DNA of 53,620 nucleotides from a virus, in IMG/VR virus record IMGVR_UViG_3300032323_001239, positions 1 to 53,620 of that record. The stretch is one strand, 5' to 3'. The notes under the pieces are model-generated. The model made no database searches and was not told the origin of the DNA. It was given only the letters and a program-made list of their open reading frames with translations. A program made the translations under genes and the position numbers. Positions within the stretch are counted from its first letter, which is position 1. Every line of letters begins with the position of its first letter. Shown in pieces: positions 1 through 53,620 of the stretch.

Positions 1-1
1 C

Positions 2-196
2 CCAACATCAGAGGCAACAGGAACTGAGCGTGTATACTATGCACGTCGTGTTCTTTCTGTACAACAGTCACAGTTCTCTTTAGCTCGTAACGCAGCATCA
101 ACATTCCCAGTAACATTCCGTCTGCTTCCAGACGGTGCTTCTGCAAACGTTGGTCAGGAATACGGATTTATTGTAGACCGTGTTCTAACAGTATAA
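2..196 (+). CDS. Tail tube (major tail) protein, C-terminal fragment
   Basis: An open frame runs in from the left edge and ends at TAA 194-196, giving about 64 residues ending in GFIVDRVLTV. The 5' part of the gene lies outside the window. I cannot see a diagnostic motif. The call rests on position: in siphoviruses the major tail protein directly precedes the two tail assembly chaperones and the tape measure gene, as here, and is followed by a strong terminator. Beta-rich composition fits a tail tube subunit. An alternative is another virion protein such as a tail terminator. Confidence 0.6.
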   Translation, partial: PTSEATGTERVYYARRVLSVQQSQFSLARNAASTFPVTFRLLPDGASANVGQEYGFIVDRVLTV

Positions 197-217
197 TTAA
201 TATAAATTAATTAATAG

Positions 218-245
218 AACCCCCCAAGTAATTGGGGGGTTTTCT
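218..245 (+). terminator. Intrinsic terminator after the tail tube gene
   Basis: A perfect 10-bp stem, AACCCCCCAA (218-227) pairing with TTGGGGGGTT (232-241), closes a GTAA loop and runs into a T-rich tail (TTTTCT). It separates the strongly expressed tail tube gene from the tail assembly block. Confidence 0.9.
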
Positions 246-246
246 A

Positions 247-275
247 TTGCTCTGGTATTTTGAATATGATACAAT
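247..275 (+). promoter_or_regulatory. Promoter for tail chaperone/tape measure operon
   Basis: TTGCTC (247-252) is separated by 17 bp from TACAAT (270-275), and TG at 267-268 makes an extended -10. The -35 sits in CTATTGC, close to the CTATTGAC form of other promoters in this window. It lies just after the terminator and before a strong AGGAGG ribosome site. Confidence 0.6.
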
Positions 276-303
276 AATTAAGACTAGATCCTAGGAGGAT
301 TAA

Positions 304-636
304 ATGGCAACAACAGTATACGATGTTGAAGAAATTCAGCTACAGAATGGCGCAACGGTTAAGCTTAAGCCTTTAACAATTAAAGAGCTTCGTGAGTTTA
401 TGAAGGTCATTCAAAGAACACAAGAAGTAACATCAGAAGATGAAACACTAACAATCCTTATTGAGGCTTGTGGAGTAGCATTAAAGAAGCAGCTCCCAGA
501 TCTCGTAGCAGACAAAGACGCATTTGAAGACACACTTGACGTTCCAACTATCAACCGCATCCTAGAAGTTTGCGGAGGAATTAAGATGGACGACCCAAAC
601 CTACTAGCGGCAGCGGTTCTGGCTGGTCAGAACTAG
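304..636 (+). CDS. Tail assembly chaperone (gpG-like)
   Basis: A 110-aa acidic, helical protein just upstream of the tape measure gene, in the place of lambda gpG. It has a short beta start (EIQLQNGATVKLKPLTIKEL) followed by helices, as is usual for actinophage tail assembly chaperones. These proteins bind the tape measure protein during tail assembly and are absent from the virion. AGGAGG lies 6 nt before the ATG. A second frame (-1) opens under the 3' end and continues to 965, so this gene probably also makes a longer frameshifted product. Confidence 0.85.
   Translation: MATTVYDVEEIQLQNGATVKLKPLTIKELREFMKVIQRTQEVTSEDETLTILIEACGVALKKQLPDLVADKDAFEDTLDVPTINRILEVCGGIKMDDPNLLAAAVLAGQN
594..600 (+). 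other. -1 ribosomal frameshift slippery site (CCCAAAC)
   Basis: In the chaperone frame the sequence reads C CCA AAC, an exact X XXY YYZ heptamer. A -1 slip re-pairs the tRNAs with CCC and AAA. The -1 frame is closed by TAA at 582-584 but open from 585 to 962, so the slip must fall between 585 and the 0-frame stop at 634. This heptamer is the only canonical slippery site I see in that interval. Confidence 0.8.
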
Positions 637-965
637 ATCTAGCCGCTTTAGAGGGAGAGGTTTTTCTTTTAGGTAATTGGAAAAATTACGAAGAACTAGA
701 AGATAGTCTTTCAATGCCAGAGATGGTCCAGACTTTTAAGTCAATGCAAAAAACGGAATCAGAGAAAAGGCAGTTCTTAGCTTCGATTCAAGGTGTTGAA
801 TTAAATGAAAGCAGTAATAACGAGGAGGGTTCTTCCTTCGAAGATATCAAACGTAGAGCAATGGGAATTAATGCATCAGCAGATGATGTTGTTTCTTTAC
901 AAGGCTCATTTGCATCAGATGCAGGGTTTGGAATTGGAGCGGGGCTAGGATACTTTAAAGGGTAA
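600..965 (+). CDS. Tail assembly chaperone, frameshift extension (gpGT T-part)
   Basis: This -1 frame is open from 585 to TAA 963-965 and has no convincing ribosome site of its own. After a slip at 594-600 it adds about 121 residues to the first chaperone, starting with a Gly/Ser-rich linker and then a helical part (LGNWKNYEELEDSLSMPEM). The layout matches the conserved G/GT arrangement of long-tailed phages, in which the rarer GT fusion bridges the tape measure protein and tail tube subunits. The first in-frame ATG, at 714, is probably not used. The fused product would be about 220 aa (304-965). Confidence 0.75.
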   Translation, partial: PTSGSGSGWSELDLAALEGEVFLLGNWKNYEELEDSLSMPEMVQTFKSMQKTESEKRQFLASIQGVELNESSNNEEGSSFEDIKRRAMGINASADDVVSLQGSFASDAGFGIGAGLGYFKG

Positions 966-974
966 AATATATAC

Positions 975-3900
975 ATGGCAGATAATTTAATCACTACCAA
1001 CATTACCGCCAACGCAGACTTCACGAGTTTAAGAACTCAGCTGGCTGGGGTTACTGCCCAACTCGTAAAACTGCAAGAAACAACGGCGGGAACTAACGCC
1101 AAGCTTGCAAATCAAATTGCAGTAATGAATAAGTCCTTCGCAGAAACTATGCGATCAACAGGACAGTTTTCATCACACTTTGTATCGCTCACGTCAGACG
1201 TAGAAAAATTTGGTAAGAACCTAGATAGAGGAAGACTTAAGCTAGGAGAGTACTACAATGCCTGGAGTGGGCATACAAGGAGAACAAGTACATTAATTAA
1301 AGACCTTGCTAAACAGCAGGTTATGCTTGAACAAGCAATAGTTCAGCCCGTTGGTAAAAACGCACAGGGCTTGATGCAATACAACGTAATGGTTGCAAAG
1401 GGATTAGATGAAGTAAAGAATAAGACAGCTATTGCAAGACAAGAGCTAGCCATCATGAACAAGGTTATGCTAGATGGATCTAATCAGCTTATTAACTGGG
1501 GTAAGAATACTCAGTGGGCTGGTCGTCAGTTAACAGTTGGCCTAACTGTACCACTAGCAGCATTTGGCATGGCTGCACAAAAAGCTTTTAGAGAAGCAGA
1601 CGAAGAATTAGTTAGATTAACAAAGGTTTATGGAGGATTGACTGCTGTATCCGCAGCAGAATTGGCCAAGGTTAGAAAAGATGTTTCAGCAACCGCAAAA
1701 GAAATTGCTGGATCATATGGTCTTGCTTTTAAAGATACAATAGCACTAGCAGCAGATTTAGCAGCAACAGGACAAGAAGGAAACGATCTTTTAAATGCAA
1801 CAAGAGAAACATCAAGACTTTCAGTACTTGGAGAAATTGATAGACAAGAAGCAATCAAAGCAACCCTTGCTATTCAAAATGCTTTTAAAGAAAATACAGA
1901 TCAGCTTGCAGAGTCTATTAACTTTCTTAACGCAGTTGAAAACCAGACATCTACCACCCTGCAAGATTTAGTTGAAGCAATTCCAAAAGCGGGTCCAGTA
2001 GTTAAGTCTTTGGGCGGAGATGTTCAAGATCTAGCTTTATATCTTACTGCTATGAAAGAAGGCGGAGTAAACGCATCAGAAGGCGCTAACGCAATCAAGT
2101 CAGCAATGGCATCAATGATTAACCCTACAAAGGTTGCAAAAGAACTATTTTTTGGATTTGGAATTGATTTAGATAAAATTGTAACTTCTAATGCAGGTAA
2201 TTTAACACAAACTATTTTAGACCTTCAGTCAGCCCTAGATACCCTAGATCCTCTAAGTAAATCAAGAGCAATTGAACAATTGTTTGGTAAGTTTCAGTAT
2301 GCAAGACTTTCAGCACTCTTTGAAAATATAGGAAAAGAGGGATCTCAAACTGTAAGAGTTATGGAATTAATGGGAGCAACCTCAGCAGAGCTTGCAGGAA
2401 TTGCTGAACGAGAATTATCTATGATAACCGAGTCGGCTTCTGGAAAATTTAAAAGAGCCATGGCATCAGTTCAAGCAGATCTTGCAGGAGTTGGAGAGCA
2501 GTTTTTAAAAATTAGCACAAAGGTTTTAGAAGTAGTAAGCGGAATAATTAAGTTTTTCCAAGGACTTCCAGGACCAGTTAAAACATTTCTAAATGCACTT
2601 GGTGGATTGACTGCATTTGCGGGACCACTAATTATGTTAACTGGTGTTATGGCCAACTTTATTGGTTATGTTACCAAGGGAATTTTTTCTTTAAGACAAA
2701 TGGCTACAGGAGGAAAAGGGTTTAAACTACTTACTCCAGAAATATTAGCAGCAGACGCTGCTGCAAAGGGATTAAGCACAACGTTTTACAGCGACGCAGA
2801 AGCTACTGTTGTTTTAACAAACGCAGTCAATACTCTTGCTGCATCTTTTGATAGTCTTGAAATGAAAGCAAATGCAGCTAAGGTTGCGGTTCAGCCAGGA
2901 ATTGCTACAATAGCTGGCAATGTAATTGCTTCGGGAAACCCAACTGGAAGAATAGTTGATAAAAACAATCCGTTAATTGGAGACCCATACTCAAGGGATA
3001 TGTCTCATATGATCCCTGCTGGAAGTCCTCAAATGGGAACTATATTTGGAACAGTTCCAGGAGCGGGTCCAGTAAACGTTAGAGTTGGAAAAAATCCACA
3101 GGCGTATATGGACACAGATTTGCCAAAAATTCCAGGCGTTACTTCTGTCAATGGAATTTCAACAGGAATTGTTTCTCAAGAAGCAGCTAAATGGCATGCA
3201 ATGACAGCAGCAATAGCAATGCAGTCAGAGGCAGAAATTAAATTATTAAAAACAGAAGTAATGGCAACTGGAACAATTACATCAAGCCTGTCTGATTCTT
3301 ATCAAGCCCTACTTCCAGAATTTTCAGAAATCACAAGTATGGCCGCACAGGAAACAGCTTTAATTGTTAAGCAGCTACAACAAAGTAAATTAACAGCAGA
3401 TGAAGCAAGACTTAAAGTAATCCAATTAAATGCAACAGTTGAAGCAATGCTTGCTGAAACAGCTCAGAAGATTGCAGCTGGACAAGGAAGAACTGTAAAC
3501 CTAACAACAGTTCCATTAACATCTCAGCCTGTAGTAGACCCAGCTACTGGAAAATCAAATATGAAAGAAATGTTCCACAAGGGCTCTACAAAAGAAATAG
3601 CGGACAGAATTGCAAGAGCTTTAGGTGGAGTTAGAACATCTGGCGCAGGATATAATATTCAAACAACAAAGCCTAAATTTAATAAGGGCGGAATAGTTCC
3701 AGGTACAGGTAATACAGACACCTACCATACAATGGCAGAACCTGAATCATTTGTAATCAACAAGGCTTCAACAGAAAGAAATATGCCAACAATTAGCAAA
3801 CTACTTGGCGGCACACCAACGTTTAGAAATACTGGAGGAATGGTTCCAGTAGTTTTAACTCCTGGAGAAGCAGTCATCCCAGCAAAAATTGCTAAGCGTA

Positions 3901-6900
3901 ATCCAGAATTAATGTTGCAGCTAAATGGAGGCCCAGGAAACACTACTGGCATGGGAAGAAATAAGGGCGGTAAGGGTAAAGCTACAAAAGCAGAACTAGA
4001 TGATGCAGCCAAAAAACTTCTTGCTAAAGCCTTAAAGGTAGATCAAAGAATGTTTGATTCGCCAAATTGGGAACAAGAAGTTAGACTAAGACACATAATG
4101 CATGATGCTGGTGTATATAATAGCTATGCAGGTTTTGACGAACAAACAGCAATCAATATGGCAATAGAAGATTACGATACAGCCTGGGCAAACTCTATTA
4201 AAAAAGACGGGCATCTAGACATGAAAAAGTGGATGCAAGAAAGAATGCGTATTGCAAGATCAAGAGATTCACAAGTAAGAAGAATGATAAGGCTAGAGAT
4301 TGATTCAAAGGAAGGCCCTAGAGCTGGATTTACTCAATATAAAGCTTTCCAGAAGTACCGTGGTCAAAGCGGTGAAAGATTTAGACCAACAAGTAATTTG
4401 ATTGGTGAATTTAGAGCAAGAGCTAACGAATTTGGCGGAATTGGTTTGTTTGATAGTACATCAGACAAGCTATTTAAAAATGGCATAGAAGGAACTGTAT
4501 CAGAGCATACAGCAAGAAGATCATTATGGAGAGACACAAGAGGCAAAGTGTTTAGTCTTGCTGGAAATCTTGGAATGGCTATGCTTGGCGAAAAGGAAAT
4601 TAATCAGCTTACTAACGAGTTAAACAGAGGCACTCGTGGTGTTGTTCCAGACATGCTCACAATGACAAATAAGGGCGTTGATCTTAAAAGAGCATGGAAT
4701 GCTAAAAAAGGAATTGGTTCAAATAAAGCAGAAGCTATTGCATTCTTAAAGAGAGCAATGCAAGGGTTGGTAGATAGAAGATCGGGATTTAGACCAAACA
4801 ACACAATGTTTGCTCATGCAGGATTCAATGAGGGTGGACAGATCCCAGGTCAATTTGCACAAAAACTATTTGGCGGAGGAAGAGCAATGTTCCTTGGAAT
4901 GCCTAGAACTATTAAGCAGGTAGAAGCTCAAAGAGCAGCAAGAGCATCTATGGAAAAAGCAAGCCAAGCAGTTAAGGATTCTAGATTTAGCAAAACTCCA
5001 GTAACTGATTACGATGAGCTTATAGAGCCAACCTCTGGAAGAAGTTTTCCAGTTTCTGGAATTGGTGGAGTATACAATAAAAACGGAGAAAAAGTTTTTG
5101 TTAAGCCAGTCCTCGATGAAAAGGCAGCGCTTGCTGAAATAAGAGCAACTCAAATCGCTCGTGAAGTTCATGGCTTGCAAACACCTGATCAAAGAATTGT
5201 AGTTATGAGGGACCCAACTGATCCAAAGGGTTCCAGAACATTGCTAGCATTAGAATCTAAATATAATCCTGCTATTGCAAATCAAGACGGCAAGTTTAAT
5301 GAAGATCAATATTTTAGACAGCTAGTTGCATCTGCATTACGTGGAGACAAGGATTTAGGAAGAGGTAATCTTTCAGGAAATATTCTTGCAGATGTTGGTA
5401 CAGCTGGAGTATTTGCAACAGCCTCTGGCCCAAGAGATTACTCTGCAACAATTCCTTCATTTAAGCATCAAGCAATGGTTAATTTAATGGGAGTAAAGGG
5501 AAGTGGAGCAAAGAAGTTTTTTGCCGAATCTACCGTAGATATTCCGATGGGCATGACTGCTGATCAATATAATGATCGCATGCTTGACGAGATTAATAGG
5601 GCCTTGCCTAAGTTAAAACAAACTATTTCAAGGTTTCCTGATTTAACTTCAGAAGAAAAGTCTATTTATAATGCAATGATTGCAAGACTAGAAGATGCAA
5701 GAAGGAAAACATATGGAGACCTTCATGGAATACACTCATCATTAAAAATAGCGCCAGAAAAGACTATGACTCCAGCTGCTATTGCTAAAATGATTGCTGC
5801 GGATGAACTTAAGCGCAGACAGCGTGGTCACTCTGTTAGCCTTTCAGACAATAGTTTTAAAACTGAAGCAAATGGATTTAACATCGGAGGAATGATTGGA
5901 AATGTTCTTAAGGGTAGAGCAATGCACAGAATTGGTGCAGGCTTTGGTCCAACAGGTGCTCCTAAGCCAAGCATGTACGAGTCAGCTCCATGGGGAGTTA
6001 ATTCATTATCAATTGAAATGGCAGAAAAGTTATTTGCAAGTAGTGGATTAAGAAAAAATACTCAAAAGCATTTGTACGATAAGTTTGCTGCCGCATTAGC
6101 AAAAGAAAAGCCTTACGGTTATGTTAAAGATGCAAAGGGATCTTTGAAGAATGCACTTGAGCCACATATTTTAGACTCAGTAATAAGATCAGCAGCTTCC
6201 GACCTTATTTCTGATAGAAATGTATCTAAGCAGTTGTCTCCTATAGACAGAGACATATTAAAGAAAAAGTATTTAAACTGGGATTCTAAAAAAGATACTC
6301 CATTGACAGAGTCTTTAAAGCAAATTATATTTGGATTAGAAAAAAGAGAAATGGGCGGACCAGTTAATGCTGGACAGCCATACATTGTAGGAGAAAAGGG
6401 TCCAGAAATATTTGTTCCTAAAAACGCAGGAGGCATTGTTCCAAACGGATACATGGATGGCGGTAGCGTTAAAAATGGATACATGAAGGGCGGCATGGTT
6501 GCTATGGCTGCAGCTTCGTTAGTTCCAATGGTTCTTTCTAGTAAAATTGCTAATCCTTTGCTTCAAACAATAATGCAGACACTTTCATTTATCATACCTC
6601 AAATGATGATGACAGCAATGATGCAGACAAAGGTTGAAGGCAGCCAAGGGCGAGTTGGAAGATTAATGTCTAAGATTCCAGACAGCGCAAAAACTCCTAT
6701 GTTTTCTACAGCACGAGGAACAGACGGAAAAATTTTAAGCGCTTATGGAGCAGGTCTTCAAAATGCTGCTAAAAACGGAAACTTATTGACAAGAACACTT
6801 GCAAGAGTTGGAATGGGTATTACAAGATTAAATGTTGGACTTGCCGTAGCAACTGGAGCTTTTATTGCTATTAATAAAAGAATAAGAGATCACAATGAGC

Positions 6901-9206
6901 ATTTAAGAATTGGCGTTACTCAATACGGACTAACAGAAGAGGCTGCTAAAAAAGCAGGACTTAAGTTTACTGATTACAATTCAAAGCTTGCAGATACTGT
7001 AAAAAGCATAGAAGCAATAAGAGAAAGAAATCAATTCTTGTTTGAAAGCTTGCAGGATGCTGGCTTGCCTATATCCATGACAATTGAAGAGTATAAGAAG
7101 CTTAAAAAAGAAGTTAAGGAAGTCTATACAGACCAAATTAAACTAATTAATCAGTCTAAAGAAAGTGAATTGCCACAGGTAGCAATAGATATTAAGACTG
7201 CGCTAATGGCTGCTGGAATGTCAGCAGATGACGCAAGTAAAAAAATATTTGCAATGTTTAAGCTTTCTGAAAAGGGAGAAAAGGCTGGTGCATTTACTGT
7301 AGGTAATCGTGCATTTAGAAACATTAGGACAGGACAAGATGCAGCAGTAGCTGCAATAAATACTTACACAACCGCTTCAGATGGACGTGAAAAAGCACAG
7401 GCAGTCAATACAGGTCTAACAGCTATCGACGCTGGAATTATAGATATGATTGAACAAAGTAAAAAAGCTGCAAGAGCAGACAAGACAGGCAACACACAAG
7501 TATTAACTCAGTATCAAGCACAGGAAGCAATGCTTAAGAAACTAAATCAGCTAGAGTCTTCTAAGGCTGTCTTAACCGCAAAAACTAGAGCAGAAATGAT
7601 TAAGCAAAATCCAGAACTTAAAAAAATTATCAACCCATTAGATACAGTTGTTAGCTTATTTGAAAAAATGAATCTTGCAGCAAAAGGATTTACTGGAGAC
7701 CTTTCAAAGTTGGGTGCAGAAGCAGTAAGCACACTTTCTAGAATTGCTGATTCAGTTTCTGAATCAACCATTACGGCAAATAAGGTTGGAATACTAGAAA
7801 AAAATTATGCCCTTCTAGGAAGATTAACGGCTCAGCAAAAGATTCTTGCAGCTGCAGCTAGAGGACAGAGTGCTCAGCAACAAATAAATACTAGAGAGCA
7901 ACTAAAGGGTTTACAAAAACAAATAGATGCAAATAATAAACTTGCAGAGGCAAGACTAAAAGCCCTAGATGCAGCAAAGCAAGAGGGAGACATTGCAAGA
8001 CAAATCGCTAAAGCGCAAGCTGCATACGAGGCTGCTTTGGCAACAGGCAATACCGCTGCTGCACAACAGGCAAGCCTAGACATTCAGGGTCTGCAATCAG
8101 ATCAACAGTATAACGCTCAAAAGAAAGCAATTGAAGATGCCCTTAAGCTAGCTAATGCTCCTCTCGAGGCTAAGATAAAGTTAATTAATGATGGCCAGCA
8201 AAAGCTTAGCGACAACGCAAGCATTGCTGCAGAATCATTAAGTAAGTTAAATGAAAAAATTGCAAAAGAAAAACAAAAAATTGATGATGTTAATAAAGCA
8301 ATGACTACTCTAGCAATTAATGCAATTGCCGCAGGAATGACTCTTAAAGAATATCTAGGAACAGATGCTGGAAGGCAAGATTCTGCGGCTGTAGTGGGAA
8401 CTGTAAATACAGCAAGACCAGATACGGTTGTTAAGCCTCCATTGCAGTTAAGAAGATCTCCAAGGGTATCTACTCCAAGCGTAACAGACCAAGCTGCAGG
8501 ATTTATGGGTGGCGTAACGGGAGCTGTTGAAAAGGGGTTAGCCGCAAAAGGAATTACAGTGTCCGCAATGACTGGAGACATTATTATCAATGGCAAAAAA
8601 ATGGATGTAGGTCAGTCAAAAGCTACTGCTAAAATTGGATTTGTTCCTAAAACTCTTGGGGCAGAAGCTGGAGCCATGGCAGGAACTACTTTAGTTTCAC
8701 CAGTTGCATTAACGGCAGCAGGTGCTACACAGGTATCTGATGGAAAGCGAGGCTCTACCTGGGTTGGAGTTGAGTTCCTAGATAAAAATGGAAAAAAATG
8801 GAAAGTAACTTCTGATGCAGGAAGGACAGGGCAACTTAATGTTCAAGCAGTAAAGGCTGGATACGGTACCATGAAACTTAATCCAAAGGTTCCAACCATT
8901 GTTGGAGACCGTGGCCCAGAAATGGCATTTGGTGGAATGATTATTCCTAACATGGCTAAGGTTCCATATGCCTCTCCTAGATATGACGTTAAGCAAGCAG
9001 AAAAAATGTTTGAGCCAATGAGGAATTCAAGCGGAGGGCAGGGAGTAATAAACTATACTCAAGTAATTAATGCTTCTCCAGGAATGAATGAGGATCAATT
9101 AATAAGTAAAGCAAAGGTTGCAGCCTACGAATTCTTGCAGGCTAATATAAAAACTAATGCTAAAATGGTAGGAAACACAATGAATGTAGGTATTAAAAAG
9201 ACATGA
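975..9206 (+). CDS. Tail tape measure protein, 2743 aa, with kinase-like insert
   Basis: The largest gene in the window follows the chaperones, as tape measure genes do. Residues about 1-200 are helical. About 200-480 resemble the TP901-type tape measure core, and hydrophobic segments lie near 537-572 and 1841-1884. Loops with the GG-x-V-x(n)-GEKGPE-type motif recur at about 905-930, 954-979, 1794-1826 and 2640-2662, a usual feature of long actinophage tape measures. Residues about 1340-1640 look like a HipA/PI-kinase-type domain: Gly-rich loop 1363-1371, K1377, E1388, D1460-x4-N1465, D1473. At about 0.15 nm per residue the predicted tail is near 400 nm. No lytic transglycosylase or peptidase motif is obvious. 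The start ATG has only a weak ribosome site. The tail protein downstream overlaps by 4 nt. Confidence 0.95.
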   Translation: MADNLITTNITANADFTSLRTQLAGVTAQLVKLQETTAGTNAKLANQIAVMNKSFAETMRSTGQFSSHFVSLTSDVEKFGKNLDRGRLKLGEYYNAWSGHTRRTSTLIKDLAKQQVMLEQAIVQPVGKNAQGLMQYNVMVAKGLDEVKNKTAIARQELAIMNKVMLDGSNQLINWGKNTQWAGRQLTVGLTVPLAAFGMAAQKAFREADEELVRLTKVYGGLTAVSAAELAKVRKDVSATAKEIAGSYGLAFKDTIALAADLAATGQEGNDLLNATRETSRLSVLGEIDRQEAIKATLAIQNAFKENTDQLAESINFLNAVENQTSTTLQDLVEAIPKAGPVVKSLGGDVQDLALYLTAMKEGGVNASEGANAIKSAMASMINPTKVAKELFFGFGIDLDKIVTSNAGNLTQTILDLQSALDTLDPLSKSRAIEQLFGKFQYARLSALFENIGKEGSQTVRVMELMGATSAELAGIAERELSMITESASGKFKRAMASVQADLAGVGEQFLKISTKVLEVVSGIIKFFQGLPGPVKTFLNALGGLTAFAGPLIMLTGVMANFIGYVTKGIFSLRQMATGGKGFKLLTPEILAADAAAKGLSTTFYSDAEATVVLTNAVNTLAASFDSLEMKANAAKVAVQPGIATIAGNVIASGNPTGRIVDKNNPLIGDPYSRDMSHMIPAGSPQMGTIFGTVPGAGPVNVRVGKNPQAYMDTDLPKIPGVTSVNGISTGIVSQEAAKWHAMTAAIAMQSEAEIKLLKTEVMATGTITSSLSDSYQALLPEFSEITSMAAQETALIVKQLQQSKLTADEARLKVIQLNATVEAMLAETAQKIAAGQGRTVNLTTVPLTSQPVVDPATGKSNMKEMFHKGSTKEIADRIARALGGVRTSGAGYNIQTTKPKFNKGGIVPGTGNTDTYHTMAEPESFVINKASTERNMPTISKLLGGTPTFRNTGGMVPVVLTPGEAVIPAKIAKRNPELMLQLNGGPGNTTGMGRNKGGKGKATKAELDDAAKKLLAKALKVDQRMFDSPNWEQEVRLRHIMHDAGVYNSYAGFDEQTAINMAIEDYDTAWANSIKKDGHLDMKKWMQERMRIARSRDSQVRRMIRLEIDSKEGPRAGFTQYKAFQKYRGQSGERFRPTSNLIGEFRARANEFGGIGLFDSTSDKLFKNGIEGTVSEHTARRSLWRDTRGKVFSLAGNLGMAMLGEKEINQLTNELNRGTRGVVPDMLTMTNKGVDLKRAWNAKKGIGSNKAEAIAFLKRAMQGLVDRRSGFRPNNTMFAHAGFNEGGQIPGQFAQKLFGGGRAMFLGMPRTIKQVEAQRAARASMEKASQAVKDSRFSKTPVTDYDELIEPTSGRSFPVSGIGGVYNKNGEKVFVKPVLDEKAALAEIRATQIAREVHGLQTPDQRIVVMRDPTDPKGSRTLLALESKYNPAIANQDGKFNEDQYFRQLVASALRGDKDLGRGNLSGNILADVGTAGVFATASGPRDYSATIPSFKHQAMVNLMGVKGSGAKKFFAESTVDIPMGMTADQYNDRMLDEINRALPKLKQTISRFPDLTSEEKSIYNAMIARLEDARRKTYGDLHGIHSSLKIAPEKTMTPAAIAKMIAADELKRRQRGHSVSLSDNSFKTEANGFNIGGMIGNVLKGRAMHRIGAGFGPTGAPKPSMYESAPWGVNSLSIEMAEKLFASSGLRKNTQKHLYDKFAAALAKEKPYGYVKDAKGSLKNALEPHILDSVIRSAASDLISDRNVSKQLSPIDRDILKKKYLNWDSKKDTPLTESLKQIIFGLEKREMGGPVNAGQPYIVGEKGPEIFVPKNAGGIVPNGYMDGGSVKNGYMKGGMVAMAAASLVPMVLSSKIANPLLQTIMQTLSFIIPQMMMTAMMQTKVEGSQGRVGRLMSKIPDSAKTPMFSTARGTDGKILSAYGAGLQNAAKNGNLLTRTLARVGMGITRLNVGLAVATGAFIAINKRIRDHNEHLRIGVTQYGLTEEAAKKAGLKFTDYNSKLADTVKSIEAIRERNQFLFESLQDAGLPISMTIEEYKKLKKEVKEVYTDQIKLINQSKESELPQVAIDIKTALMAAGMSADDASKKIFAMFKLSEKGEKAGAFTVGNRAFRNIRTGQDAAVAAINTYTTASDGREKAQAVNTGLTAIDAGIIDMIEQSKKAARADKTGNTQVLTQYQAQEAMLKKLNQLESSKAVLTAKTRAEMIKQNPELKKIINPLDTVVSLFEKMNLAAKGFTGDLSKLGAEAVSTLSRIADSVSESTITANKVGILEKNYALLGRLTAQQKILAAAARGQSAQQQINTREQLKGLQKQIDANNKLAEARLKALDAAKQEGDIARQIAKAQAAYEAALATGNTAAAQQASLDIQGLQSDQQYNAQKKAIEDALKLANAPLEAKIKLINDGQQKLSDNASIAAESLSKLNEKIAKEKQKIDDVNKAMTTLAINAIAAGMTLKEYLGTDAGRQDSAAVVGTVNTARPDTVVKPPLQLRRSPRVSTPSVTDQAAGFMGGVTGAVEKGLAAKGITVSAMTGDIIINGKKMDVGQSKATAKIGFVPKTLGAEAGAMAGTTLVSPVALTAAGATQVSDGKRGSTWVGVEFLDKNGKKWKVTSDAGRTGQLNVQAVKAGYGTMKLNPKVPTIVGDRGPEMAFGGMIIPNMAKVPYASPRYDVKQAEKMFEPMRNSSGGQGVINYTQVINASPGMNEDQLISKAKVAAYEFLQANIKTNAKMVGNTMNVGIKKT

Positions 9207-9670
9207 GCTACCCAATGAATCTACCAGTAGGATCTTTGCTGTATTTTGATACAGGAACTAATCCAACAACCCCAACCTGGACAAAGGTATCTGAACATAA
9301 CAGATCAAGTGCTTCCTTGGACATAGAAAGAATAGAAAAGACCCAAAGGATGTCCAACGGATCTCTTAGAAAAATTTGGATTGCAGACAAAAAGTTATTT
9401 AGCTCAAGTTGGTCAATGCTTCCAACCTACAACACAATGACAGTGGACGGCGGTATGGGTGCTTCAGAAATTCAATCCTTTTATTTAAATAAAGGAAAGG
9501 GAGCATTTAAAGTAAAGATATCCTACAATGGAGTCGCTGCCAGAGATGAAATTATTTCAATGGTATTTACTTCATGCAATTTTACAATTATGAAAAGAAA
9601 TGTTAAATCTTCTTCAGCTTCCGTCCCACAAGAATTCTGGGACGTATCTCTTTCTCTAGAAGAGGTATAA
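9203..9670 (+). CDS. Distal tail-type protein
   Basis: This 155-aa beta-rich protein overlaps the tape measure stop through ATGA and is followed by the large hub protein. That is the usual place of a distal tail (Dit-like) protein, which links the tail tube to the hub. It has a typical opening (LPVGSLLYFDTG) and a Trp/Ser-rich strand pattern (WIADKKLFSSSWSMLP). I see no enzyme motif. The call rests on order and composition and would be settled by structure prediction. Confidence 0.65.
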   Translation: MSYPMNLPVGSLLYFDTGTNPTTPTWTKVSEHNRSSASLDIERIEKTQRMSNGSLRKIWIADKKLFSSSWSMLPTYNTMTVDGGMGASEIQSFYLNKGKGAFKVKISYNGVAARDEIISMVFTSCNFTIMKRNVKSSSASVPQEFWDVSLSLEEV

Positions 9671-12600
9671 TGATACAGGTATCTTCAAACACAGCCAATG
9701 CCTTAAATAAGGCAGTAAATGTATCTGTAACCAACGGATGCCATATTGAGTACAATATGAACGACTTAATATCAGGAGCGGCTGTAACGGCCCCAGAAGG
9801 CGTTATAACAGCAACCCTTACGGCGCCTGCGGCTCAAGGGGGATATCAATACAAACCTTTTGAAAAGTTATTTCCAATAAAAAGTATAATAGATCCTAGA
9901 CGCCCAAAGGTGGCGGGCATTCAGTACATGATTGCGGCAGACCCAAGCCTAAGCTCAACCCTTGCTGCTAGCGGATCAGCAAATGCAAAAAAATATGCAG
10001 CCGCACAAGAGCTGACAAGAAGATTATATTTTTCTGGAATAAAGACTGCTTATAAGTATTGGGTAACTCCAAAGGCTGCAAGCGGAAGCACATCCTTAAC
10101 AAATTGCATATTAACTGTCTCATACCCAGCAGCAAAAACCGCTGCAACAAATAAAATTGTTATTAAGTTTGAAACATCTCACTCAAAGCCCACTTCCTGG
10201 AACGTAAAGCTTGTAAACCTGGCAGGAGTAGAGTCCTCAGTCATATACACTGGAACAACTTGCCCAGACAACGGAATAGTAAACTTATATTATAATGGCT
10301 CAACTTGGGTAGATGTAGAGCCTGCAACCGTTTCTGCAGGAGTAGATATAAGCGGATTAAAGTTACAGGTTAATAATATAAGCACTGCAGGCGGGTACCT
10401 AGGAATAATTGAAATATCAGCAAGACTAGTAAAGGATGTCACAAATATACTTGAGTCGTTTAATATATCTCAAAACTCATCAGACTCAATAAATGGCTTG
10501 GTACCAGTTGGAGATGTAACTGCAAATTATTTAAGATTAAGTTTAAATGCGTATGATAAGTCTTACGACAATTATGATAAAACTAATGCTTTTAACAAAA
10601 ACAAATTAAGTCTGTATGAAAACATTACAGTTAGACCCTACGTAATAGTTGAATCAGAAAGAATTGATCTAGGGGTTTTCTATCTTGACTCGTATGATGT
10701 AGACGAGTTTGGCGAAGTTTCTATCAATGCTTTGGACGGAGCAAGAGAACTTCAGTATATTAAACCTCCAGATATTGTTACAAAAGACATGTCCACCGTT
10801 GCTATTATAAGAAGACTACTAGACTCGGTTGGGTTTTCAAATTATAAATTTAATTTAACGGAAAACGATACTTCTATTGTTGCCCCATATTACTGGTACA
10901 CTGATCCTCAAAAGACAGTCTGGGAGCACATACAAGACTTGTGTAAAGACACTCAAATGATTGCTGTTTTTGATAATAAAGATGTTTTACAATTTTATCC
11001 ACGAGGATATATATTTAATACAGCAAAAACACCAGATGCCTCTTTTAGATATAGCAATACGGCAGACGGAAAGCTAGCAAACATATCAGGAATATCCATT
11101 GAAAATGTTCCATCGGTAAAAGCTATCAAAGTAATGTATAGCCCACAGTTAACTTCTAACTATGATGGAGATGCTGACAACCTATATACTTCTCCCGTAG
11201 TTACGCTGGGATCTGCAGCCCTAATGGCAGACCTTCCAAAAAATGCTCCAGCAGAAACAGATGCACCAAAAGGAGTAATTAAGTTAAGGCCAGTAGAAAT
11301 TTCAGGAGCAGCGCAACAATTTTATTCATATGCGGGATACTTGGTTTTAGGAAAAGAAATTATTGAGTACGATGCAATTAAGTTTGTTTATGAGCCTGCT
11401 TCTGGAAGCCCAGCAGTTGCGTATAAATGGATTAAAAATGAATCAGACATACAGTCTAATCTAGGACTTGCCAAGCCAAATACTTTTAGACCAACAGGAG
11501 AATACAGAATCAAAGAAAGAAATGTTTTTAATGCAGTGTCTTCTGACGCAGACTTAACTCATAGCGCAAATATTGATTCTTTAAGAACCGAATGGACGGG
11601 GCAAAAGTGGAACTCAGAAACTGGAAACTTTACTACTGACAATACTGAGTCTTTGTTTACTTTAAAAGAAGTTGCAATTAAAGATGAAAATGGTAAAGAT
11701 TTAGAAAACCCAAATAATTTATTTAGCGCTATACCAAGATCCATGATGACAATTTTTGCGCCTCTAGGAACATTAAAGGACAGCACACAAGACCCAACTA
11801 TAAAAGAACCTGTTCCAAACAAAATTTATAGCCTTGTAACAGCTGACAATGCTAAATATTTTAAGGGCGACAACTTTGTGATTGGAACAAACATGTATTT
11901 TCCTTTATTAAAAAACTCTAAAGGCGAGGCAACTGGGGAACAGAGAACTATTTCGGGCATAGCATTTTCATTAAACTCAACAAATAAAAGCGGTTACTTC
12001 TTATCAGTAGCAACAACTCAAAATACAAGTGCAGATAAAAGTTTTAGAGAACTTTCTTTTTATAAAATTGTAGATGGAAAGCTTGTTAGAATGGCTGACT
12101 CTCAAAGAGAAGAAGATGGCAGCATATTAACAGGAATTGGTGGAGGAAGACTTTACAGAATAGATATACGTGCAAATTATTCTACTCCAACTAATGGGTC
12201 TTCTAAAGTTTTGACATTAAGAATATCTATAAACAATAAAGAGTTTGTTGTCGTAGACACCTCTCCAATAACCATTACAGAAAAGATTGGTCTTGCATCT
12301 CTGCAAGGAGTATCTGCTTTTGACTATGTTTATGCTTCTGCAATAAATGAATCAGACTTTACAGCAGATCAAAGATATAACCCATACAAGGGATTTATGG
12401 GCGGGGAGTCTACAATAATTAAAACATTTGGAGATTTTATTTTTAATCAAAAGGGGCAAACAGAAAGCACATCTTGGGTAAGAGAGTTTGGTCCAGTTGC
12501 AAGAGAGCTTAAAAAGATTACAGCAAGATATACAACTCCAGGATTTCCTTTATACCCAAGTCTTGTAAACAATCCAGACGTTACGATTGCAGGAACCTCT

Positions 12601-13071
12601 ATAGATTCTTTTGGCATGGACGTGTACGTAGTTAATAACACTGGAACATTTACTGATCTTGCTAATAGCGAAGAAAAGCAATTCATTGTGGTTGGCAATT
12701 CTATTGTTCCTTCAGACCCGTTTGAGTATATTGACCCAGCATTAACAGATGAAGAAAAAAAGGAAATAGTTGGATTCGATTCCACCTGGATTCAAAAAGA
12801 GTCAGAAGCAATTGAGCTATCTAAATTTATGACTAACCAATGGTCTAAGCAGCAGAAGGTAGTTACCGTAGAAACCTTTTTAAATCCCCTAATACAAATT
12901 GGAGACGTTGTAGAGATTTCTTACCCAGACAATGGACTTTACTCTTCTGAAAATGCAACAATACCAACTGGTTTTGTAGCCAATAAATTTGTTGTTTTGT
13001 CTATAGATAGTACCTATGACAAGGACTCTCCTCCAACAACAAACATATCTTGTAGGTCGATTTATACATGA
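9670..13071 (+). CDS. Tail hub / large minor tail protein
   Basis: A 1133-aa beta-rich protein whose ATG overlaps the preceding stop. Residues about 255-450 resemble the hub-type segment of actinophage minor tail proteins (NISQNSSDSINGLVP; YVIVESERIDLGVFYLDSYD; DGARELQ). A middle part (about 735-900) has a jelly-roll-like pattern (TISGIAFSLNSTNKSGYFLS) that could be a carbohydrate-binding or lectin-like insert. The C-terminus (VTVETFLNPLIQIGDVVEI) is again hub-like. It likely forms the base of the tail tip and carries the fibres encoded next. Confidence 0.7.
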   Translation: MIQVSSNTANALNKAVNVSVTNGCHIEYNMNDLISGAAVTAPEGVITATLTAPAAQGGYQYKPFEKLFPIKSIIDPRRPKVAGIQYMIAADPSLSSTLAASGSANAKKYAAAQELTRRLYFSGIKTAYKYWVTPKAASGSTSLTNCILTVSYPAAKTAATNKIVIKFETSHSKPTSWNVKLVNLAGVESSVIYTGTTCPDNGIVNLYYNGSTWVDVEPATVSAGVDISGLKLQVNNISTAGGYLGIIEISARLVKDVTNILESFNISQNSSDSINGLVPVGDVTANYLRLSLNAYDKSYDNYDKTNAFNKNKLSLYENITVRPYVIVESERIDLGVFYLDSYDVDEFGEVSINALDGARELQYIKPPDIVTKDMSTVAIIRRLLDSVGFSNYKFNLTENDTSIVAPYYWYTDPQKTVWEHIQDLCKDTQMIAVFDNKDVLQFYPRGYIFNTAKTPDASFRYSNTADGKLANISGISIENVPSVKAIKVMYSPQLTSNYDGDADNLYTSPVVTLGSAALMADLPKNAPAETDAPKGVIKLRPVEISGAAQQFYSYAGYLVLGKEIIEYDAIKFVYEPASGSPAVAYKWIKNESDIQSNLGLAKPNTFRPTGEYRIKERNVFNAVSSDADLTHSANIDSLRTEWTGQKWNSETGNFTTDNTESLFTLKEVAIKDENGKDLENPNNLFSAIPRSMMTIFAPLGTLKDSTQDPTIKEPVPNKIYSLVTADNAKYFKGDNFVIGTNMYFPLLKNSKGEATGEQRTISGIAFSLNSTNKSGYFLSVATTQNTSADKSFRELSFYKIVDGKLVRMADSQREEDGSILTGIGGGRLYRIDIRANYSTPTNGSSKVLTLRISINNKEFVVVDTSPITITEKIGLASLQGVSAFDYVYASAINESDFTADQRYNPYKGFMGGESTIIKTFGDFIFNQKGQTESTSWVREFGPVARELKKITARYTTPGFPLYPSLVNNPDVTIAGTSIDSFGMDVYVVNNTGTFTDLANSEEKQFIVVGNSIVPSDPFEYIDPALTDEEKKEIVGFDSTWIQKESEAIELSKFMTNQWSKQQKVVTVETFLNPLIQIGDVVEISYPDNGLYSSENATIPTGFVANKFVVLSIDSTYDKDSPPTTNISCRSIYT

Positions 13072-13075
13072 GAAA

Positions 13076-13084
13076 TGGTAGAAT
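13076..13084 (+). promoter_or_regulatory. Extended -10 promoter, leaderless-type
   Basis: TGG-TAGAAT lies inside the end of the hub gene and its spacer, with the ATG of the next gene 7 nt after the hexamer. No good -35 is seen. The spacing predicts a transcript beginning at or next to the ATG. Confidence 0.4.
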
Positions 13085-13090
13085 GTAAAT

Positions 13091-13438
13091 ATGAGTAATA
13101 TTAAAAAGCCAGCGTCATCTACAGCAACAATAAAAAAGCTTTTGCTTGCTCCTGGCGACCCATTAATCAAAACTCTTAAGCCAGACTATTATGTTATTGT
13201 TGATCCAGACAAGCTTACAAGAATTTCGGATCCTACGGGTGAGGATCCAGCAGAAGATCCAGATGATCCGCAAGATCCGCCTGTAGAGGAATTAAAATCT
13301 CCATCTTTATCTGACATTACCCTTGTAAGCAAAACTTTAGTTACAGATAAGAATAAAAATCAGTATGTTGAATTTGTGTTTAATATTAAAAACAGTGGCG
13401 GAGAAACAGTAGTGGGGGCAGAAGTATATGGACAATAA
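13091..13438 (+). CDS. Small acidic Pro/Asp-rich tail-region protein
   Basis: 115 aa. A basic N-terminus is followed by a strongly acidic Asp/Pro/Glu linker (about residues 49-68, with runs like DPDDPQDPP), then a beta-rich C-terminus (YVEFVFNIKNSGGETVVGAE) that looks like a small Ig or CARDB-like sandwich. Position between hub and fibre genes suggests a minor virion protein or adaptor. There is no clear ribosome site, but a TAGAAT box lies 7 nt upstream, so a leaderless start is possible. I do not recognise the family. Confidence 0.75.
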   Translation: MSNIKKPASSTATIKKLLLAPGDPLIKTLKPDYYVIVDPDKLTRISDPTGEDPAEDPDDPQDPPVEELKSPSLSDITLVSKTLVTDKNKNQYVEFVFNIKNSGGETVVGAEVYGQ

Positions 13439-14414
13439 TATAAACTTAGTTGGAGAATATGTTTTTTATGAAGACGATAAAGAAGTTTATCGTAGTAAAA
13501 ATCTATTGACTAAATTTGGCAAAAGATTTCTAACTCAGTTCTTAGCTGGTCAATCTAATACTAATGAAAAAGATATTGCTATCGGTATTGGTGGCGGATC
13601 AACAGAATCAGATATTGCAGCAGGTCGCACAGCGGCCTCCATAAACGATACACAATTAAGATTTGAATTTTATAGATCTCCTGTTTCTATGAACAGCATT
13701 GATATTCAAACCAGCCAGACTACTGGGCTTAGCACATACGGAGTAGTGCATAAAACAACAATACCAGTGGATATAGCTGGAGTAATTAGCGAGGTAGGAA
13801 TTTTCCCAGGGATATCTTTATCTAGTACAGACTACGCAAGCAATTCGATTTCTACTTTTGAAGATAACCAAAGCTGGATAGATTCAGAAGGAGAGTATCC
13901 AGATATTGTAACAACTCCTACTCCTAGAATTGGAACCTACTATTTACCCATAACTTCAGCTCTCGGTTCAAAGGAATACTTTAATAATTTTAATATAGAT
14001 ATATCTGGATACAGTGCGCTAGATAGTTTAACGATTGCATATCGTCAAAGTGATTTAAATTTAGATTATGTTTTTGTTAGAATGTATGACTCAAATGATA
14101 ACTATTATGAAATAAGATATGCTGGAGATTTATCAATAGGAGATAAGATTAAGTCGTTAACCCTAAACAATCTTTATAGTAGTGGTTACGGATCAGGATC
14201 TCCAGATCAATCTTCTATTGTTAAAATCGGAGTTGGCGTAAAAGCAAAGTCTTCAGGTGCAGCTACTGTACTATTTGATGGGCTTAGAATTAACGACGAA
14301 GACGCATTTAGAACAGACTACGGTCTTATTAGCAGATCTGTTTTGTCTAATCCAATTGTAAAAACACTAGGAAAGCAAATGATTATTGAATATAGAATTG
14401 GATTAAATTTCTAA
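13428..14414 (+). CDS. Minor tail / fibre protein
   Basis: 328 aa, overlapping the previous gene by 11 nt. The N-terminus (LVGEYVFYEDDKEVYRSKNL, then TKFGKRFLTQFL) is typical of phage baseplate or fibre-base proteins. The centre (GVVHKTTIPVDIAGVISEVG) and the C-terminal half are beta-rich, the latter with a jelly-roll-like segment (IDISGYSALDSLTIAYR; YVFVRMYDSNDNYYEIRY). It probably sits at the tail tip between the hub and the long fibre. I have no motif evidence for enzymatic activity. Confidence 0.65.
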   Translation: MDNNINLVGEYVFYEDDKEVYRSKNLLTKFGKRFLTQFLAGQSNTNEKDIAIGIGGGSTESDIAAGRTAASINDTQLRFEFYRSPVSMNSIDIQTSQTTGLSTYGVVHKTTIPVDIAGVISEVGIFPGISLSSTDYASNSISTFEDNQSWIDSEGEYPDIVTTPTPRIGTYYLPITSALGSKEYFNNFNIDISGYSALDSLTIAYRQSDLNLDYVFVRMYDSNDNYYEIRYAGDLSIGDKIKSLTLNNLYSSGYGSGSPDQSSIVKIGVGVKAKSSGAATVLFDGLRINDEDAFRTDYGLISRSVLSNPIVKTLGKQMIIEYRIGLNF

Positions 14415-17341
14415 TGACTAGGTTGTATGGCAATATGCATGACGGAGGCGGAGAACTACCTCCAGATTTAGAAATATCTGCAGCCGCCGCAGCAGCATCT
14501 GCCGCAAAAGGTTCTAAAGATTCTTATACAAAAACAGTAAGGCTTCCTGTTGTTAAAAATAAAATCTACAGATTTTGGGCTACATACTTACACGAAGACA
14601 AAGAAACAAAAAAAATAACAGAGAGCGATAGATCTCCTGTATTTAAAACAACCTTTGACATTCCAAACTTAACTAAGCCTGTAAAAAACTTAACCTTAAC
14701 TGCAGGATCTCAGTCATACGGAGTTAAATTTGATTTAGATGCTGAAAGCGTACAAGAAGATGTTGTTATATTTGAAAGCCTTACAAGTAATTTTGCTACA
14801 CAAAATATTGTTTATGTAGGAACATCTACAAATGTTACAATACTTACAACAGGGCCAAACGCATTTGCAAACCGATGGGTAAAGGTTAGGTCTAGAGATA
14901 GATGGGATGACTTAAATATATCAGAGGCCACGGCTGGTCCCATAAAGCCTTTTACTGCAGATGTTGATACTACATTTACAGTTGAAAATCCAGGTAGCTC
15001 TTCTGCGGTTGCCTCTATTGATCCAAAAGATTTGAGTGGGTTTAGTCTAGTTTCAACAATCAGTTGGGTGCAATCTACAAATGTTAAAACGGCTGGGTAT
15101 GCGATAAGATGGTCAACAGATAACCCTTCAACAGTAACTAACCCATTATGGGAATACGCATCCGTAAGCGGAATAGCAACAACTTCTTTTACCGCAACAG
15201 GATTAATACCAAATACAACATACTATTATCAGGTTGCATCAACAACACCTTATGACGTTGTTAATTGGACTGGTGCGGCAAGCGGAACATTTATTGCTTC
15301 AGACGCAGATGGAACAGCGGCAGGCGCATTAGCAAGACTTAGATCTTTTATAGCAATAGGTGGAGCATCACAAGATTTATTTAAAATAGGAACAGGCATT
15401 ACACAGGGAATAAATTTAAGCACAGATCCAATTGTAAGTCCTACTTTAACACAAGGCACCTATCACGGAATTGTATTAAACAAGTCTACAACAAATGTTG
15501 GAAATAACTTTTGGCTTACTACTGGACAATTTAGAGTTGGTAATCCAACAGAATTTATGTATTGGAATGGAACAAACCTATTCTTAACTGGAAGTGTTAA
15601 TGCTACAGGTGGGAAGTTCACTGGCAACGTCCAGCTTGCGGTTCCATCTGGGGCCTCTACAAGTGGCACACTGTATGCTGGATTAAATCCAACATCTGGT
15701 CCAAGAGTAAGGTTTAGCAGCGAAGGAATATTTGCATACGACTCGACAAGCACAAGCAACGAAACAGGACAAACGTTTTCTTTAGTTCAATCGACTGGCA
15801 GACTAAATGCAAACCTAGGCACAGTCGGAGGATGGTCGTTAGACACAACAGGATTTTCATCAACTAATACCAAAATAGAAAGTAATGGAACCATAACTCT
15901 AGGCGACACAACGGGAACTCTAGGGTCTATTGTAAGGTTGAGTGCAACAGATAATTTTAGATTATGGATCGGATCCCAGAGTTCCTCTGCTGCACGAGAT
16001 AATTATTTTGCTGTTAGTAGAGAAGGAATTCTTTATGCAAAGGGCGCAATAATTAGTGGAAATGCTTCATTTAGCGGAACTTTAACTGTTGGAACTCAGT
16101 TGTCAGATGGAACAACAATTGATTCAGTTAAGTTAAATGCGTTAAAGGGAATTACGGATGCTAGTGCCGCAGCAAATGCAGCGGCACTAGCAAAAGCAAG
16201 AGGAGATCAAGCTTATAATGAAGCAATTGCAGCGGGACAAACCGCTACAGCTGCTGCAAATGCTGCACAAGCAGCAAGTGAAGCAGTTACATTAAGACTA
16301 ACATCAGAGCAAGTTGCCGCTGTTTTAGTTGCTGATACTACAATAATTAATGGAAGTACTATTACAACGGGCACCATTAATCTTGCACGTTTAAATATTA
16401 CTGGCGGCACCGCAGGATTCAATGGATTTGTTGTAGATGGAAATGGTATCAGGGCAACAAGCGGAGGAAGTCAAACATTAAATATTTCTTCAAATGGAAC
16501 TATTTCTTTAGGAGATCCTACAAATGGATGGACAGTAGACAATCAATATATACGGTCTAGAAGTTTTTTTACATCAGGATATTCAAGACTTGTTTTAGAC
16601 GGATGGAATGGAACAATTGAAGGTGGAAGAATTACTGCCTCAAGGTTTGAAGCAAATACAATTACTGGTGGAACAATAACTGGTTCTAGAATTCAAACAA
16701 GTACATCTGGAAATAGAGTTGAGTTAATCGATGCAACAAATGATTCTTTAAGAGTTTTAGTAGGTGGTAGCACAAAAGGACACCTGCTAGGCTGGGGAAC
16801 AGCTACAACTGGCGGATTAATAATGCATCAAGGCTCTACTGCAAACCCCGACGCAACCTCTGGTGTTGTTAAGGTTCAGCCAGGATACGCAATGTTAGCA
16901 GCTACTTCTACTAACTATGTTGAAGTTGGCGGAGCAGGAGGTATTTATTTACGCACCCCAGCAACAACTAATAATGGTCTACTTGCCACCATAAACTCTA
17001 CTACAGGTACTGCAAATATGAGATATACCGCAAGCGAGATATTCTTTATTTCATCAACGAGGGATTCAAAAACAAATATACAAGATATTTCATTTGACGA
17101 TTCTTTGGTTAAACAAATAAGACCAAGAATGTTTCAGGGTAAAGTAGACTTAGAGCGAGGAGACACAAACTACAATCTGGGACTAATCGCAGAGGAGCTA
17201 GCAGAAATAGAAGGACTAGATCTATTAGTAGATAAAGATAAGGATAACAACGTAGTCGGTGTAAACTATGACAGACTACCAGTTTTAATTATAGATGTAT
17301 TAAAAAGAGTGTTGGATAGGCTTGACGCCCTAGAGGCATAA
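14414..17341 (+). CDS. Tail fibre with FN3-like repeats and S74 self-cleaving chaperone
   Basis: 975 aa; the ATG overlaps the upstream TAA by one base. Residues about 80-300 hold two fibronectin-III-like domains (second one: SGIATTSFTATGLIPNTTYY). The middle is repetitive beta-helix or fibre sequence with an Ala-rich coiled coil near 575-620. The C-terminus is an intramolecular chaperone of the Peptidase_S74 family: S881-T-R-D-S-K886 gives the Ser and Lys five residues apart that form the catalytic pair, followed by the GLIAEELAEIEG and VNYDRLPVLIIDVLKR segments typical of the fold. By analogy the fibre trimerises and then cuts itself just before S881, releasing about 95 residues. It is a likely receptor-binding fibre. 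Confidence 0.85.
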   Translation: MTRLYGNMHDGGGELPPDLEISAAAAAASAAKGSKDSYTKTVRLPVVKNKIYRFWATYLHEDKETKKITESDRSPVFKTTFDIPNLTKPVKNLTLTAGSQSYGVKFDLDAESVQEDVVIFESLTSNFATQNIVYVGTSTNVTILTTGPNAFANRWVKVRSRDRWDDLNISEATAGPIKPFTADVDTTFTVENPGSSSAVASIDPKDLSGFSLVSTISWVQSTNVKTAGYAIRWSTDNPSTVTNPLWEYASVSGIATTSFTATGLIPNTTYYYQVASTTPYDVVNWTGAASGTFIASDADGTAAGALARLRSFIAIGGASQDLFKIGTGITQGINLSTDPIVSPTLTQGTYHGIVLNKSTTNVGNNFWLTTGQFRVGNPTEFMYWNGTNLFLTGSVNATGGKFTGNVQLAVPSGASTSGTLYAGLNPTSGPRVRFSSEGIFAYDSTSTSNETGQTFSLVQSTGRLNANLGTVGGWSLDTTGFSSTNTKIESNGTITLGDTTGTLGSIVRLSATDNFRLWIGSQSSSAARDNYFAVSREGILYAKGAIISGNASFSGTLTVGTQLSDGTTIDSVKLNALKGITDASAAANAAALAKARGDQAYNEAIAAGQTATAAANAAQAASEAVTLRLTSEQVAAVLVADTTIINGSTITTGTINLARLNITGGTAGFNGFVVDGNGIRATSGGSQTLNISSNGTISLGDPTNGWTVDNQYIRSRSFFTSGYSRLVLDGWNGTIEGGRITASRFEANTITGGTITGSRIQTSTSGNRVELIDATNDSLRVLVGGSTKGHLLGWGTATTGGLIMHQGSTANPDATSGVVKVQPGYAMLAATSTNYVEVGGAGGIYLRTPATTNNGLLATINSTTGTANMRYTASEIFFISSTRDSKTNIQDISFDDSLVKQIRPRMFQGKVDLERGDTNYNLGLIAEELAEIEGLDLLVDKDKDNNVVGVNYDRLPVLIIDVLKRVLDRLDALEA

Positions 17342-17350
17342 TGGTATACT
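17322..17350 (+). promoter_or_regulatory. Promoter inside the fibre gene end
   Basis: TTGACG (17322-17327), a 17-bp spacer and TATACT (17345-17350). The -35 lies within the last codons of the fibre gene, and the expected start near 17357 leaves a short leader with GGGAGA before the next ATG. Confidence 0.75.
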
Positions 17351-17372
17351 GTAAATCTATCAGGGAGATATA

Positions 17373-17528
17373 ATGGAAAAAGCAGAATTAGTTATAGCAG
17401 CACTGCAGCAAAGAATTGGTGAGATCGTCTCACAGTATGAGACTCATATTGCAATTTTACGTGCTGAAATAACACAGCTAACAGAAAAAGAATCACAGGA
17501 AGTTCCAGCGGAACATACAGAGGAGTAA
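17373..17528 (+). CDS. Short coiled-coil protein after the fibre gene
   Basis: A 51-aa reading frame, with GGGAG placed 7 nt before the ATG. The protein is one long predicted helix with heptad spacing (VIAALQQRIGEIVSQYET; HIAILRAEITQLTEK) and an acidic end. Its own promoter overlaps the fibre gene end. It may be a fibre-associated chaperone or structural spacer; the function is not known to me. Confidence 0.75.
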   Translation: MEKAELVIAALQQRIGEIVSQYETHIAILRAEITQLTEKESQEVPAEHTEE

Positions 17529-17531
17529 GCT

Positions 17532-17975
17532 ATGGCAACGTTAAAATCAACTAATGTTAATTCTGGAGACCCAGTAACCTATGACATTATCAATAATATT
17601 ATATTAGATCTAAATGAATTGAATAAAGCAACTGCATCTAAATTTAATTTAAATTTAACACAGACAGGCGGATCAGGTAGCAAGGATGCACAATCTCAGT
17701 CTGTATATAGCACCGTTATTTCTGGAGTTACAGTTAATCCTAGCAAATCTCCTTCAGCTAAAGGCACATGGACATTTCCATCAAAAGTGTTTACATCGGC
17801 ACCAAGATGTTGGATTCAAGTAAATACTAACGGGGCGGCATTGGATGAGCCTCAGCTAAGAATGCATGTAGTCATTACATCTATAAGCACAACAAGAATG
17901 ACATTTGAAGTTAGAAGTGGAGCTGGAGCAAGACAGGCTAAAGTTGACTTCCATTGCTTCGCAGTCGAAGCATAA
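17532..17975 (+). CDS. Small virion/fibre-tip-like protein
   Basis: 147 aa, 3 nt after the previous stop. The C-terminal half (GTWTFPSKVFTSAPRCWIQV; VVITSISTTRMTFEVRSG) has the strand pattern of small phage fibre-tip or H-type lectin-like domains, and the C-terminal domain of the later fibre at 36306-38534 looks similar in layout. It is probably a receptor-contacting or decoration protein. It is the last gene before a terminator that closes the tail block. Confidence 0.65.
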   Translation: MATLKSTNVNSGDPVTYDIINNIILDLNELNKATASKFNLNLTQTGGSGSKDAQSQSVYSTVISGVTVNPSKSPSAKGTWTFPSKVFTSAPRCWIQVNTNGAALDEPQLRMHVVITSISTTRMTFEVRSGAGARQAKVDFHCFAVEA

Positions 17976-17979
17976 CCTA

Positions 17980-18007
17980 TTGACAAGCTAAACCAATATG
18001 TTACAAT
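17980..18007 (+). promoter_or_regulatory. Promoter upstream of the phosphoesterase/replication block
   Basis: CTATTGACA gives TTGACA at 17980-17985, a 16-bp spacer and TACAAT at 18002-18007. The predicted start, near 18014, is only a few bases before the terminator hairpin at 18020. Confidence 0.7.
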
Positions 18008-18019
18008 TACTGTAACACC

Positions 18020-18044
18020 AAAGTCACGTACCCGTGACTTTTTT
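18020..18044 (+). terminator. Intrinsic terminator at the end of the tail block
   Basis: AAAGTCACG (18020-18028) pairs with CGTGACTTT (18033-18041) around a TACC loop, and the stem runs into TTTTTT. It lies downstream of a promoter and upstream of the next gene's ribosome site, so it also forms part of that gene's 5' leader. Confidence 0.85.
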
Positions 18045-18061
18045 ACATATTAAGGTAGACA

Positions 18062-18862
18062 ATGAGTAACGATTTAAAGTGGATGATTTCATCCGACCAG
18101 CAGTTCCCATATCAAGATGACAAGATGATTGCCCTTTGGTTTAAGGTAATGAAGTGGTTTAAGCCAGACGTTGTTGACTACCTTGGCGATACAGATGATC
18201 AAGCATGCTATAGCAAGTACACAGAAGGACGCTCAGCAGAGTTTTTAAACCTTCATAAAACTGATAGTAGAGATCTTATTGTTCCAATGATGCGCCATGA
18301 AGCAAAGGGTGCAAGAGATTTTTATACAAAGACAAGAGAGATGCTTCCAGATGCACAACTATTCTCAGCACTAGGAAACCATGATGTTAGAATTTTTAAC
18401 TATGTAGATGCAAAGCTTCCTGACTATATTAATGAGGTTACCCCAGAAGCACTGTGGGGATTAGACTCATTAGGATATGAATACATTCACTACAATGAAT
18501 TACCTAAGCGCCGATTTGGAGATATCCACGTACACCATGGACTTTCAATTGCAGCCACAGGTTCTGTTAGAAAAGATATGGAAGACCTACAGGTATCTTT
18601 AATTAGAGGACACTCTCATAGAATTGCCTCACACTTAGTAACATATGAGTTAAGAAATAACGGTGAAGGAGAGACTCTTCGTGGCTATGAGCTCGGCCAC
18701 ATGTGTGATGAAAAGGGTCCAGGAATGAAATACATGCAGCACCACGATTGGCAAAAGGGATTTGCTATCGCTCATATTGTCAATGATTATCCTCATATAC
18801 AGATGATCCATGTAGCGCCTGATTACTCATGCGTTGTTGACGGGAAGTTGTTTACACTATAA
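18062..18862 (+). CDS. Calcineurin-like metallophosphoesterase
   Basis: 266 aa with the motifs of the metallophosphoesterase fold in order: SSDQQ (D12; the usual DxH is here DxQ), GDTDD (42-46), GNHD (N106, H107, D108), HVHHG (H158, H159) and GHSH (183-186). These residues hold two metal ions and cut phosphate esters. The substrate cannot be read from sequence. Phage relatives are often encoded next to replication genes and may act on nucleotides or DNA ends. AAGGT lies before the ATG, and a promoter plus terminator hairpin precede the gene, so its expression may depend on read-through. Confidence 0.9.
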   Translation: MSNDLKWMISSDQQFPYQDDKMIALWFKVMKWFKPDVVDYLGDTDDQACYSKYTEGRSAEFLNLHKTDSRDLIVPMMRHEAKGARDFYTKTREMLPDAQLFSALGNHDVRIFNYVDAKLPDYINEVTPEALWGLDSLGYEYIHYNELPKRRFGDIHVHHGLSIAATGSVRKDMEDLQVSLIRGHSHRIASHLVTYELRNNGEGETLRGYELGHMCDEKGPGMKYMQHHDWQKGFAIAHIVNDYPHIQMIHVAPDYSCVVDGKLFTL

Positions 18863-19047
18863 TGTGGTGCGGAAAATGTGGTGGTAGAGTTTTTGTAGAC
18901 AGAGTATTCTCACAAAAGCTTCATGTAGAGTTATTCTGCATTCTATGCGGAAAAAGAAATATGATTAATAAAGAGACGAGTGCTTTCGGTAAATGGTTAG
19001 AAAAAAGAGAAACAGCAAACTCAAAAAATTACGGTATTTCTTCTTAA
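18862..19047 (+). CDS. Small zinc-ribbon protein
   Basis: 61 aa, starting in TAATG with the previous stop. Two pairs of cysteines (CGKCGG at the N-terminus, CILCGK near residue 30) form a likely four-Cys zinc ribbon. No enzyme motif. It overlaps the following gene by 55 nt, so the C-terminal tail codes in two frames. Confidence 0.75.
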   Translation: MWCGKCGGRVFVDRVFSQKLHVELFCILCGKRNMINKETSAFGKWLEKRETANSKNYGISS

Positions 19048-19475
19048 ACGATAAACTCCATAAAGTTTTGAGGTCATCAAGATCTAAAGATGAATTAGTT
19101 GCTTGGTGCTATCCAGATCATAAAAGAGTTATGTACTCATATTCTCAGGTTGAAAAGCATATGGAAAATGCTTACAGCATGAAAGATGTTTCTTCTCTTT
19201 TAAATAAACATACCGTTACTTTGCATGACTATATTCTAGAAGGCAAGATTCAGTCTCCTTCAAAGATTTATCCAATAGGTGATCCAGAAAACAAACATTG
19301 GTCTAAATATATGTTTAGCCAAAAAGATGTTTTAAAGCTGCACGAGTTCATCCTGGACTCAGGTCACTCTAAAAATGTGCCATCAAGAGCAGAACTTCTG
19401 GGTCTTTTCAAACACAACATTATATTGTATACTAAGACAGACAGCGGATTTGTACCAGTATGGAAGGCGGAGTAA
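18993..19475 (+). CDS. Putative HTH (MerR/excisionase-like) DNA-binding protein
   Basis: 160 aa with a very basic N-terminus. Residues about 58-110 fit a winged helix-turn-helix of the MerR/excisionase kind: SMKDVSSLLNKHTVTLHDYI followed by GKIQSPSKIYP and a second helix (YMFSQKDVLKLHEFI). This is the only larger DNA-binding regulator candidate in the replication block. It may control transcription or bind an origin. The ATG lies within the preceding gene; a shorter start is possible. Confidence 0.65.
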   Translation: MVRKKRNSKLKKLRYFFLNDKLHKVLRSSRSKDELVAWCYPDHKRVMYSYSQVEKHMENAYSMKDVSSLLNKHTVTLHDYILEGKIQSPSKIYPIGDPENKHWSKYMFSQKDVLKLHEFILDSGHSKNVPSRAELLGLFKHNIILYTKTDSGFVPVWKAE

Positions 19476-19579
19476 TGGCAAGAACTATTAGTTGCCCAAC
19501 TTGCGGTAAAGAGTGGGAATTGCGTTGGGGTATATTTGCCCACGATAGTTTATCTAGACACATGAAGGAGCACAAATGA
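19475..19579 (+). CDS. Single C2H2-type zinc-finger miniprotein
   Basis: 34 aa from ATG 19475 (TAATG overlap) to TGA 19577-19579. The whole protein is one finger: CPTCGKEW, then SLSRHMKEH, i.e. Cys-x2-Cys with His-x3-His. C2H2 fingers are uncommon in bacteria but appear in small actinophage proteins. Likely DNA, RNA or protein binding. Confidence 0.75.
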   Translation: MARTISCPTCGKEWELRWGIFAHDSLSRHMKEHK

Positions 19580-19779
19580 CAACGAGAGTTAAGGTGGACT
19601 TATCGTTCACACGTAATCTAGGAAACTTTGAAAGTATAAAGATTGGTGTCGGTGTAGAAGACGATCTGCGAGCTGGAGAAAATGTAGATACGGCCACAGA
19701 AAGAGTTTATAAGTTTGTTGAGAATAAGCTTATTGAAAAAACTCGTGAGGTAGAAGAAGAGTTAAAGAGTGGCAAGTGA
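19576..19779 (+). CDS. Conserved-type small acidic protein
   Basis: 67 aa, overlapping the zinc-finger gene by 4 nt (ATGA). It has a beta N-terminus (RVKVDLSFTRNLGNFESIKI) and a long charged C-terminal helix. Function not recognised. Tight coupling with the neighbours suggests a replication-block accessory protein. Confidence 0.75.
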   Translation: MTTRVKVDLSFTRNLGNFESIKIGVGVEDDLRAGENVDTATERVYKFVENKLIEKTREVEEELKSGK

Positions 19780-20086
19780 AAAGCAGCCGTATGTTTTAAT
19801 TGGACTATACCTATCTTTGTATAAAGAAAGATATAATAAAACAATTACGGTAAACAAGTTTCGTGAAAAGTGGGCAATGCAAGATGTTATTGATAGCGTG
19901 GGCTTTGACCGTGCTAAAGAACTTTTGATATACTACTTTGCAACAAACAAAAACGGGCACCCATTAAATTTCTTTTACAATAACTTTGATAGAATAGATG
20001 CTCTTAATAAAGAAATTCAGAAGGATAAGATTAATCGTAGCAGATTGCTAGACGAGACTAAGAAGATGGTAGAAGGCGAAGAATGA
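19769..20086 (+). CDS. Helical protein upstream of the helicase (possible helicase loader)
   Basis: 105 aa from a GTG start, overlapping genes on both sides (11 nt and 4 nt). Helical and basic, with a central YYFATNKNGHPLNFFYNNFD segment. Its place directly before a DnaB-like helicase is where phages often encode a helicase loader or replisome organiser. That role is inference only; no AAA+ motif is present. Confidence 0.65.
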   Translation: MASEKQPYVLIGLYLSLYKERYNKTITVNKFREKWAMQDVIDSVGFDRAKELLIYYFATNKNGHPLNFFYNNFDRIDALNKEIQKDKINRSRLLDETKKMVEGEE

Positions 20087-21348
20087 ATACAGAAGCAACG
20101 TTAATTTCTGCCGTATGTAAGAATAAAGATATCAGCACCCTGCTAGCAGATAATGTTGATGAGCTGTTTACATCTCACAGGGATATCTGGGAAAGCCTTA
20201 AGAGTTACTATTATAAATTTAAAGCAGTACCTGAAGCTGGCATTCTTGTAGAAAGACATAAAGATTTTGAGCCAGTGGATGCAAAAGCAGAAACAGGTTA
20301 CTACCTAGATCAATTAAAGAATGAGTTTATATCCAATAGGCTAAAATCTATTTTGATTCGTGGAGGATCCGCTCTTAAAGAAGATGCAGCATCAAGAGTT
20401 CTTGCAAAACTACAAAGCGATTTGGCTGGACTAAGTAGGTTTACAAACAACGTAAGAGACTTAGATATTATTGATGTTGAAAGTGCAGCAAGACACTATG
20501 AGTCTGTTAAAGAGCGATCATCTGTTATGGGCGGGGCACCAGGAATCCTAACTGGATTTAGCGCCATCGATAAAGCATATCCTACTGGAATGGCTCCAGG
20601 ACATTTAATTGTTGCTATTGGTTGGCCAGGAAAAGGTAAGACGTGGTTTACTTCATACTTAGCTTGTAAGGCATGGGAGCAAGGCTTTAAGCCTATGATT
20701 GTATCTCTAGAAATGTCTCCAGAAAACATGCGTGACCGTATCTTTACAATGCTTGGCTCTGGAATATTTAAGGCAAGTGATTTGTCAAAAGGTGATGTAA
20801 ACATTGATGACTTTAGAAATTGGGGAAACAAAAAGTTTGAAGGTAAGGGTAGCTTTATATTGATTTCAAATGAAGGTGCAGCAGAAGTAACTCCTGCAAC
20901 CATTCAGGGCAAGATTGATCAGCACAAGCCAGACCTAGTTATTCTTGATTACCACCAATTGTTTAATGATAACAAGCGAAGCAATTCAGAAGTTGAAAGA
21001 AATAGAAACGTATCTCGTGAATTTAAAATGCTTGCGGTATCTAACAATATTCCAATCATTGATATTACAGCGGCTACAGCAGACGATGTGTCTGATCAAG
21101 ATAATCCACCTATGATGTCTCAGGTAGCATGGTCTAAAGCTATCGAGTATGATGCAGACATGGCTTTGGCGGTTCATAGATATCCTCAAACAAATATGAT
21201 TGAGATCGTATCTAGAAAGAATAGACACGGTCATGATTTTAATTTCTATTTAGACTGGGATATCAATCGTGGTATCGTCAAGGAAATTTACGAGAATCCG
21301 TTTGATAATGAATCACAAGCCGATAAAAAGATTCCAAGTAAGGGTTGA
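20083..21348 (+). CDS. DnaB-like replicative DNA helicase
   Basis: 421 aa. The N-terminal helical domain (about 1-150) is followed by a RecA-fold motor with Walker A GWPGKGKT at 180-187, a segment SLEMSPENMRDR, Walker B LVILDYHQLF near residue 285, and EVERNRNVSREFKMLA leading to the C-terminal arginine region. This is the layout of hexameric SF4 helicases that unwind DNA 5'-3' at the fork and recruit primase. It is followed by the primase gene and a DnaE polymerase, so the phage brings its own replisome core. ATGA overlap with the gene before. Confidence 0.92.
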   Translation: MNTEATLISAVCKNKDISTLLADNVDELFTSHRDIWESLKSYYYKFKAVPEAGILVERHKDFEPVDAKAETGYYLDQLKNEFISNRLKSILIRGGSALKEDAASRVLAKLQSDLAGLSRFTNNVRDLDIIDVESAARHYESVKERSSVMGGAPGILTGFSAIDKAYPTGMAPGHLIVAIGWPGKGKTWFTSYLACKAWEQGFKPMIVSLEMSPENMRDRIFTMLGSGIFKASDLSKGDVNIDDFRNWGNKKFEGKGSFILISNEGAAEVTPATIQGKIDQHKPDLVILDYHQLFNDNKRSNSEVERNRNVSREFKMLAVSNNIPIIDITAATADDVSDQDNPPMMSQVAWSKAIEYDADMALAVHRYPQTNMIEIVSRKNRHGHDFNFYLDWDINRGIVKEIYENPFDNESQADKKIPSKG

Positions 21349-21610
21349 GTTTGCTGACGATTCTGGTATACCTAGATTAAAATACCAGTATGAAAGCATG
21401 TTGACCCATGACATGAGGAGCAAAGGGTATGTTAGAGTACTTGACATAGACACTAGTTTTTCGATAGAATTTGACGGTCAAACGTGGGTGTTCTTAATGA
21501 CACTTTACGGAGTATATGTAGGAAAGAAGAAGGCATGGCAATCAGAGGGCATAACGCAAGGGAAGCTAGTACCACGCAGTATGCGCCCAACCACATCAAG
21601 TCTATCGTAA
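21308..21610 (+). CDS. Small basic protein between helicase and primase
   Basis: 100 aa. I chose ATG 21308 (MNHKPIKRFQVRVEF), which overlaps the helicase end by 41 nt; an upstream in-frame start would overlap further. It is beta-rich with basic patches (DMRSKGYVRVLDIDTSF; GQTWVFLMTLYGVYVGKKKA). It overlaps the primase start by 76 nt. Function unknown. Confidence 0.6.
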   Translation: MNHKPIKRFQVRVEFADDSGIPRLKYQYESMLTHDMRSKGYVRVLDIDTSFSIEFDGQTWVFLMTLYGVYVGKKKAWQSEGITQGKLVPRSMRPTTSSLS

Positions 21611-22533
21611 AAAGCCTTGGACTAGATATAGTTGCGGAACCAGGTAATGAGGTTATGTTTTACTGCCCATTTCATTCTAATAGGCACACTGCGTCTTGCT
21701 GCATAAATAAAAGTTCTGGTGCATGGTTATGCTTTAACCCATCTTGCGGAGAAACTGGAACCCTAACAGAGCTTGTAAAGCGTGTACTACATAAAAATGA
21801 TTTTGAAGCCATGAGATTTATATCTGCACAAGAGACAGAGGTTTTAAATAATTTCGATGAGATGATGGCTGGAATGTTTGAAGAAAAGCCAGACTTTGAA
21901 GAGTTTCCACAAGAAACATTAGACAGGCTGCACCTAGAACTTGCAGTAAGCCAATCAGCAAAAGACTATTTAAAATCAAGAGGAATTCATCAAGAAGCTT
22001 ATGATTATTTTAAGCTAGGATACTCATCGTCTATGAATATGGTTGTGACTCCAGTTCATAGCCCAGACGGAACTCCAATAGGTTTAGTCGGAAGATCTAT
22101 TGAGGGAAAGTCTTTTAAAAATAGCACAAACCTTCCTAAGAGCAAAACACTTTTTAATGTACATCGTGCAAAAAAGATAGGAGATAACGTAATAGTTGTA
22201 GAGTCTAACTTTGATGCCATTAGGATTCATCAAGCGGGATTTCCAAACGTGGTCGCCACGCTTGGAGGATTCTTATCTATAGATCAACATAATTTATTAA
22301 ATAGATATTTTAACAAGATAATTATAATGACAGACTCAGATTTAGCTGGCAGAGAGCTTGGCTTGAGCATAGCTAATAGATTAAAAAATAAAGACATCTT
22401 GTGGTCTTCTTATGAATATGGTAAGATATATCCTCATGATGCAAAAGATGCTGGCGATATGACTGATGAAGAGATTAAAGCCTGTATTAAAAATTCTGTA
22501 TCCGATATAGAATACAGATCCTGGAACTCGTGA
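21535..22533 (+). CDS. DnaG-type primase
   Basis: 332 aa from ATG 21535, chosen because GGAAAGAAGAAGG lies just upstream. The N-terminal CHC2 zinc domain has C44-x2-H47 and C66-x4-C71. The TOPRIM core has E223 (VVESNFDAIR) and D267-S-D269 (TDSDLAGREL), the metal-binding acids that make RNA primers. Shorter than bacterial DnaG: there is no obvious C-terminal helicase-binding domain. It works with the helicase just upstream. Confidence 0.92.
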   Translation: MAIRGHNAREASTTQYAPNHIKSIVKSLGLDIVAEPGNEVMFYCPFHSNRHTASCCINKSSGAWLCFNPSCGETGTLTELVKRVLHKNDFEAMRFISAQETEVLNNFDEMMAGMFEEKPDFEEFPQETLDRLHLELAVSQSAKDYLKSRGIHQEAYDYFKLGYSSSMNMVVTPVHSPDGTPIGLVGRSIEGKSFKNSTNLPKSKTLFNVHRAKKIGDNVIVVESNFDAIRIHQAGFPNVVATLGGFLSIDQHNLLNRYFNKIIIMTDSDLAGRELGLSIANRLKNKDILWSSYEYGKIYPHDAKDAGDMTDEEIKACIKNSVSDIEYRSWNS

Positions 22534-22539
22534 TATAAT
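22531..22539 (+). promoter_or_regulatory. Extended -10 promoter for the SSB-like gene
   Basis: TGA-TATAAT overlaps the primase stop codon. No clear -35 is visible. The leader holds a small hairpin (GATGG, 22549-22553, with CCATC, 22561-22565) before AAGGAG and the ATG. Confidence 0.6.
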
Positions 22540-22583
22540 AAAAATACAGATGGATATATACCATCAACTACTAAGGAGAATAT

Positions 22584-23255
22584 ATGAGTATAGTAAAGGG
22601 TCTAAAAGACCTTAACAAAGCGCTAGATAAGCCTAGCTACAGTGGCGGAGATGAAAACAAAGGCCGTTGGCTAAAGGTTGAAGATGGTGAGAGCGTAAAG
22701 ATTCGATTCTTACAAGAATTAGATCCAGACTCACCTAACTATAATGATAAGCTCGGATGCGGATTTATTGCGCTAGAGCACACAAACCCAAAGGATTACC
22801 GTCGCAAGGCTCTAGATACAATGGAGTCTGAAGGCCGTGACTGGGCAAACGAACAACACCGCAAGGATCCAAAGGCTGGATGGAAAGCAAGAACACGCCT
22901 TTATATTAATGTCCTAGTTGATGATGGTAAGGAAGAGCCGTATGTTGCAATTCTTTCACAAGGCACAAGCGGAAAGACAATCACACCTACCTTGATTGAG
23001 TACGCTGGCGAAATGGGAAGCATCACAAATTTGATGTGGAGAATTAAGCGCAACGGTTCAAAGACAGACACAAGTTATACAATTATCCCACTAGCAAAAG
23101 ATGAGACTCCTTTTGACTCGTCTGGACTAGAATTGTTTGACTTAGAAAAAACAGCAGTGCGTCACGTTACATATGCAGAGCAAGAAGCTTTCTACATGGG
23201 CGAAGGCGCACACGCAGAAGAGTCTTCATCTTCTTCTAGTAGCGTAGACTGGTAA
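22584..23255 (+). CDS. Single-stranded DNA-binding-type protein
   Basis: 223 aa with its own promoter, a small leader hairpin and a strong AAGGAG ribosome site, which suggests high expression. The N-terminal two-thirds is beta-rich and basic (RWLKVEDGESVKIRFL; GSKTDTSYTIIPLAK). The C-terminus is acidic and Ser-rich and ends in VDW, like the flexible partner-binding tails of phage SSBs such as T4 gp32 and T7 gp2.5. Position between primase and polymerase fits. An alternative is another abundant replication-associated protein; structure prediction would tell. Confidence 0.7.
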   Translation: MSIVKGLKDLNKALDKPSYSGGDENKGRWLKVEDGESVKIRFLQELDPDSPNYNDKLGCGFIALEHTNPKDYRRKALDTMESEGRDWANEQHRKDPKAGWKARTRLYINVLVDDGKEEPYVAILSQGTSGKTITPTLIEYAGEMGSITNLMWRIKRNGSKTDTSYTIIPLAKDETPFDSSGLELFDLEKTAVRHVTYAEQEAFYMGEGAHAEESSSSSSSVDW

Positions 23256-23265
23256 TATAAATATA

Positions 23266-23300
23266 AGCAGGGCCAGTCTATTGACTGGCTCTGCTTTATT
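23266..23300 (+). terminator. Terminator after the SSB-like gene, overlapping a promoter
   Basis: AGCAGGGCCAGTC (23266-23278) pairs with GACTGGCTCTGCT (23283-23295) with one G-T pair, around a TATT loop, followed by TTTATTT. The loop and 3' arm also contain TTGACT, the -35 of the next promoter. Confidence 0.85.
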
Positions 23301-23309
23301 TAGTAGAAT
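23281..23309 (+). promoter_or_regulatory. Promoter for a leaderless gene, inside the terminator
   Basis: TTGACT (23281-23286), 17 bp, TAGAAT (23304-23309). The ATG at 23317 is 8 nt after the -10, so the transcript should begin at or beside the start codon. Confidence 0.75.
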
Positions 23310-23316
23310 ACATAAT

Positions 23317-23523
23317 ATGATTTCATACGACATACCAGACCCATTTGAAACTTTTGTTTCCAATAAGTATAAAAATTATGTAGGGGCAGTGTATGATTTT
23401 TTTGCCAGGGAATGGCATATGAAGTGTGGGTGTTGCAAAGAAGATTTATATGCACCAACTAAAAAGATTATGACAAAGGTTAGACTTTATCATACTAGAA
23501 ATGAATGCTGCGGGGGTTATTAA
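23317..23523 (+). CDS. Small Cys-rich protein before the polymerase
   Basis: 68 aa. ATG 23317 is preferred over a TTG 36 nt upstream because the TTG is part of the -35 and a -10 lies just before the ATG; no ribosome site is needed if the mRNA is leaderless. Cys residues CGCC and ECC in the second half suggest metal binding. It shares TAATG with the polymerase gene, so it may serve as a translated lead-in for it. Confidence 0.65.
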   Translation: MISYDIPDPFETFVSNKYKNYVGAVYDFFAREWHMKCGCCKEDLYAPTKKIMTKVRLYHTRNECCGGY

Positions 23524-26500
23524 TGAGCTTTACACATTTACATGTTCATTCTTACTACTCTTTGATGGACGGATTAAATTCTCCGCTTGAGCTTGTTCAA
23601 GCAGCAAAAGCAGCAGGACAAACAGCAATTGCTATTACTGATCACGGAACATTGTCTTCGCATCGTGAAATGCAAATAGCTTGTAGGGAAGAAGGCATTA
23701 AGCCGATCCTTGGAGTAGAAGCGTATATCTCGCCAACAGATAGATTTGATCGCTCCTCTAAAACAGATAAATCAATTCAGGCGTATAATCATATTATCCT
23801 TCTTGCCAAGAATAAGAAGGGCCTAGAAAATATAAATATTTTACAGGAATTAGCATGGAATGAAGGCTTTTATCATAAGCCACGTATTGATAGAGAGGTA
23901 TTGAGTTTATATGCGGAAGGTATTATCGTTCTTTCTGGATGTCTTAATGGACTTATTAGTAAGTGCATTGAACGCCAGGAATTCTCGGAAGCAAAGCTTT
24001 TACTCAAAGATTTTAAAAAAACTTTTGGCGAAGACTTTTACATTGAGGTCCAGTCTCATAACCCACAAGAAACAAACTCGAAACTATTAGAATTAGCAGA
24101 TGAACTAAACATTAAGGCGGTAGCGACAGGCGACGCACACTTTGCTAAGGAAGAAGATCGTGTCCTAGAAGAAGCAATGCTTATATTATCAACGTCTCCA
24201 AAGATGGATAAAGATGCAGACTTCGATATGTCTAGAAACATTAAGGATATTAATGATAGATTAAACTATTTATATCCAGATAGAAGAATATCATTTCAGG
24301 ACTATAATTTATTTATTCAAACTCGTGAGGAAATTCAAGCTGATTTCGTAAAGGCTGGAATAAACAGAACTGATATTTATGAAAATACAATCGAGATTGC
24401 TAATAAGGTAGGCTCATACGACTTTAATCAGGGTCTAGACCTTCTGCCAGTACCTAAAACAGATGCCGATGAAAGACTAAGGGAGCTATCTGAAAAGGGC
24501 TTAGAGAGGCTTCAGAAGGCTTCAGATCCAATTTATAGAGAGCGTATCGAAGAAGAGTTATCTGTTATTGCATCAAAAAACTTTGCCTCATATTTCTTGG
24601 TTGTAGCAGATATGATTAACTGGGCTAAAGATAATGATATTCGTGTCGGTCCTGGTCGTGGATCCGCAGCAGGTTCATTGGTTTGCTACGCCCTTGGAAT
24701 TACAGACGTAGATCCAATTAAATATGATTTACTTTTCTTTAGATTTATTAACCCAGAACGAAATGACTTTCCTGATATTGATACGGATTTTGAAGACCGT
24801 CGAAGAAAAGAAGTTAAAGATTATTTAAAGAAGAAGTTTAAACACGTTGCATCTATTTCTACATACACTTATTTTAAAGACAAGGGTGTTGTTAGAGATG
24901 CGGCTCGTGTATTTATGGTTCCCCTTTCAGACGTTAATCGTGCAATGAAGTCTATTGACACCTTTGAAGATTTTATTGAATCTCCAAACACTAAAGAGTT
25001 TAGAACTAAGTATCCTGAAGTTGTTTGGTTAGCCGAAAGACTACGTGGCCGCATTCGTTCAGTTGGAGTACATGCTGCTGGTGTGGTCGTTGCCAAAGAT
25101 GATCTTAGAAAATTTGCTCCAGTGGAGTCTAGAGAAGATGCACAGGATAAGGTATCAGGAAGAATTCCAGTCGTCGCATACGACATGGATACGGTTGCGG
25201 ATATAGGTCTTATTAAACTAGATGCACTAGGACTTAAGACCTTATCTGTAATGTCTGACACACTTAAGTCTATTAAATCAAGAACCAATAAGGATATTAA
25301 TCTGTCTGATATCACAATGGATGACCCAAAGGTTTACAAAATGCTTAGCGATGGTTACACAAAAGGCGTGTTCCAAGCTGAAGCAACGCCATACACTAAT
25401 CTTCTTATCAAGATGGGTGTAGACAAGTTTGAAGATCTTGCTGCATCAAACGCATTAGTTCGTCCAGGCGCAATGAATACTGTCGGTGCTTCATACATTA
25501 AACGTAAGCACGGAGATGAAGCAGTTCAGTTTATTCATCCAATTATGAAGCCTTTTACTGAGAATACATACGGTGTTATTATATATCAAGAGCAGGTTAT
25601 GCAGGCATGCGTACACCTGGGCGGCATGACTTGGTCAGAGGCTGATAAGGTCCGCAAGATTATTGGAAAGAAGAAAGATGCAAAAGAGTTCGACCAGTTC
25701 AAAGATCGTTTTATTGATGGGGCTTCAAAACACATTTCTAAGAAACAAGCAGAGACACTCTGGCAAACATTTGAGGCGCATGCTGGGTATTCGTTTAATC
25801 GTTCCCACGCTGTTGCTTACTCTATGTTATATTACTATGCTGCTTGGCTCAAAACTTATTACCCTCTGGAGTTCATGTTCTCGATTCTTAAGAACGAAAA
25901 CGACAAAGACGCAAGAACCGAATATTTAATTGAAGCCAAGAGATTAGGCCTTCGTGTATCTCTTCCTCACATTAACGAGTCGGATATATATTTCTCTTTG
26001 CAAAAAGATAGAATTGTATTTGGTTTAGCTGAAGTTAAATTTATTTCTGATAGCATTGCTAATAAGATTATTGATCAAAGACCGTTTACAAGCTATGCAG
26101 ATTTTATAGAAAAATCTTCTAAAAAGGGAAGCGGAATTAATAGCCGTGCAATCGCTGCGTTAAATGCAATTGGTGGTGCGGCATTTGACGATAACCCTAG
26201 AAGCGGTAATGAAAAAGATAATTATTATGAGTATCTAGGAATTCCTACTTTTAATCTAGAAGGAATACCTCCAAGAATTAAAGCACAAGCAAGGCCAATC
26301 GAAGACTTTGAAGACCTAGGTTCCTTTGTAATGTTTGGTATGGTTAAGTCAATCAAGCGTGGCAATGGCTGGGCTAGAGTCGAATTAGTAGATGAAACTG
26401 GATCAATTGGTTTGTTCCATAACGAGCAGACTCAGATTGAAACAAACCAGATGTATTTTATTTTAGTTGGAGATAATAGAATTGCTAGATATATTAAGGT

Positions 26501-26792
26501 GTCTGATATAGATCCAAAGTCAGATGACCTGTTTGTTGATTATCTATATAGAAAAGAATATGATTTAGAAGATGAAGAGTATACCGTAATTAACTTTACG
26601 CCATATACAACTAAAGCAGGAAAGACAATGAGCCATATAGTGTTGTCTAATAAAGATAAGGAATTAACAAGAGTAATTGTATTCCCAACTATGTATAAGT
26701 TTTCTCTCGCTAAAATGCGTGAAGGAATGAAATGTAAGCCAGTATTGTCTACGTTAGATGATGGAACGCTTATGGTAAAGGAGATAAAATGA
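23523..26792 (+). CDS. dnaE: DNA polymerase III alpha subunit (DnaE-type) with PHP domain
   Basis: 1089 aa, a C-family replicative polymerase. The N-terminal PHP domain keeps its metal ligands (H7-V-H9, ITDHGT, TGDAHF). The palm has PDIDTDF (D418, D420, D422) and KLDALGL (D567), which supply the catalytic acids. GPGRGSAAGSLVCYALGI is the dNTP-binding segment. A helix-hairpin-helix region and an OB-fold (VMFGMVKSIKRGNGWARVEL) close the protein. Start ATG 23523 overlaps the previous stop as TAATG; an in-frame ATG 18 nt upstream has no better support. No separate 3'-5' exonuclease gene is evident, so the intact PHP site may do proofreading as in actinobacterial DnaE1. Confidence 0.95.
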   Translation: MSFTHLHVHSYYSLMDGLNSPLELVQAAKAAGQTAIAITDHGTLSSHREMQIACREEGIKPILGVEAYISPTDRFDRSSKTDKSIQAYNHIILLAKNKKGLENINILQELAWNEGFYHKPRIDREVLSLYAEGIIVLSGCLNGLISKCIERQEFSEAKLLLKDFKKTFGEDFYIEVQSHNPQETNSKLLELADELNIKAVATGDAHFAKEEDRVLEEAMLILSTSPKMDKDADFDMSRNIKDINDRLNYLYPDRRISFQDYNLFIQTREEIQADFVKAGINRTDIYENTIEIANKVGSYDFNQGLDLLPVPKTDADERLRELSEKGLERLQKASDPIYRERIEEELSVIASKNFASYFLVVADMINWAKDNDIRVGPGRGSAAGSLVCYALGITDVDPIKYDLLFFRFINPERNDFPDIDTDFEDRRRKEVKDYLKKKFKHVASISTYTYFKDKGVVRDAARVFMVPLSDVNRAMKSIDTFEDFIESPNTKEFRTKYPEVVWLAERLRGRIRSVGVHAAGVVVAKDDLRKFAPVESREDAQDKVSGRIPVVAYDMDTVADIGLIKLDALGLKTLSVMSDTLKSIKSRTNKDINLSDITMDDPKVYKMLSDGYTKGVFQAEATPYTNLLIKMGVDKFEDLAASNALVRPGAMNTVGASYIKRKHGDEAVQFIHPIMKPFTENTYGVIIYQEQVMQACVHLGGMTWSEADKVRKIIGKKKDAKEFDQFKDRFIDGASKHISKKQAETLWQTFEAHAGYSFNRSHAVAYSMLYYYAAWLKTYYPLEFMFSILKNENDKDARTEYLIEAKRLGLRVSLPHINESDIYFSLQKDRIVFGLAEVKFISDSIANKIIDQRPFTSYADFIEKSSKKGSGINSRAIAALNAIGGAAFDDNPRSGNEKDNYYEYLGIPTFNLEGIPPRIKAQARPIEDFEDLGSFVMFGMVKSIKRGNGWARVELVDETGSIGLFHNEQTQIETNQMYFILVGDNRIARYIKVSDIDPKSDDLFVDYLYRKEYDLEDEEYTVINFTPYTTKAGKTMSHIVLSNKDKELTRVIVFPTMYKFSLAKMREGMKCKPVLSTLDDGTLMVKEIK

Positions 26793-27067
26793 CAGAGCAA
26801 TATGATATAAATGAAGTACAAGCATCCTTAACTGCAAGCAAAGTTCTTGTTGCAATTCTTGAAACTTTGGGTGAAGTTAGGGTAGAAACAAAGGTGCTGG
26901 TTGGTGCCGAAAACAAAGACAAGGAATTAATTGTTGACTATGACGAAAATGGTCCAGCTTTTATTTTTAGACTTCCACGTGAAGGTGATTTTGAATTCAA
27001 TGCAGATTTGATTGAAGAAGCAAATATAACTCAAGAAAATACGGATCTAATTAATGACTTCGAATAA
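26789..27067 (+). CDS. Small acidic protein after the polymerase
   Basis: 92 aa, ATGA overlap with the polymerase gene. Very acidic; N-terminal helix (NEVQASLTASKVLVAILETL) and two beta strands (KELIVDYDENGPAFIFRLP). Translational coupling suggests a partner or regulator of the polymerase, but nothing in the sequence proves it. Confidence 0.7.
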   Translation: MTEQYDINEVQASLTASKVLVAILETLGEVRVETKVLVGAENKDKELIVDYDENGPAFIFRLPREGDFEFNADLIEEANITQENTDLINDFE

Positions 27068-27401
27068 CTTGGTTACAGAATACGGACTGGATGCTTTGGC
27101 AGCCATATTGCACGAAACTGCAATTGAAAAGGGATTTTGGGACGGAACAATTAATTACGATAAAGTTGGTAATAAGTTAGCCCTAGTCCATTCAGAAGTT
27201 ACAGAAGTGCTTGAAGCAATTAGAAAAAATAAGGGGTCAGAAGAAGTTGTTGAAGAGATGGCAGATGTAATTATTAGATTACTTGATATCTATGCAGCAA
27301 TGAGAAATTCAGGAGATTTAATACACAGCCTAGACGAAGTTCTAGAAAATAAAATTAATATAAATAAGGAACGCCCAAAGCTTCACGGAAATTTATTTTA
27401 A
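27054..27401 (+). CDS. MazG-like nucleotide pyrophosphohydrolase
   Basis: 115 aa, all helical. The motifs of the all-alpha NTP pyrophosphatases are present: EVTEVLEAIRK (E-x2-E type) and EEMADVIIRLLDIYA (E-x3-D type), which bind Mg2+. Such enzymes split NTPs or dNTPs to monophosphate and PPi; phage versions are thought to clean nucleotide pools or alter alarmone levels. It overlaps the gene before by 14 nt. Confidence 0.85.
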   Translation: MTSNNLVTEYGLDALAAILHETAIEKGFWDGTINYDKVGNKLALVHSEVTEVLEAIRKNKGSEEVVEEMADVIIRLLDIYAAMRNSGDLIHSLDEVLENKININKERPKLHGNLF

Positions 27402-27410
27402 TGCTATACT
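27382..27410 (+). promoter_or_regulatory. Promoter for the RecA-like gene
   Basis: TTCACG (27382-27387), 17 bp, TATACT (27405-27410), with TG one base before the -10 (extended -10). It overlaps the end of the MazG-like gene. Confidence 0.7.
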
Positions 27411-27431
27411 GTAGAAAAGAGAGAGTATAAG

Positions 27432-28436
27432 ATGACAATAAGCATAGATTCAATTTTAGCAAAACTAGATCCAAAAACTAGAGCTCGTGTGCAGTCAGCA
27501 CAAGATATTCAAATTGAAAAGCAATTGACCCCAAGCATTGGACTTAACTTTGCACTAAGGGGCGGTCTTGGATATGGAAGACAGGCTTTGGTCTGGGGAA
27601 ATAAGTCAGCTGGAAAATCTTCATTTTGTTTACAGATGATTGCTCTCGCACAAAAAGAAGGAAAGACATGTGCTTGGATCGATGCTGAGGCATCATATGA
27701 TCAGGTATGGGCAGAAAAGCTGGGAGTAGATTCTTCTTCCCTTATTTATTCTCCAGCAAAAACAGTAAATGATATGGTAGATGTTGCTACAAAACTAATG
27801 GATGCTGAAGTAGATCTAATTGTTGTTGACTCTATCTCTGCATTACTACCAGCAATTTATTTTGAAAAAGATGGAAATGAAATGAAGGATTTGCAGGATA
27901 CGAAGCAAATCGGCGCAGAAGCAAAGGATATGACCCACGCAGTCAAAATGTTAAACTATGCAAACAAAAACACACTACTTGTTCTCATCTCACAACAACG
28001 AAATCAATTTGGATCTATGCATGCTAGTCACATCCCAACAGGTGGCATGGCAGTCAAGTTCTTTTCTTCCACTGTCATTAAACTCTGGTCGTCTGAAGCT
28101 GAGGCGAATGCTATTAAATCTGGGGTTAAAGTTGGCGACAAGATCATTGAACAAAGAGTTGGAAGGCCAGTTAACTGGATTATTGATTACAACAAACTCG
28201 GTCCCCCAAATTTATCAGGACAGTACGACTTTTACTACCAAGGGGAAACTCTTGGTGTAGACAGAGTTGGAGAAACTTTAGATGTTGCAGAAATGTGTGG
28301 CATTGTAGAAAAGGGTGGAGCCTGGTACACTGTTAATGGAGAGCGCTTTCAGGGACGTGCAAAGGCTGTTGCTTACTTAAAAGAAAACCCTGATGTTGTA
28401 GAAAAAATAGTTGAGGAAATTGATGCCAAATATTAA
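27432..28436 (+). CDS. RecA-like recombinase
   Basis: 334 aa. Walker A is GNKSAGKS (56-63); WIDAEASYD matches the RecA segment with the catalytic Glu; Walker B is LIVVDSISALLP. A loop region (RNQFGSMHASHIPTGGMAVK) corresponds to RecA L2 and the TGG-x-A-x-KF motif. It should coat ssDNA and drive strand exchange for phage recombination or recombination-dependent replication. It has its own promoter. The N-terminal helix is short and the C-terminus differs from bacterial RecA, so it is a phage lineage rather than a recent copy of the host gene. Confidence 0.9.
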   Translation: MTISIDSILAKLDPKTRARVQSAQDIQIEKQLTPSIGLNFALRGGLGYGRQALVWGNKSAGKSSFCLQMIALAQKEGKTCAWIDAEASYDQVWAEKLGVDSSSLIYSPAKTVNDMVDVATKLMDAEVDLIVVDSISALLPAIYFEKDGNEMKDLQDTKQIGAEAKDMTHAVKMLNYANKNTLLVLISQQRNQFGSMHASHIPTGGMAVKFFSSTVIKLWSSEAEANAIKSGVKVGDKIIEQRVGRPVNWIIDYNKLGPPNLSGQYDFYYQGETLGVDRVGETLDVAEMCGIVEKGGAWYTVNGERFQGRAKAVAYLKENPDVVEKIVEEIDAKY

Positions 28437-28611
28437 TGAGTTCTTGGGTAAACCAGAAAAAATGTTTAGGTCTGAAGTAGAAAGAATGATTGGCACTAAG
28501 CCATGTTCTAAATGCGATAAGGACGTGCAGGAATTTTTTTGGGATGCCTTAAATATGACTATGTCATGGGAATGCCCAGACGGTCACAAGAATTCAGTGC
28601 AGGTTGGCTAA
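28423..28611 (+). CDS. Small zinc-ribbon protein
   Basis: 62 aa from ATG 28423 (overlap of 14 nt with the RecA-like gene). CSKCDKD and CPDGHKN provide Cys-x2-Cys and a Cys/His pair, likely one zinc site. Small zinc proteins like this recur through the window; the role here is unknown. Confidence 0.7.
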   Translation: MPNINEFLGKPEKMFRSEVERMIGTKPCSKCDKDVQEFFWDALNMTMSWECPDGHKNSVQVG

Positions 28612-28925
28612 TGTCAGAAAAATCAGAAGTAAAACGTGACGGGGCTAAGGCTCAAAAGAATAGTGGAAGAGGAGATTACCAAAAAGGTGACGCTCAATGG
28701 AAGCAATTTCTTGTTGATTACAAAGAGGCAGGTAAATCATTTACTTTAAATAAAGATAACTGGGCAAAGATTTGTACAGATACATTTAAAGTAAATAGAG
28801 ATATGCACCCAGCATTAAAGATTATTATAGGGGCAGAGTCTAAGGTTAGACTAGGCATTATAGAGTGGTCAGTTCTTGAAGAGCTGATTCAATTTTGGGA
28901 GGACAACAATGGCGAACAAGCGTAG
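28611..28925 (+). CDS. Recombination-block protein of unknown function
   Basis: 104 aa; ATG 28611 in TAATG. The basic, disordered N-terminus contains a GRGDYQKGDAQW segment. The helical C-terminus (GKSFTLNKDNWAKICTDTF; RLGIIEWSVLEELIQFW) looks like a small globular domain. It sits between RecA-like and Cas4-like genes, which suggests a DNA-binding accessory role. I do not recognise the family. Confidence 0.7.
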   Translation: MSEKSEVKRDGAKAQKNSGRGDYQKGDAQWKQFLVDYKEAGKSFTLNKDNWAKICTDTFKVNRDMHPALKIIIGAESKVRLGIIEWSVLEELIQFWEDNNGEQA

Positions 28926-29037
28926 GTTTAACGACACAATTATTAAAAATGGAATGATTATTAAAATTCGTAAAGACGGAACAGTTAGGTCAGTGGTTGG
29001 CCCATACATAGTTAATCACAAGAAAGAAAAAAAGTGA
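28909..29037 (+). CDS. Small basic protein
   Basis: 42 aa, overlapping the preceding gene by 17 nt, with GGGAGG before the ATG. Strongly basic (MANKRRF at the start, KKEKK at the end) with a beta core (MIIKIRKDGTVRSVVGPYIV). Could bind nucleic acid. Function unknown. Confidence 0.6.
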   Translation: MANKRRFNDTIIKNGMIIKIRKDGTVRSVVGPYIVNHKKEKK

Positions 29038-29138
29038 CAGGCTTTTTGCTAGGATGTATGCTTGGATTTGTAATTGGATATGCCGTAGGTTTATTCATAG
29101 ATAAGATAGATAAGAGGATTAAAGATGGCAGACGATAA
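29034..29138 (+). CDS. Single-span membrane miniprotein
   Basis: 34 aa from GTG 29034, overlapping neighbours by 4 and 14 nt. One Gly-rich hydrophobic helix (FLLGCMLGFVIGYAVGLFI) and a basic cytoplasmic tail. The coupling on both sides supports translation. Role unknown. Confidence 0.5.
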   Translation: MTGFLLGCMLGFVIGYAVGLFIDKIDKRIKDGRR

Positions 29139-29463
29139 GAACACGTTAGAGCTTATAAGCACAATAACAGAGTTTAACGATCTTCATGAGTTTATGGGTG
29201 ACGAACACCTGGACAAGGCGCTTTCTATTGTTGTAAAGCTGCTAATGAATCCAGACGTGCCGTCTGCCAAAGCCCCTATGCTAATCATGGAGCTTCAGGC
29301 AATGTCTACTAAGTTTGCTGTAATGTCATCTGTATATTCTACTATTGCTAAAGATAAAGCGGGAACCCCAAACAATAACAAGAAGAACGTATATTATTCA
29401 GTAAAGGAGTCCATAGACAAACTTGTAGATGCACTTAAGTATGTCGTTAGGTACAATTCATAA
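29125..29463 (+). CDS. Helical protein of unknown function
   Basis: 112 aa, mostly alpha-helical (HEFMGDEHLDKALSIVVKLL; SKAPMLIMEL-like core; YYSVKESIDKLVDALKYVV). It starts inside the previous gene and ends directly before the ATG of the Cas4-like nuclease (stop 29461-29463, ATG 29464). This back-to-back arrangement points to a partner of that nuclease. Inference only. Confidence 0.7.
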   Translation: MADDKNTLELISTITEFNDLHEFMGDEHLDKALSIVVKLLMNPDVPSAKAPMLIMELQAMSTKFAVMSSVYSTIAKDKAGTPNNNKKNVYYSVKESIDKLVDALKYVVRYNS

Positions 29464-30252
29464 ATGGCTAGAGAAATAGTAAAGAACCTTAAGTTTAAGA
29501 AGCACACGGGAAAGTTTTTTGATCCTGAGCTATTTGCTCAATTGCTTGATGAGTCATATAGAAATACAAAACGTGCAGATGGTGAAATGACAAAGAAGTC
29601 ATTTAGCCCAAGTTCTCTTGGCTATGGTCACGGAACATGTCCTAGATATTGGTATATGGCATTTAGCGGAGCAATGTTTATTGATGATAACGATGCCGTT
29701 GCTGTTGCCAATATGGCCCAAGGAACTCAAGCACACGAAAGACTTCAGAATTTAATTAAAACAATGCCTCAATGGAAGGCTGAGGAAGAAGAGATCATCA
29801 ACGAGTATCCGCCTATCCGTGGGTTCATAGATTTAATTATGGAGTACGATGGCGAGACTGTAATTGGAGAAATCAAGACGGCTAAGCAAGAAGTTTGGGA
29901 TGCAAGGCAATCTGAAATGAAACCTACTCCAAACCACCTTCTCCAGCTGCTTACATATATGAAGCTTAAAAATGCCAAGGAAGGCTTCTTCCTGTATGAG
30001 AATAAGAATACTCAAGAGCTAATTGTTATACCTATTTCAATGAATGAAAGAAATAAAAAGATTATCGAGCACACATTTGAGTGGATGATAGAGGTCTGGG
30101 ATAACTTTAAGGATGGAGACATTCCAATGAAGCCTGATGGAGCAACAAAGTCTAAGCTTCCTTGTACTTACTGCCCAATTAAAAAAGAGTGTTACTCTAA
30201 AGACACCCCAGTAGGAACTATTAGAATAGATAGATTTGAGATACCTGCATAA
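29464..30252 (+). CDS. Cas4/RecB-like Fe-S exonuclease
   Basis: 262 aa of the PD-(D/E)xK fold. The catalytic residues are D123 (GFIDLI), E136 and K138 (GEIKTAK), followed by a QLLTYM motif. Four cysteines fit a 4Fe-4S cluster: C59 (GTCPRYW) and C234, C237, C243 (CTYCPIKKEC). This is the Cas4/AddB-type arrangement. No CRISPR array or cas1/cas2 gene is present, so it is a phage recombination nuclease, probably resecting ends for the RecA-like protein. It is flanked by RecA-like and RuvC-like genes. Confidence 0.92.
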   Translation: MAREIVKNLKFKKHTGKFFDPELFAQLLDESYRNTKRADGEMTKKSFSPSSLGYGHGTCPRYWYMAFSGAMFIDDNDAVAVANMAQGTQAHERLQNLIKTMPQWKAEEEEIINEYPPIRGFIDLIMEYDGETVIGEIKTAKQEVWDARQSEMKPTPNHLLQLLTYMKLKNAKEGFFLYENKNTQELIVIPISMNERNKKIIEHTFEWMIEVWDNFKDGDIPMKPDGATKSKLPCTYCPIKKECYSKDTPVGTIRIDRFEIPA

Positions 30253-30530
30253 TGATTTGCTCTAACACTGAATGCAAAAAAGAATTTGAGCCAAAGACTC
30301 ATAATCAAAAATACTGTACAGATGAATGTTGCCGTGTTGCAACAAATAGAAGAATCATGGAAAAGTATTATGAAAAAAAAGCAATCAGAAGTGGTGCTGC
30401 TAGACCTTGCTCAAAGTGTAAGTCTCAGTTAAGTAGATACAACAATTCAAGTTTGTGTTCTACCTGTGAAAAAAGTATTAATATTGATACTAAAAACAAG
30501 CTATTTAGGATGATCAATGACATTAGCTAG
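30252..30530 (+). CDS. Double zinc-finger protein
   Basis: 92 aa, TAATG overlap. Two metal sites: CSNTECKKEFEPK with KYCTDECCR, as in small phage zinc proteins, and CSKCKSQ with CSTCEK. Basic helix between them. Likely DNA or RNA binding; may assist the nuclease and resolvase genes on either side. Confidence 0.75.
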   Translation: MICSNTECKKEFEPKTHNQKYCTDECCRVATNRRIMEKYYEKKAIRSGAARPCSKCKSQLSRYNNSSLCSTCEKSINIDTKNKLFRMINDIS

Positions 30531-31083
30531 CTTAAAGAAGACTCAGGCGAATAGAGTTTTAGGAATAGATGCTTCTACTAACTCTATTGCTTTTTGCTTA
30601 ATGGAAGATGATAAGCCATTAAAGTGGGGTAAGGTTGATATACATGGTCTTGATATATATGAAAAAATTCACGACGCAAAAAACAAAATGCATTCTATGC
30701 TAAATGAATTAAAGTCAGATTACATTGTTGTTGAGGGTGCAGTTTTTGTTAAGTCTGCAGACGCTGTAATTAAACTATCATATGTTTATGGGGTAGTTAT
30801 AGCAGAGCTTATGTCAACTGGGGCAAAGGTTATAACAATAGCACCGTCATCTTGGCAGTCGTACATAGGAAATAAAAATCCTACTAAAGAAGAAAAGCAG
30901 GCTATAAGGGCACAGAACCCAGGCTACGCAGATTCATGGTATCAAAACAAATTAAGAAATATGAGAAAGCAGAGAACTGCTGACTACTTTAATAGAAAGT
31001 ATAATTTAAATGTGGTGGATTTTGACGTTGCAGATAGTTTTGGTATTGCACATTATGCTAACAAAGTATTGACAGAACGATGA
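30517..31083 (+). CDS. RuvC-like Holliday junction resolvase
   Basis: 188 aa, RNase H fold. GIDASTNS gives D18, VVEGAV gives E73, and FDVADSFGIAHYA gives D170/D173, the metal-binding acids of RuvC-type resolvases. It should cut four-way junctions produced by recombination and replication before packaging. It overlaps the zinc protein by 14 nt and lies a few hundred bases before the terminase genes. Confidence 0.9.
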   Translation: MTLASLKKTQANRVLGIDASTNSIAFCLMEDDKPLKWGKVDIHGLDIYEKIHDAKNKMHSMLNELKSDYIVVEGAVFVKSADAVIKLSYVYGVVIAELMSTGAKVITIAPSSWQSYIGNKNPTKEEKQAIRAQNPGYADSWYQNKLRNMRKQRTADYFNRKYNLNVVDFDVADSFGIAHYANKVLTER

Positions 31084-31226
31084 AGCTGTATCAAAGTAAA
31101 GATTGGCTATATAGAAGATATATAGTTCAAAAGAAAACGGTAACAGAAATTGCCGATGAGTGTAAAGTCTCTGCTATGACCATACAGAGATATCTAGAAC
31201 AGTTTAAATTAATTAGGAGAAGGTAA
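31080..31226 (+). CDS. Small helix-turn-helix protein
   Basis: 48 aa, ATGA overlap with the resolvase gene. The protein is basic and almost entirely a homeodomain-like HTH: KKTVTEIADECKVSAMTIQR is helix-turn-helix, with IADEC then VSAMTIQRYL as recognition helix. It could be a transcription regulator, and is a candidate for binding the palindrome in the terminase promoter 340 bp downstream. Confidence 0.75.
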   Translation: MKLYQSKDWLYRRYIVQKKTVTEIADECKVSAMTIQRYLEQFKLIRRR

Positions 31227-31558
31227 TGGCGGGCTACCCAAATAAAGACAGCGGATATCAGGCATGGATCACAGACTTGCAGCTAATAGCAACCAGTGCT
31301 CCTTCAGGGCAAAAGATTATTAGACAGTGCCTTGAAATTGCAGAGATGCTTATTCAAAAGAATATATCCTATGGAGACTCAGCACTTAGTCCAATTCGTA
31401 TATTTTCGCAGGCGGATAACCAAGAGCAGATTAAAATACGTATTGATGATAAGATAAATAGAATTAAGAATGGATCTGGCTTTGCTGGAGATAATGATAT
31501 TGACGATATGATAGGATATTTAATCCTTCTTAAGATTGCAAAGGCTAATTCTAATTGA
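31226..31558 (+). CDS. DUF1599-like (nucleotide modification associated) protein
   Basis: 110 aa, TAATG overlap. The pattern EMLIQKNISYGDSAL then IKIRIDDKINRIKNG and DDMIGYLILLKIA matches what I know of the DUF1599 / nucleotide-modification-associated family, seen in phages. The biochemical role is not settled. It ends the recombination operon, just before the terminase promoter. Confidence 0.7.
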   Translation: MAGYPNKDSGYQAWITDLQLIATSAPSGQKIIRQCLEIAEMLIQKNISYGDSALSPIRIFSQADNQEQIKIRIDDKINRIKNGSGFAGDNDIDDMIGYLILLKIAKANSN

Positions 31559-31583
31559 CATTTTAGTCGACTAAAAGTATAAT
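31555..31583 (+). promoter_or_regulatory. Consensus promoter of the terminase operon with operator-like palindrome
   Basis: TTGACA (31555-31560), 17 bp, TATAAT (31578-31583): both hexamers are perfect. The spacer contains the perfect 16-bp palindrome TTTTAGTCGACTAAAA (31561-31576). The ATG at 31590 is 7 nt after the -10, so the mRNA should be leaderless. Confidence 0.9.
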
Positions 31584-31589
31584 ATATTA

Positions 31590-32126
31590 ATGAGCGAAAT
31601 AGAATTGTCAGATCGTTTTGACAGAATGAACAGGGTTGTTGAAGAGCTTTTAAAAGGTAGTACGCCAACCCAAATTGCAACGATTACAGGCATACAAAGA
31701 AAAGAAGTTCTTGAGCTGATAGACGACTGGAAAGATGTCGTTCATAATGATAGCAACATAAGAGACCGTGCAAGAGAGGCAATCTCTGGTGCGGATCAAC
31801 ACTATGCAATGCTTATTAAAGAGGCTTGGAAGACAGTAGAGGATGCAGATCAGTCTGGTCAACTAGCAGTCAAGTCTGGATCTCTAAAGCTTATCGCTGA
31901 TATAGAAACTAAAAGAATTGCAATGTTGCAGTCTATTGGAGTTCTTGAAAATAATGAGATTGCATCTCAAATTGCAGAGACAGAGCGTAAGCAAGATATA
32001 CTTGTTAAGATTTTAAAAGAAGTAACTTCAACATGCCCTAAGTGCAAGATGGATGTTGCTAAAAGGTTATCTCAGATAACTGGAGTAGTTGAGTCAGTTC
32101 CAGTAGAGGAATCCGATGTCGTTTGA
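31590..32126 (+). CDS. terS: Terminase small subunit
   Basis: 178 aa, directly before the large subunit and overlapping it by 11 nt. The N-terminal HTH (STPTQIATITGIQRKEVLEL) suits DNA recognition, the long central helices (about 60-130) suit ring oligomerisation, and the C-terminus has CPKC. Small terminases bind the packaging site and stimulate the large subunit. No ribosome site is visible; the perfect promoter 7 nt upstream predicts leaderless translation. Confidence 0.85.
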   Translation: MSEIELSDRFDRMNRVVEELLKGSTPTQIATITGIQRKEVLELIDDWKDVVHNDSNIRDRAREAISGADQHYAMLIKEAWKTVEDADQSGQLAVKSGSLKLIADIETKRIAMLQSIGVLENNEIASQIAETERKQDILVKILKEVTSTCPKCKMDVAKRLSQITGVVESVPVEESDVV

Positions 32127-33918
32127 GTTTACAGACCTTATCGACATGCTTGACGGGGAGGAGTTCGATGAAAAACCAGTCGATCTTAGAACGTTTGTTA
32201 GAAGTCCAGAATACCTTGGGCTTCCAGAACTTTCCGACTACCAGTACACGCTTATTGAAAAAAGTTCTCAAATCTACAAAGAAGCAACACTTGTCAAACT
32301 ATTTGGAGAAGAAGAGGGACGAGTAAGGTTTAAGCAAACTGCAAATGAAGTAGTTGCTCAGCTCGGCAAAGGATCTGGAAAAGATTACTGCTCTACTATT
32401 GCTGTTGCATATATTGTATACTTATTGCTGTGCCTAAAAGATCCAGCAACTTATTATGGAAAGCCTCCAGGGGACAGCATTGATATTATTAACATTGCTA
32501 TCAACTCTCAACAGGCAAGCAACGTTTTCTTTAAAGGCTTCAAGACAAGAATTGAAAAGTCCCCTTGGTTTGCAGGTAGATACACAGATAAAGCAGCTGA
32601 GGTTAAGTTTGATAAAGCAATCACAGTCCACTCTGGCCACTCTGAGCGTGAAGCTTGGGAAGGCTATAACGTTATTGTTGTTATCCTTGACGAAATTTCA
32701 GGATTCGCAATCGAAAATACAACTGGGCATGATCAGGCAAAAACGGGTGCCGCCATATATGACATGTACCGTGCATCAGTAGACTCCCGCTTTCCAGATT
32801 TTGGTAAAGTAATTCTTCTATCCTTTCCTAGATATAAAAATGACTACATTCAGCAAAGATATAATGCTGTAGTTGCAGACGTCGAAACAATTGTTCGTGA
32901 TTATAAGTTTAAAATGGATGAAGATTTGCCAGATGGAACACAGGGAAATGAATTTGAAATTCAGTGGGAAGAAGATCATATTCTTTCTTACAAGATCCCT
33001 AGAGTATATGCTTTAAAGAGGCCTACATGGGAAGTTAACCCAGTAAGAAAGATAGATGATTTTAAGGTTGCATTTTTTACAAACCCTCTTGACGCTCTTT
33101 CAAGATTTGCTTGCATGCCACCAGATGCCGTAGATGCATTCTTTAAGTCAAGAGAAAAAGTAGAGAAAGCTTTTAACAAAGCGCACCTAGCTGTAGATAA
33201 CTTTGGTAGACTAGAAGAATGGTTTATACCAGATCCAGATAAAGAATATTTTATACATGTTGACCTTGCTCAAAAGCATGACCATTGTGCAGTTGCAATG
33301 GCACATGTTAATAAATGGGTTAACGTAAAGGTAACAGATACATACTCTCAGCCAGCACCAATTGTTGAAATAGATGCAGTTAGATTCTGGACGCCAACAA
33401 AAGATAAGTCTGTAGACTTTACCGAAGTAAAAGATTATATTCTTTCATTAAAAACACGAGGATTTAAAATTCGTGTATGTACCTTTGACAGATGGAATTC
33501 ACATGATATGATGCAACAACTAAAACAATATGGCATCAATACAGAAATTCTATCTGTCGCTAAAAAGCACTACGACGATATGGCAATGGTTGTAGCAGAA
33601 GAGAGAGTGGTTGGACCACATATTCCTTTATTAATTGATGAACTATTACAATTAAGAATTATGAGAGATAAGGTAGACCACCCACGAAAAGGCTCTAAGG
33701 ACTTGGCGGACGCAGTATGTGGATCAATCTATAACGCAATAAGTAGAAGTAAATTTGATTCTAATCAGGAAGTAAATATTCATACTTACGAATCAATGAG
33801 CTATGACAATGATTTTGGAACAGCAGCAGATGGAGAAACAAGTTCCTATAACTTAATTAGGGCTCCAAGAATGCCAGAAAACTTAAAGGACGCAATGGAC
33901 AGGATGCAAATAATATGA
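32116..33918 (+). CDS. terL: Terminase large subunit
   Basis: 600 aa. ATPase domain: Walker A GKGSGKD (84-90) and Walker B VVILDEIS (D192, E193). Nuclease domain of the RNase H type: D383 (HVDLAQKHDHCAVA), a middle acid in CTFDRWNSHDMM, and D529/D532 (KDLADAV). It cuts and pumps DNA into the capsid. Unusually, no portal gene follows; tRNAs and accessory genes do, so the portal/capsid block must lie outside the window. Confidence 0.96.
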   Translation: MSFEFTDLIDMLDGEEFDEKPVDLRTFVRSPEYLGLPELSDYQYTLIEKSSQIYKEATLVKLFGEEEGRVRFKQTANEVVAQLGKGSGKDYCSTIAVAYIVYLLLCLKDPATYYGKPPGDSIDIINIAINSQQASNVFFKGFKTRIEKSPWFAGRYTDKAAEVKFDKAITVHSGHSEREAWEGYNVIVVILDEISGFAIENTTGHDQAKTGAAIYDMYRASVDSRFPDFGKVILLSFPRYKNDYIQQRYNAVVADVETIVRDYKFKMDEDLPDGTQGNEFEIQWEEDHILSYKIPRVYALKRPTWEVNPVRKIDDFKVAFFTNPLDALSRFACMPPDAVDAFFKSREKVEKAFNKAHLAVDNFGRLEEWFIPDPDKEYFIHVDLAQKHDHCAVAMAHVNKWVNVKVTDTYSQPAPIVEIDAVRFWTPTKDKSVDFTEVKDYILSLKTRGFKIRVCTFDRWNSHDMMQQLKQYGINTEILSVAKKHYDDMAMVVAEERVVGPHIPLLIDELLQLRIMRDKVDHPRKGSKDLADAVCGSIYNAISRSKFDSNQEVNIHTYESMSYDNDFGTAADGETSSYNLIRAPRMPENLKDAMDRMQII

Positions 33919-34163
33919 GTACGTATCAAGAAAAAGCAAAAGAATGTAAGTGTTGTGGCAAGCATGTTCCGCTTCCTACTGTGTTAAAAGAATATAATGG
34001 AATAGTTCTTTGTCCAACCACATTCTCTAATGTAATTGAATATAAAAGAATTTGGAAAGCTTCTGGGGTACGCCCAATGGGCAACATAAGAAAACATTTT
34101 TCAGAGTATGTACAGCAAATAGTTGAAGAAACTATTGACAAAAATGAAGACGGCACGTTATAA
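33915..34163 (+). CDS. Small zinc protein after terminase
   Basis: 82 aa, ATGA overlap with terL. CKCCGKHVPLP and a later Cys (VLCPTTF) give a probable metal site; the rest is helical and basic. The tRNA promoter overlaps its last codons. Function unknown. Confidence 0.75.
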   Translation: MSTYQEKAKECKCCGKHVPLPTVLKEYNGIVLCPTTFSNVIEYKRIWKASGVRPMGNIRKHFSEYVQQIVEETIDKNEDGTL

Positions 34164-34164
34164 T
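34135..34164 (+). promoter_or_regulatory. Promoter of the tRNA cluster
   Basis: CTATTGACA gives TTGACA (34135-34140), then 18 bp and TATAAT (34159-34164). The first tRNA starts 11 nt after the -10, so the transcript begins almost at the mature tRNA 5' end. Confidence 0.85.
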
Positions 34165-34174
34165 ATACCACTAG

Positions 34175-34248
34175 GCAACATTAGCTTAGTCGGTTAAAGC
34201 CCCGAACTCATAATTCGGTAATCGTAGGTTCAAGTCCTACATGTTGCA
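34175..34248 (+). tRNA. tRNA-Met (CAT)
   Basis: Acceptor GCAACAT/ATGTTGC, anticodon stem CCGAA/TTCGG with loop CTCATAA (anticodon CAT), T arm GTAGG-TTCAAGT-CCTAC, discriminator A. G1-C72 is paired, so it is not an initiator type; it is elongator Met, or Ile2 if C34 is modified to lysidine. CCA is not encoded (CA follows). Confidence 0.92.
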
Positions 34249-34260
34249 CAAGGAGACAAT

Positions 34261-34581
34261 ATGAATGAAGATGAAGAAAACGATGCAAAGCTAGCGTATT
34301 ATTTAGAAATTGGTGCAGTGAATTTTGAGGGCGTAGATGAAAATGGAGAAATAATATATTCAATTAGTGAAGATGCCAAAGAGATAGCACCAGAACTATG
34401 GCAATCTCATATAGATTATATAGATAGATCTCTAATGGATTTGTATGAAAAGGGTCTTGCTCAAATTGAATATAATGAAGATCTAGAAGCAATTGTTAGC
34501 TTAAGTCCAGAGGGCCATAGACTTGCAAGGGAAATGGGTTTAATAGAAATGGATTTAGATACGGATATACCAAACGATTGA
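34261..34581 (+). CDS. Acidic protein between tRNA genes
   Basis: 106 aa, with AAGGAGA before the ATG. Very acidic, helical. The C-terminal half (SLMDLYEKGLAQIEYNED; VSLSPEGHRLAREMGLIE) has the look of a winged-helix domain, in the style of proteins whose wing ends in LSPEG. Sitting inside a tRNA operon it is transcribed with the tRNAs. Function unknown. Confidence 0.8.
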   Translation: MNEDEENDAKLAYYLEIGAVNFEGVDENGEIIYSISEDAKEIAPELWQSHIDYIDRSLMDLYEKGLAQIEYNEDLEAIVSLSPEGHRLAREMGLIEMDLDTDIPND

Positions 34582-34585
34582 AAAT

Positions 34586-34658
34586 GCCTTCGTAGCTCAG
34601 AGGACAGAGCAGGACTCTTCTAAGGTCTTGGTCGCAGGTTCGACTCCTGCCGAGGGCG
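34586..34658 (+). tRNA. tRNA-Arg (TCT)
   Basis: Acceptor GCCTTCG/CGAGGGC, D arm GCTC/GAGC, loop CTTCTAA (anticodon TCT), T arm GCAGG-TTCGACT-CCTGC, discriminator G. It reads AGA/AGG; AGA is the main Arg codon in the genes here. Confidence 0.92.
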
Positions 34659-34663
34659 CAAAG

Positions 34664-34736
34664 GTCCTTATAGCCCAGCGGTAGAGGCGGTAGACTTAAA
34701 ATCTATACAGCGTTGGTTCGAATCCAACTAGGGACA
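34664..34736 (+). tRNA. tRNA-Leu (TAA) without the long variable arm
   Basis: Acceptor GTCCTTA/TAGGGAC, anticodon stem GTAGA/TCTAT with loop CTTAAAA (anticodon TAA), a 5-nt variable loop ACAGC, T arm GTTGG-TTCGAAT-CCAAC, discriminator A. Only 73 nt: bacterial Leu tRNAs normally carry a long variable arm (about 85 nt), which is absent here. Confidence 0.85.
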
Positions 34737-34744
34737 CGTAACAT

Positions 34745-34818
34745 GCGGATGTTGCATATTGGTAGTGCCTCTGCCTTCCAAGCAGAAGGGGTGAGTTCGA
34801 TTCTCATCATCCGCTCCA
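34745..34818 (+). tRNA. tRNA-Gly (TCC)
   Basis: Acceptor GCGGATG/CATCCGC, anticodon stem TCTGC/GCAGA with loop CTTCCAA (anticodon TCC), T arm GTGAG-TTCGATT-CTCAT, discriminator T, then an encoded CCA, unlike the other tRNAs here. It reads GGA, a very common codon in the window. Confidence 0.92.
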
Positions 34819-34823
34819 AAATT

Positions 34824-34832
34824 TGATATAAT
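34824..34832 (+). promoter_or_regulatory. Extended -10 promoter for hsp20
   Basis: TGA-TATAAT starts 6 nt after the CCA end of tRNA-Gly. No clear -35. The expected start, near 34839, coincides with the first base pairs of the leader hairpin. Confidence 0.65.
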
Positions 34833-34837
34833 AGTAT

Positions 34838-34890
34838 TAGGTCGCCAATAGGGGCCTATAAATTAACTTATTCGCTTGAAAGGGGAATAA
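34838..34890 (+). promoter_or_regulatory. ROSE-like RNA thermometer in the hsp20 leader
   Basis: Hairpin 1 (34838-34858): TAGGTCGCC pairs with GGGGCCTA, with one bulged G and an AATA loop. Hairpin 2 (34868-34890): TTATTCGCTT pairs with AGGGGAATAA, covering the whole ribosome site, with loop GAA and a single G-G opposition (G74/G84). The anti-SD strand reads UUCGCUU, which fits the UYGCU signature of ROSE thermometers, where the same G-G pair melts with heat. The ATG is 1 nt after the stem. Known ROSE elements precede small heat-shock genes, as here. Confidence 0.7.
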
Positions 34891-34891
34891 A

Positions 34892-35314
34892 ATGGTACAA
34901 ACATATACATGGGATCTTTTTAAGGATCCTTTTTTTATTGGATTCGATAGAGCTTTAGATACATGGAGCCACGCTCAAACAGTATCAAGTGCAACTAATT
35001 ATCCACCATATAACGTAATCAAGGTAGACGAAGACAACTTTGTTGTCGAACTAGCAGTTGCTGGATTTGCTAAAACAGATATTGATGTATCGACAGCAGA
35101 CGGCAAACTCACCGTAAAGGGAGAATTAAACACAGAGGATAACGATTCGAAGTTTATCCACCGTGGAATTGCTGCCCGTAAATTTACTCGTGAGTGGGCA
35201 CTTGGTGAATATATGGAAGTAAAGGCAGCGGAACTAAAGGATGGAATGCTTAAGATTGATATTGTACGCATCCTGCCAGAAGAGAAGAAGCCGAAGACTA
35301 TCAAGATCAAATAA
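34892..35314 (+). CDS. Small heat shock protein (Hsp20)
   Basis: 140 aa with an alpha-crystallin domain (about residues 35-125): YNVIKVDEDNFVVELAVAGF, ADGKLTVKGEL, GIAARKFTREWALGEYMEV and AELKDGMLKIDI. The C-terminus (EEKKPKTIKIK) carries an I-x-I-type tail motif for oligomer assembly. These ATP-independent chaperones hold unfolding proteins; phage copies may protect virion assembly. The gene has its own promoter and a leader hairpin over the ribosome site, so temperature control of translation is likely. Confidence 0.95.
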   Translation: MVQTYTWDLFKDPFFIGFDRALDTWSHAQTVSSATNYPPYNVIKVDEDNFVVELAVAGFAKTDIDVSTADGKLTVKGELNTEDNDSKFIHRGIAARKFTREWALGEYMEVKAAELKDGMLKIDIVRILPEEKKPKTIKIK

Positions 35315-35318
35315 ATAG

Positions 35319-35324
35319 TATAAT
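35319..35324 (+). promoter_or_regulatory. -10 box before the thermonuclease leader
   Basis: A perfect TATAAT, with no clear -35. It sits 4 nt before the start of a structured leader and 85 nt before the gene. Confidence 0.5.
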
Positions 35325-35327
35325 AGA

Positions 35328-35402
35328 AATCTGCACCCCGTCACTGGGGAGTCGCAGATTGGACCTGAGCATGTCCTCAAACTGCTCATTATTAATGAGA
35401 GG
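35328..35402 (+). ncRNA. Structured leader RNA of the thermonuclease gene
   Basis: Helix A: AATCTGC (35328-35334) with GCAGATT (35354-35360), enclosing CCCC/GGGG (35336-35339/35346-35349). Helix B: TGAGCA (35366-35371) with TGCTCA (35383-35388). Helix C: CTCAT (35385-35389) with ATGAG (35395-35399), next to and partly over the GAGAGG ribosome site. B and C share bases and cannot both form; GGAC/GTCC (35361-35364/35373-35376) is a further alternative. This is the layout of a translational switch. Confidence 0.5.
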
Positions 35403-35408
35403 CACAAA

Positions 35409-35816
35409 ATGTTTGAATACTATGTAAAGAAAGTAAGTAAGATTGTTGATGGAGACACTATTGACGTAGATATAGATCTTGGCTTCGACATTTCATTTAG
35501 CTCACGAGTCAGGTTGGCGGGAATAGATACACCAGAAAGTCGTACTACGGATAAAATGGAAAAAACATTGGGCCTAGAGTCTAAAGATTATCTTAAGAAA
35601 GCAATTGATGCATCTAAAACTGTTGTAATCAAAACAGAAAAGATGGATTCATCTGAAAAATACGGAAGAATATTAGGCTGGGTATTCCTAGACGGATCAG
35701 ACGTTTCAATAAATCAAAAAATGATTGACGATGGATATGCTTGGGGATACATGGGAGAAACTAAAGTAAAAGACTTTGTTGCTCTTGCGGAAAAGAGAAA
35801 AAGTAGAGGTAAGTAA
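35409..35816 (+). CDS. Thermonuclease (staphylococcal nuclease-like)
   Basis: 135 aa, SNase OB-fold. Catalytic residues R35 and E43 (RLAGIDTPE) and R87 (EKYGRILGWVF) are present, with D21, D40 and T41 for calcium, at the same numbers as in nuclease A. There is no signal peptide, so it acts inside the cell, perhaps degrading host DNA or RNA. It would cleave nucleic acids to 3'-phosphates. Expression is probably gated by the folded leader. Confidence 0.93.
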   Translation: MFEYYVKKVSKIVDGDTIDVDIDLGFDISFSSRVRLAGIDTPESRTTDKMEKTLGLESKDYLKKAIDASKTVVIKTEKMDSSEKYGRILGWVFLDGSDVSINQKMIDDGYAWGYMGETKVKDFVALAEKRKSRGK

Positions 35817-36004
35817 TGCCTGTATACGAATACAAGTGCTCATATGATGATGCACATGCGACAATGTCTGTTCATAGATCAATTAATGATGATGACCCAG
35901 GATACACTTGTGTAGAGTGTGAGGCGGATATGACAAGACACTTCACTCCATTTGGAATACAGTTTAAAGGCAATGGGTTCTATAAGACTGATAATCCTAA
36001 ATAA
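35816..36004 (+). CDS. FmdB-type zinc-ribbon protein
   Basis: 62 aa, TAATG overlap. MPVYEYKCSYDDAHATMSV, then CVECEADMTRHF, matches the short FmdB/CxxC zinc ribbon family, here with the first Cys pair reduced to one Cys plus H. A regulatory or RNA-binding role is usually assumed. Confidence 0.8.
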   Translation: MPVYEYKCSYDDAHATMSVHRSINDDDPGYTCVECEADMTRHFTPFGIQFKGNGFYKTDNPK

Positions 36005-36006
36005 GG

Positions 36007-36012
36007 TATACT
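36007..36012 (+). promoter_or_regulatory. -10 box before the second fibre block
   Basis: TATACT with no strong -35; the leader then has GGGCAACCCC and an AGGAG ribosome site before ATG 36044. Confidence 0.45.
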
Positions 36013-36043
36013 ATAGGTAGGGCAACCCCCAATAGGAGTCATT

Positions 36044-36304
36044 ATGCTAAGAACTAGAAATTTAACTTTAACAGCAACACCAGCACTTTTAACTACAACT
36101 GATGAGGTAGAAACACATAATACTATTTCAGTACAGAATACCGATCCTGCAGAGTACGCATGGATTGGCTCTGAATCAGTAACAGATTCCTCCTATGGAA
36201 TTCAACTATCACCTGGCCAGGTATGGAGTGCCGACCTTGGCCCTTACGACAAGCTATACGCAGTTGGTGCTGCAACAATTTCTGTTTTAATATTGGAGAG
36301 ATAA
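36044..36304 (+). CDS. Small beta-sandwich virion-type protein
   Basis: 86 aa, beta-rich: LTLTATPALLTTTDEVETHN, TISVQNTDPAEYAWIG, GQVWSADLGPYDKLYAVG. The style matches small head or tail decoration proteins that precede collagen-like fibre genes in actinophages. It is followed 2 nt later by the fibre gene. Confidence 0.65.
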   Translation: MLRTRNLTLTATPALLTTTDEVETHNTISVQNTDPAEYAWIGSESVTDSSYGIQLSPGQVWSADLGPYDKLYAVGAATISVLILER

Positions 36305-36305
36305 G

Positions 36306-38534
36306 ATGCCGTTTAACATTACATCAACAGGCGGTTCTGGCGACGGAGCTCCAGGTCCTAGAGGACTACAGGGTTTACCAGGAGCCGACGCTCTTTGGAA
36401 TTATGTTGGAGCGTATAGTGGTGGTGCATCATATGCAGTTGGAGATATTGTAACATACGACGGACAACTTTGGTACCGTGCTAATGCAAACGGTGGAAAT
36501 GTTGGAGACACGCCTTCACAAGGATTTATCTGGAACCTGCTTGCCGCAAAAGGGGAAGATGGAGTGGATGGCTCTGGCGGACTTGTATATCTAGGAAACT
36601 ATGTTTTAGGTAATGGTTACGTTGCAAACCTTGCAATTGTAAAAGGAAGCGACAATAATTTATATATTGCAAAATCAAGTGGCGGTTTAGCAGATCCAGT
36701 TGGTAACACTGCAGAGTGGGATATTTTTTCCAACAATGCTGGCGGTACCGCAGATCTTGGAGACTTCCAATTTACTGCAGCAACCGCTAATGTTAATAAC
36801 TCACAAAATTTAAGATTAGAATCTAGAAGATGGGATGGAACACAAGCTTCTGCTTTAACTCTTGACCCAGGTGATCCTTCTGCAAGTCTGAGTGCGACTA
36901 ATATGCAGGGTCAGTCCTTTAGCGAGCTATGGACTCAGGCCACTTGGAGCGGAGAAACGGTTGATATTTTAGATACCCCAGAGATTATTAATTTCTTAAA
37001 TGAAATAACTTCATACGCAAGTGTACGACGTGTTATTATCAACGAAAACGCACCGATTAATGTTACTAGTTTCGGTTGGACTACAACAAATGTTCAGTTT
37101 GGAGTTGCTCTGCCAGCTGAAGAACTAACACCAATAACAGACATTACATTTATATATGAATTTACATCTCAAGTACGTCTTGATTATGATAATGGTGCCA
37201 TCGATATTTCTGGAAACGGAATGAATATCAACCTTACAACTACACAGTCAAGAGACATTAATCTTACCTCTGCCGACGATATTAACATAATCTCCTCCGA
37301 CGATGCTACTCTCAGAGCATCTGGAGATGACTTAAATCTTCATGCAGGGGACGACATTCGTTTTATTTCATCATGGGATAATGCCGATCATTCATGGACA
37401 ATGGATTCGGAAGGAAGACTACAACTTCCAGGTAACGGTTACATTGAAAACCCTAAAGACTCATCTGGGGATGGATATGAAAATGATACTATAAAGATAG
37501 TTCCAGATAGTCTTTTGGAGTCAGATCAATATTTAATAATTGATCCTACAGCTCCAAACCACATTCATATTCGTGCTGGTGGTGTTCAAGATTACTCTAA
37601 TGCAGAACTTATCCTTGGTGGCGAAAGAGCAGGAGTGCATGTATCTGATCCAGCTGGGGATGTATGGGTTCAGACAAAGAAAGAAGACTACCACTGGTCT
37701 TGGCAAAATGTAAACCCTAATGATGGAACTACATACATTACAAGCTCATCTATGTCAGAACCAGATATTGGTGACTTTACAGTTCAGAATGGCATTAAGT
37801 ATACAATCACTAGTGTATCTAGAGATGAACCAAACGGAAACACTGCATACATGGCAACAGGAAGCAATGGAGAACTTCTAAACTTTGTTTCTCTTGCATA
37901 TTATACATTTACTAGAGACAATGGTAATTACGCTTGGAGATTTGAGGCTATTGATGATGCCCCAGCTCTTGTTCTTCCGCCAGAAGAGCCAGTAATTGTA
38001 AACATGGCAGTACCAGGAGATATTACTCTTAGTGCGTATAACGGAATTAAAATTGCAGCTTCATCAGGATTTGGAATTGAATTCCCTGATGAAACAATTC
38101 AAACAACAGCTTACATTCCAGGTGGAGATGCTCCAGTAGAAACACTATTTACAGTAAATGGTGGAACTACTGCAGCACAACCAACATTTAATGGGACTCC
38201 ACTATTTAGCGGAAGCTATGTTAGAACTGGTCAGTTAGTACACTTTCAAATACAGGTAGATATGGATAACATATCTGACTTCGGTACTGGACAATACTAT
38301 GTTGATCTACCATTTGCTGCGAAATATAACTATACCTTTAAAGATGGTAGTCTAATCGATGCTTCATCAAACGATAGGCACAATATTGGTGGATATGTTA
38401 CTGCAAACACAGAAAGAATCTTTTTAACATTTACTGACTCTTCTGGTCACGATGCTATTTTTGATTATAACAGTCCAGTAGTATTAAATTCTGCAGATAG
38501 TTTTTATATTTCTGGAACATATATAGCTAGCTAA
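36306..38534 (+). CDS. Collagen-like tail fibre with carbohydrate-binding module
   Basis: 742 aa. Residues 12-27 are a short collagen-like stretch (GAPGPRGLQGLPGAD). Next come two chitin-binding-type (CBM5/12) modules: AYSGGASYAVGDIVTYDGQ with WYRAN, and a second around residues 95-140 (LGNYVLGNGYVANLAIVKG). The centre is fibre repeats, some regular (DINLTSADDINIISSDD). The C-terminal 130 residues form a fibre-tip domain with VHFQIQVDMDNISD. Probably binds host surface polysaccharide. Confidence 0.85.
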   Translation: MPFNITSTGGSGDGAPGPRGLQGLPGADALWNYVGAYSGGASYAVGDIVTYDGQLWYRANANGGNVGDTPSQGFIWNLLAAKGEDGVDGSGGLVYLGNYVLGNGYVANLAIVKGSDNNLYIAKSSGGLADPVGNTAEWDIFSNNAGGTADLGDFQFTAATANVNNSQNLRLESRRWDGTQASALTLDPGDPSASLSATNMQGQSFSELWTQATWSGETVDILDTPEIINFLNEITSYASVRRVIINENAPINVTSFGWTTTNVQFGVALPAEELTPITDITFIYEFTSQVRLDYDNGAIDISGNGMNINLTTTQSRDINLTSADDINIISSDDATLRASGDDLNLHAGDDIRFISSWDNADHSWTMDSEGRLQLPGNGYIENPKDSSGDGYENDTIKIVPDSLLESDQYLIIDPTAPNHIHIRAGGVQDYSNAELILGGERAGVHVSDPAGDVWVQTKKEDYHWSWQNVNPNDGTTYITSSSMSEPDIGDFTVQNGIKYTITSVSRDEPNGNTAYMATGSNGELLNFVSLAYYTFTRDNGNYAWRFEAIDDAPALVLPPEEPVIVNMAVPGDITLSAYNGIKIAASSGFGIEFPDETIQTTAYIPGGDAPVETLFTVNGGTTAAQPTFNGTPLFSGSYVRTGQLVHFQIQVDMDNISDFGTGQYYVDLPFAAKYNYTFKDGSLIDASSNDRHNIGGYVTANTERIFLTFTDSSGHDAIFDYNSPVVLNSADSFYISGTYIAS

Positions 38535-38548
38535 GTTTAATTAAACTA
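38535..38548 (+). promoter_or_regulatory. Palindrome upstream of the secreted-protein promoter
   Basis: AGTTTAATTAAACT is a perfect 14-bp palindrome 8 nt before the extended -10 (TGG-TATAAT, 38556-38564) and covers the -35 position. It could be an operator. Confidence 0.4.
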
Positions 38549-38555
38549 ATATATC

Positions 38556-38564
38556 TGGTATAAT
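38556..38564 (+). promoter_or_regulatory. Extended -10 promoter for the PA14 protein
   Basis: TGG-TATAAT. The leader folds: AAGTAA-GCAA (38569-38578) pairs with TTGC-a-TTACTT (38584-38594), and AGGAGA follows at once. Confidence 0.55.
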
Positions 38565-38607
38565 TAATAAGTAAGCAAACATATTGCATTACTTAGGAGA
38601 TACCTAG

Positions 38608-41001
38608 TTGACTAGAAAGTTACAGTATACCTTAACCAGCCTTTTTATAATCGGCTGGCTCTTTCTTTTTGGGCCAAGTAATGCCCATGCTGAGGAAGTT
38701 ACAGTTCAAGTAACACCAGCAAATCCATCTTCAGATACAGCCACAGCAACCACTCCTATTACAGTTGAGATAGTTGCAGACAAAGTAGAAGCGGCAGCAG
38801 ATACACTACAAGCAGCAGCCCAAACACAAGGCAATGCGATCATATCTACAATTCAGGCAAATGTGCCAAACACAGATACTCAGACTGCTACCCAAATTGC
38901 TACAACTCAAGAGCCAATTAAGGCAGCAGTTGAATCAGCAACAGTCAAGGTACAAGAGGCTAACACTGCAATACAATCTGCTGAGACAGCAGTCACAGTT
39001 GCAGCAACAGCACAAGCAGCAGTTGAATCACAAACTGCAGTAGTTGCCACAGCAACAACAAATTTAAATAATGCTCAAACAAATTTGAATACAGTAACAC
39101 AACAAGTTGAATCTCAAACTGCTGTAGTTGCTACAGATACCACAAACCTTGCTACAGCCCAGGCTGCTGCAGATGCTTCAGCCGTAGAAACTACAACTAA
39201 TGGAATTGAAGTAACAACATACGCATCACCTGGTGGACAGCAGCCTCCGCTTCCAGCAGAAAATGCAACACCACTTTCAACCACAACAGTTCCTTACATT
39301 GCTCACCAATTTGGGAGCGGACAGGTATTTAATTCTGGGCGGGTAGACAATGTAATTGTAAAATTTGAAGGAACTATTACTGTTCCAGAAGAAGCAGTAA
39401 CGGTAAAATATGCAATCCATTCTGACGATGGGGCAAAGATGTATGTAGATGGACAGCTTGCAATTAATGAGTGGATTGACAAGGGCGGGGGTTGGAGTCA
39501 ATACTCTCCAACCTATAATACAACTACAGACAAACAACAGGACTTTACTATTTGGTACTATGAAAATGGTGGAGGGTCGCAAGTTATACTTGGCTGGCTA
39601 ATAATGAGACAAGATGGAAGTGGATATTTTACTACTCCAAATCAAACAGCATTTGCAACTACAATAGTAACAAAAGATCCAGTATTAGTTGCTGCAGTTG
39701 CTACTGCACAGACAACTCTTAATAATGACACTGCAGTGCTTAATACTCTTACTACACAGAAGACTGCAGCAGAAGCAGTAGTTGTAGATAAAACAGAGGT
39801 AAAAGCGGTTGAAGTTGCCACATTAAATCAGCTTACAGAAACTGCTACAGTAGCAGTTCAAGCAGCAGATACACTTGCTAATACAGCAACAACAAAAGTA
39901 AATGAAGCAGTAACTGCAATGACAAATGCAGCACAGGTTACAGTTAATTATTATGCAGAGCAACAAGCAGCGGCACAAGCCGCAGCAAATGCCGCAGCAG
40001 AGGCTGCAGCAGCTCAAGCAGCACAACAAGCAGCAGCAGCGGAAGCTGCAGCACAACAAGCAGCTGCACAAGCAGCAGCCGCAGAAGCAGCAGCCAAAGC
40101 AGCAGCGGAAGCTGCAGCAAAAGCTGAAGCAGAAGCCAAAGCAGCAGCGGAAGCTGCAGCAAAAGCTGAAGCAGACCGTGTAGCCGCAGAGGAAGCCGCT
40201 GCTAAAGCAGAGGCTGATCGTGTAGCAGCAGAAGAAGCAGCAGCCAAAGCAGAACAAGAAGCTAAAGAAAAAGCTGAAGCAGATGCAAAAGCAGAAGCTG
40301 ATAGATTAGAGGCAGAGGCTGAAGCGGCAGCGCAAGCAGAGGCAGATGCTAAGGCTGAAGCAGAAGCAAAGGCTCAAGAAGAAGCAAATGCTAAAGCAGA
40401 AGCGGAAGCTAAAGCACAAGAAGCGGCGGATGCAAAAGCAGAAGCTGAAGCAAAAGCTGCAGAATTAAAAGCGGCAAAGGCAGAAGAAGAAGCATTAAAG
40501 AAAGCAGCAGAAGAAGGCAAACTAACTGAAGAGCAAAAAGAAGTTGTTGTAGAAAAATTAGTAGAGAACCTTGCACCAGGAGAGTCTATTTCAGCAGCAG
40601 AAGTTAAAGCAGCAGGAGTATCTTATTCTGATTTACCACCAGCAACACCAGTAGATGTTCGTACTGATGAAAATGGAAATGCAGTTGTAATCACTGCAGC
40701 AGTTGCCGCTCAAGTAGAATTGTTGCAGAACCCAGGAGCATTGGTAGAAGAATTATTTACAAATCCAGCAGCGGCCCTGGCTGCATTTGGAAGCATAGGC
40801 GCAGATATGTCAGATGAAGAAAGAGAAGAAGCAACAGATATGGTTGTTGCTACAGTTGTAGCAGCAGGTGCAGCAATTAACGCAGCAGCAGTTGCCACAG
40901 GAGGAGCCACAGGAGGCAGCACAGGAGGCGGAGGAAGTTCTGGTGGGGGTGGCGCTTCAGGTGCTAATTCACCAGGTTCACGAGGAGGAAGAAAATGGTA
41001 A
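38608..41001 (+). CDS. Secreted PA14-domain, Ala-rich coiled-coil protein
   Basis: 797 aa from TTG 38608, supported by AGGAGA 7 nt upstream and by the signal peptide it opens (hydrophobic 11-22, cleavage after AHA28). A first coiled coil (about 45-190) precedes a PA14-like domain (about 198-350: VKYAIHSDDGAKMYVDGQ; DFTIWYYENGGGSQVILGW). A long AEAAAKAEA coiled coil (about 385-640) with near-exact repeats follows. The C-terminus is Gly/Ser-rich (STGGGGSSGGGG) and ends in RGGRKW. PA14 domains bind carbohydrate. The host-type signal peptide is odd for a virion protein, so it may instead be exported to the cell wall or act in lysis. It overlaps the next membrane protein by 7 nt. Confidence 0.8.
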   Translation: MTRKLQYTLTSLFIIGWLFLFGPSNAHAEEVTVQVTPANPSSDTATATTPITVEIVADKVEAAADTLQAAAQTQGNAIISTIQANVPNTDTQTATQIATTQEPIKAAVESATVKVQEANTAIQSAETAVTVAATAQAAVESQTAVVATATTNLNNAQTNLNTVTQQVESQTAVVATDTTNLATAQAAADASAVETTTNGIEVTTYASPGGQQPPLPAENATPLSTTTVPYIAHQFGSGQVFNSGRVDNVIVKFEGTITVPEEAVTVKYAIHSDDGAKMYVDGQLAINEWIDKGGGWSQYSPTYNTTTDKQQDFTIWYYENGGGSQVILGWLIMRQDGSGYFTTPNQTAFATTIVTKDPVLVAAVATAQTTLNNDTAVLNTLTTQKTAAEAVVVDKTEVKAVEVATLNQLTETATVAVQAADTLANTATTKVNEAVTAMTNAAQVTVNYYAEQQAAAQAAANAAAEAAAAQAAQQAAAAEAAAQQAAAQAAAAEAAAKAAAEAAAKAEAEAKAAAEAAAKAEADRVAAEEAAAKAEADRVAAEEAAAKAEQEAKEKAEADAKAEADRLEAEAEAAAQAEADAKAEAEAKAQEEANAKAEAEAKAQEAADAKAEAEAKAAELKAAKAEEEALKKAAEEGKLTEEQKEVVVEKLVENLAPGESISAAEVKAAGVSYSDLPPATPVDVRTDENGNAVVITAAVAAQVELLQNPGALVEELFTNPAAALAAFGSIGADMSDEEREEATDMVVATVVAAGAAINAAAVATGGATGGSTGGGGSSGGGGASGANSPGSRGGRKW
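40093..40176 (+). repeat. 42-bp tandem repeat in the Ala-rich coiled coil
   Basis: Two adjacent 42-bp units (40093-40134 and 40135-40176) differ by one base. They encode AKAAAEAAAKAEAE-type heptads. Weaker 42-bp copies (DRVAAEEAAAKAEA) follow. Confidence 0.85.
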
Positions 41002-41177
41002 GAGTTGTAAAAAACATAATCAAAGATCTAATTGATCAGGCATGGACACTCCTAGGCATGTTTATAGCATGGGTAGTCCTTGACGGTAGTGCTAAAACTA
41101 TTGTGGGATATGGAATTATAGCCACCACAGGCCTTTGGATAGTCACAAGCCCTGCTAGAAATAAAGACTCAGAGTAG
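40995..41177 (+). CDS. Small two-helix membrane protein (holin candidate)
   Basis: 60 aa, overlapping the PA14 gene by 7 nt. Amphipathic basic start, then two membrane helices (WTLLGMFIAWVVLDG; IVGYGIIATTGLWIVTS) and a charged end. Size and position four genes before the endolysin suit a holin, which opens the membrane for lysis. The protein at 41400 is an alternative holin. Confidence 0.65.
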   Translation: MVRVVKNIIKDLIDQAWTLLGMFIAWVVLDGSAKTIVGYGIIATTGLWIVTSPARNKDSE

Positions 41178-41179
41178 GG

Positions 41180-41185
41180 TATAAT
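41180..41185 (+). promoter_or_regulatory. -10 box of the leaderless lipoprotein gene
   Basis: TATAAT with the ATG 7 nt downstream; no good -35. Predicts transcription beginning at the start codon. Confidence 0.5.
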
Positions 41186-41191
41186 AGTGGT

Positions 41192-41407
41192 ATGAGGAAA
41201 TTAATCACTATTGCCCTATCTGGGCTATTAATGCTATCATTAACTGGATGCGATTCTTTAAATAGATATCGATATCCTTGTCAGGACCCTGCAAATTGGG
41301 AACTTTCAGAATGCAATCCTCCAGAATGTGAAGCTTCACAGACTTGTACAAAAGATGTAATAAAAGTTACACCTACTACACCAGAACAGGAAATAACAAA
41401 TGGCTAA
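41192..41407 (+). CDS. Small lipoprotein
   Basis: 71 aa. A signal sequence (RKLITIALSGLLMLS) ends in the lipobox LTGC with C20, so the mature protein should be lipid-anchored on the outer face of the membrane. The mature part has five more Cys residues (YPCQ, SECNPPECEASQTC), likely disulfides or metal. Phage lipoproteins can block superinfection or help lysis. There is no ribosome site; it is probably leaderless. Confidence 0.8.
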   Translation: MRKLITIALSGLLMLSLTGCDSLNRYRYPCQDPANWELSECNPPECEASQTCTKDVIKVTPTTPEQEITNG

Positions 41408-41810
41408 AGAAAGATTAACGGCTGCAGATTTAGATGCTCGTTTAAAGTTTATTCTAGGAATTACTCTTGGAAGCATTTTGTTTCTAACAGCAATTGGAAT
41501 TATTTATGGGCTTCTATTTGTAACCCAGCCTATTGGAGCACAGTCAGAAAACGACAAAATGTTTTTTAATGTGCTAGGTAGCATCGCAACCTTTATTACA
41601 GGAACACTTGCGGGAATTTTAATTGGTAACTCAGGTGCTAAGGATATTATGGCAGCCCAGATAGCAAATAAAGAAGTAGATGCAAAAAATACACAGGCTG
41701 ATAAAAAGCTTGAAGCGGAGATTGACGCAACTGCTGCACGTTTAGCTGCAAAGCCAGACGGAGAAATGCCAGCAGAACAACCAGTAGATACAGATTGGGA
41801 CAAGGACTAA
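41400..41810 (+). CDS. Membrane protein next to endolysin (holin candidate)
   Basis: 136 aa with two membrane helices (FILGITLGSILFLTAIGIIY; VLGSIATFITGTLAGILIG) and a charged, helical cytoplasmic tail. It overlaps both the lipoprotein gene (8 nt) and the endolysin start (TAATG). Tight coupling to the lysin makes this the better holin or lysis-timing candidate of the two small membrane proteins. Confidence 0.7.
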   Translation: MAKERLTAADLDARLKFILGITLGSILFLTAIGIIYGLLFVTQPIGAQSENDKMFFNVLGSIATFITGTLAGILIGNSGAKDIMAAQIANKEVDAKNTQADKKLEAEIDATAARLAAKPDGEMPAEQPVDTDWDKD

Positions 41811-42385
41811 TGGCAGAACAGGGTACAGCAGCACGTTTAATTGAAGTTGCTACAGCGGAGATTGGGACTATTGAAGGTCCAAAAGATAACGAAACAAAGT
41901 ACGGCGCTTACACTAAAGCTAACTTCCAACCATGGTGTGGAAGTTTCGTCAACTGGTGTGGGAACGAATCTGGTGTGAAAATTCCTAATACAGTTTATAC
42001 TCCAGCAGGAGTAACAGCATTTAAGAAAGCTGGTGCATGGATTGATGGAGATATCGCAGATCCAGAGCCAGGAGATATTGCCTATTTTGATTTTCCATCA
42101 GATGGCGTCGACAGAGTGTCTCACGTAGGAATTGTTGTTAAAGACAACGAAGACGGAACAGTTTGGTGTATTGAAGGAAACACATCTTCAAAGAAATCTG
42201 GAAGCCAAAGAAATGGTGGAGAAGTTTGTAAGCAACTTCGTGCCTACAAAAAGAACAAAGCTGGAGTAATGATTTCAATCGTAGGATTTGGCCGCCCTAA
42301 GTTTAAAGGTTCAGCTGCAGCACCTGCGGCAGCAAAAAAGACTGCTAAGGCTCAACCAAAAGTTTGTCCTACTTGCGGTAAATAA
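41810..42385 (+). CDS. CHAP-domain endolysin
   Basis: 191 aa from ATG 41810, chosen for the TAATG overlap rather than an in-frame ATG 15 nt upstream. C43 (PWCGSFVNW), H105 (SHVGIVV) and E122 (CIEGN) form the CHAP amidase/peptidase catalytic set, which cuts peptidoglycan cross-links or stem peptides. The C-terminus is an Ala/Lys linker and a CPTCGK tail, perhaps a small zinc or wall-binding element. There is no signal peptide, so a holin is needed. Confidence 0.9.
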   Translation: MAEQGTAARLIEVATAEIGTIEGPKDNETKYGAYTKANFQPWCGSFVNWCGNESGVKIPNTVYTPAGVTAFKKAGAWIDGDIADPEPGDIAYFDFPSDGVDRVSHVGIVVKDNEDGTVWCIEGNTSSKKSGSQRNGGEVCKQLRAYKKNKAGVMISIVGFGRPKFKGSAAAPAAAKKTAKAQPKVCPTCGK

Positions 42386-42528
42386 TGAATACCTATAAGG
42401 TTAAGTTAGAAGTAGAAGCTGAAGTAGAAGCTTTTGACGAAACTGATGCTCTAGACTATGCCAGCGATATATTTGGTATCGATGATGAAATTAAAAACGT
42501 TAGAGTAATCAGCGTTAAGGAGAAATAA
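42385..42528 (+). CDS. Small acidic protein
   Basis: 47 aa, TAATG overlaps on both sides. Beta-hairpin start (TYKVKLEVEAEVEAFD) and an acidic helix. Function unknown; the double coupling supports translation. Confidence 0.65.
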   Translation: MNTYKVKLEVEAEVEAFDETDALDYASDIFGIDDEIKNVRVISVKEK

Positions 42529-42821
42529 TGGACAAGAATAATATTATAAAAGAAATTAAAGTAATTTTAGAAGATGTTATTTTAAAGTCAATCGACCCTA
42601 AGCCAGAAGATCTTACAGATGAAGAGATTTCAAAATCTTACGAATCAGATAATGAGGAAGAAGATAAGTGGGACAATATGGAAAAGGCATGCTGGTCTGG
42701 ATATACACAGCGTGGAATGAAAGACAAGAATGGTAGAAAAGTTCCTAACTGTGTTCCCGTAAAGAAATCCTTATTTGGTTCAGAAGGACCTCAAGATTTA
42801 GTACCAAAAAATAAAAAATAA
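42528..42821 (+). CDS. Protein with conserved CWSGY...PNCVP motif
   Basis: 97 aa, TAATG overlap. The acidic N-terminal half is helical. The C-terminal half has CWSGYTQRGMK and VPNCVPVKK, a basic Cys-containing motif I associate with several marine phage structural or scaffold proteins, though I cannot name the family. It closes the lysis operon. Confidence 0.7.
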   Translation: MDKNNIIKEIKVILEDVILKSIDPKPEDLTDEEISKSYESDNEEEDKWDNMEKACWSGYTQRGMKDKNGRKVPNCVPVKKSLFGSEGPQDLVPKNKK

Positions 42822-42825
42822 TCTA

Positions 42826-42855
42826 TTGACAGGGTCGCAATTTTTACTGTATAAT
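42826..42855 (+). promoter_or_regulatory. Promoter of tRNA-Asn and the WhiB operon
   Basis: CTATTGACA gives TTGACA (42826-42831), 18 bp, TATAAT (42850-42855). Both hexamers are perfect. Confidence 0.85.
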
Positions 42856-42883
42856 AATACGTAGAGGTTGCGGCCTTTGATAT

Positions 42884-42955
42884 TGGCCCTTAGCTCAGAG
42901 GCAGAGCGGGAAGCTGTTAACTTCTAGGTCCCTGGTTCGATCCCAGGAGGGCCAG
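42884..42955 (+). tRNA. tRNA-Asn (GTT)
   Basis: Acceptor TGGCCCT/AGGGCCA, D arm GCTC/GAGC, loop CTGTTAA (anticodon GTT), T arm CCTGG-TTCGATC-CCAGG, discriminator G. CCA is not encoded (CA follows). Confidence 0.93.
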
Positions 42956-42990
42956 CAAAAATCTAGGCGGACTTACTAGATAGGAAAGAA

Positions 42991-43224
42991 ATGCTTAATC
43001 TTACACTAAAGGGTGTAGAAGTATTTATAAAAAGATCAGCAACAAAAAACCAAGAATCATATTGGGAAAATTATGATTTGTTAATTTGGAAACAATCTGC
43101 AGGCGGATTTACTGATATAAAAGGAATGTTCCGAAAAGATCAATGGGGAGTTACAGAGAGAATTCCTGTTAACGAAAACGGAATATGGAAGTTGCCAGCA
43201 AAATATGTCAGACATTTTAGATGA
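42991..43224 (+). CDS. Small beta-rich protein
   Basis: 77 aa, with AGGAAAG before the ATG. Pattern NLTLKGVEVFIKRSATKNQE, then LIWKQSAGGFTDIKGMF, suggests a small beta barrel. It overlaps the WhiB gene by 20 nt and shares its promoter through tRNA-Asn. Function unknown. Confidence 0.7.
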   Translation: MLNLTLKGVEVFIKRSATKNQESYWENYDLLIWKQSAGGFTDIKGMFRKDQWGVTERIPVNENGIWKLPAKYVRHFR

Positions 43225-43522
43225 ATTAGGCGTAGACGAAGATGATTTTGATTGGTTCCACCTTGGTATTTGCAGGGGGATGGACACAAACTTATTCTAC
43301 GATAAATATGAAGCAGATATAAATATAGCAAAAAGCATTGACGAGGCATGCCTATCTTGCCCAGTTTCAAAGATGTGTTATCAGGCGGGTGTAGAAAATG
43401 ACGAGCAGGGTGTTTGGGGCGGGATCTATTTAAACTCTGGAGCAATAGATAAGTCAAGGAATATACATAAGACTGCAGATGTTTGGAAAAGGATAAGGTC
43501 CAAAAATGGAATTCATAAATAA
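43205..43522 (+). CDS. whiB: WhiB-family Fe-S transcription factor
   Basis: 105 aa. Four cysteines in the WhiB spacing, C23, C49, C52 and C58 (ACLSCPVSKMC), plus the GVWGG turn (69-73) and a basic C-terminal region (RNIHKTADVWKRIRS) for DNA. WhiB proteins are confined to actinobacteria and their phages; they bind a 4Fe-4S cluster and the primary sigma factor. Phage WhiB proteins can down-regulate host division genes and block superinfection (established for mycobacteriophage TM4). It probably redirects host transcription. Confidence 0.9.
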   Translation: MSDILDELGVDEDDFDWFHLGICRGMDTNLFYDKYEADINIAKSIDEACLSCPVSKMCYQAGVENDEQGVWGGIYLNSGAIDKSRNIHKTADVWKRIRSKNGIHK

Positions 43523-43838
43523 AGATAAGAATCATTTTAAGTATGGAATTAATCAATGGACTGGAGAACCAAACAAACCAGTTTTTTATAATAAATCAAT
43601 GTCTGATGCAGTAAGAGGAATACAAAAGCCAGTGATTGGATTGCAGATGGATATAGTAAAGTATCCAGAATTTCTTTGCTTAAGGCTGTATGAAGATAAC
43701 TTTATTCAGTTTACTGGAAATAAAAAAGAAATGATTATTGACTATCTTGAAAAGGTTAAAAAAGTAATTGAGTCTTACGGAGTAAGATGTGAGCTAGAAG
43801 GCGTACCAAGCCAAAATGTACTAGGAAAAGGAATATAA
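43506..43838 (+). CDS. Unknown alpha/beta protein after WhiB
   Basis: 110 aa, overlapping WhiB by 17 nt. Contains FLCLRLYEDNFIQFTGNKKE and a helix (MIIDYLEKVKKVIESYGV). I do not recognise it; co-translation with WhiB suggests a regulatory partner. Confidence 0.7.
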   Translation: MEFINKDKNHFKYGINQWTGEPNKPVFYNKSMSDAVRGIQKPVIGLQMDIVKYPEFLCLRLYEDNFIQFTGNKKEMIIDYLEKVKKVIESYGVRCELEGVPSQNVLGKGI

Positions 43839-43839
43839 A

Positions 43840-44076
43840 GTGGAAAAAATATTATGCTATTGCTGCAATAAGAGTAAGAATAAGCTTTCTGTAAAGAAGT
43901 CTTCATTGCTTCCGATCAACCTATTCATGTGTGAGACATGCATATCTTCTAAGTTTGAGCCTAGATGGGTAGTTATATTGTCTGGTAGACAATTGGGTAC
44001 AGAGGCTGTAAAAGATTTTATTGTCAAAAAGAGATATATTGGTAACGATATTTCTGCTTCAGAACTGTTTGTTTAA
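43840..44076 (+). CDS. Small zinc-finger protein
   Basis: 78 aa from GTG 43840, with AAGGAAT just upstream. CYCCNKSKNK and CETCISSK give two Cys pairs for one zinc site; a basic C-terminal helix follows. Function unknown. Confidence 0.7.
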   Translation: MEKILCYCCNKSKNKLSVKKSSLLPINLFMCETCISSKFEPRWVVILSGRQLGTEAVKDFIVKKRYIGNDISASELFV

Positions 44077-44116
44077 ATAAGACTTAGCACTCATATTGCT
44101 GTATAATTAGTTTATA

Positions 44117-44431
44117 ATGGAAATAAACTACTTATCTGTATTAATGGCAATATCTGCCGCCCTTGTTTCTGGCATGGGTACGGCTATAATTGCAGGGCTT
44201 AGAGATAACAGAAAAGAAAAAAGAAGGCAGTATGAGCGTGATCAAGACCATTTAAAGTTAGATTTAAAAGATCTTAAGATAGAATTATATAAGATTGAAA
44301 AAGAATTAAATGAATGGAAAGATAAATACTATAATGCTATCCAGGAATTAATTGGAGTTAAGTCTGAGCTTGAGGCAACCCTAATGGAATTAGCCCATTT
44401 TGAACACCATATGGACGAGTTGGACAGATAA
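44117..44431 (+). CDS. Membrane-anchored coiled-coil protein
   Basis: 104 aa. One N-terminal membrane helix (YLSVLMAISAALVSGMGTAI), then a highly charged coiled coil (LKLDLKDLKIELYKIEKEL). Two TATAAT boxes precede it (44102-44107, and 44113-44118 which runs into the ATG). Could be a lysis or membrane-scaffold protein. Function unknown. Confidence 0.75.
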   Translation: MEINYLSVLMAISAALVSGMGTAIIAGLRDNRKEKRRQYERDQDHLKLDLKDLKIELYKIEKELNEWKDKYYNAIQELIGVKSELEATLMELAHFEHHMDELDR

Positions 44432-44449
44432 TTTTTCATTTAGTATACT
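44421..44449 (+). promoter_or_regulatory. Promoter of the Ntn hydrolase gene, leaderless
   Basis: TGGACA (44421-44426), 17 bp, TATACT (44444-44449), ATG 7 nt after the -10. No ribosome site is visible. Confidence 0.75.
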
Positions 44450-44455
44450 GGTACC

Positions 44456-45013
44456 ATGACCTGTATAGTAGCAATTGCCCAAAATGGTGTCGTTTATATG
44501 GCATCAGATCATGCTGCATCAGATGACAAAACAGGCTGGATACTTTCAAGAAAAGAACCTAAAGTTTTTAAAGTAGGACAATACGGAGTTGCTTTCACCG
44601 ACTCATTTAGAATGGGACAAATTTTACAGTACAGTTGGACCCCACCAAAATACACACCAACAAAAACAAACTCAGGACTTGATAAGTTTATGAGAACTAA
44701 ATTTATTGATTCAGTTAAAACTGCATTTAAAGACAACGGATACGGAAGCATTGGCTCATCATCAGAAGAGGATACTGGTGGAATTTTTATAGTAGGAGTT
44801 TGCGGAAGAGTTTTTACAATTGATGAGGACTTCCATGTAGGAGAAAACATAGTTAACTATATGGCGGAAGGCAGTGGTGGAATGATAGCCCTAGGAGCTT
44901 TATACGCTACAAAGAATCAAAAGAACCCTAGATTAAGACTTAAAGCAGCATTAGAGGCTGCAAGTGAGTTTAATATGAGCGTAGCCCCACCATTTACATA
45001 TATCCAGGTTTAG
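44456..45013 (+). CDS. Proteasome/HslV-like Ntn hydrolase
   Basis: 185 aa. The start MTCIVAIAQNGVVYMASDHA fits the proteasome beta/HslV fold: after loss of Met1 the Thr becomes the N-terminal nucleophile, and D18 lies where HslV has D17. K33/K36 (SRKEPKVFKVG) can supply the catalytic Lys. GIFIVGVCGRVFTIDEDF and YMAEGSGGMIALGALYA correspond to the later strands and the GSG turn. It could be a small protease or a different N-terminal hydrolase. No partner ATPase gene is present. No ribosome site; leaderless promoter. Confidence 0.82.
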   Translation: MTCIVAIAQNGVVYMASDHAASDDKTGWILSRKEPKVFKVGQYGVAFTDSFRMGQILQYSWTPPKYTPTKTNSGLDKFMRTKFIDSVKTAFKDNGYGSIGSSSEEDTGGIFIVGVCGRVFTIDEDFHVGENIVNYMAEGSGGMIALGALYATKNQKNPRLRLKAALEAASEFNMSVAPPFTYIQV

Positions 45014-45021
45014 GGTATAAT
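44993..45021 (+). promoter_or_regulatory. Promoter of the next leaderless gene
   Basis: TTTACA (44993-44998), 17 bp, TATAAT (45016-45021), ATG 7 nt after the -10. The -35 lies in the end of the Ntn hydrolase gene. Confidence 0.75.
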
Positions 45022-45027
45022 TGATTC

Positions 45028-45384
45028 ATGGATCTTTTAATCGTTGCGGTATTGGTTTTTTTTGTAGCAATGTGGGTCTCTAATGTAAAAAACAAAATTA
45101 ATAATTTTTTTAAAACATATGAAGTGGTAATTGTAGATAAAGAAGATATAGAGAAAGATCCTAAAGAAGTAAGAGATATACTTTCACTAAAGCCCGATAC
45201 CTACGATAACTCTATGGACATAAGAGGAGTCCCAACTCACCTTTGTCCTTGCGGATCAAACATATGGAACCTAAAAGTAATATTTGATAACTTTGAAATT
45301 GCCACCTATTTCTTAGATATGGAATGTGTAAGTTGTGGAAGCGTAGCAACAGCACCAACACCAGTAGACAAAAGCGAGATGTAG
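45028..45384 (+). CDS. Membrane-anchored zinc-ribbon protein
   Basis: 118 aa. An N-terminal membrane helix (LLIVAVLVFFVAMWVSNV), a basic linker, and a C-terminal four-Cys ribbon (CPCGSNIW; MECVSCGSVA). The soluble part should lie in the cytoplasm. Function unknown. No ribosome site; leaderless promoter. Confidence 0.78.
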   Translation: MDLLIVAVLVFFVAMWVSNVKNKINNFFKTYEVVIVDKEDIEKDPKEVRDILSLKPDTYDNSMDIRGVPTHLCPCGSNIWNLKVIFDNFEIATYFLDMECVSCGSVATAPTPVDKSEM

Positions 45385-45386
45385 TA

Positions 45387-45557
45387 ATGAGAAAGTCAGA
45401 AAGAATTAGACTGCTAGAGTTGCAAATTGTAAGGCTTGAAACCACGCTTGAGCTATATGGCCAGGTATTGTCTAATCTAATAGAGCTTCAAGAAATGCAA
45501 GAGTCCGTCAATCTAGACGCAGGCAAATGGTATAAGTCTAAAACAGAACAAGAATAG
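45387..45557 (+). CDS. Small coiled-coil protein
   Basis: 56 aa from ATG 45387, 2 nt after the preceding stop. It is one long heptad helix (RIRLLELQIVRLETTLELYG; LSNLIELQEM). Function unknown. Confidence 0.65.
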   Translation: MRKSERIRLLELQIVRLETTLELYGQVLSNLIELQEMQESVNLDAGKWYKSKTEQE

Positions 45558-45560
45558 CTA

Positions 45561-45588
45561 TTGACAAACCAAAAATATTTAGTAGAAT
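45561..45588 (+). promoter_or_regulatory. Promoter of the subtilase gene, leaderless
   Basis: CTATTGACA gives TTGACA (45561-45566), 16 bp, TAGAAT (45583-45588), ATG 8 nt after the -10. No ribosome site. Confidence 0.8.
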
Positions 45589-45595
45589 TGTACCT

Positions 45596-46555
45596 ATGAA
45601 TAAAAAAATAACTATGGCTCTAGTAGCCCTAATGCTTACTGTACCAATCACGGCAAATGCGTCCGTTAAGAGAACACTTAGCAACACATCTTTGCCAGCA
45701 CCCACAATAGCAATCCTAGATTCTGCGATTGACATGTCACAACAAAAATTTAAAGATCGTGTTGTTTATGAAGCTTGCTTGATTGAAACAATTGAGGGAT
45801 CAACAGCAAGATGTCCAAACGGTCTTAATAAAATGGAAGGTGCAGGTGCTGCAACTCTCCCAGTTAGCCGATTATCATTAGGAGGCTTTGATCACGGAAC
45901 GCTAATGGCGGACCAAGCAATTCAAACAAACCCTAATGTAAACATTGTTTTTATTCGAATCATTGGTCAGCGTGAGAATGGTTCAAGAGAATTTACAAAT
46001 GAAGCAACTGTTTATAATGCGCTACAATGGGTTGCAGATAACCAATCTAAATTTAACATTCAATCTGTAGCAATGGCACAAGGCACACACAACCTAGGTC
46101 CAGCTGGCACTGATTACTGTCCAAAGACACCGATCACTGCATCAAAGATAAACTCTTTAAATTTGTTAGGCGTTGCGGTATTTTTTCCAGCAGGAAATAA
46201 CAGCGACTACCAAAGAGTAAATTGGCCAGGATGTATTCCATCAGCAATTACAATGGGTGCAACTTTACCGACGGGAGCGATTGGATTTTATTCAAACTAC
46301 GATCCACTTTTGCTAGACTTCTATGCTCGTGGAACAACTGTTCTACATGGTCTGAATGGAAATAGAGTAAACTTTGCAGGAACTTCAGCTTCTGTTTTAG
46401 TTGGAGCAACTTCATGGGCAACTGTTAAGTCTGTCAAGTCTAACTTAAGCTATTCAGAACTTTACAATCTAATTTCAAAGACTTCTTCTGTTACAAAAAG
46501 CTCAAGAGTTAGCAAGGGAAGTCTTATTAATTTACAGGCGGCATTAAATGGCTGA
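45596..46555 (+). CDS. Secreted subtilisin-like serine protease
   Basis: 319 aa. Signal peptide (KKITMALVALMLTVPITANA, cleavage near residue 22). The S8 catalytic triad is present: D42 (IAILDSAID), H100 (GFDHGTLMADQ) and S264 (FAGTSASVLVG), with an oxyanion Asn in FPAGNNSD. There is no long propeptide, so it may mature without autoprocessing. A phage-borne exported subtilase is unusual: it might cut host surface or competing receptors, activate other exported phage proteins, or release peptides. It has its own strong promoter and a leaderless start. Confidence 0.9.
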   Translation: MNKKITMALVALMLTVPITANASVKRTLSNTSLPAPTIAILDSAIDMSQQKFKDRVVYEACLIETIEGSTARCPNGLNKMEGAGAATLPVSRLSLGGFDHGTLMADQAIQTNPNVNIVFIRIIGQRENGSREFTNEATVYNALQWVADNQSKFNIQSVAMAQGTHNLGPAGTDYCPKTPITASKINSLNLLGVAVFFPAGNNSDYQRVNWPGCIPSAITMGATLPTGAIGFYSNYDPLLLDFYARGTTVLHGLNGNRVNFAGTSASVLVGATSWATVKSVKSNLSYSELYNLISKTSSVTKSSRVSKGSLINLQAALNG

Positions 46556-46760
46556 GGAGCAGGTAACATTACTAGAAGGCATTGTTGCTGATTTAGCAAA
46601 TGAACTGTATCAGAAGTGGTATAACGCTGCTACGGAAGATCAACAAACAGAAGAACTTTCTAAAGCTCTAAGAGAAAATGCAACACAGACAACATACTGG
46701 GTTGTTCAAGAGTTTATGAACAGATTCAATGATGCAGCAGAATCGCTGAAAGATAAGTAA
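46548..46760 (+). CDS. Small acidic helical protein
   Basis: 70 aa, overlapping the subtilase gene by 8 nt. Helical (EGIVADLANELYQKWYNAA; YWVVQEFMNRFNDAAESLK). Function unknown. Confidence 0.7.
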   Translation: MAEEQVTLLEGIVADLANELYQKWYNAATEDQQTEELSKALRENATQTTYWVVQEFMNRFNDAAESLKDK

Positions 46761-46761
46761 A

Positions 46762-47064
46762 TTGATCATAACTGATAATTCATTTAATGAAGTAGTCTCA
46801 ACAAATGATTTAGTCTTGGTTGATTTTTGGGCTGAATGGTGTGGACCATGCAAAAAGCTCTCCCCAATACTTGATGAGATATCAATTGAGAGGGGCCTAC
46901 TCGTTGGTAAGTTAAATGTTGATGAGAATCCTGAAAAAATGCAGGAATACTCTGTACATTCAATACCAACTATGGTACTATTTAAGTCTGGTCAACCAGT
47001 TAAAACGATTGTTGGGGCAAAGCCTAAACATCTTTTATTAAAGGAGTTGTCCGAATGGATTTAG
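46762..47064 (+). CDS. Thioredoxin
   Basis: 100 aa from TTG 46762, just after the preceding stop. The active site is W26-C27-G28-P29-C30 and the cis-Pro loop is SIPTMV. Typical thioredoxin length. It could reduce phage ribonucleotide enzymes, keep WhiB/Fe-S proteins in state, or help fold the Cys-rich small proteins. No phage ribonucleotide reductase is in the window. Confidence 0.92.
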   Translation: MIITDNSFNEVVSTNDLVLVDFWAEWCGPCKKLSPILDEISIERGLLVGKLNVDENPEKMQEYSVHSIPTMVLFKSGQPVKTIVGAKPKHLLLKELSEWI

Positions 47065-47252
47065 AGTTCGATAAAGATTCTAATCATTTAGAGTTTGAAA
47101 TATGGCTTAAGAATGGTTATGATCGTGGGTGGGTGTCAGATGTATTTTGTGATACGCATGACGGACCGCCAATGTCAGATGAAGAAATGCAAGAATGGGA
47201 AGAAGGCGGAGATCCCTGCTCGTTTCATGTAAAGATACATGAATTACACTAA
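47055..47252 (+). CDS. Small acidic protein after thioredoxin
   Basis: 65 aa, overlapping thioredoxin by 10 nt. Very acidic, with two Cys (VFCDTHDG; GDPCSFHVKIHELH) and several His that might bind metal. A substrate of the thioredoxin next door is possible. Function unknown. Confidence 0.7.
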   Translation: MDLEFDKDSNHLEFEIWLKNGYDRGWVSDVFCDTHDGPPMSDEEMQEWEEGGDPCSFHVKIHELH

Positions 47253-47300
47253 GTTTCTGTGCTCACATAAGAGGCAGAAGAAATAAGGAGAATAAATTAA

Positions 47301-48356
47301 ATGAACTCATTTAAGAAAGTATCGCTAATCATCGCTGCAGCCCTGACTAGCACAATGCTTGTAACGCCAGCGGCTCAGGCTAATGCTGGAACTGTTACCC
47401 TAACGGTAGCAGGATCTGCAGCAACAGGTGGAACAGTAGTTGGAACACCTGTAGCACTACCAGTACCAGCAGATAACAGTATCGATGCAGCAGATGCATT
47501 GCGTATTGCAGTAACATCAGTAGACACTGGAACAGTAGTAACAGCAGTTGCAACTAATGCAACAATTGTTCCTGCTCTAGCAACACCAACAGCACCAGTA
47601 ACCGCTTCAAGCGGTTCATCAACACTTTCAGTTTCAACAGGAACTGGAAATTCAGCAGACTTTTTTGTATATACTAAGTCTACGGCAGTAGGAACAGTTG
47701 CGATTACTCGTGCTGGAACTACAACAGTTTATTATGTACAAGGCACAGCAGGTGCCTTAAACTCAATTGCTATTACAGCGCCATCCTCTGGAGCAGCAGG
47801 AACCGTTGCAACACTTAGAGTAGCAGGATACGATGTATTCGGAAACCTAAGAGGCGGGTCAACAATTAACACTCTCGTAAGCTCAAACGGTGCAGCCGTT
47901 GTTACAGCGCTTACAACAGATACAGCAGTAGCAACACTTGGAACTAAGGATCAGACAGTCACTCTTCCTGCTTCAGGTCAAGTTGTAGTTACAGCATACG
48001 CAACAGTAGCAGCAGCCGTAACAGGTCTTACAACACCAGTAGGTTCTGTAGTTGCAACAATTGCAGTCCGTGATCTTGCAGGTGAGCTTGCAGCAAGAAC
48101 AGCAGAACTAGCAGTTGCTAATGCAGCACTGGCTTCAGAAAGAGCTGGACGTGCAGCAGACAAGGTAGCCTCAGATAAGGCACTTGCAGATGCAGCAGCA
48201 AAGTTTGCGACTGACTCAGCAACAGCAACAACTGCAGTAGCAGCAGCAAAAGCGCAAGCAGCACTGGCTAGAGCAGCCTTTGTAGCAGAGTACAACGCCC
48301 TAGCAAAGAAGTGGAATGCAAAGAATCCACGTGCAAAGGTTAAGCTAAAGAAGTAA
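47301..48356 (+). CDS. Secreted surface-type protein (host-like)
   Basis: 351 aa. Signal peptide (FKKVSLIIAAALTSTMLVTP, cleavage near AQA27 or ANA29). The mature part is almost all Ala, Thr, Val, Gly and Ser with Ig-like beta repeats (about 30-260; LNSIAITAPSSGAAGTVATL), then an Ala-rich coiled coil (about 268-330) and a basic end (KNPRAKVKLKK). Composition is unlike the other genes here and resembles exported surface proteins of low-GC freshwater actinobacteria. AAGGAG lies 10 nt before the ATG, and a terminator follows, so it is a separate, probably abundant product. Could mask receptors or remodel the envelope. Confidence 0.8.
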   Translation: MNSFKKVSLIIAAALTSTMLVTPAAQANAGTVTLTVAGSAATGGTVVGTPVALPVPADNSIDAADALRIAVTSVDTGTVVTAVATNATIVPALATPTAPVTASSGSSTLSVSTGTGNSADFFVYTKSTAVGTVAITRAGTTTVYYVQGTAGALNSIAITAPSSGAAGTVATLRVAGYDVFGNLRGGSTINTLVSSNGAAVVTALTTDTAVATLGTKDQTVTLPASGQVVVTAYATVAAAVTGLTTPVGSVVATIAVRDLAGELAARTAELAVANAALASERAGRAADKVASDKALADAAAKFATDSATATTAVAAAKAQAALARAAFVAEYNALAKKWNAKNPRAKVKLKK

Positions 48357-48383
48357 TGCTAGCACTCTAGCAAAGACTTTACT

Positions 48384-48427
48384 AAAAGCTGGGGATAATG
48401 TATAATTATGTTATCTCCAGCTTTTTA
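48384..48427 (+). terminator. Terminator after the surface-type gene, with TATAAT in its loop
   Basis: AAAAGCTGGGGATAA (48384-48398) pairs with TTATCTCCAGCTTTT (48411-48425) with one G-T pair, then more T. The loop holds TATAAT (48401-48406), a possible -10 for the next gene. Confidence 0.88.
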
Positions 48428-48445
48428 CCTAACAGAAAGAAGTAA

Positions 48446-49219
48446 ATGAAAAAAAATAATAAGGGCCCGATTACTGTTTACTGGGCACCGCATTCAATAG
48501 CAGAAGACGATGATACAGGCGTTGTAGGTAATTGGAACATGATGTATCATGAGCCTACCAATGTGTTTAAGTATTGGGCTGAATTTGATATAAAGTCCGA
48601 AGACAAAATACAAGACTCTTTTATAAAATGTCCAGCGTTTAAAAATTTAAGCAAGAACATATACTCTTGGCCATGGCCTTTTGATTCAAGCTATTCATAT
48701 AATTCTCATTCAGGACTTCGTGATCAAATAGAGATTAACTCATTAACAGAACACTTTGTTGCATGTCACCCACCAAGAAACCAAACAATGACAACTGGCC
48801 CAAACATTGAATTCTCATATAGACTACATATGTTTGCAGAAGAGCCCCTTGAGGTTATGCTAACTGGACCATATCTACAGCAGGTAGAGTATATGAAGTA
48901 TGGATTCTTAACAAGCGGTCAGTTTGATATTGGTCAATGGTTTAGAACTTTAAATGTAGAGATACAGCTATATGGAAATCAGGGAGAAATTCATTTTAAA
49001 AAAGATGAGCCTATATTTTATGTAAACTTTTTAACTGATCGTAAAATAATTTTTAAACGATTTGAGTTGACTAAAGAAATTGATACTTATTCAAGAAAAT
49101 GCATTAATGCAAAAAGCATGTTTGGATACAAATTGCCACTAGTTGATTCTTATAAAATTTTTAATAAGAGCAGGACAAGAGATATATTGCTTAAAAAAAT
49201 TAAAGAAAATTTAATTTAA
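48446..49219 (+). CDS. Unknown protein, DUF6065-like style
   Basis: 257 aa. A WAPHSIAEDD start, then a central FIKCPAFKNLSKNIYSWPWPF, FSYRLHMFAEEPLEVMLTG and EPIFYVNFLTDRKIIFKRFEL. The general layout (Trp/Pro core, SYRL, target strand, later Arg/Lys-rich end) resembles the protein at 50544 and similar cyanophage proteins. It may be a distant relative. No catalytic motif I can name. Confidence 0.75.
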   Translation: MKKNNKGPITVYWAPHSIAEDDDTGVVGNWNMMYHEPTNVFKYWAEFDIKSEDKIQDSFIKCPAFKNLSKNIYSWPWPFDSSYSYNSHSGLRDQIEINSLTEHFVACHPPRNQTMTTGPNIEFSYRLHMFAEEPLEVMLTGPYLQQVEYMKYGFLTSGQFDIGQWFRTLNVEIQLYGNQGEIHFKKDEPIFYVNFLTDRKIIFKRFELTKEIDTYSRKCINAKSMFGYKLPLVDSYKIFNKSRTRDILLKKIKENLI

Positions 49220-49356
49220 TGAGCATAGAGGAATATCAAGATGAAAGAATTAGGCGGCAAATCTCTAATGAGATAAGAGGTCTAGAGCTACCTCCAGAAT
49301 GGAGACCTAGCGAAGTGATAAGGTATATTGTAAGAATAATAGAAAAAGGAGTATAA
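49219..49356 (+). CDS. Small charged helical protein
   Basis: 45 aa, TAATG overlap with the previous gene. Helical, charged (SIEEYQDERIRRQISNEIRG). Its end overlaps a TATAAT box before the next gene. Function unknown. Confidence 0.6.
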   Translation: MSIEEYQDERIRRQISNEIRGLELPPEWRPSEVIRYIVRIIEKGV

Positions 49357-49361
49357 TTAGT

Positions 49362-49562
49362 ATGTTTAAGAAATTAAGACTATGGTTGCTGGAACAACAG
49401 GTTAAAGCCATGATAAATCAAGGTGAAGGCAACGGAAAGGTAGAAAAGATGAGCACAGCAAAGAAGACTGCCCCAGTTAAGAAGGCTACGGTCAAGAAGG
49501 CACCAGTCAAGAAGGCTACAGTCAAGAAGACAGCCCCTAAGAAGACTACAAAAAAGAAGTAA
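49362..49562 (+). CDS. Histone H1-tail-like basic protein
   Basis: 66 aa. Residues 1-30 form an amphipathic helix. Residues 31-66 are a Lys/Ala/Pro/Thr tail of KKAPVKKATV-type repeats ending in KKTTKKK, like histone H1 or actinobacterial HU tails. Likely DNA binding, with Lys modification possible. Could act on host or phage nucleoid structure. AAAGGAG and TATAAT (49352-49357) both lie upstream. Confidence 0.75.
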   Translation: MFKKLRLWLLEQQVKAMINQGEGNGKVEKMSTAKKTAPVKKATVKKAPVKKATVKKTAPKKTTKKK

Positions 49563-49684
49563 TGTCTTTAGGAGAAGTATGCGAAGTGGCGGGATGCTCT
49601 AAAATAGCCTCCCGCCTAACCACAACCGAGACAAAATACATAGTAGTTTGTGACGATTGTTGGAATAACAAGTATAGAATTTAA
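49562..49684 (+). CDS. Small zinc-ribbon protein
   Basis: 40 aa, TAATG overlap. VCEVAGCSKIASR and VVCDDCWNNK give a four-Cys site of the kind in short actinophage proteins. Function unknown. Confidence 0.65.
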   Translation: MSLGEVCEVAGCSKIASRLTTTETKYIVVCDDCWNNKYRI

Positions 49685-49687
49685 AAA

Positions 49688-49696
49688 TGCTATAAT
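49688..49696 (+). promoter_or_regulatory. Extended -10 promoter with a leader hairpin
   Basis: TGC-TATAAT. The leader has a hairpin (TAGATGG, 49704-49710, with CCATCTA, 49721-49727), then GGAG before the ATG. The hairpin is like the one before the SSB-like gene. Confidence 0.65.
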
Positions 49697-49751
49697 AGAG
49701 GGATAGATGGATTTCTAGACCCATCTAAATACAACCTATAGGAGTAATAAA

Positions 49752-49913
49752 ATGACAGACGGAATTAACTTAACAGGATTTAACGAAACAAAGCCAGCAG
49801 CAAAAAACTCAATTGATGCATCTGGAGACTACTCACCAGCTACAGGATCATTCCCAGCAGCAGCAGACAAGTCATCACAAGATGGTGCAGGTCTCGGAAA
49901 CAACGGTAAGTAA
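49752..49913 (+). CDS. Small disordered protein
   Basis: 53 aa, with GGAG before the ATG. Low-complexity Ala/Ser/Asp/Gly (GDYSPATGSFPAAADKSS), no Cys. Own promoter and structured leader suggest strong expression. Function unknown. Confidence 0.65.
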   Translation: MTDGINLTGFNETKPAAKNSIDASGDYSPATGSFPAAADKSSQDGAGLGNNGK

Positions 49914-49915
49914 TC

Positions 49916-50065
49916 ATGTCAGAGAATAAAGAAAAAGACATCGTTGAAACACCAGTTGTAGAGGCTAAGCCAGAAATTAAGGTAGAGCCTAAAGTAGAGT
50001 CAGCACCAGCTGCTGATTCTGTTGTAGATTACTGGGCTAACGCCTGGGCTAATCGAGGCGTATAA
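49916..50065 (+). CDS. Small acidic disordered protein
   Basis: 49 aa, 2 nt after the previous stop. Glu/Lys/Pro/Val-rich, ending in DYWANAWANRGV. Function unknown. Confidence 0.6.
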   Translation: MSENKEKDIVETPVVEAKPEIKVEPKVESAPAADSVVDYWANAWANRGV

Positions 50066-50169
50066 TGTGCATTGAATGCGGATGTGAAGCATTAGGTAGC
50101 GAGACTGGCATTGTTCCAGTTACAGTTACTGATGTTTCAAGTGATGGAGAATCAGGCTTAACAAAATGA
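50065..50169 (+). CDS. MCxxCGC miniprotein
   Basis: 34 aa, TAATG overlap, opening with MCIECGCEALGS. Three closely spaced Cys suggest a metal site. Overlaps the next gene by 4 nt. A sister motif occurs at 50415. Confidence 0.55.
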   Translation: MCIECGCEALGSETGIVPVTVTDVSSDGESGLTK

Positions 50170-50366
50170 GCGAAAACGGAACAGGCACACCAACAGCGCC
50201 AATCTCTGAACCATCAGGAGCCTTAACAAGTCGAGAAGTACCAAGAAAGTATCCTAAGCAAGGAACAAGATCTGGAATCAAGATCGATCAAAATAAACAC
50301 GGTATACGAAGAGAAACATCGCTAGATCCAAGGCCACAAAAAAAGGGCAGACCTAAAAAAGTATAA
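50166..50366 (+). CDS. Small basic disordered protein
   Basis: 66 aa, ATGA overlap. Pro/Thr/Ser-rich start, basic end (KKGRPKKV). The GRPKK end is like an AT-hook. Possible DNA binding. Terminator follows. Confidence 0.6.
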   Translation: MSENGTGTPTAPISEPSGALTSREVPRKYPKQGTRSGIKIDQNKHGIRRETSLDPRPQKKGRPKKV

Positions 50367-50371
50367 ACAAA

Positions 50372-50404
50372 AATATGGCCTCAGAAATGGGGCCATATTA
50401 GTTT
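50372..50404 (+). terminator. Probable intrinsic terminator
   Basis: AATATGGCC (50372-50380) pairs with GGCCATATT (50391-50399), 10-nt loop, followed by a weak T tract (AGTTT). Confidence 0.65.
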
Positions 50405-50414
50405 AAGGATAATT

Positions 50415-50504
50415 ATGTGTAAGAATTGCGGTAACTGTTCATCAGAACATGGCGGAAGAACAATAGATGACGCAGTAGATGAAGTATTAGATTCACCAAT
50501 ATAG
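50415..50504 (+). CDS. MCxxCGxC miniprotein
   Basis: 29 aa, AAGGAT before the ATG. Starts MCKNCGNCSSEHGG, then an acidic helix. A metal-binding start similar to the protein at 50065. The stop runs into the next promoter. Confidence 0.55.
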   Translation: MCKNCGNCSSEHGGRTIDDAVDEVLDSPI

Positions 50505-50508
50505 TCTA

Positions 50509-50537
50509 TTGACTATATTGTCTACATTAGATAGAAT
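50509..50537 (+). promoter_or_regulatory. Promoter of the DUF6065-like gene, leaderless
   Basis: TTGACT (50509-50514), 17 bp, TAGAAT (50532-50537), ATG 7 nt after the -10. The -35 sits in the inverted repeat TAGTC-TATT-GACTA. Confidence 0.78.
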
Positions 50538-50543
50538 AGACTT

Positions 50544-51245
50544 ATGGCAAAAAGAATATATTTTTCAAAAAGTGACGGAACAGAAGCTGTTTATAACCCT
50601 GCACCTGCAAGCAAAATTATACCTGAATGGTACAAGAATGCTAAGTCATATTTAAATAATGAAAAAAAGCCAAGCATAGATCAAGCATTTGTTACTATTA
50701 AGAAATGCGTTCCCGTATTTGATTCAATAACAGCAGGATATTTAATTTTATTAGGTCGAGATGTTTACTGCGAACAAACAGAGACAGGACCATTTTTTCA
50801 TTGGAGAACTGAAGGTTCGGATGAGACCGAAAGGGTTCTTACACAGCATACTGACTTTCAGGTTCAAAGTCACCCAGACAATGTGTCTGGACATCAGCTT
50901 AAAATTGAAAACCAGTGGATAATTAAAACGGAGCCAGGATACTCTTGTTTAATTGTACCTCCAATGCATAGGGACAACAAAATTATAATTCTTCCAGCAA
51001 TCGTTGATACGGATAGGTATTATGAAAAGATTAACCTACCATTTAACCTTAAAGACAATAAGTTTGAAGGAATGATAGAGGCGGGTACCCCTATAGCCCA
51101 GATCATTCCATTTAAAAGAGAATCTCATAAGATGGAAGTAGTACCTTTAGATAAAAAAAGAAGCTTAAATAATCAAAGAAATGTTTCCTCAAAGCTGTTT
51201 GATGCCTACAGAAACCTATTCTGGCAAAGAAAGGAATACAAATAA
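50544..51245 (+). CDS. DUF6065-like protein
   Basis: 233 aa. Pattern: IPEWYKNAKSYL, CVPVFDSITAGYLILLGRD, FQVQSHPDNVSGHQL, WIIKTEPGYSCLIVPPMHR, ILPAIVDTDRYY, AGTPIAQIIPFKRESH. I recognise this as a family met in marine and freshwater phages (probably DUF6065); function not established to my knowledge. No ribosome site; leaderless promoter. Confidence 0.78.
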   Translation: MAKRIYFSKSDGTEAVYNPAPASKIIPEWYKNAKSYLNNEKKPSIDQAFVTIKKCVPVFDSITAGYLILLGRDVYCEQTETGPFFHWRTEGSDETERVLTQHTDFQVQSHPDNVSGHQLKIENQWIIKTEPGYSCLIVPPMHRDNKIIILPAIVDTDRYYEKINLPFNLKDNKFEGMIEAGTPIAQIIPFKRESHKMEVVPLDKKRSLNNQRNVSSKLFDAYRNLFWQRKEYK

Positions 51246-51418
51246 TGCAATACAAAGTTTTTGATGAACCTATTACTCTTATTGTTAAAACAAAGCGACC
51301 AGAAAAGTGGTTGCTTGTAGATAGAGAAACTGGAACGGCTTATCAGGGTAGCCCAAAAGGACATTGGGATAGACTAGATCCATATATAAAAACTATTGAC
51401 GATACTCCTCAAATATAG
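51245..51418 (+). CDS. Small basic protein
   Basis: 57 aa, TAATG overlap. Beta start (QYKVFDEPITLIVKTK), then EKWLLVDRETGTAYQGSPKG. Function unknown. Its end carries the -35 of the next promoter. Confidence 0.65.
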   Translation: MQYKVFDEPITLIVKTKRPEKWLLVDRETGTAYQGSPKGHWDRLDPYIKTIDDTPQI

Positions 51419-51424
51419 TATACT
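51396..51424 (+). promoter_or_regulatory. Promoter of the 51431 gene, leaderless
   Basis: CTATTGACG: TTGACG (51396-51401), 17 bp, TATACT (51419-51424), ATG 7 nt after the -10. Confidence 0.78.
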
Positions 51425-51430
51425 GAATAT

Positions 51431-51538
51431 ATGAGAGAGCCTAAAATTATGAAGATGGACTGGCGTTCATTGGGCTATTGGCCTGTCTATAAAGATGGAA
51501 AGCTTACATGGGAAAAGGATCCAGACAATGGAGAATAG
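51431..51538 (+). CDS. Small Trp-rich protein
   Basis: 35 aa. The start is supported by the promoter 7 nt upstream. Contains MDWRSLGYWPVYKDGKLTWE. Overlaps the next gene by 11 nt. Function unknown. Confidence 0.6.
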   Translation: MREPKIMKMDWRSLGYWPVYKDGKLTWEKDPDNGE

Positions 51539-51692
51539 ATACGATAACCTAACATGGGCGGAAGGCGATACTTGGTATGGCTGGGTATACAGTCCAGAAA
51601 AAAAGCGTTATTATTTTGATGATATTGGTAGCAAATCATTAATAGAATTGTGGGAAGGCCACTGGGCTTGGGAAGAGGCGAAAGCTAAATGA
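51528..51692 (+). CDS. Small Trp-rich protein
   Basis: 54 aa from ATG 51528; an in-frame ATG 33 nt upstream would lie inside the overlapping gene. WAEGDTWYGWVYSPEKKRYY and ELWEGHWAWEEA. Seven Trp in 54 residues. Function unknown. Confidence 0.6.
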   Translation: MENRYDNLTWAEGDTWYGWVYSPEKKRYYFDDIGSKSLIELWEGHWAWEEAKAK

Positions 51693-51775
51693 AGCCATTT
51701 TTAATTCTTATGCTAGGTCTATTTATATTCCTTAACTACATGGCTTGGCTACAACAACAGAGAATGGGTGCATGA
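51689..51775 (+). CDS. Single-span membrane miniprotein
   Basis: 28 aa, overlapping both neighbours by 4 nt. One membrane helix (FLILMLGLFIFLNYMAW). Function unknown. Confidence 0.55.
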   Translation: MKPFLILMLGLFIFLNYMAWLQQQRMGA

Positions 51776-52005
51776 TGTATTGGTCTTATGTATTAGCAGC
51801 AATTGGTGTTACAGGCATATTCTTTGTAGGGCGGAAGACAATCTGGGGATGGCTAGTATTATTACTAAATGAATGCTTATGGATTATCTATGCTGTAACA
51901 ACCAAACAGTATGGCTTTATCTTTGCAGCAATTGCTTATGGAATAGTCTATATTAAGTCTTACTTATTATGGAGACGTGAAGCTGAAAAAGGTGTATGGC
52001 TATGA
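51772..52005 (+). CDS. Three-span membrane protein
   Basis: 77 aa from ATG 51772 (ATGA overlap). Three hydrophobic helices (YVLAAIGVTGIFFVG; WGWLVLLLNECLWIIYAV; YGFIFAAIAYGIVYIKSYL), in the style of a small transporter-like actinophage protein. Function unknown. Confidence 0.7.
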   Translation: MMYWSYVLAAIGVTGIFFVGRKTIWGWLVLLLNECLWIIYAVTTKQYGFIFAAIAYGIVYIKSYLLWRREAEKGVWL

Positions 52006-52142
52006 AGAATCTAATTAAATCTATTATATGTCAATTTAAAAGCCATGTGCTAGTTCCTGCTGGATCATGCCCATTTACGGGCAGGACTTATGAGATGTGC
52101 ACTAGATGTACGGCTATGATACCTCTAGAGAGCCTTGAATGA
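52002..52142 (+). CDS. Small zinc protein
   Basis: 46 aa, ATGA overlap. CPFTGRTYEMCTRC gives a zinc-like site. Overlaps the next gene by 4 nt. Confidence 0.6.
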   Translation: MKNLIKSIICQFKSHVLVPAGSCPFTGRTYEMCTRCTAMIPLESLE

Positions 52143-52276
52143 CCAGTTGTCCTATATGTTACTGCGTGGTGGAAGAAAAGTTTATGTCCATGCATATCAT
52201 GTGGCATGAGGAACCTGATGAAGAAGAATCTCACGCTGAGCATGTTCCAATTAACCAAGTGAAGTATGAGTTCTGA
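52139..52276 (+). CDS. Small Cys/His-rich protein
   Basis: 45 aa, ATGA overlap. CPICYCVVEEKF then a His-rich stretch (MHIMWHEEPDEEESHAEH): a possible C2H2-like site. Function unknown. Confidence 0.55.
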   Translation: MTSCPICYCVVEEKFMSMHIMWHEEPDEEESHAEHVPINQVKYEF

Positions 52277-52454
52277 TCCACTATATACGTATGGATTCTT
52301 TTGCAAGAAAGATAAATCTATTATGACCCTAGAGCTATCTAAAGAACTAGACTATATTCCTAGTTGCCTAAAATGTAACTCTAATATGATCATAAGATAC
52401 TCTATAGATAATAATGGTAGTATATGGATGAACTCAGCAATAATGCATGAATAA
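52266..52454 (+). CDS. Small zinc-type protein
   Basis: 62 aa, overlapping by 11 nt. FFCKKDKSIM and CLKCNSNMII give a four-ligand zinc ribbon candidate. Function unknown. Confidence 0.65.
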   Translation: MSSDPLYTYGFFCKKDKSIMTLELSKELDYIPSCLKCNSNMIIRYSIDNNGSIWMNSAIMHE

Positions 52455-52486
52455 AGTGAAAAAGTGCGGCGGAAAGTAGAAGCCTC

Positions 52487-52515
52487 TTGTCAGTACCTGA
52501 CATCTGTGCTATACT
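52487..52515 (+). promoter_or_regulatory. Promoter of tRNA-Arg(CCG) with an inverted repeat at the -35
   Basis: TTGTCA (52487-52492), 17 bp, TATACT (52510-52515). TGTCAG-tac-CTGACA (52488-52502) overlaps the -35 and could bind a regulator. Confidence 0.65.
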
Positions 52516-52529
52516 GATTATAGTAACAA

Positions 52530-52600
52530 TTTGGGTTCGTCTAATGGTCGGACACCCGTTTCCGAAACGGATAATATAGGTCCGATTCCTGTACCCAAAG
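52530..52600 (+). tRNA. tRNA-Arg (CCG)
   Basis: Acceptor TTTGGGT/ACCCAAA, D arm GTCT/GGAC, anticodon loop TTCCGAA (anticodon CCG), T arm ATAGG-TCCGATT-CCTGT, discriminator G. One C-A mismatch at the top of the anticodon stem and a T loop beginning TCC instead of TTC make it weaker than the others. It would read CGG. Confidence 0.8.
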
Positions 52601-52621
52601 CAATTAAAAAGCGGGGAACCA

Positions 52622-52873
52622 ATGGCATATAGCAGATTTACCAATAGCGATATATACATATACCCAAGCGTATCTGGACATATAGAATGTGCAGCATGCT
52701 ATCTAAATGAACCAGAGGATGAATATTCTCTATTCTCATCATCTGTAAGCATAACCAATGATGATCAATTAAGAGCTCATCTGGAAGAACATGCCAAAGC
52801 TAGTCATGATATGCCAGAGAACTTGCTTCAAGAGATCCTGGCTGATCCAGACAGATATGGCAAATATGAATAA
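52622..52873 (+). CDS. Zinc-finger-like small protein
   Basis: 83 aa, with GGGGAA before the ATG. CAACYLNEPEDE and HLEEHAKASH together make a Cys2-His2-type set. Acidic helical C-terminus. Overlaps the next gene by 17 nt. Confidence 0.75.
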   Translation: MAYSRFTNSDIYIYPSVSGHIECAACYLNEPEDEYSLFSSSVSITNDDQLRAHLEEHAKASHDMPENLLQEILADPDRYGKYE

Positions 52874-53255
52874 CGATATAGACTGTTTATATCTCTGGAA
52901 GTCATGGTCCAAATTTGAACCCAACAACCCATATGTGCTAAATGCCAAAGATAAAATGGCGGGATACACCAGAGAAGACTGGATATCTATGAGTGTAGAA
53001 GCAACAACAATGATGGAAGATATGGGCTATATAGTAAAGAATAACCTAGGAGAGTTTACAGAGGATATATTTGATACCCTATGCTCACATTTGCAAAACT
53101 GGTTCTTTGAGGTAGATAAAGCCCTAATAGATAGATTTGCCATATTTAGCATATCTGTCCCAGAATACATATCATTTTTAAATAAGTATGGAGATGGACT
53201 AAATCTCTATTTCTACAGGATGTGTCAGAGATACTCTGCCAAGCTGTCAATATAG
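52857..53255 (+). CDS. Unknown helical protein, last gene of the window
   Basis: 132 aa from ATG 52857 (ATG 52866 is an alternative; an upstream in-frame ATG would run far into the previous gene). Helical, with many aromatic residues: DCLYLWKSWSKFEPNNPY, DWISMSVEATTMMEDMGY, FDTLCSHLQNWFFEVDKAL. Function unknown. After it the sequence is non-coding to the end. Confidence 0.65.
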   Translation: MANMNNDIDCLYLWKSWSKFEPNNPYVLNAKDKMAGYTREDWISMSVEATTMMEDMGYIVKNNLGEFTEDIFDTLCSHLQNWFFEVDKALIDRFAIFSISVPEYISFLNKYGDGLNLYFYRMCQRYSAKLSI

Positions 53256-53620
53256 TCCATACCATTATATCCCCCCGCCCATAAACATCGCTCATATAGC
53301 CTCCTAGACCCCTTATAAATGGAGTAAAGTGGAGCATTGTGGAGAATAAATACTATAGATACATTATCAATTACTATACTTATATGTAGTTAGATATATG
53401 TATGTAATTGAGCATACCATATACATAAACGTAATGTCAATAGATCCATTTGCAGAATATACCCATGTCTACTATATTTCAGGGATTTTGTCAATAGCCT
53501 CGTAAATGGCATATTTGGCCCACATTGTCAATAGATTTTCATAGAAAAATTCTGACAAATTCTGGCCTATTTTGCACATATTATGTTAGATTCAATATAC
53601 ATTCTATATCGATCTATATA
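53256..53620. other. Non-coding AT-rich tract with repeated boxes
   Basis: 365 nt with no convincing gene. TGTCAATAG occurs at 53435, 53489 and 53526 (and TGTCAATA at 53245); read on the - strand each is CTATTGACA, the extended -35 seen elsewhere. TGGAG recurs every 10 bp (53320, 53330, 53340). TCAATTAC (53367-53374) and GTAATTGA (53404-53411) form an inverted repeat around an AT-rich core. One - strand TTGACA (from 53440) has TATGCT 18 bp on. It could be an origin or a control region. Confidence 0.6.

What the first reader, a model, noticed from the sequence alone, without database searches (positions are those of the whole stretch)
34838..34892. ROSE-like RNA thermometer in front of a phage Hsp20 gene
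The hsp20 leader folds into two hairpins. The second (34868-34890) covers the whole ribosome site: TTATTCGCTT pairs with AGGGGAATAA with one G-G opposition and a GAA loop. The anti-SD strand contains UCGCU, the UYGCU signature of ROSE thermometers, where the G-G pair is the heat-labile element, and known ROSE elements precede small heat-shock genes. I know of ROSE elements mainly from proteobacteria; one in an actinophage would be new.
Basis: partly seen in the sequence, partly recalled or inferred. Interest (0 to 1): 0.87.

Follow-up and report, generated by a model that had tools for sequence, protein, structure and literature searches.

The report
Phage hsp20 leader resembling ROSE thermometers
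The chaperone gene of this freshwater virus of bacteria starts with a two-hairpin RNA that hides its ribosome site in the same way as known bacterial heat-sensing RNAs, and the same design sits in front of this gene in hundreds of other phages, which suggests, though nobody has yet measured it, that phages widely use RNA thermometers to control this chaperone.

Summary
Hairpin 1 (34838-34858) and hairpin 2 (34868-34890) lie between an extended -10 promoter (34824-34832) and an hsp20 start codon (34892). Folding this one leader proves little (z -1.25). Comparison does: 240 of 240 loci chosen by protein similarity pair the ribosome site. In 231 both stem arms are exact; in 9 both arms changed together. 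Every motif instance whose following gene could be read (over 400) precedes hsp20, although the proteins fall to about 40% identity.

The anti-SD strand carries the ROSE signature U(U/C)GCU with a bulged or G-opposed G, facing the SD. The same layout precedes hsp20 in 15 of 16 named phages examined (cyanophages, a pelagiphage, a Methylophilales phage), so it is not specific to actinophages. Hairpin 1 covaries strongly and also keeps a single bulged G in 172 of 173 distinct actinophage sequences and 65 of 70 others.

Best reading: a short ROSE-like RNA thermometer that has travelled with phage hsp20, in a variant with two bulged-G hairpins. Temperature response is untested. Rfam ROSE models miss the window; ROSE_3 matches three cyanophage leaders below threshold. 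Self-repression by Hsp20, as for E. coli IbpA, is the main rival or partner mechanism.

The parts
34824..34832 (+). extended -10 promoter TGATATAAT; start of transcription inferred at about 34838-34840
   Evidence: TGNTA(T/C)AAT present in 442 of 443 leader instances, the exception cut by a contig end
34838..34858 (+). hairpin 1: 8 base pairs, tetraloop AATA, bulged G at 34844
   Evidence: covariation and bulged G in 172/173 distinct sequences
34844..34844 (+). conserved bulged G of hairpin 1
   Evidence: also 65/70 non-actinophage leaders against 5% of shuffles
34868..34890 (+). hairpin 2: ROSE-like hairpin that covers the Shine-Dalgarno site
34872..34876 (+). UCGCU, the U(U/C)GCU anti-SD motif; G34874 is bulged or opposed by G34884
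   Evidence: motif definition from PMC3669281 and PMC11342760
34881..34887 (+). Shine-Dalgarno region AGGGGAA, sequestered in hairpin 2
34892..35314 (+). hsp20 gene, 140 aa, IbpA-type small heat-shock protein

Best explanation
The leader is a short ROSE-like RNA thermometer for hsp20. The mRNA starts near 34838 (inferred), so hairpin 1 sits at the 5' end and protects or helps fold the leader (inferred). Hairpin 2 pairs the SD with UUCGCUU (shown by comparison), so translation is low when the hairpin is closed (inferred). The bulged or G-opposed G and the U-G and A-U pairs around it make hairpin 2 labile, so warming opens the SD and chaperone is made at once (inferred from ROSE). The unit has stayed with hsp20 across phages of very different hosts (shown). 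Its distinguishing feature is that hairpin 1 also keeps a bulged G (shown; purpose unknown).
For: SD pairing in 240/240 protein-selected loci, 231 exact in both arms and 9 changed in both. Hairpin 1 pairs P2-P5 in 95-99% of 173 distinct sequences against 44-69% in shuffles; alignment-wide covariation score 0.479 against 0.162 shuffled and at most 0.108 when slid. Hairpin 2 outer stem changes in a paired way across phages: UUAUUC/GGAAUAA, CUC/GAG, UCUU/GAGA, AUAAC/GUUAU, CCAC/GUGG. U(U/C)GCU with bulged G in 14 of 16 named phages, ACGCU in a 15th. Same hairpin in E. coli ibpB (CUC[G]CUUC..GAAGGAG) and ibpA; model R2 scores the ibpB leader 18.6 bits, E 0.055, at the start codon. Rfam ROSE_3 is the best family for the S-SKS1 leader (27.9 bits, E 0.006, below its cut-off 43) and also picks the S-RIM2 and P-SSM2 leaders. 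Calculated stabilities of the hairpin (-1.0 to -6.1 kcal/mol) bracket those of E. coli and rhizobial ROSE hairpins (-3.9 to -5.9). The two-hairpin layout of about 60 nt equals the validated Pseudomonas ibpA thermometers (PMC3669281).
Against: No measurement at any temperature. Computed melting does not show opening in 5-42 C for the window, though it does not for E. coli ibpA either. Rfam ROSE models RF00435, RF01832 and RF02523 do not match the window although RF01832 gives 100 bits to E. coli ibpA. Near invariance of hairpin 2 within actinophages is stronger than a thermometer alone needs, which hints at a binding partner. One phage with hsp20, Vibrio phage IBT_VpB-34, lacks the motif.
Confidence: 0.75

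Rival explanations
1. The leader is primarily the target of the Hsp20 protein itself: Hsp20 binds the two bulged-G hairpins and blocks its own translation until unfolded proteins draw it away, as E. coli IbpA does on its thermometer leader. Temperature may matter little or only add to this.
For: The protein is IbpA-type (best NCBIfam model IbpA, 113 bits). The IbpA residue R93 needed for RNA binding (PMC10474464) is R in 154/154 distinct phage proteins, and the Y34 position is aromatic in nearly all. Two similar bulged-G hairpins in tandem, both conserved, look like paired binding sites. The leader stays with hsp20 or at the head of its operon.
Against: K98 of IbpA is not conserved and R97 is D in 33 proteins, and both charges are needed in E. 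coli. R93 is common to alpha- and gammaproteobacterial IbpAs, so it may be inherited for other reasons. No binding data.
Confidence: 0.15
2. The hairpins only stabilise the mRNA and set a constant low translation rate; no regulation.
For: Hairpin 1 is predicted to lie at the very 5' end; such hairpins stabilise transcripts (discussed for Pseudomonas in PMC3669281). Folding predicts the SD closed at all temperatures.
Against: A simple stabiliser would not need an invariant bulged G in both hairpins nor the UYGCU/AGGA match.
Confidence: 0.06
3. Hairpin 1 is a DNA operator (CIRCE-like) for a host heat-shock repressor and the RNA fold is a by-product.
For: In L057/L058 the inverted repeat TTGGCACTT-N9-GAGTGCTAA matches 16 of 18 CIRCE positions and lies just after the -10 (read by eye; CIRCE consensus from own knowledge).
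Against: In all other leaders the sequence of the repeat varies freely while pairing is kept, the opposite of a repressor site, and the repeat carries an extra base on one strand.
Confidence: 0.02
4. Chance: an A/U-rich leader that happens to pair with the SD.
For: Single-leader z-score only -1.25; SD occlusion is not rare among genes of the window.
Against: 240/240 relatives and a covarying structure.
Confidence: 0.005

Closest known systems
Short ROSE-like RNA thermometers of Pseudomonas ibpA (PMC3669281)
   Same: two hairpins in a leader of about 60 nt, hairpin 2 pairs U(U/C)GCU with the SD, small heat-shock gene behind, stable first hairpin
   Different: phage, not bacterium; the phage hairpin 1 has a conserved bulged G that the parts of the paper read here do not describe; temperature response not measured here
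E. coli ibpA and ibpB thermometers (Rfam ROSE_2 RF01832 for ibpA)
   Same: CUC[G]CU..AGGAG hairpin at the SD; IbpA-type protein; ibpA also has an upstream hairpin with a bulged G (GACCU[G]UCCA..UGGAAGGUC)
   Different: RF01832 does not match the phage leaders; E. coli leaders have further or different 5' hairpins; ibpB hairpin 1 has no bulged G
Rhizobial ROSE (Rfam RF00435) and Rfam ROSE_3 (RF02523)
   Same: UUGCU with bulged G paired to GGAGGA; ROSE_3 finds three cyanophage leaders below its cut-off
   Different: other 5' hairpins; neither model matches the window
ROSE-G (PMC12857270)
   Same: a G of the anti-SD strand opposite a G of the SD, as in the window's GAAAGGGG form
   Different: ROSE-G has CUGCU and precedes ABC-transporter genes; here UCGCU and hsp20, and about half the family lacks the opposing G
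Phage RNA thermometers known so far: lambda cIII, fourU of SPbeta blyA, fourU of a Caudoviricetes sigma-70 gene (PMC4166951, PMC11182007)
   Same: thermometers or candidates in phage genomes
   Different: none is ROSE-like, none controls hsp20, each is a single case rather than a family

Membership tests
ROSE-like RNA thermometer | lies in the 5' UTR of a small heat-shock gene | tested here: met
ROSE-like RNA thermometer | 3'-proximal hairpin with U(U/C)GCU paired to the SD | tested here: met
   (UCGCU, 34872-34876); for relatives
ROSE-like RNA thermometer | predicted bulged or non-canonically paired G in that strand | tested here: met
   bulged in GAAGGAGG forms, G-G or bulged in GAAAGGGG forms such as the window
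ROSE-like RNA thermometer | one or more further 5' hairpins | tested here: met
ROSE-like RNA thermometer | temperature-dependent opening of the SD and of translation | not testable with these tools
   computed folding does not discriminate: E. coli ibpA also looks closed at 42 C
Rfam ROSE families (RF00435, RF01832, RF02523) | covariance-model score above the gathering cut-off | tested here: not met
   no match in the window at E 10; positive control E. coli ibpA RF01832 100.4 bits; cyanophage leaders reach ROSE_3 only below cut-off
ROSE-G | CUGCU with a G opposite a G of the SD | tested here: not met
   sequence is UCGCU; G-G opposition possible in the window but absent in GAAGGAGG relatives
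fourU thermometer | four U paired to the SD | tested here: not met
   anti-SD strand UUAUUCGCUU
IbpA-type self-repression | Arg at the R93 position and aromatic residue at the Y34 position | tested here: met
   R in 154/154; Y or F in nearly all; positions defined in PMC10474464
IbpA-type self-repression | positive charges at R97 and K98 | tested here: not met
   R97 position R 119, D 33, K 2; K98 position T, S, I, E or F
IbpA-type self-repression | protein binds its own leader RNA | not testable with these tools
   needs purified protein
CIRCE operator | TTAGCACTC-N9-GAGTGCTAA | tested here: not met
   absent from the window leader (by eye); near match only in L057/L058

The most novel reading that the evidence does not exclude
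Phage hsp20 leaders form their own regulatory RNA class: two tandem bulged-G hairpins, one on the SD and one not, both recognised by the phage Hsp20 protein, so that the RNA reads both temperature and the free chaperone level. It would explain why hairpin 1 is kept, a question left open for bacterial ROSE elements.
Probability: 0.2. Interest if true: 0.88.

Novelty: new variant of a known kind. Interest (0 to 1): 0.72.

Why it matters
Only three RNA thermometers or candidates in phages are described in the papers read here (PMC4166951, PMC11182007), none of them ROSE-like. If the reading holds, a thermometer is a standard part of hsp20 in abundant marine and freshwater phages, which links phage chaperone production to water temperature and gives hundreds of natural variants to work with. 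It also makes two questions testable: why ROSE elements keep their first hairpin (stated as not fully understood in PMC3669281), now narrowed to one conserved bulged G, and whether IbpA-like self-repression travels with the leader outside proteobacteria.

Tried and rejected
Rfam search of the whole window at gathering score: tRNAs only. Rfam search of the leader at E 10: only chance-level hits, no ROSE. RF00435 on the record: no match. The first viral pattern was written with the wrong spacing; it still found 8 family members with a longer loop. Search for the motif elsewhere in the window: no more than chance. A collection search for the motif before genes whose second codon does not start with G, meant to find other genes, returned 77 loci; every downstream protein that could be read is hsp20. 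One genome-collection scan gave one real hit, again hsp20, on a contig of a Chitinophagaceae MAG, probably a mis-binned phage, and two chance hits. Temperature simulation was uninformative because it also fails on proven thermometers. The first multiple alignments (A1, A2) misplaced the 3' arm of hairpin 1 in short-stem forms, so covariation was counted on an anchored set and on other alignments instead. Literature searches for RNA thermometers with hsp20, cyanophage or actinobacterial phage found no prior report; the held library is incomplete.

Full report
What is there. The window is a virus record of 53,620 bases. Its terminase (32116-33918) is about 65% identical to those of large Streptomyces phages, so 'actinophage' is well founded; a freshwater host is inference. 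After a tRNA cluster (34586-34818) comes TGATATAAT (34824-34832), an extended -10 promoter without a clear -35, then hairpin 1 (34838-34858), a short A/U-rich linker, hairpin 2 (34868-34890) and an hsp20 start codon at 34892. The protein is a small heat-shock protein of IbpA type (PF00011; best NCBIfam model IbpA, 113 bits, below its cut-off; PHROG 432 'Hsp20').

Is it more than chance? Folding this one leader is not convincing: z = -1.25 and 20 of 200 shuffles fold as well; SD occlusion also occurs at other genes of the window. Comparison settles it. Three protein-based searches of viral contigs gave 240 loci; in 231 both arms of hairpin 2 are exact, and in the other 9 (L057 type, AACUCGCUU..GGAGC) both arms have changed together; none has only one arm changed. 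Two of the three query proteins came from loci found by the motif, so a slight bias is possible. With motif-based searches added there are 443 instances and 184 distinct leaders, 442 with the extended -10 promoter, the exception being cut by a contig end; every readable downstream gene is hsp20, including 77 loci chosen because the second codon differs from the usual one. The downstream proteins fall to 37-46% identity and the first 60 coding bases to 52% mean identity, while the arms of hairpin 2 do not change. The base before hairpin 2, the loop and the base before the start codon do vary, so the invariant blocks coincide with the stem.

Hairpin 1 is an RNA structure, not a sequence motif. 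In 173 distinct sequences its pairs two to five below the bulge are formed in 95-99% of cases against 44-69% after shuffling partners, with GC, CG, AT, TA and wobble types exchanging. On a model-fitted alignment of 67 diverse leaders the covariation score is 0.479 against 0.162 shuffled and at most 0.108 for slid structures, with eight of eight hairpin-1 pairs and five of six outer hairpin-2 pairs changed on both sides (the fit to the model favours the structure, and sequences are related, so these are not independent events). One base of hairpin 1 does not vary: a single unpaired G on the 5' side, nearly always below a C-G pair, in 172 of 173.

Other phages. The nearest annotated relatives of the protein are in cyanophages, a pelagiphage and Methylophilales phages at 26-44% identity. 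Their hsp20 leaders have the same two parts. U(C/U)GCU with a bulged G paired to the SD is present in 14 of 16 named phages, and an ACGCU version in S-TIM5; only a Vibrio phage lacks it. Hairpin 1 with a single bulged or G-opposed G occurs in 65 of 70 distinct leaders of this wider set, always below a C-G pair, against 5% of shuffled sequences, while the pair on its other side takes all forms. A covariance model made from actinophage leaders alone (R1) finds many of these leaders at the start codon, only the hsp20 leader in the window, and one leader per locus in a set of 66 sources, the two surplus hits being the opposite strand of the same palindromes. The wider model R2 finds one good match per record in cyanophages S-PM2 and P-SSM2, pelagiphage HTVC115P and Melnitz-3, each at hsp20. 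In L505 and L514 the leader precedes a small phasin-like reading frame that is followed by hsp20, so it heads the operon.

How it works. The hairpin that covers the SD has the defining ROSE pattern: U-A, Y-G, unpaired G, C-G, U-A against AGGA, with U-G or U-A pairs towards the loop. E. coli ibpB has CUC[G]CUUC..GAAGGAG, cyanophages have CUC[G]CUU..AAGGAG, the actinophage family has UUAUUC[G]CUU..GGAGGAAUAA, and the window uses the GGGG form in which the G can also face a G. In proven ROSE elements this imperfect pairing keeps translation low and gives way on warming, and removing the unpaired G reduces or abolishes the response (PMC3669281, PMC11342760; ROSE-G, PMC12857270). Calculated stabilities of the phage hairpins bracket those of E. 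coli and rhizobial ROSE hairpins. Temperature simulation cannot decide, since it also predicts a closed E. coli ibpA leader at 42 C. Shown: structure, conservation, association with hsp20, motif. Inferred: start of the mRNA, low translation in the closed state, opening by heat.

Membership. By motif and layout it is a short ROSE-like element; by Rfam it is not a member: none of the ROSE models reaches even E 10 in the window, while E. coli ibpA scores 100 bits with RF01832. For three cyanophage loci, RF02523 (ROSE_3) is nevertheless found at the exact leader, at 27.9, 17.0 and 16.7 bits, below its cut-off of 43. I therefore call it ROSE-like and leave common descent open.

A second mechanism must be kept in view. 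E. coli IbpA represses its own translation by binding its thermometer leader and needs R93 and an aromatic residue at position 34 (PMC10474464); [quoted passage not shown] All 154 distinct phage proteins of the actinophage family have the R93 equivalent and nearly all the aromatic residue, but the neighbouring charges R97 and K98 are only partly kept. Two conserved bulged-G hairpins and such a protein make self-repression a real possibility, alone or on top of heat sensing.

Novelty. The papers read describe lambda cIII, SPbeta blyA and one phage sigma-70 leader as the phage thermometers or candidates known (PMC4166951, PMC11182007), and ROSE-like candidates in bacteria including actinomycetes (PMC11342760). 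Searches found no report on phage hsp20 leaders, and the paper on cyanophage small heat-shock genes does not mention leaders. The library holds only open papers, so absence of a report is not proof.

Noticed in passing
window 35320-35408; same place in more than 100 distinct related loci such as L001, L020, L236, L264: Between hsp20 and a nuclease (SNase) gene lies a second structured, modular leader with its own TATAAT: module CUGCACCCCGUCACUGGGGAGUCGCAG, optional hairpins, then GGAC-CUGAGCAU-GUCC..AAACUGCUC. The stem covaries (GGAC/GUCC, AGUC/GACU, ACAC/GUGU, CCAC/GUGG) and the loop changes with the downstream strand (GAG/CUC to GGG/CCC), which points to a pseudoknot before the start codon. 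Only chance-level Rfam hits (E about 4, opposite strand). It may deserve a study of its own.
   Followed up: partly
L057 and L058, hairpin 1: The inverted repeat TTGGCACTT-N9-GAGTGCTAA matches 16 of 18 positions of the CIRCE heat-shock operator; in these two loci hairpin 1 might also be a repressor site.
   Followed up: no
L505:689-750 and L514:680-741: The ROSE-like leader precedes a small reading frame (79 and 71 aa, one weakly phasin-like) that is followed by hsp20.
   Followed up: partly
Prochlorococcus phage P-HM2, GU075905.1 133301-133798: The annotated hsp20 start lies upstream of the leader hairpins; the leader model places the start about 70 bases further on, so the annotation is probably too long.
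   Followed up: partly
Cyanophage S-TIM5 JQ245707.2 18635-18685 (-); L207:2229-2283 (-): Two weak model matches that are not before a gene on that strand (23.6 bits with R2; 23.1 bits with R1); probably chance hairpins.
   Followed up: partly
phage collection: No Streptomyces or Gordonia phage is named among the listed groups of the 496 phage records with an Hsp20 match, although the window's terminase is close to theirs; hsp20 with its leader may be an acquisition of the aquatic branch.
   Followed up: no
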